Under the pieces are notes generated by a model. It did no database searches, was not told the DNA's origin, and was given only the letters and a program-made list of their open reading frames with translations. From contig NZ_MOMC01000002.1 of the NCBI RefSeq assembly GCF_001983105.1, forward strand, positions 83,577 to 95,532: a stretch of 11,956 bases of DNA, in the 5' to 3' direction. The position numbers and the translations under genes were made by a program. This stretch comes from Pseudofrankia asymbiotica. Lineage in GTDB: Bacteria; Actinomycetota; Actinomycetes; Frankiales; Frankiaceae. Of this stretch, positions 1 to 11,956 are shown one piece after another (the stretch's first letter is position 1; the number at the start of each line of letters is the position of its first letter).

Positions 1-1044
1 GCCTCGATCGATCGGCTCGTTCACGCACGCGGTCATCGCGTCCGGGCGGGCGGCGGCGATCGCCTCGAACACGGTGCGCACGCCGGGCCGCAGGTGCTGG
101 CAGGCGGTGTGCCAGACACTCACCTCGTTGGTGACGACCTGCTCACCGGTGGCGCGGTCGAAGTAGACGTTGTTCAGGATGCCGTGCCGCCCCGGGCCGA
201 CCCCGGTGAGGGCCGACGTGTGGTTGGTCAGCGTGACGCTTGGGAACTCCGCCACCGCCCCGCCGGTCAGCGCGCAGCCGCGCGCGAGCAGCCGGGCGAC
301 GTTCGGCAGTCGGCCTTCCGCGGCCAGCGCGAGGAGGTCGTTGCAGTTGGTGCCGTCCCAGAGCAGGCCGACGACGTGACGCAGCGGCGCCATCCCGACG
401 AGGTCGTCGTCGAGCAGGTCGGCCAGCGCCGTGCCCTCGACGCCCGGCATCGCCGCGCCCGCGAGGGCGGCCAGTGTCGGGGCGAGGTCGACGATCCGCG
501 CGTGGCGCGCCAGCAGGCCGCGGGCGCGCACACCGGCACCGGACAGCACCAGCGGGGCGCGCGACTGGCCGGCGTCGAGTGACCCGTGCTCGCCGAGGTG
601 GCCGCCGCGTTCAGGCCAGTAGTGGCCGGGCGTGTGCATGACGACGACGTCGGGCGACCGGGTCGGGTCGGCGAAGATCGAGGCGAGCCGTGGCCCGGCG
701 AGCGGGTACGAGTTGCGCTCGTTCGGCGGCGACGGGTCGGCGAGGGCCACCGCGCGCGGCACCGCGTGCATCGGGTCCCGCGCCTCGACCGGGTTGCGGC
801 CGCGCAGCACCTGCCACGGGCCGTCGGGCGCGGCGGCGGCCACCCGGGCCGCGCCGTGGGCGTTGGCGACGTGCAGCCAGCCGTCGTCGACCCAGGCGAC
901 CATGTCGACGATGTGATCCAGCTCCGGGGAGGTCAGCACAACTGTGGCCAGGGCCCGCTCGGCGGACCGCGACGAGGTGAGAGAGCCGGACGGGTTCCGC
1001 CCGGCCCCGGACTGGACGGGGTAGGTCCGCTCGCTGCTCGGCAC
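1..1044 (-). CDS. Alkaline phosphatase superfamily protein (type I phosphodiesterase/nucleotide pyrophosphatase-like), 3' end cut by window edge
   Basis: The reading frame is open from the window edge; 348 codons are visible and the C-terminus lies outside. Recognisable blocks, counted from the GTG at 1044: residues 143-154 contain the metal-ligand-like HLGEHG; 161-172 RAPLVLSGAGV; 184-195 VDLAPTLAALAG; 227-231 LLWDG, with a likely metal Asp at 230; 267-280 FPSVTLTNHTSALTG, with Thr271 the probable nucleophile by analogy with NPP enzymes (T-x-x-N-H); and 284-289 PGRHGI. The family hydrolyses phosphodiester or phosphomonoester bonds using two metal ions. The actual substrate is unknown. The HGEHG/APTLAAL blocks, usually C-terminal in this fold, come before the nucleophile block, so the order looks permuted. 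The start is uncertain: GTG at 1044, 1068, 1095 and 1113 are all in frame and none has a good ribosome binding site. No signal peptide is seen, so it is probably cytoplasmic. Confidence 0.85.
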   Translation of the reverse strand, partial: MPSSERTYPVQSGAGRNPSGSLTSSRSAERALATVVLTSPELDHIVDMVAWVDDGWLHVANAHGAARVAAAAPDGPWQVLRGRNPVEARDPMHAVPRAVALADPSPPNERNSYPLAGPRLASIFADPTRSPDVVVMHTPGHYWPERGGHLGEHGSLDAGQSRAPLVLSGAGVRARGLLARHARIVDLAPTLAALAGAAMPGVEGTALADLLDDDLVGMAPLRHVVGLLWDGTNCNDLLALAAEGRLPNVARLLARGCALTGGAVAEFPSVTLTNHTSALTGVGPGRHGILNNVYFDRATGEQVVTNEVSVWHTACQHLRPGVRTVFEAIAAARPDAMTACVNEPIDRG

Positions 1045-1129
1045 GATCGGAACACTACTGGCGCACACCGTACCGACAGGCGACGTACGCCTCACCCCCG
1101 AAGGGCGAATCACCGAACACCTGGTGCGG

Positions 1130-1167
1130 CGGCCGGGTGACGGGCACGAAGCGCCGTCACCCGGCCG
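1130..1167. repeat. Perfect inverted repeat, 14-bp arms
   Basis: Arms 1130-1143 and 1154-1167 are exact reverse complements around a 10-nt loop. It lies in the spacer between whiB7 and the phosphatase gene (both minus strand), just upstream of the phosphatase start. No U-tract follows on either strand. It could be a second terminator, a leader hairpin or an operator. Confidence 0.6.
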
Positions 1168-1189
1168 GGGTCGGAGTGCCTGGATGGGG

Positions 1190-1233
1190 CTGGCCGCCTG
1201 GCTCGCCCCGAGCGGGGCGAGCCAGGCGGCCAG
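1190..1233 (-). terminator. Long perfect hairpin, probable whiB7 transcription terminator
   Basis: Arms 1190-1209 and 1214-1233 are perfect 20-bp reverse complements with a 4-nt loop. The hairpin begins 75 nt past the whiB7 stop in the direction of transcription. There is no T-run, which is common for terminators in high-GC actinobacteria. Together with the hairpin at 1130-1167 it fills most of the 264-bp gap, where I see no gene. Confidence 0.6.
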
Positions 1234-1308
1234 CGGGTGAGGAGCGGGAACGGACGGCGGGACCTGCCGGCCGCGTGATCGAAGATCATGATCGCACGGT
1301 CTCAGGAG

Positions 1309-1584
1309 CTAGGCCGCGACCACCTTGCGAGGGCGTCCACGGGGGCGCTTGTACGGGACCACCACGCCGGTGACCACGAGCTCACCGCCCCACACGCCCC
1401 AGGGCTCGTGGCGGTCGAGCGCGGTCGCCAGGCAGGCCAGCCGGATAGGGCAGTCACGGCAGATCGCCTTGGCGGACTCGACGTCCGCGGGCGACTCCGC
1501 GAAGAACAGGTCGGGGTCAGCGTCCCAGCAGGGAAGCGAAAGACGCTCCCGCTCGATCCGGGCAACGATCGAGGGGTCGAACAC
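1309..1584 (-). CDS. whiB7: WhiB7 (WblC) transcriptional activator of intrinsic antibiotic resistance
   Basis: This encodes a 91-residue WhiB-family iron-sulfur regulator, close to the 92 residues of M. tuberculosis WhiB7. Cys19, Cys42, Cys45 and Cys51 are the four cluster ligands (C-x22-C-x2-C-x5-C). EPWGVWGGE at 60-68 is the family turn that contacts the primary sigma factor. KRPRGRPRK at 79-87 is the AT-hook that marks the WhiB7 subfamily and binds the minor groove of A/T-rich DNA upstream of -35 boxes. I chose the GTG at 1584 because GGAGG (1593-1597) lies 8 nt upstream. A longer in-frame version from a TTG at 1641 would begin inside the U-tract of the leader terminator, and a GTG at 1602 has only a weak GAAGAA site. 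Known WhiB7 proteins bind the housekeeping sigma factor and activate resistance genes and their own promoter. The location next to uvrD2 and mrx1 supports orthology. Confidence 0.93.
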   Translation of the reverse strand: MFDPSIVARIERERLSLPCWDADPDLFFAESPADVESAKAICRDCPIRLACLATALDRHEPWGVWGGELVVTGVVVPYKRPRGRPRKVVAA

Positions 1585-1641
1585 CGGTGTCACCTCCGAC
1601 ACGGGAATTTCTTCGGTGCGGTCAGAAGGGGAAAAACACAA

Positions 1642-1672
1642 AGGCCGCGGTCCCCAGCGGGGTCCGCGGCCT
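1642..1672 (-). terminator. Intrinsic terminator (attenuator) in the whiB7 leader
   Basis: Arms 1642-1655 and 1659-1672 form a 14-bp stem with one internal mismatch (1651/1663) and a 3-nt loop. Read on the minus strand, the stem is followed at once by a U-rich run (complement of 1631-1641). This is the only textbook U-tract terminator I see in the window. It sits 57 nt before the whiB7 start, so by default it would stop transcription before the gene. Mycobacterial and streptomycete whiB7/wblC leaders are known to carry such conditional terminators, relieved when ribosomes stall on an upstream ORF. Confidence 0.85.
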
Positions 1673-1690
1673 CGGGTTCTTGGCCTAGGT

Positions 1691-1707
1691 GCCGGTCTTA
1701 TACCGGC
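1691..1707 (-). repeat. Small hairpin over the leader-ORF stop codon
   Basis: Arms 1691-1696 and 1702-1707 are perfect 6-bp complements with a 5-nt loop that includes part of the TAA stop of the leader ORF. It lies between the candidate antiterminator arm and the attenuator, so a ribosome ending translation would block it. Confidence 0.45.
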
Positions 1708-2174
1708 GGTTCCGTCTGGGACGGACCCCTGCTGCGTGCGTGGCGTCGCGTGAACGCCTGGGTCTTGGCCTGAAGCTGGTTCGGGTGGGCAATGGCGGCC
1801 GTCTTGACGGCGGACTTGTCCCGTGCGGACGGAGCGGCGACGCTCGCGGCGAGCCGATCCGCCGGGACGACGACTGGCTTCACAGCCGGAACGACGTCGC
1901 GACGAGCCTCATCCGCCAGCGCATATGCCATCGGCGCGACGGCCGGCGGCAGATCCGCCATGGGCATGACGGCCAACGTCGAGGCAGTCATCCCGCCGCG
2001 CGAGGCCGATGCCTCCGGTGCGTCGGTGCCGTGCCAGAAACCGCCGGCGCCGGTAGCGCCGAGGATCCCGAGCGCGGGGCCCGACAGGATGCTGGCCGCA
2101 CGCGGACGCGCGAGAACGGACCCGAGCTCGGCACAGCCGGCGTCGAAGACCGCGACACGAATGCCAACAAGCAC
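1698..2174 (-). CDS. Leader ORF of whiB7, hypothetical 158-residue protein
   Basis: The GTG start at 2174 has GGAGG (2183-2187) 8 nt upstream, the same spacing as whiB7 itself. The ORF ends with TAA at 1698-1700, 25 nt before the attenuator stem. Codons are mostly G/C-ending, so it reads as a translated gene and not a chance frame. I recognise no domain. The N-terminal 60 residues are Ala/Gly/Leu-rich, the middle has several Met residues and Val/Ala/Pro-rich stretches, and the C-terminus is basic (RRHARSRG) and ends TEPPV. Its place between the whiB7 promoter and the attenuator suggests that its translation is sensed to control whiB7, as upstream ORFs do in other whiB7 leaders, though it is long for that role. 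It could also have a function as a protein. A longer frame from GTG 2276 has no ribosome binding site. Confidence 0.55.
   Translation of the reverse strand: MLVGIRVAVFDAGCAELGSVLARPRAASILSGPALGILGATGAGGFWHGTDAPEASASRGGMTASTLAVMPMADLPPAVAPMAYALADEARRDVVPAVKPVVVPADRLAASVAAPSARDKSAVKTAAIAHPNQLQAKTQAFTRRHARSRGPSQTEPPV
1722..1729 (-). promoter_or_regulatory. Candidate antiterminator 5' arm in the whiB7 leader
   Basis: On the minus strand these 8 nt (GGGGTCCG) are fully complementary to 1659-1666 (CGGACCCC), which is part of the 5' arm of the attenuator stem, with one further G-U pair possible at 1721. Pairing would open the terminator. The arm lies inside the last codons of the 158-codon leader ORF, 22-30 nt before its stop, where ribosome position could decide which fold forms. 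This is an inference from complementarity only. Confidence 0.45.
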
Positions 2175-2176
2175 CC

Positions 2177-2299
2177 CTATCGCCTCCTCTCGCGCGGCCG
2201 GTCCGCTCTCGCGTCCGACATCTGTCCCTGGCATCTGAGATCCGGAGCCACAACGATCGCCACGCCATTGATCCACGGGATGGGGACCCAGGGGATCAT
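2177..2299 (-). CDS. Possible short upstream ORF (40 codons) in the whiB7 leader
   Basis: ATG at 2299 to TAG at 2177-2179. The peptide starts hydrophobic (MIPWVPIPWINGVAIVV) and ends Arg-rich. The last codons span the GGAGG of the next leader ORF, and the stop is 2 nt before that ORF's GTG, a layout typical of translational coupling. No convincing ribosome binding site precedes the ATG and codon bias is only moderate, so this is a weak candidate. Confidence 0.3.
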   Translation of the reverse strand: MIPWVPIPWINGVAIVVAPDLRCQGQMSDARADRPRERRR

Positions 2300-2341
2300 G
2301 GCCCAGCGCTCAGTGAGCACCAGCTCCGGTGTTCGTGGGTA

Positions 2342-2380
2342 ACGGTAGGGGGCCGCCGGAACCGCGACAACTTATTTTTT
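2342..2380 (-). promoter_or_regulatory. whiB7 promoter with A/T-rich WhiB7 box
   Basis: Read on the minus strand: AAAAAATAAG (2371-2380), directly followed by -35 TTGTCG (2365-2370), a 17-bp spacer, and -10 TACCGT (2342-2347). Transcription would start near 2335. WhiB7-controlled promoters are known to carry an A/T-rich element just upstream of the -35 box, bound by the AT-hook. The A/T run is exceptional in this GC-rich window. The expected leader to the whiB7 GTG is about 750 nt and passes both leader ORFs and the attenuator. Confidence 0.75.
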
Positions 2381-2433
2381 GAGTCGGCCAGGCGACACCA
2401 CGGGTAACGCCCGTCGCGACGAACCGCCCGCCC

Positions 2434-2449
2434 GTCACGTCACGTCACG
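2434..2449 (-). repeat. Tandem GTCAC repeat upstream of the whiB7 promoter
   Basis: Three direct GTCAC copies, read on the minus strand as overlapping TGACG units, lie about 55-70 bp upstream of the whiB7 -35 region. They could be an activator site or simple slippage; nothing else supports a function. Confidence 0.3.
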
Positions 2450-2533
2450 ACTCACGCCGGGCAGGTCACGAACGGCGGTCGCTATATGCCCTCGGCCCGC
2501 CCGCCGACCGACCCACCGGCCGAGCGGCCCACC

Positions 2534-2575
2534 GGCCGACCACCGCCGCCGGCCGACCACCGCCGCCGGCCGACC
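2534..2575. repeat. 17-bp tandem direct repeat, 2.5 copies
   Basis: The unit GGCCGACCACCGCCGCC occurs at 2534-2550 and 2551-2567, followed by 8 bases of a third copy at 2568-2575. Further degenerate copies of its CCGACC/CACCGGCC words extend upstream from about 2500. It lies in the spacer between uvrD2 and the whiB7 promoter, where I see no gene. Confidence 0.6.
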
Positions 2576-2578
2576 GAG

Positions 2579-2596
2579 CGGCTGGCCGGCCAGCCG
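2579..2596 (-). terminator. 18-bp perfect palindrome after uvrD2, possible terminator
   Basis: 2579-2596 equals its own reverse complement and begins one base past the uvrD2 stop codon (2598-2600). As RNA it gives a stem of about 7 bp, G/C-only near the loop, with no U-tract. It may end uvrD2 transcription ahead of the separate whiB7 promoter, or be a protein-binding site. Confidence 0.4.
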
Positions 2597-2597
2597 G

Positions 2598-4946
2598 TCA
2601 GCGCGTGTCGGTGACCAGGGCGAGCACACCGGCACCGTAGCTGTCGAGCTTCACCTGGCCGATGCCGGGGATGGCCACCAGCTCGGCGACCGTGCTCGGC
2701 CTGCTCTCGGCGATCGCCTCCAGCGTCGCGTCGGTCAGGATGACGAAGGCCGGCCTGCCCAGCTCGCGCGCCTTCTCCGCCCGCCACTCCCGCAACCGGT
2801 TGAGCAGGGCTCGGTCGACGTGGCGGGGGCAGGTCGCGCACCGGCCGACGCGGGCCGCCGCGCCGGTGAGCGCCTGACCGCACACCCGGCAGCGCACGGC
2901 CGACCGGCCCCTCGGCCTGGCCGCCCCGCTCACCGCGGCGCCGTCCCCGCCACGCCCTCCCGGGCCCTCCGACGAGCCTCGGCGGCCAGCGGACGCGGGT
3001 CGGCCACCCGCCGGGCGCAGCCCGTCGAGGAACCGGGACGGCCGCCGCGGGCGCCCCCCCGAGGCGCGCGCGAGCGACCACGACAACGCCAGGTGCTCCC
3101 GCGCCCGGGTGACACCCACGTAGAGCAGCCGGCGCTCCTCCTCGATCTCCTCGTCGCTCTGCGCGTGCACGATCGGCACCATCCCGTCGACGAGGCCGAC
3201 GAGGAAGACCGCGTCCCACTCCAGGCCCTTGGCCCCGTGCAGCGAGGCCAGCGTCACCCCTTCGACGGTGGGGACGTGCTGGTGCGTCGCCCGGTCGGCG
3301 AGGTCCGCCACGAAACGCTCCAGGCCGGCGTCGGGCTCGGCGACGGACAGGTCGACCGCCAGGCGGTGCAGGGCCGCGAGGTTCTCCCAGCGCTCCCGCT
3401 CGACGCCGACGGTGGGCGCCGTCGCCCGCCAGCCGCCGGCCCGCAGCACGTCCGCGACCGTGTCCGCGAGCCCCACCGGGCGGTCGGTGTCGGCGGAGCG
3501 CGCCGCGGCGCGCAGCAGCCGCACCGCGTCGCGCACCTCCGGCCGCTGGAAGAACCGCTCACCGCCCTTCACCAGGTACGGGATGCCAGCGGCGCCGATC
3601 GCCTCCTCGTAGGCCTCCGAGGCGGCGTTGATCCGGTAAAGCACGGCTATCTCGCTCGCCGGCACGCCGCCGGCGAGCAGGGTCCGGATCCGGGCCACCA
3701 CGGCCTTGGCCTCGTCCGCCTCGTCCGCGCACTCGAGCAGCGCCGGCTCCGGGCCGTCGGGGCGCATCGCGACGAGACCTGGCCTGCTGGCCGCCACCCC
3801 ACCGACGGCGGGGATGCCGGCGCGGCCGACGACCCCGCCGGGCCGGGCGCTCGCCGGCCCCGCGGGAGCCGCTGCGAGCAGCGCGTTCGCGAGACCGACG
3901 ACCTGGGGGGTCGAGCGATAGTCGCGGACGAGGTGGACGACGGTCGCGTCAGGGAACCGGCGCGGGAACTCGACGAGGTAGCGCGGTGAGGCCCCGCTGA
4001 ACGAGTAGATGGTCTGGTGCGGGTCGCCCACGACGCACAGGCTGTCCCGGTCCCCGAGCCAGGCGTCGAGCACCCGCTGCTGCAGCGGGTTGACGTCCTG
4101 GTACTCGTCCACGACGAAGTGCCGGTACCGCGACCGCAGCTCCGTCGCGACCCAGGAGTGCTCCTCGATGACCGCCGCGGTCAGCAACAGCAGGTCGTCG
4201 AAGTCCACCGCGCCGGCCACGCGCTTGACCTGCTCGTAGTCGGCGTAGAGCCGGCCGACCGCGTCCGCGGGCCAGACGGTCTCGCGCCCCGCCGCCTCGG
4301 CCGTGCGCGGGTAGTCCTCGGGGGTCACCATCGTGGCCTTCGCCCACTCGATCTCGGAGGCGAGGTCACGCAGCTCGCCCCGGTCAGGGCGTCGCGCGGA
4401 ACGGCCCGCGGCCTTCACGATGAGCGGGATGCGGCTCTCCACGAGCTTCGGGAGCGCGGCACCGGCGACCTTCGGCCAGAAGTACCCGAGCTGGCGCAGC
4501 GCCGCCGCGTGGAACGTCCGAGCCTGAACCCCCTCGACGTCCATCCCCCGCAGCCGGGCGCGCAGCTCACCGGCGGCCCGGTTGGTGAACGTCACCGCGA
4601 GCACCTGGTCGCCGGGCACGCCCTGGCGGGTCAGGTGCGCGATCCGGCGGGTGATGGTCCTCGTCTTCCCCGTCCCGGCGCCGGCGAGAATGCAGACCGG
4701 CCCGACCGGGGCGAGCACCGCCGCGCGTTGCTCCGGGTCGAGCCCGTCTTCCTCGGGGCGGTCCGCCAGCGCGCTGTCCTCGGGTTCTCCGCCCTCGTCA
4801 TGGCGTCTCCCGGTGGAGCCACCCGCGAGCCCGGCGGCCGCGGCGCCGCGCGGGCCGAATCCGCTCGTGGCCGGGCGCGGCCGGTCGGCGTCAGCCGGCA
4901 CAGCCGGGCGAGAGGGACGGGAGGCGGCGGCCAGCTCACTGGACAT
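2598..4946 (-). CDS. uvrD2: ATP-dependent DNA helicase UvrD2 (SF1A, HRDC domain)
   Basis: This is a 782-residue superfamily 1A helicase; the family unwinds DNA 3'-5' in repair. Motifs in order: Walker A GAGTGKT 89-95; Walker B VVDEYQD 278-284; motif III QTIYSFSGA 311-319; HGAKGLEW 570-577; and VGVTRARE 610-617. A tetracysteine motif (C686-x2-C689, C703-x2-C706) and a C-terminal HRDC domain (about 712-782) identify the UvrD2 branch of mycobacteria and relatives. Compared with mycobacterial UvrD2 (about 700 residues) it has an extra low-complexity N-terminus of about 65 residues, an Ala/Gly/Pro-rich insert near 358-390, and a Gly/Ser/Arg-rich linker at 643-682. The ATG at 4946 has only a weak AGG upstream, so the true start could differ. 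It lies upstream of whiB7 on the same strand, but whiB7 has its own promoter. It is divergent from mrx1. Confidence 0.95.
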   Translation of the reverse strand: MSSELAAASRPSRPAVPADADRPRPATSGFGPRGAAAAGLAGGSTGRRHDEGGEPEDSALADRPEEDGLDPEQRAAVLAPVGPVCILAGAGTGKTRTITRRIAHLTRQGVPGDQVLAVTFTNRAAGELRARLRGMDVEGVQARTFHAAALRQLGYFWPKVAGAALPKLVESRIPLIVKAAGRSARRPDRGELRDLASEIEWAKATMVTPEDYPRTAEAAGRETVWPADAVGRLYADYEQVKRVAGAVDFDDLLLLTAAVIEEHSWVATELRSRYRHFVVDEYQDVNPLQQRVLDAWLGDRDSLCVVGDPHQTIYSFSGASPRYLVEFPRRFPDATVVHLVRDYRSTPQVVGLANALLAAAPAGPASARPGGVVGRAGIPAVGGVAASRPGLVAMRPDGPEPALLECADEADEAKAVVARIRTLLAGGVPASEIAVLYRINAASEAYEEAIGAAGIPYLVKGGERFFQRPEVRDAVRLLRAAARSADTDRPVGLADTVADVLRAGGWRATAPTVGVERERWENLAALHRLAVDLSVAEPDAGLERFVADLADRATHQHVPTVEGVTLASLHGAKGLEWDAVFLVGLVDGMVPIVHAQSDEEIEEERRLLYVGVTRAREHLALSWSLARASGGRPRRPSRFLDGLRPAGGRPASAGRRGSSEGPGGRGGDGAAVSGAARPRGRSAVRCRVCGQALTGAAARVGRCATCPRHVDRALLNRLREWRAEKARELGRPAFVILTDATLEAIAESRPSTVAELVAIPGIGQVKLDSYGAGVLALVTDTR

Positions 4947-5137
4947 GACCTGGAACCGTAGTCACTGCTCGCGGTGGGAAGCGCCGGGGTCGTCGGCGGG
5001 TTGTGGATGGCTGGCACCCGGCATGAGCGTCCACGACGTGGGAATCTCTACCCGTGTGCCCGGATATGCCGGTCTCTGGTTCGTGACGGCACAGCGACGG
5101 TTGGGTGCTCAGCGCCCGACGGGCGAGAGGATGACCA

Positions 5138-5377
5138 GTGCTCACGATGTACAGCACCGCCTGGTGCGGCTACTGCAAGCGGCTCAAGCGCCAGATGGAC
5201 GATGCGGGCATCCCGTATGAGGTCGTCGACATCGAGTCCGACCCCACTGCCGAGCAACTGGTCCGCGATGCGAACAACGGCAACGCGACCGTGCCCACGG
5301 TCGTCTTCCCGGATGGGACTGTGATGACGAATCCGTCCCTCCGTCAGGTCACCGAGAAGGTCACTTCTGCCGCATAA
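5138..5377 (+). CDS. mrx1: Mycoredoxin Mrx1 (glutaredoxin-like)
   Basis: A 79-residue thioredoxin-fold protein. The redox motif is W9-C10-G11-Y12-C13, the CGYC of actinobacterial mycoredoxins. TVP at 51-53 gives the cis-proline that shapes the active site, and the tail VMTNPS matches the family. Mrx1 reduces protein-mycothiol mixed disulfides in the cytoplasm, using mycothiol and mycothione reductase. The GTG at 5138 has GAGAGG (5125-5130) 7 nt upstream; an ATG at 5147 would remove three residues of the first beta-strand. It is divergent from uvrD2 across 191 bp. Placement beside uvrD2 and whiB7 is the same as in M. tuberculosis. Confidence 0.93.
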   Translation: MLTMYSTAWCGYCKRLKRQMDDAGIPYEVVDIESDPTAEQLVRDANNGNATVPTVVFPDGTVMTNPSLRQVTEKVTSAA

Positions 5378-5491
5378 CGGATACGCAGAGCAACGAGAAA
5401 ATCGAGGCTCGAGGCCCTCCGGACGCATACACGGCCGGCTCATGGGACGGTGTCCGTCACTGCCCGTGAAGTTTGTGGGAGAGTTCGGCCT

Positions 5492-6814
5492 GTGTCGTCA
5501 CCACCCTCAGGACAGGCGCGCAGCACCGTGGACGCTGCCGCGCGGGCCGCGCAAGCCCTCCACCACATGGAGGCGACCGGGTTCGTGGAAATCTCCGCGA
5601 CAACGGCCACCTACCTGCAGGTAGTTGGGACGCTGCCCGGTCTGGATCCGGGAACGCAGTTTCCGCGGTCGGCGAGTCTCGTCGCCCGCGTGCTCGACGG
5701 TGCCCCAGCCATCGGCACCAATGTGGGGATGGAACCGAGTCTGGCGGACACGGCCGAACACGAACGCCTCGGGGTGGGCAGTCACGTTGTCGTGCCGGTC
5801 CTCACCCGGACGGGCGAGCTCGCCGGACTGCTGGTCGGACTCGACCGCGGCGCGGTCGAGGTCGGTTCCACCGCGCTGCCACTGCTGCGAGGCATAGCCG
5901 ATGGCCTGGGCGCCGCGTGGCCGGCGGACGGTGCCACGCCCGGCGCGGCCACCCCCGAGGTGGCCACGCCCGAGGTGGCCTCCCCCGCGGCGCCGAGCAC
6001 GGCCGGCGCGACTTCCACGAGCGCCGCGCCCGGCGTCCCCTCGCCCGAACCGCCGCGACCGGGGCCCGGCCAGCACGGCGCGCCGCCGACCGCGCCCGAC
6101 GCGGCGGCAGAGCCGCCAGTCACCGGCCCAGGGCGCGCCGTTCCCGGACCCGCCCCGCTGGCTGGAGGCGCCGCCGGGGCGGCCAGGGCACCCCGCCCTG
6201 GACCCCCGCCGCGGCCTGGTCCCCGGCCGGGACCGCCGCCGCGCGCCGCCGCCCCGCACCCCCCGCACCCCCCGCACTCCGCGCAGCCATCGCCGGCACC
6301 GCCCGCGGCGGCGCCGACGGCGGGCAGTGAGATGCGGCTGCGCCGGACCGGCGCCGGCTGGGTGGTCGAAGGCCCCGGCACGGACGTCCGACCGGTGGGC
6401 GACCTGATCTCCGCGATGGTGCTGGCCGATCTGCTGGCGGAGGACCTGAACCCGCCCGGCCGGCCGCGCCGCGCCGACCGGGAGCTTGGCGAGATCGAGA
6501 AGCTGCGGCTGTCGGTGGTCCAGCTGGAGCACGCGCTCGCGTCCAGGGTGATCGTGGAGCAGGCGATCGGCGTGCTGGCCGAGCGCCATCACATCAAGCC
6601 GAGAGACGCGTTCGAGCGGCTGCGGCGCACCGCGCGGGGCATGGGCCGACGGGTGCACGACCTGGCCCGCCAGGTCGTCGAGTCGGTCAGCGACCCGCGG
6701 ATCGCGTTGCCAGGAGAACTCGGCGGCCGGCCGGGGCCGGGGGCCGCGGCCGGGCCAGGGCCGGGCACCACGCCCCGGCCGACCCCACCGCGTCCCGCGC
6801 CTACTCGCCACTGA
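5492..6814 (+). CDS. ANTAR-domain regulator with GAF-like sensor and long proline-rich linker
   Basis: A protein of about 440 residues. Residues 25-145 look like a degenerate GAF sensor (small-molecule binding in the family). Residues 147-278 are a low-complexity Ala/Pro/Gly/Arg linker with a PPHPPH run. Residues 280-320 form a short conserved-looking block (MRLRRT...VGDLISAMVLADLLAEDL). Residues 341-399 are the ANTAR domain: a helix with LEHALASRVIVEQAIGVLAE, then the DAFERLRRTAR and RVHDLARQVV helices. ANTAR proteins bind paired hairpins in nascent RNA and prevent termination; the targets here are unknown. The tail of about 35 residues is again Pro/Gly-rich. I prefer the GTG at 5492 because GGGAGAG (5477-5483) lies 8 nt upstream; an in-frame GTG at 5450 would add 14 residues. 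The frame over the linker is supported by the conserved ends on both sides. Confidence 0.87.
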   Translation: MSSPPSGQARSTVDAAARAAQALHHMEATGFVEISATTATYLQVVGTLPGLDPGTQFPRSASLVARVLDGAPAIGTNVGMEPSLADTAEHERLGVGSHVVVPVLTRTGELAGLLVGLDRGAVEVGSTALPLLRGIADGLGAAWPADGATPGAATPEVATPEVASPAAPSTAGATSTSAAPGVPSPEPPRPGPGQHGAPPTAPDAAAEPPVTGPGRAVPGPAPLAGGAAGAARAPRPGPPPRPGPRPGPPPRAAAPHPPHPPHSAQPSPAPPAAAPTAGSEMRLRRTGAGWVVEGPGTDVRPVGDLISAMVLADLLAEDLNPPGRPRRADRELGEIEKLRLSVVQLEHALASRVIVEQAIGVLAERHHIKPRDAFERLRRTARGMGRRVHDLARQVVESVSDPRIALPGELGGRPGPGAAAGPGPGTTPRPTPPRPAPTRH

Positions 6815-6842
6815 GGGTCGCGGGCTCCGGCGCCGACCGGCT

Positions 6843-6865
6843 CCTCGATGGTGCGGCCACCGAGG
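6843..6865. terminator. Hairpin between convergent genes, probable bidirectional terminator
   Basis: Arms 6843-6851 and 6857-6865 form a 9-bp stem with one mismatch and a 5-nt loop, in the 78-bp gap between the ends of the ANTAR gene (plus) and the M16 gene (minus). No U-tract. Confidence 0.45.
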
Positions 6866-6892
6866 AACGGCCGGCGGCGCGGCGCCGAGGCG

Positions 6893-8251
6893 TCAGGAAG
6901 CGGTTGGCTGGTCGATCACGGCCGTGGTGACGGCGCCGAGCGCCGCGACCGCGCCCGTGATCTTCTCGGCGTCGCCGACGAGGACCGTGACGAGCCTGGT
7001 CGGCGCGAGCAGACCGGCGGACACGGCGAGCACGTCCTCGGCGGTGACCTTGGTCAGTGCCGCCGGATGGTCACGTAGGTACTCGACCCCGATGCCCGCG
7101 CCCGCGAGCCCCGACAGCGTGGAGGCGAGGCCGGCGGCCGTCGCGCTACCGAGCGCCATGGTCCCCACCGAGTACTGCCGGGCCGCCTCGAGCTCCTCGG
7201 ACTCCGGCGCGAGAACCGCCATGCGGCCGAGCTCGTAGAAGATCTCCAGCAACGCGGGCCCGGTGACGTCGGTGGCGACGTCGGCGGCGGCCGTGAACCG
7301 GGAACCGGCCAGGTAGTGGTCGACGGAGCTGCGCGGCGAGTAGGTGTAGCCCTTGTCCTCGCGGATGTTGTCGACCAGCCGCGAGCTGAAGTAGCCCCCG
7401 AAGATCGTGTTGGCGAGCCGCTGCGTCGGGTAGCCGGGATCGTGGCGGTCGAGCGCGGCGCCACCGAGGCGGATGTTCGTCTGCACCGCGCCCGGCCGGT
7501 TCACGATCAGGATCGGGCCGGTCGCCAGGGCCGGGACCGCCGGCATGACCTCGGGCTCGCCACCGGACCAGCCGCCCAGCGCCGCCTCGACGGCGTCGAG
7601 CGCCGCCGCCGGGTCGACGTCGCCGACCAGGGTGAGGATCGCGCCGCGCGGGGAGATCCTGGCCGTGTGCAGGTCACGGACCGCCCCGACGCCCACCCCG
7701 GCGAGCACGGCCGGCTCGGCCACGACGCTGCCGTAGGGGTGGCCGGGGAACATCCGGCGCAGCAGCGCCTCCCGGGCGATCACGGCCGGCTGGCTGAGCG
7801 CCATCGTGGCGTCCTCGACCACCCGGTCGCGCTCGCCGCTGAACTCGTCGTCGGGGTAGCTCGCCTCGGTCAGCACCTCGGCGAGGATCCCCAGCAGTGG
7901 GTCGAGGTTGGTGGCCAGCGCCGAGCCGACGACCGCGAGCCTGTCGGCGTCGACCCCGGTGGAGAGGGATCCGCCGAGCGCCTGCACGGCGGTGGCGATC
8001 TCCACCCGGTCACGCTTCGCCGTACCGGTGAAGAGCGTCTCGGCGAGGAGCTCGGCCTGCGCGGCGAAGTCCGTGCCCAGGCCGGTGAACGGGATCCGAA
8101 GCCTCAGCTCCACCAGCGGGACGCTGGTACGCGCCACCACCAGCACCCGCAGCCCGCTCGGCAGCGTCCGCTCCACCACTGTCGGAAGCTCCGCCGGCAC
8201 CGTCGGGCGGACCGCCGGGATGATGCTGGCCCGCTCGGTCGTCGTCGTCAT
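6893..8251 (-). CDS. M16 family peptidase subunit lacking the zinc motif
   Basis: A 452-residue M16 (pitrilysin/processing-peptidase) fold protein. The place of the zinc motif HxxEH is taken by E67-L-L-A-E71 (before TLFTGT), so both metal histidines and the catalytic Glu are missing. The second-half substrate-binding motif is intact: GGYFSSRL at 285-292, then R297 and Y302/Y304 in NIREDKGYTYSPRSS. In bacterial heterodimers this Arg/Tyr subunit completes the active site of its HxxEH partner, which is encoded just upstream at 8388-9731. No signal peptide is visible. The ATG at 8251 has no good ribosome binding site, but it overlaps as ATGA the stop of a 38-codon frame (8248-8364), which may supply ribosomes by coupling. 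Confidence 0.92.
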   Translation of the reverse strand: MTTTTERASIIPAVRPTVPAELPTVVERTLPSGLRVLVVARTSVPLVELRLRIPFTGLGTDFAAQAELLAETLFTGTAKRDRVEIATAVQALGGSLSTGVDADRLAVVGSALATNLDPLLGILAEVLTEASYPDDEFSGERDRVVEDATMALSQPAVIAREALLRRMFPGHPYGSVVAEPAVLAGVGVGAVRDLHTARISPRGAILTLVGDVDPAAALDAVEAALGGWSGGEPEVMPAVPALATGPILIVNRPGAVQTNIRLGGAALDRHDPGYPTQRLANTIFGGYFSSRLVDNIREDKGYTYSPRSSVDHYLAGSRFTAAADVATDVTGPALLEIFYELGRMAVLAPESEELEAARQYSVGTMALGSATAAGLASTLSGLAGAGIGVEYLRDHPAALTKVTAEDVLAVSAGLLAPTRLVTVLVGDAEKITGAVAALGAVTTAVIDQPTAS

Positions 8252-8364
8252 CGCCCGCGCCGTCCCGTCGCTAGATGTCCTCTACCGGCCCCAGCCGCCG
8301 GGCACGCGCGACCACGCCACGATCGCGGCTGCCTCGGCCGATCGGCCGCCCCGCGGGCGACCAT
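8248..8364 (-). CDS. Possible 38-codon Arg-rich coupling ORF between the M16 genes
   Basis: ATG at 8364 with GGAAGGA (8369-8375) 4 nt upstream, starting 23 nt after the stop of the catalytic M16 gene. It ends in a TGA that overlaps the ATG of the next M16 gene (ATGA). The peptide is about one-third Arg and resembles no family I know. About a third of its codons end in A or T, unlike its neighbours, so it is more likely a coupling device or chance than a functional protein. It fills the 136-bp gap almost entirely. Confidence 0.3.
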   Translation of the reverse strand: MVARGAADRPRQPRSWRGRACPAAGAGRGHLATGRRGR

Positions 8365-8387
8365 CGTGTCCTTCCACCCGTCCACCG

Positions 8388-9731
8388 TCATGAGGCCGCC
8401 CCGGCCTTCAGTTCCAGCACTGAACGCCCCTGCGCGCGCAGCGCGGCCGCGGCGGCGGCGACGTCGTCGCCCGTCACCTCGGACAGCAGCGCCGGCAGCT
8501 CGTTGAGTGTCTCCGGGCGGCCCCGGTGCAGCTCGAAGGCGCCGAACGCGAGCGCCCGGCCCAGCGCGTCGTCCGCCTCGCGCAGCAGCCCCGAGGCGAC
8601 GCGCGCGCGTATCCGCTCCAGTTCGCCGTCGGCGAGGCCGTCGGTCGCGACCCGGTCGAGCTCCTCGTCGATCGCGGCGAGGATCCCGTCCGCCGGGGAC
8701 TCCGCCGGGTGCCGGGCCTCCACCGTCAGCAGCAGCGGGTCGCGCTGGTCGAACGGGTCGCCGAAGGTGCCGACGTAGCTGCTCACGCCGATCACTGACC
8801 GGTCGGTCTGTACCAGCCGCCGCTCGAGCCGGCTCGCGTCACCGGAAGTGAGCACGTCGGTCAGCAGGTAGTGCGCGAGGAAGGCGGACAGGTCCGCATC
8901 CGGGTCCGGGACCCGGTAACCGATCGCGAGCGCCGGCCGGGGCGCGAGCCTGTCGACGAGATCGCCCCGCCGCTCGTCGGACCTGACCGGCTCGGCGAAG
9001 CTGCGTCGTTCCGGCACCGCGCGGGCGGCGATATCGCCGAAGTACCGTTCCACGAGTTTCATCGCGTCGTCGGCGGCGAAGTCACCCGCGACCGTCAGGA
9101 CGGCGTTGCCCGGGGCGTAGAACTTCTCGAAGAAGTCCTCCGCGTCGTCCAGGCTCGCCGCCTCCAACTCGCTGAAGTCGCCGTAACCGTTGTGGGCGTT
9201 CGGGAAGGTGTCGAACGCGACCGGCGGCAGGGTGATCCAGGGGAAGCCGCCGTATGGGCGGTTCATCACGTTTACCCGGATTTCCTCCTGGACGACGGCG
9301 ATCTGGTTGTCCAGGTTCTCGCGGGTGATTTTCGGGGCCCGCATCCGGTCGGCCTCAAGGAAGAGAGCCAGCTCGAGCGCGCCGGCCGGGAGCAGCTCGT
9401 AGTAGTCCGTGTGGTCCGGGTGTGTGGAGCCGTTGAAGATTCCGCCGGCGGCCTGCACGTACTTCGGGTGTTCGGCCTTCCCGACGTTCTCGCTGCCCTG
9501 GAACATCATGTGTTCGAACAGGTGCGCGAACCCGGTGCGGCCCTCGGGCTCGGATCGGAATCCGACGTCATAGTGCACGGCGATGGCCACGACCGGCGCC
9601 GTCGCGTCAGGGGCGAGCACCACCCGCAGCCCGTTGTCAAGCCGGGCCTTCTCCAACGGATAGGCGGGCGAGGGAAGAGACGGGGTCATCGTGGCGGACA
9701 CCGTCGGGCCGGTGCCGGTACGTGAGGACAC
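8388..9731 (-). CDS. M16 family zinc metallopeptidase, catalytic subunit
   Basis: A 447-residue protein. H70-L-F-E73-H74 is the inverted zinc motif HxxEH, and E150 (in VVQEEIR) is the third zinc ligand at the usual distance of about 76 residues. The GGIFNGSTHPDHTDYYE block (96-112) is the typical core strand and loop, and GYGDFSELE follows at 182-190. It is the active partner of the non-zinc subunit encoded downstream; together they likely form a heterodimeric clamshell protease for unfolded peptides, probably cytoplasmic as no signal is visible. Start: GTG at 9731 has no ribosome binding site, but a TAGCGT -10-like box (9740-9745, minus strand) lies 8 nt upstream, compatible with leaderless initiation. 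In-frame GTG 9701 and ATG 9689 are alternatives. Confidence 0.93.
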   Translation of the reverse strand: MSSRTGTGPTVSATMTPSLPSPAYPLEKARLDNGLRVVLAPDATAPVVAIAVHYDVGFRSEPEGRTGFAHLFEHMMFQGSENVGKAEHPKYVQAAGGIFNGSTHPDHTDYYELLPAGALELALFLEADRMRAPKITRENLDNQIAVVQEEIRVNVMNRPYGGFPWITLPPVAFDTFPNAHNGYGDFSELEAASLDDAEDFFEKFYAPGNAVLTVAGDFAADDAMKLVERYFGDIAARAVPERRSFAEPVRSDERRGDLVDRLAPRPALAIGYRVPDPDADLSAFLAHYLLTDVLTSGDASRLERRLVQTDRSVIGVSSYVGTFGDPFDQRDPLLLTVEARHPAESPADGILAAIDEELDRVATDGLADGELERIRARVASGLLREADDALGRALAFGAFELHRGRPETLNELPALLSEVTGDDVAAAAAALRAQGRSVLELKAGAAS

Positions 9732-9778
9732 ATCTGGTCACGCTACTGCCCCCGGAGGGCTCATCGGCACCGGTAGCG

Positions 9779-9815
9779 CCAAACGGGGCGGTGCCGAAGC
9801 GCCCGCCCCGTTTGG
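9779..9815. terminator. Inverted repeat, 13-bp perfect arms, overlapping the next hairpin
   Basis: Arms 9779-9791 and 9803-9815 with an 11-nt loop. It is the second structure past the stop of the lipoprotein gene (minus direction) and upstream of the M16 pair. Its 3' arm shares 9812-9815 with the larger hairpin 9812-9855, so both cannot be fully paired at once. Confidence 0.55.
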
Positions 9816-9855
9816 TGGCTGAAGCGCGGCACCAGTGCCGCGCTTCAGCCACCAA
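9812..9855 (-). terminator. Very long perfect hairpin after the lipoprotein gene
   Basis: Arms 9812-9832 and 9835-9855 are perfect 21-bp complements around a 2-nt gap (effective loop of 4 or more nt). It lies 14 nt past the stop of the lipoprotein gene and is very probably its terminator. No U-tract, as at the other GC-rich hairpins here. Confidence 0.65.
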
Positions 9856-9869
9856 GGTCGGACGAGGAG

Positions 9870-10757
9870 TCAGCCGACCTCGAAACCGCTCGCGAGGATG
9901 GCCGCGAACTCCGGGGGCGAGCCGACGGGGGTGGAGACGATGTAGCGGCCGGGGCTCAGCGTGGCCAGGCCATAGGCCGGGTCGGGGCCGGTGGGCTGGG
10001 CCACCGCGACGATGTCGGCGATGTCCTCGAGGTTGGCCTTGCCGGACTGGACGTCCGCGGCGGTCGCGGTCTGGCCGTCCCGGATCTTGCCGAGCAGCAG
10101 GATGAAGCCGGCCTTCGCCGGGTCGGAGCCGGTGTTCGCGAACCTCATCGCCACCGGGCCGGCGGGCAGTGTGGCGGGCACGCCGGCGAGCGCGCCGCCG
10201 TCGCTGTTGGTCACGTCGAGCGTCGTGTAGCCACACGAGTCGTGCACCCACGCGTTGACAGCGGTGAGCGCGGTGCGCAGCGAGGCATCGTCGGTGGACA
10301 CCGGCTTCCCATCCTTGGCGCCCCGCACGGCCGCCGCCAGCACGTCGACCTGGCTGGTGAGGCTGGCTGGAACGCCCGCGCGCACCGTGGTGACCTGGGT
10401 CTGCAGCGGCGTCGCCCAGGCGGTGAGCTCGGCCGCGGACGCCGGCGGGCCCTCGGGGTCGATCCCGGGGACGTTCACCCAGTCGCTGGCCAGCGCGGCG
10501 GAGCACGCCGCCGCGCTGGCGTCGGCGGTCGCGGCGCCGGCCGCCGGCGTGGCCGCCACCGCAGGCGTTCCGGACGAATCAGTGGAGCCGGTGGAGCCGG
10601 AGCAACCGGCGAGCAGGACGGCCGCGCCGATGCCGAAGGCTCCCGCCGCGGCGGTCCAGCCGCGTCGGCTGGAGAGCCCCGGACCGCGCGACGCTTCGCG
10701 ACGGTCGCGCGGTCCCGGGCGACGACGGGACTGGCCGCCAATGGTGTGGATCTTCAT
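9870..10757 (-). CDS. Secreted lipoprotein of unknown function with Tat-like signal
   Basis: A 295-residue protein. The signal has a long basic n-region with S30-R31-R32-G-W, then a hydrophobic stretch, and the lipobox LLAGC with Cys52, so it should be lipidated and held on the outer face of the membrane. Residues 53-82 are a Ser/Ala/Thr-rich tether. Residues 83-178 look helical, with Cys85 and Cys175 able to form a disulfide. From about 178 the pattern is beta-rich: TLPAGPVAMRFANTG at 196-210, GFILLLGKIRDGQT at 217-230, and LSPGRYIVSTPV at 267-278. This recalls cupredoxin-like domains, but I see no copper ligands; that fold guess is an inference. The ATG at 10757 is preceded by GGGAGAG (10761-10767), and no later ATG or GTG precedes the signal. 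No operon partner; divergent from the membrane gene at 10968. Confidence 0.85.
   Translation of the reverse strand: MKIHTIGGQSRRRPGPRDRREASRGPGLSSRRGWTAAAGAFGIGAAVLLAGCSGSTGSTDSSGTPAVAATPAAGAATADASAAACSAALASDWVNVPGIDPEGPPASAAELTAWATPLQTQVTTVRAGVPASLTSQVDVLAAAVRGAKDGKPVSTDDASLRTALTAVNAWVHDSCGYTTLDVTNSDGGALAGVPATLPAGPVAMRFANTGSDPAKAGFILLLGKIRDGQTATAADVQSGKANLEDIADIVAVAQPTGPDPAYGLATLSPGRYIVSTPVGSPPEFAAILASGFEVG
10681..10715. repeat. Perfect 11-bp inverted repeat inside the lipoprotein signal-peptide region
   Basis: Arms 10681-10691 and 10705-10715 with a 13-nt loop, 42-76 nt inside the lipoprotein coding region. It encodes the Arg-rich n-region. A mRNA hairpin here could affect early translation, but GC-rich Arg codons also make such repeats by chance. 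Confidence 0.45.
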
Positions 10758-10857
10758 TGTTCTCTCCCGATCGAATTCTGGCCGGACCGGTCGGGCTGAC
10801 CGGCCGCTGTGGCAGGGCGATCATTCGGTCGGGCAGGTCCCGCGGGCACGGGTGCAC

Positions 10858-10901
10858 GTTCCCGTCGGGGCTCGGGAGAACTTCCCGGGATCGACGGGAA
10901 C
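10858..10901. promoter_or_regulatory. Nested palindrome in the divergent promoter region, candidate operator or paired ECF -35 boxes
   Basis: Outer arms 10858-10867 and 10892-10901 are perfect 10-bp complements, and inner arms 10873-10877 and 10883-10887 form a second smaller palindrome. Each outer arm reads CGACGGGAAC outward on its own strand, and GGGAAC resembles ECF sigma -35 boxes. The site lies in the 210-bp gap between the lipoprotein gene (minus) and the membrane gene (plus). No clear -10 partners are seen. Confidence 0.45.
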
Positions 10902-10967
10902 CGACATGCCCCACACTTGATCCGACGGGCGCGATCACGCGGCCCCACAGCCCCTTCGGGGGACCAG

Positions 10968-11956
10968 ATGCAGGGAGCTGGCGTGGATGTGACCGCGCAG
11001 GACCCGCCGCCAGGGCCAGCGCCACGCTCACGGTCACGGTTGCGCTGGCTCGCGCACGTCCTGTCGCTGACCGTGGCGGCGATGATCGTCATCGGTGTGG
11101 TGCTGGTCCTGGCCACGCCGGACGGGGTGGCCTCGCCGTCCAGCGGTTCGGCCAGCACGTTCGGCTGGACGAACATCGTGCTCGCCGTACCGTTCGCCGC
11201 CGCCGGCTGGCTGCTGGCCTCGCGCCGGCCGGAGGTGCCGTTCGGCTGGCTCGCGCTTGCCGCCGCGTTCGGCCACGCCGGGGCGGCCGCCGGCAGTGGC
11301 TGGCTGATGGTCGCCGTCTACGGCGGCCACGACCTGCCGGGCCTGATCCCCGTCGTGATTCTCACTGGCGCCTGTGAGCCGTTGGAGCCGATCGTGCTGG
11401 CGACCACGCTGGCGACCTTCCCGTACGGCCGGCTTCCTCGTGGACCGATCCGCTGGCTGGCCGTCGTCAGCATCGGACTGTGCGCCGTGGGCTGGCTGAC
11501 CGGGCCGACGACAGACCTCAGGTTCGTCGACCCCCCGCCGAAGTACGCGCACTTCGCCAACCCGATCGCCGTTCCCGGCACCCAGCTACTGGCGGTGACC
11601 GCGATCGCCTCCGGCATGCTGCTCGCGTCGGTCCTGATGGTGGTCCGGTGGCTGCGCGCCGAGGGCGAACTACGCCAGGTGCTGCGCTGGCTCGCGGTGA
11701 CCAACGCGGCCGCCGCCGTGTCGACACCGTTCATCGTGGCGCTCCCGGCCGGCGGCTGGATCGCGACCGTCGGGACCATCGTCGAGCTGGTCGTCGTCGT
11801 CGCCGTGGTGCTCGCGAACCGGGTCTACGGCGTAGAGGTCGTGCTCAACCGCACGCTCGTCTATGTGCTGCTCACCGCGTTCGTGGCCGCGGCGTACGCG
11901 GCTGGTGTCGCCGTGCTCGCCGCGTTCGGCCAGTCCGTCGGCGGGCCGTGGACGGC
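10968..11956 (+). CDS. Multi-pass membrane protein, probable N-terminal part of a sensor histidine kinase, cut by window edge
   Basis: The frame is open to the window end; 329 codons are visible. After a Pro/Arg-rich cytoplasmic start there are about nine hydrophobic segments, near residues 28-50, 66-84, 91-118, 126-150, 162-178, 202-226, 240-258, 263-283 and 296-320. FPYGRLPRGPIRW (151-163) and NRVYGVEVVLNRTLVY (284-299) match motifs I associate with the sensor domain of actinobacterial NarL-type histidine kinases, where GAF and kinase domains follow. No catalytic domain lies inside the window, so kinase activity is inferred. ATG at 10968 has GGGGGA nearby, and in-frame GTG at 10983 has GGGAG (10973-10977) 5 nt upstream; either may be right. 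It is divergent from the lipoprotein gene, which could be a coregulated partner. Confidence 0.8.
   Translation, partial: MQGAGVDVTAQDPPPGPAPRSRSRLRWLAHVLSLTVAAMIVIGVVLVLATPDGVASPSSGSASTFGWTNIVLAVPFAAAGWLLASRRPEVPFGWLALAAAFGHAGAAAGSGWLMVAVYGGHDLPGLIPVVILTGACEPLEPIVLATTLATFPYGRLPRGPIRWLAVVSIGLCAVGWLTGPTTDLRFVDPPPKYAHFANPIAVPGTQLLAVTAIASGMLLASVLMVVRWLRAEGELRQVLRWLAVTNAAAAVSTPFIVALPAGGWIATVGTIVELVVVVAVVLANRVYGVEVVLNRTLVYVLLTAFVAAAYAAGVAVLAAFGQSVGGPWT

Follow-up and report, generated by a model that had tools for sequence, protein, structure and literature searches.

The question raised by this locus is how a Pseudofrankia controls whiB7, and whether the long leader of the gene works as a ribosome-sensing attenuator with two upstream open reading frames (uORFs) in tandem, as the original prediction had it. 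The window, that is, the whole stretch of DNA analysed, comprises 11,956 nucleotides of Pseudofrankia asymbiotica. From its sequence and that of related leaders, we consider it very probable that this is the long-form whiB7/wblC attenuator of a Pseudofrankia with one 158-codon uORF (uORF2), in which the first ORF would not be required and uORF2 would be a translated road with no specific stalling peptide. A ribosome-sensing attenuator thus remains the best reading of the conserved promoter, uORF and terminator, but the two claims of novelty, tandem layout and size, fare worse. With this locus, the family of Frankia, best known for plant symbionts that fix nitrogen, joins the bacteria that probably control whiB7 via a translated leader.

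Conditional termination and uORFs had been said to be known for whiB7/wblC in other genera, and published descriptions bear this out. Excerpts of two articles state for actinobacteria an attenuation mechanism that combines a uORF and a terminator with an antiterminator drawn from the uORF end (PMC10727445, PMC11550727), citing for Streptomyces and Mycobacterium the work of Lee et al. 2022 and Burian and Thompson 2018; uORF-mediated attenuation of wblC is also mentioned in an excerpt of PMC7157823. The window shares with these systems, as excerpted, the whiB7 gene, an AT box by the -35 element, a uORF led by a Shine-Dalgarno sequence (SD), a Rho-independent terminator and the uORF-end antiterminator, and differs from them in its 158-codon uORF and its host family, Frankiaceae. 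In M. marinum and M. bovis, transcription starts about 350 nt upstream of the whiB7 start and there is one SD-led uORF (excerpt of PMC4128351), compared with a leader of about 750 nt here. The one-uORF layout is already published for whiB7/wblC; what is uncommon here is the size. Two other systems, likewise known from excerpts, are related in principle. In the ilvB1 leader of Mycobacterium tuberculosis, the position of the ribosome on a uORF also chooses between antiterminator and terminator, but that leader is short (its U-tract ends at +126), has a regulatory codon cluster (LVVI) and serves a biosynthetic target (PMC13236596). The ARE ABC-F attenuators are5sc and tiaA of Streptomyces coelicolor, also an actinomycete, combine an antibiotic-sensing uORF with a terminator and antiterminator, but their peptides have 3-9 residues and stalling occurs at the start codon (PMC12421871). 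Our literature search found no paper on a Frankiaceae whiB7 leader and, in the articles and excerpts that it covered, no description of tandem whiB7 uORFs, which is not a claim of absence from print. Poulton et al. 2024 is also cited in this literature.

Gene, promoter and leader size

The gene lies on the minus strand, downstream of a gene for a UvrD-like helicase with an HRDC domain (2598-4946). Its product matches the Pfam family WhiB (PF02467, E 1.1e-16) and carries the Wbl domain, the G-WGG motif and the AT-hook by which WhiB7 is recognised. The GTG at 1584, chosen by its SD, is probably the translation start; an alternative GTG stands at 1602. Among the best 80 of 171 protein matches, the closest named relative is Pseudofrankia sp. 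BMG5.36 (97% identical), followed by Frankia nepalensis, Frankia sp. AgB1.9 and a Frankia bin. A whole-genome search found seven more genomes of the window's genus, and we infer that the window genome groups with Pseudofrankia (Frankiaceae). Read along the minus strand, the order of elements is promoter, first ORF, GAGGAGG, uORF2, terminator with U-tract, and whiB7 (Table 1).

Table 1. Features of the whiB7 leader in the window, in order of transcription
Feature	Position	Strand	Details	Basis
AT box and -35	2365..2380	-	AT box AAAAAT, 3 nt upstream of -35 TTGTCG; AAAAAT-AAG-TTGTCG at 2379-2365	sequence
-10 element	2342..2347	-	TACCGT, 17-nt spacer from -35; promoter spans 2380-2342	sequence
First ORF	2177..2320	-	47 codons from GTG 2320; 40 from ATG 2299; 14 from internal ATG 2221	
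SD of uORF2	2183..2189	-	GAGGAGG, 8 nt upstream of start	sequence
uORF2	1698..2174	-	158 codons, GTG start, TAA stop; putative regulatory reading frame	homologous frames, gaps in threes
Candidate antiterminator, 5' arm	1722..1734	-	CAGC-A-GGGGTCCG, in last uORF2 codons	predicted nascent-RNA fold, duplex energy, covariation
Predicted hairpin	1691..1707	-	GCCGGT..ACCGGC, uORF2 stop codon in loop	predicted folds
Candidate antiterminator, 3' arm	1655..1666	-	CGGACCCCGCTG, overlaps terminator 5' arm and loop	nascent fold, covariation
Terminator stem	1642..1672	-	AGGCCGCGG-A-CCCC / GGGG-A-CCGCGGCCT, loop GCT	fold, covariation
U-tract	1632..1642	-	TTTGTGTTTTT	sequence
whiB7	1309..1584	-	GTG start 1584; SD GGAGGTG 1597-1591; Cys motif, GVWGG, AT-hook RGRPRK	translation

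The A/T-rich promoter box that had been proposed is present and kept in all eight Pseudofrankia: the AT box/-35 sequence is AAAAATAAG in seven and AAAAATAGG in the eighth, and the -10 sequence is TACCGTTA in every one. The window box agrees with five of the six letters of the published WblC site, GAAAWY located 3 nt upstream of the -35 (excerpt of PMC7157823), and the promoter is probably of the WhiB7 type and autoregulated. Transcription would start near 2336, which gives the leader of about 750 nt up to the whiB7 start codon that had been foreseen, with the right coordinates. A consensus scanner whose promoter pattern is TTGACA/TATAAT reported no site, so that neither promoter nor terminator was called in the window; our guess is that the A-A mismatch in the stem hid the terminator. 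Rfam at the gathering score gave no match in the window.

Leader size was compared in a survey of 96 actinobacterial loci (100 less four duplicates), 92 of them with a strong terminator before a whiB7-like gene (L014, L016, L019 and L020 were dropped; L numbers denote loci). Of the 92 leaders, 52 carry the promoter pattern, versus one match in 442,166 nt of opposite strand, and in the other 40 it was unrecognised. From the estimated start to the U-tract, the 52 promoter-bearing leaders measure 269-803 nt, the top eight (651-803 nt) all being from Pseudofrankia; in the latter the distance from the -10 to the GGCC that closes the terminator stem is 659-806 nt. The 37 uORFs with a start downstream of the promoter have 36-198 codons, those of other genera 36-143, with Actinocatenispora comari at the upper end. 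The claim of an unusually large leader therefore holds in that the window is among the eight longest, all from its own genus, but its size is extreme yet continuous with the rest, a difference of degree.

Two upstream reading frames

The 158-codon ORF with a strong ribosome binding site stands as originally described and has a homologue in all eight Pseudofrankia (158, 155, 158, 198, 160, 160, 172 and 146 codons). The starts were picked by hand, and all but one of the eight (L001-L003 and L005-L008) have an in-frame start farther upstream that would extend the frame; in L002, L005 and L006 this start is preceded by an SD. In each of the eight other Frankiaceae loci a strong SD leads a uORF of 53-138 codons, an SD-like stretch precedes the chosen start in all 16 Frankiaceae uORFs, and the distance from the stop to the terminator GGCCGCG downstream is 20-27 nt in 14 of them and 42 nt in the remaining two, L005 and L006. 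By itself a 158-codon open frame says little, because 21% of dinucleotide shuffles are also open; it is conservation that makes the frame significant. All 12 gaps in uORF2 among six Pseudofrankia pairs are multiples of three, which amounts to about six separate events because L005 and L006 are near-identical, whereas in the leader upstream of uORF2 only one of 13 gaps, of 15 nt, is such a multiple, the other 12 having lengths of 1, 2 and 13. Lentzea uORFs compared in pairs differ by 48 gaps, every one divisible by three, the pairs not being independent. The SD, the kept frame and the gaps in threes point indirectly to translation of uORF2.

The arrangement extends well beyond the family. Of the 92 actinobacterial loci, which are not independent (many come from Glycomyces, Lentzea or Actinokineospora), 65 have an SD-led ORF of 30 codons or more whose stop falls 48-68 nt ahead of the U-tract; for random positions the figure is 152 of 4114 (3.7%), and with a shifted U-tract position it is 0-4 of 92. 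In the other 27, the rules used find no uORF at this spacing. They include the Pseudofrankia loci L005 and L006, with a stop 18 nt earlier, near misses at 45, 47, 72 and 73 nt, and five loci (L058, L082, L083, L097 and L098) whose frame ends at 59-61 nt and starts without the required SD pattern; inspection found no frame at the expected spacing in L043, L046 and L053. Automatic starts giving 220, 304, 386 and 520 codons (L068, L087, L026 and L096) were rejected as artefacts of SD-like starts far upstream: when a start downstream of the promoter is required, none is left in L068, 68 codons are left in L087 and 107 in L026, and L096 has no recognised promoter. These four loci are still counted among the 65.

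The 40-codon ORF of the original prediction is also present (ATG 2299-2177), so both frames of the proposed tandem exist in the window, but the length and frame of the first vary even among close relatives, and we reject the tandem uORF as a conserved layout of the kind described. A comparison of related leaders, which had been suggested as a check, gave the promoter, the long uORF and the terminator in all eight Pseudofrankia, but not the first ORF. A true tandem switch, in which the first ORF controls loading of uORF2 through termination-reinitiation or coupling, would draw on the TAG (2179-2177) that ends 2 nt ahead of the uORF2 GTG in the window and on the GGAG 5' of the GTG at 2320. A GTG is found at this position in six of the eight Pseudofrankia, with the SD only in L001-L003, and the frame that it opens runs for 47 codons in the window, 73 in L002, 20 in L003, and 28, 23 and 52 in L005-L007, overlapping uORF2 in L002 and L007. 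The TAG is missing in L005-L008, and 1-nt indels separate the three closest species in this region, whereas their gap in uORF2 is of 9 nt. Only L001-L004 have a frame of 14-15 codons with its stop at this TAG, 2 nt ahead of uORF2. Among the eight other Frankiaceae leaders, seven have no SD-led ORF of at least eight codons before the main uORF, the exception being L010 (20 codons, 4-nt overlap with the main uORF start). The 14-15-codon frame and the L010 ORF raised our estimate for a tandem switch and lowered that for a single uORF, and we still consider a tandem switch very unlikely. The first ORF is probably not a required element; it is in our view a chance frame, possibly with local coupling in some species. 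The opposite simplification, that uORF2 is an ordinary small-protein gene before whiB7 followed by a plain intergenic terminator, would suit its small-protein length, its good SD and its coding-like GC by codon position (0.75, 0.61 and 0.80), but its dN/dS is near 1, it has only four database matches at E 0.01 among 5.8 billion proteins, its own entry included, and no Pfam family at E 0.01, its length ranges from 146 to 198 codons in the genus, and the distance from stop to U-tract is similar in six of the eight. A protein gene was rejected on these grounds and is extremely improbable. A leaderless mini-ORF at the 5' end, read by eye (GTG/ATG AAC ACC..., eight codons in L002, L003 and L007), was also rejected, as the window has ACG and the frame continues in others.

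Terminator, competing pairing and the proposed switch

The U-tract terminator that had been called before whiB7 recurs in the family. A hairpin with a T-rich tail occurs in all 16 Frankiaceae loci, the U-tract sequence is TTTGTGTTT in all eight Pseudofrankia, and three stem pairs show two-sided changes among 15 aligned Frankiaceae sequences (L006 left out). In the window, the fold of the 3' segment (1625-1760) is more stable than that of shuffles by 4.4 sd, and the predicted energy of the terminator with flanks is about -33 kcal/mol. Of the 16 full-length segments, 14, among them that of the window, have the terminator as their lowest-energy fold, the exceptions being L004 and L011.

An antiterminator-like segment had also been proposed, and it is predicted in the nascent RNA of all 16 Frankiaceae leaders: when the RNA ends just past the terminator 5' arm, this arm pairs with the uORF end by 10-13 pairs. 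For these comparisons, the L005 and L006 segments were shifted 18 nt for their earlier stop. The duplex energy in the window is matched by five of 300 mononucleotide shuffles, and in 13 of 16 leaders the duplex surpasses 92% or more of such shuffles; of the other three, L026 does no better than shuffles (201/300), L009 is weak (60) and L027 borderline (35). Covariation in the core is modest, two compensatory pairs among 15 sequences (L006 left out), both from L009. When antiterminator and terminator arms were exchanged between genera, cognate pairs had no clear advantage, several non-cognate pairs being equal or better.

Promoter, frame, stop position, terminator and competing pairing are thus conserved in sequence, and the start site, translation, termination, drug response and order of events can be read from them as follows. 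RNA polymerase would start at the WhiB7-activated promoter near 2336, and ribosomes would load at 2174 and translate the single uORF, with no required part for the first ORF. Ribosomes that reach the uORF end in step with the polymerase would occupy 1734-1722, leaving the terminator (1672-1642) to fold and end transcription near 1635. If ribosomes are slowed or stopped at any point upstream in the uORF, by a ribosome-targeting drug or a shortage of charged tRNA, 1734-1722 would stay free and pair with 1666-1655 once this is transcribed, which would block the terminator and let whiB7 be transcribed; WhiB7 would then amplify its own promoter. The uORF would contribute its length of translated road. 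In the fold model, a 30-nt block at the stop codon leaves antiterminator pairs in all 16 leaders (6-14, with 14 in the window), and a block on the arm itself abolishes them in only seven leaders, among which is the window, with 2-13 pairs left in each of the remaining nine. Because the antiterminator survives the block at the stop codon, a simple picture of a ribosome waiting at the stop would be insufficient, and timing or following ribosomes would have to matter.

Specific peptide or translated length

In five groups, the amino acid sequence of the uORF changes almost without constraint, with frame and stop position retained. Pooled dN/dS is 0.91 for the uORF versus 0.14 for whiB7 in Pseudofrankia, 0.64 versus 0.12 in Lentzea, 0.97 versus 0.18 in Actinokineospora, 0.87 versus 0.18 in Glycomyces and 0.82 versus 0.08 in other Frankiaceae. 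The groups consist of hand-picked members (L006 excluded as near-identical to L005), and the last 15 uORF codons were excluded. Only pairs with 0.02<pS<0.5 entered the pooled uORF values (12/21, 21/21, 9/21, 10/21 and 3/10, in the same order); for whiB7, other Frankiaceae contributed one pair and every other group 21. Bootstrap over the whole uORF gave 0.55-1.32 (L001-L003), 0.43-1.03 (L005, L007), 0.47-0.98 (Lentzea), 0.53-1.26 (L025, L027, L028) and 0.72-1.36 (L045, L049, L065), ranges that make a weak constraint on the peptide possible, and likely in Lentzea. Overall, this suggests that the switch reads the progress of ribosomes and not a specific stalling peptide.

An attenuator of the erm type, in which a particular nascent peptide together with a drug stalls the ribosome at a defined codon, would predict a kept peptide at the stall site. 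An N-terminal (D/G)(A/V)GC motif is present in seven of the eight Pseudofrankia, and the first 15 codons show few amino acid changes between L005 and L007 (pN 0.029, pS 0.190), but the N-termini of the other Frankiaceae uORFs differ, and dN/dS over these 15 codons lies between 1.1 and 1.8 in the four other sets, though the ranges are wide. Moreover, according to an excerpt of PMC12121999, the whiB7 uORF senses several classes of drug as well as amino acid starvation, and the same excerpt calls stalling within it untested; we regard an arrest peptide as most unlikely. Another reading is a sensor primarily of alanine supply, with an alanine-rich uORF and shortage of alanyl-tRNA as the main signal. 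The mycobacterial whiB7 uORF is alanine-rich. Alanine makes up 21-28% of seven Pseudofrankia uORFs (L006 left out), above every one of 82 background ORFs (pooled 14.9%), although the latter, taken from nine 20-kb genome stretches, have 200 codons or more and hence less scatter. In the window the excess is small (22.2% versus 19.8% expected from composition), and general alanine enrichment of whiB7 uORFs was rejected, since 62 actinobacterial uORFs average 14.8% versus 14.4% expected from base composition. Even with the mention of a role for WhiB7 in mycobacterial alanine starvation (excerpt of PMC10727445), an alanine-supply sensor seems unlikely.

Returning to the single uORF as translated road, the near-neutral peptide, the kept frame and the steady distance from stop to terminator predict broad sensing via ribosome transit, not a drug-specific peptide. 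We tentatively put forward a wider version, which may well not hold in full: whiB7 uORFs would be sequence-free ribosome-transit sensors, with frame, SD and stop-terminator distance under selection and the peptide free, uORF length would set the sensitivity, and the alanine-rich version of Pseudofrankia, the longest in this survey, would be tuned to low drug doses or to alanine supply. If so, any drug or shortage that halts a ribosome anywhere along the uORF would be read. The part most worth following may be the evolution of these uORFs, kept in frame and nearly free in sequence. At the far end of the Lentzea uORFs the last 15 codons show zero synonymous changes, as expected if this stretch is kept as RNA.

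Variation within the whiB7 leader

Close to its N-terminus, uORF2, the 158-codon frame of the leader, retains a (D/G)(A/V)GC motif in seven of the eight Pseudofrankia genomes, and the remainder of uORF2 drifts. A 14-codon frame that ends 2 nt 5' of uORF2 is retained in leaders L001-L004, with 15 codons in L004; L005-L007 carry an ATG at a roughly corresponding place, but it lies in the uORF2 frame. By eye, the predicted 5' end of the transcript seems to be conserved in several Frankiaceae leaders, as GAACACCGGAG or a sequence close to it.

Downstream of whiB7 and other genes

About 75 nt past the whiB7 stop, visual inspection found a long, apparently perfect inverted repeat (TGGCCGCCTGGCTCGCCCCG / CGGGGCGAGCCAGGCGGCCA) with no T-run, which may perhaps mark the end of the whiB7 transcript. 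An ORF with an ANTAR RNA-binding domain lies approximately 3 kb away from the whiB7 leader.

Coordinates of the features discussed and of other genes in the window
Feature	Position	Strand	Remark
Inverted repeat	1191-1232		3' of whiB7
(D/G)(A/V)GC motif	2133-2144		
Short frame	2177-2221		
Predicted first transcribed bases	2324-2334		
ANTAR-domain ORF	5450-6814	plus	PF03861, E 3.3e-16
Two M16 peptidase-like genes	6893-9731	minus	side by side
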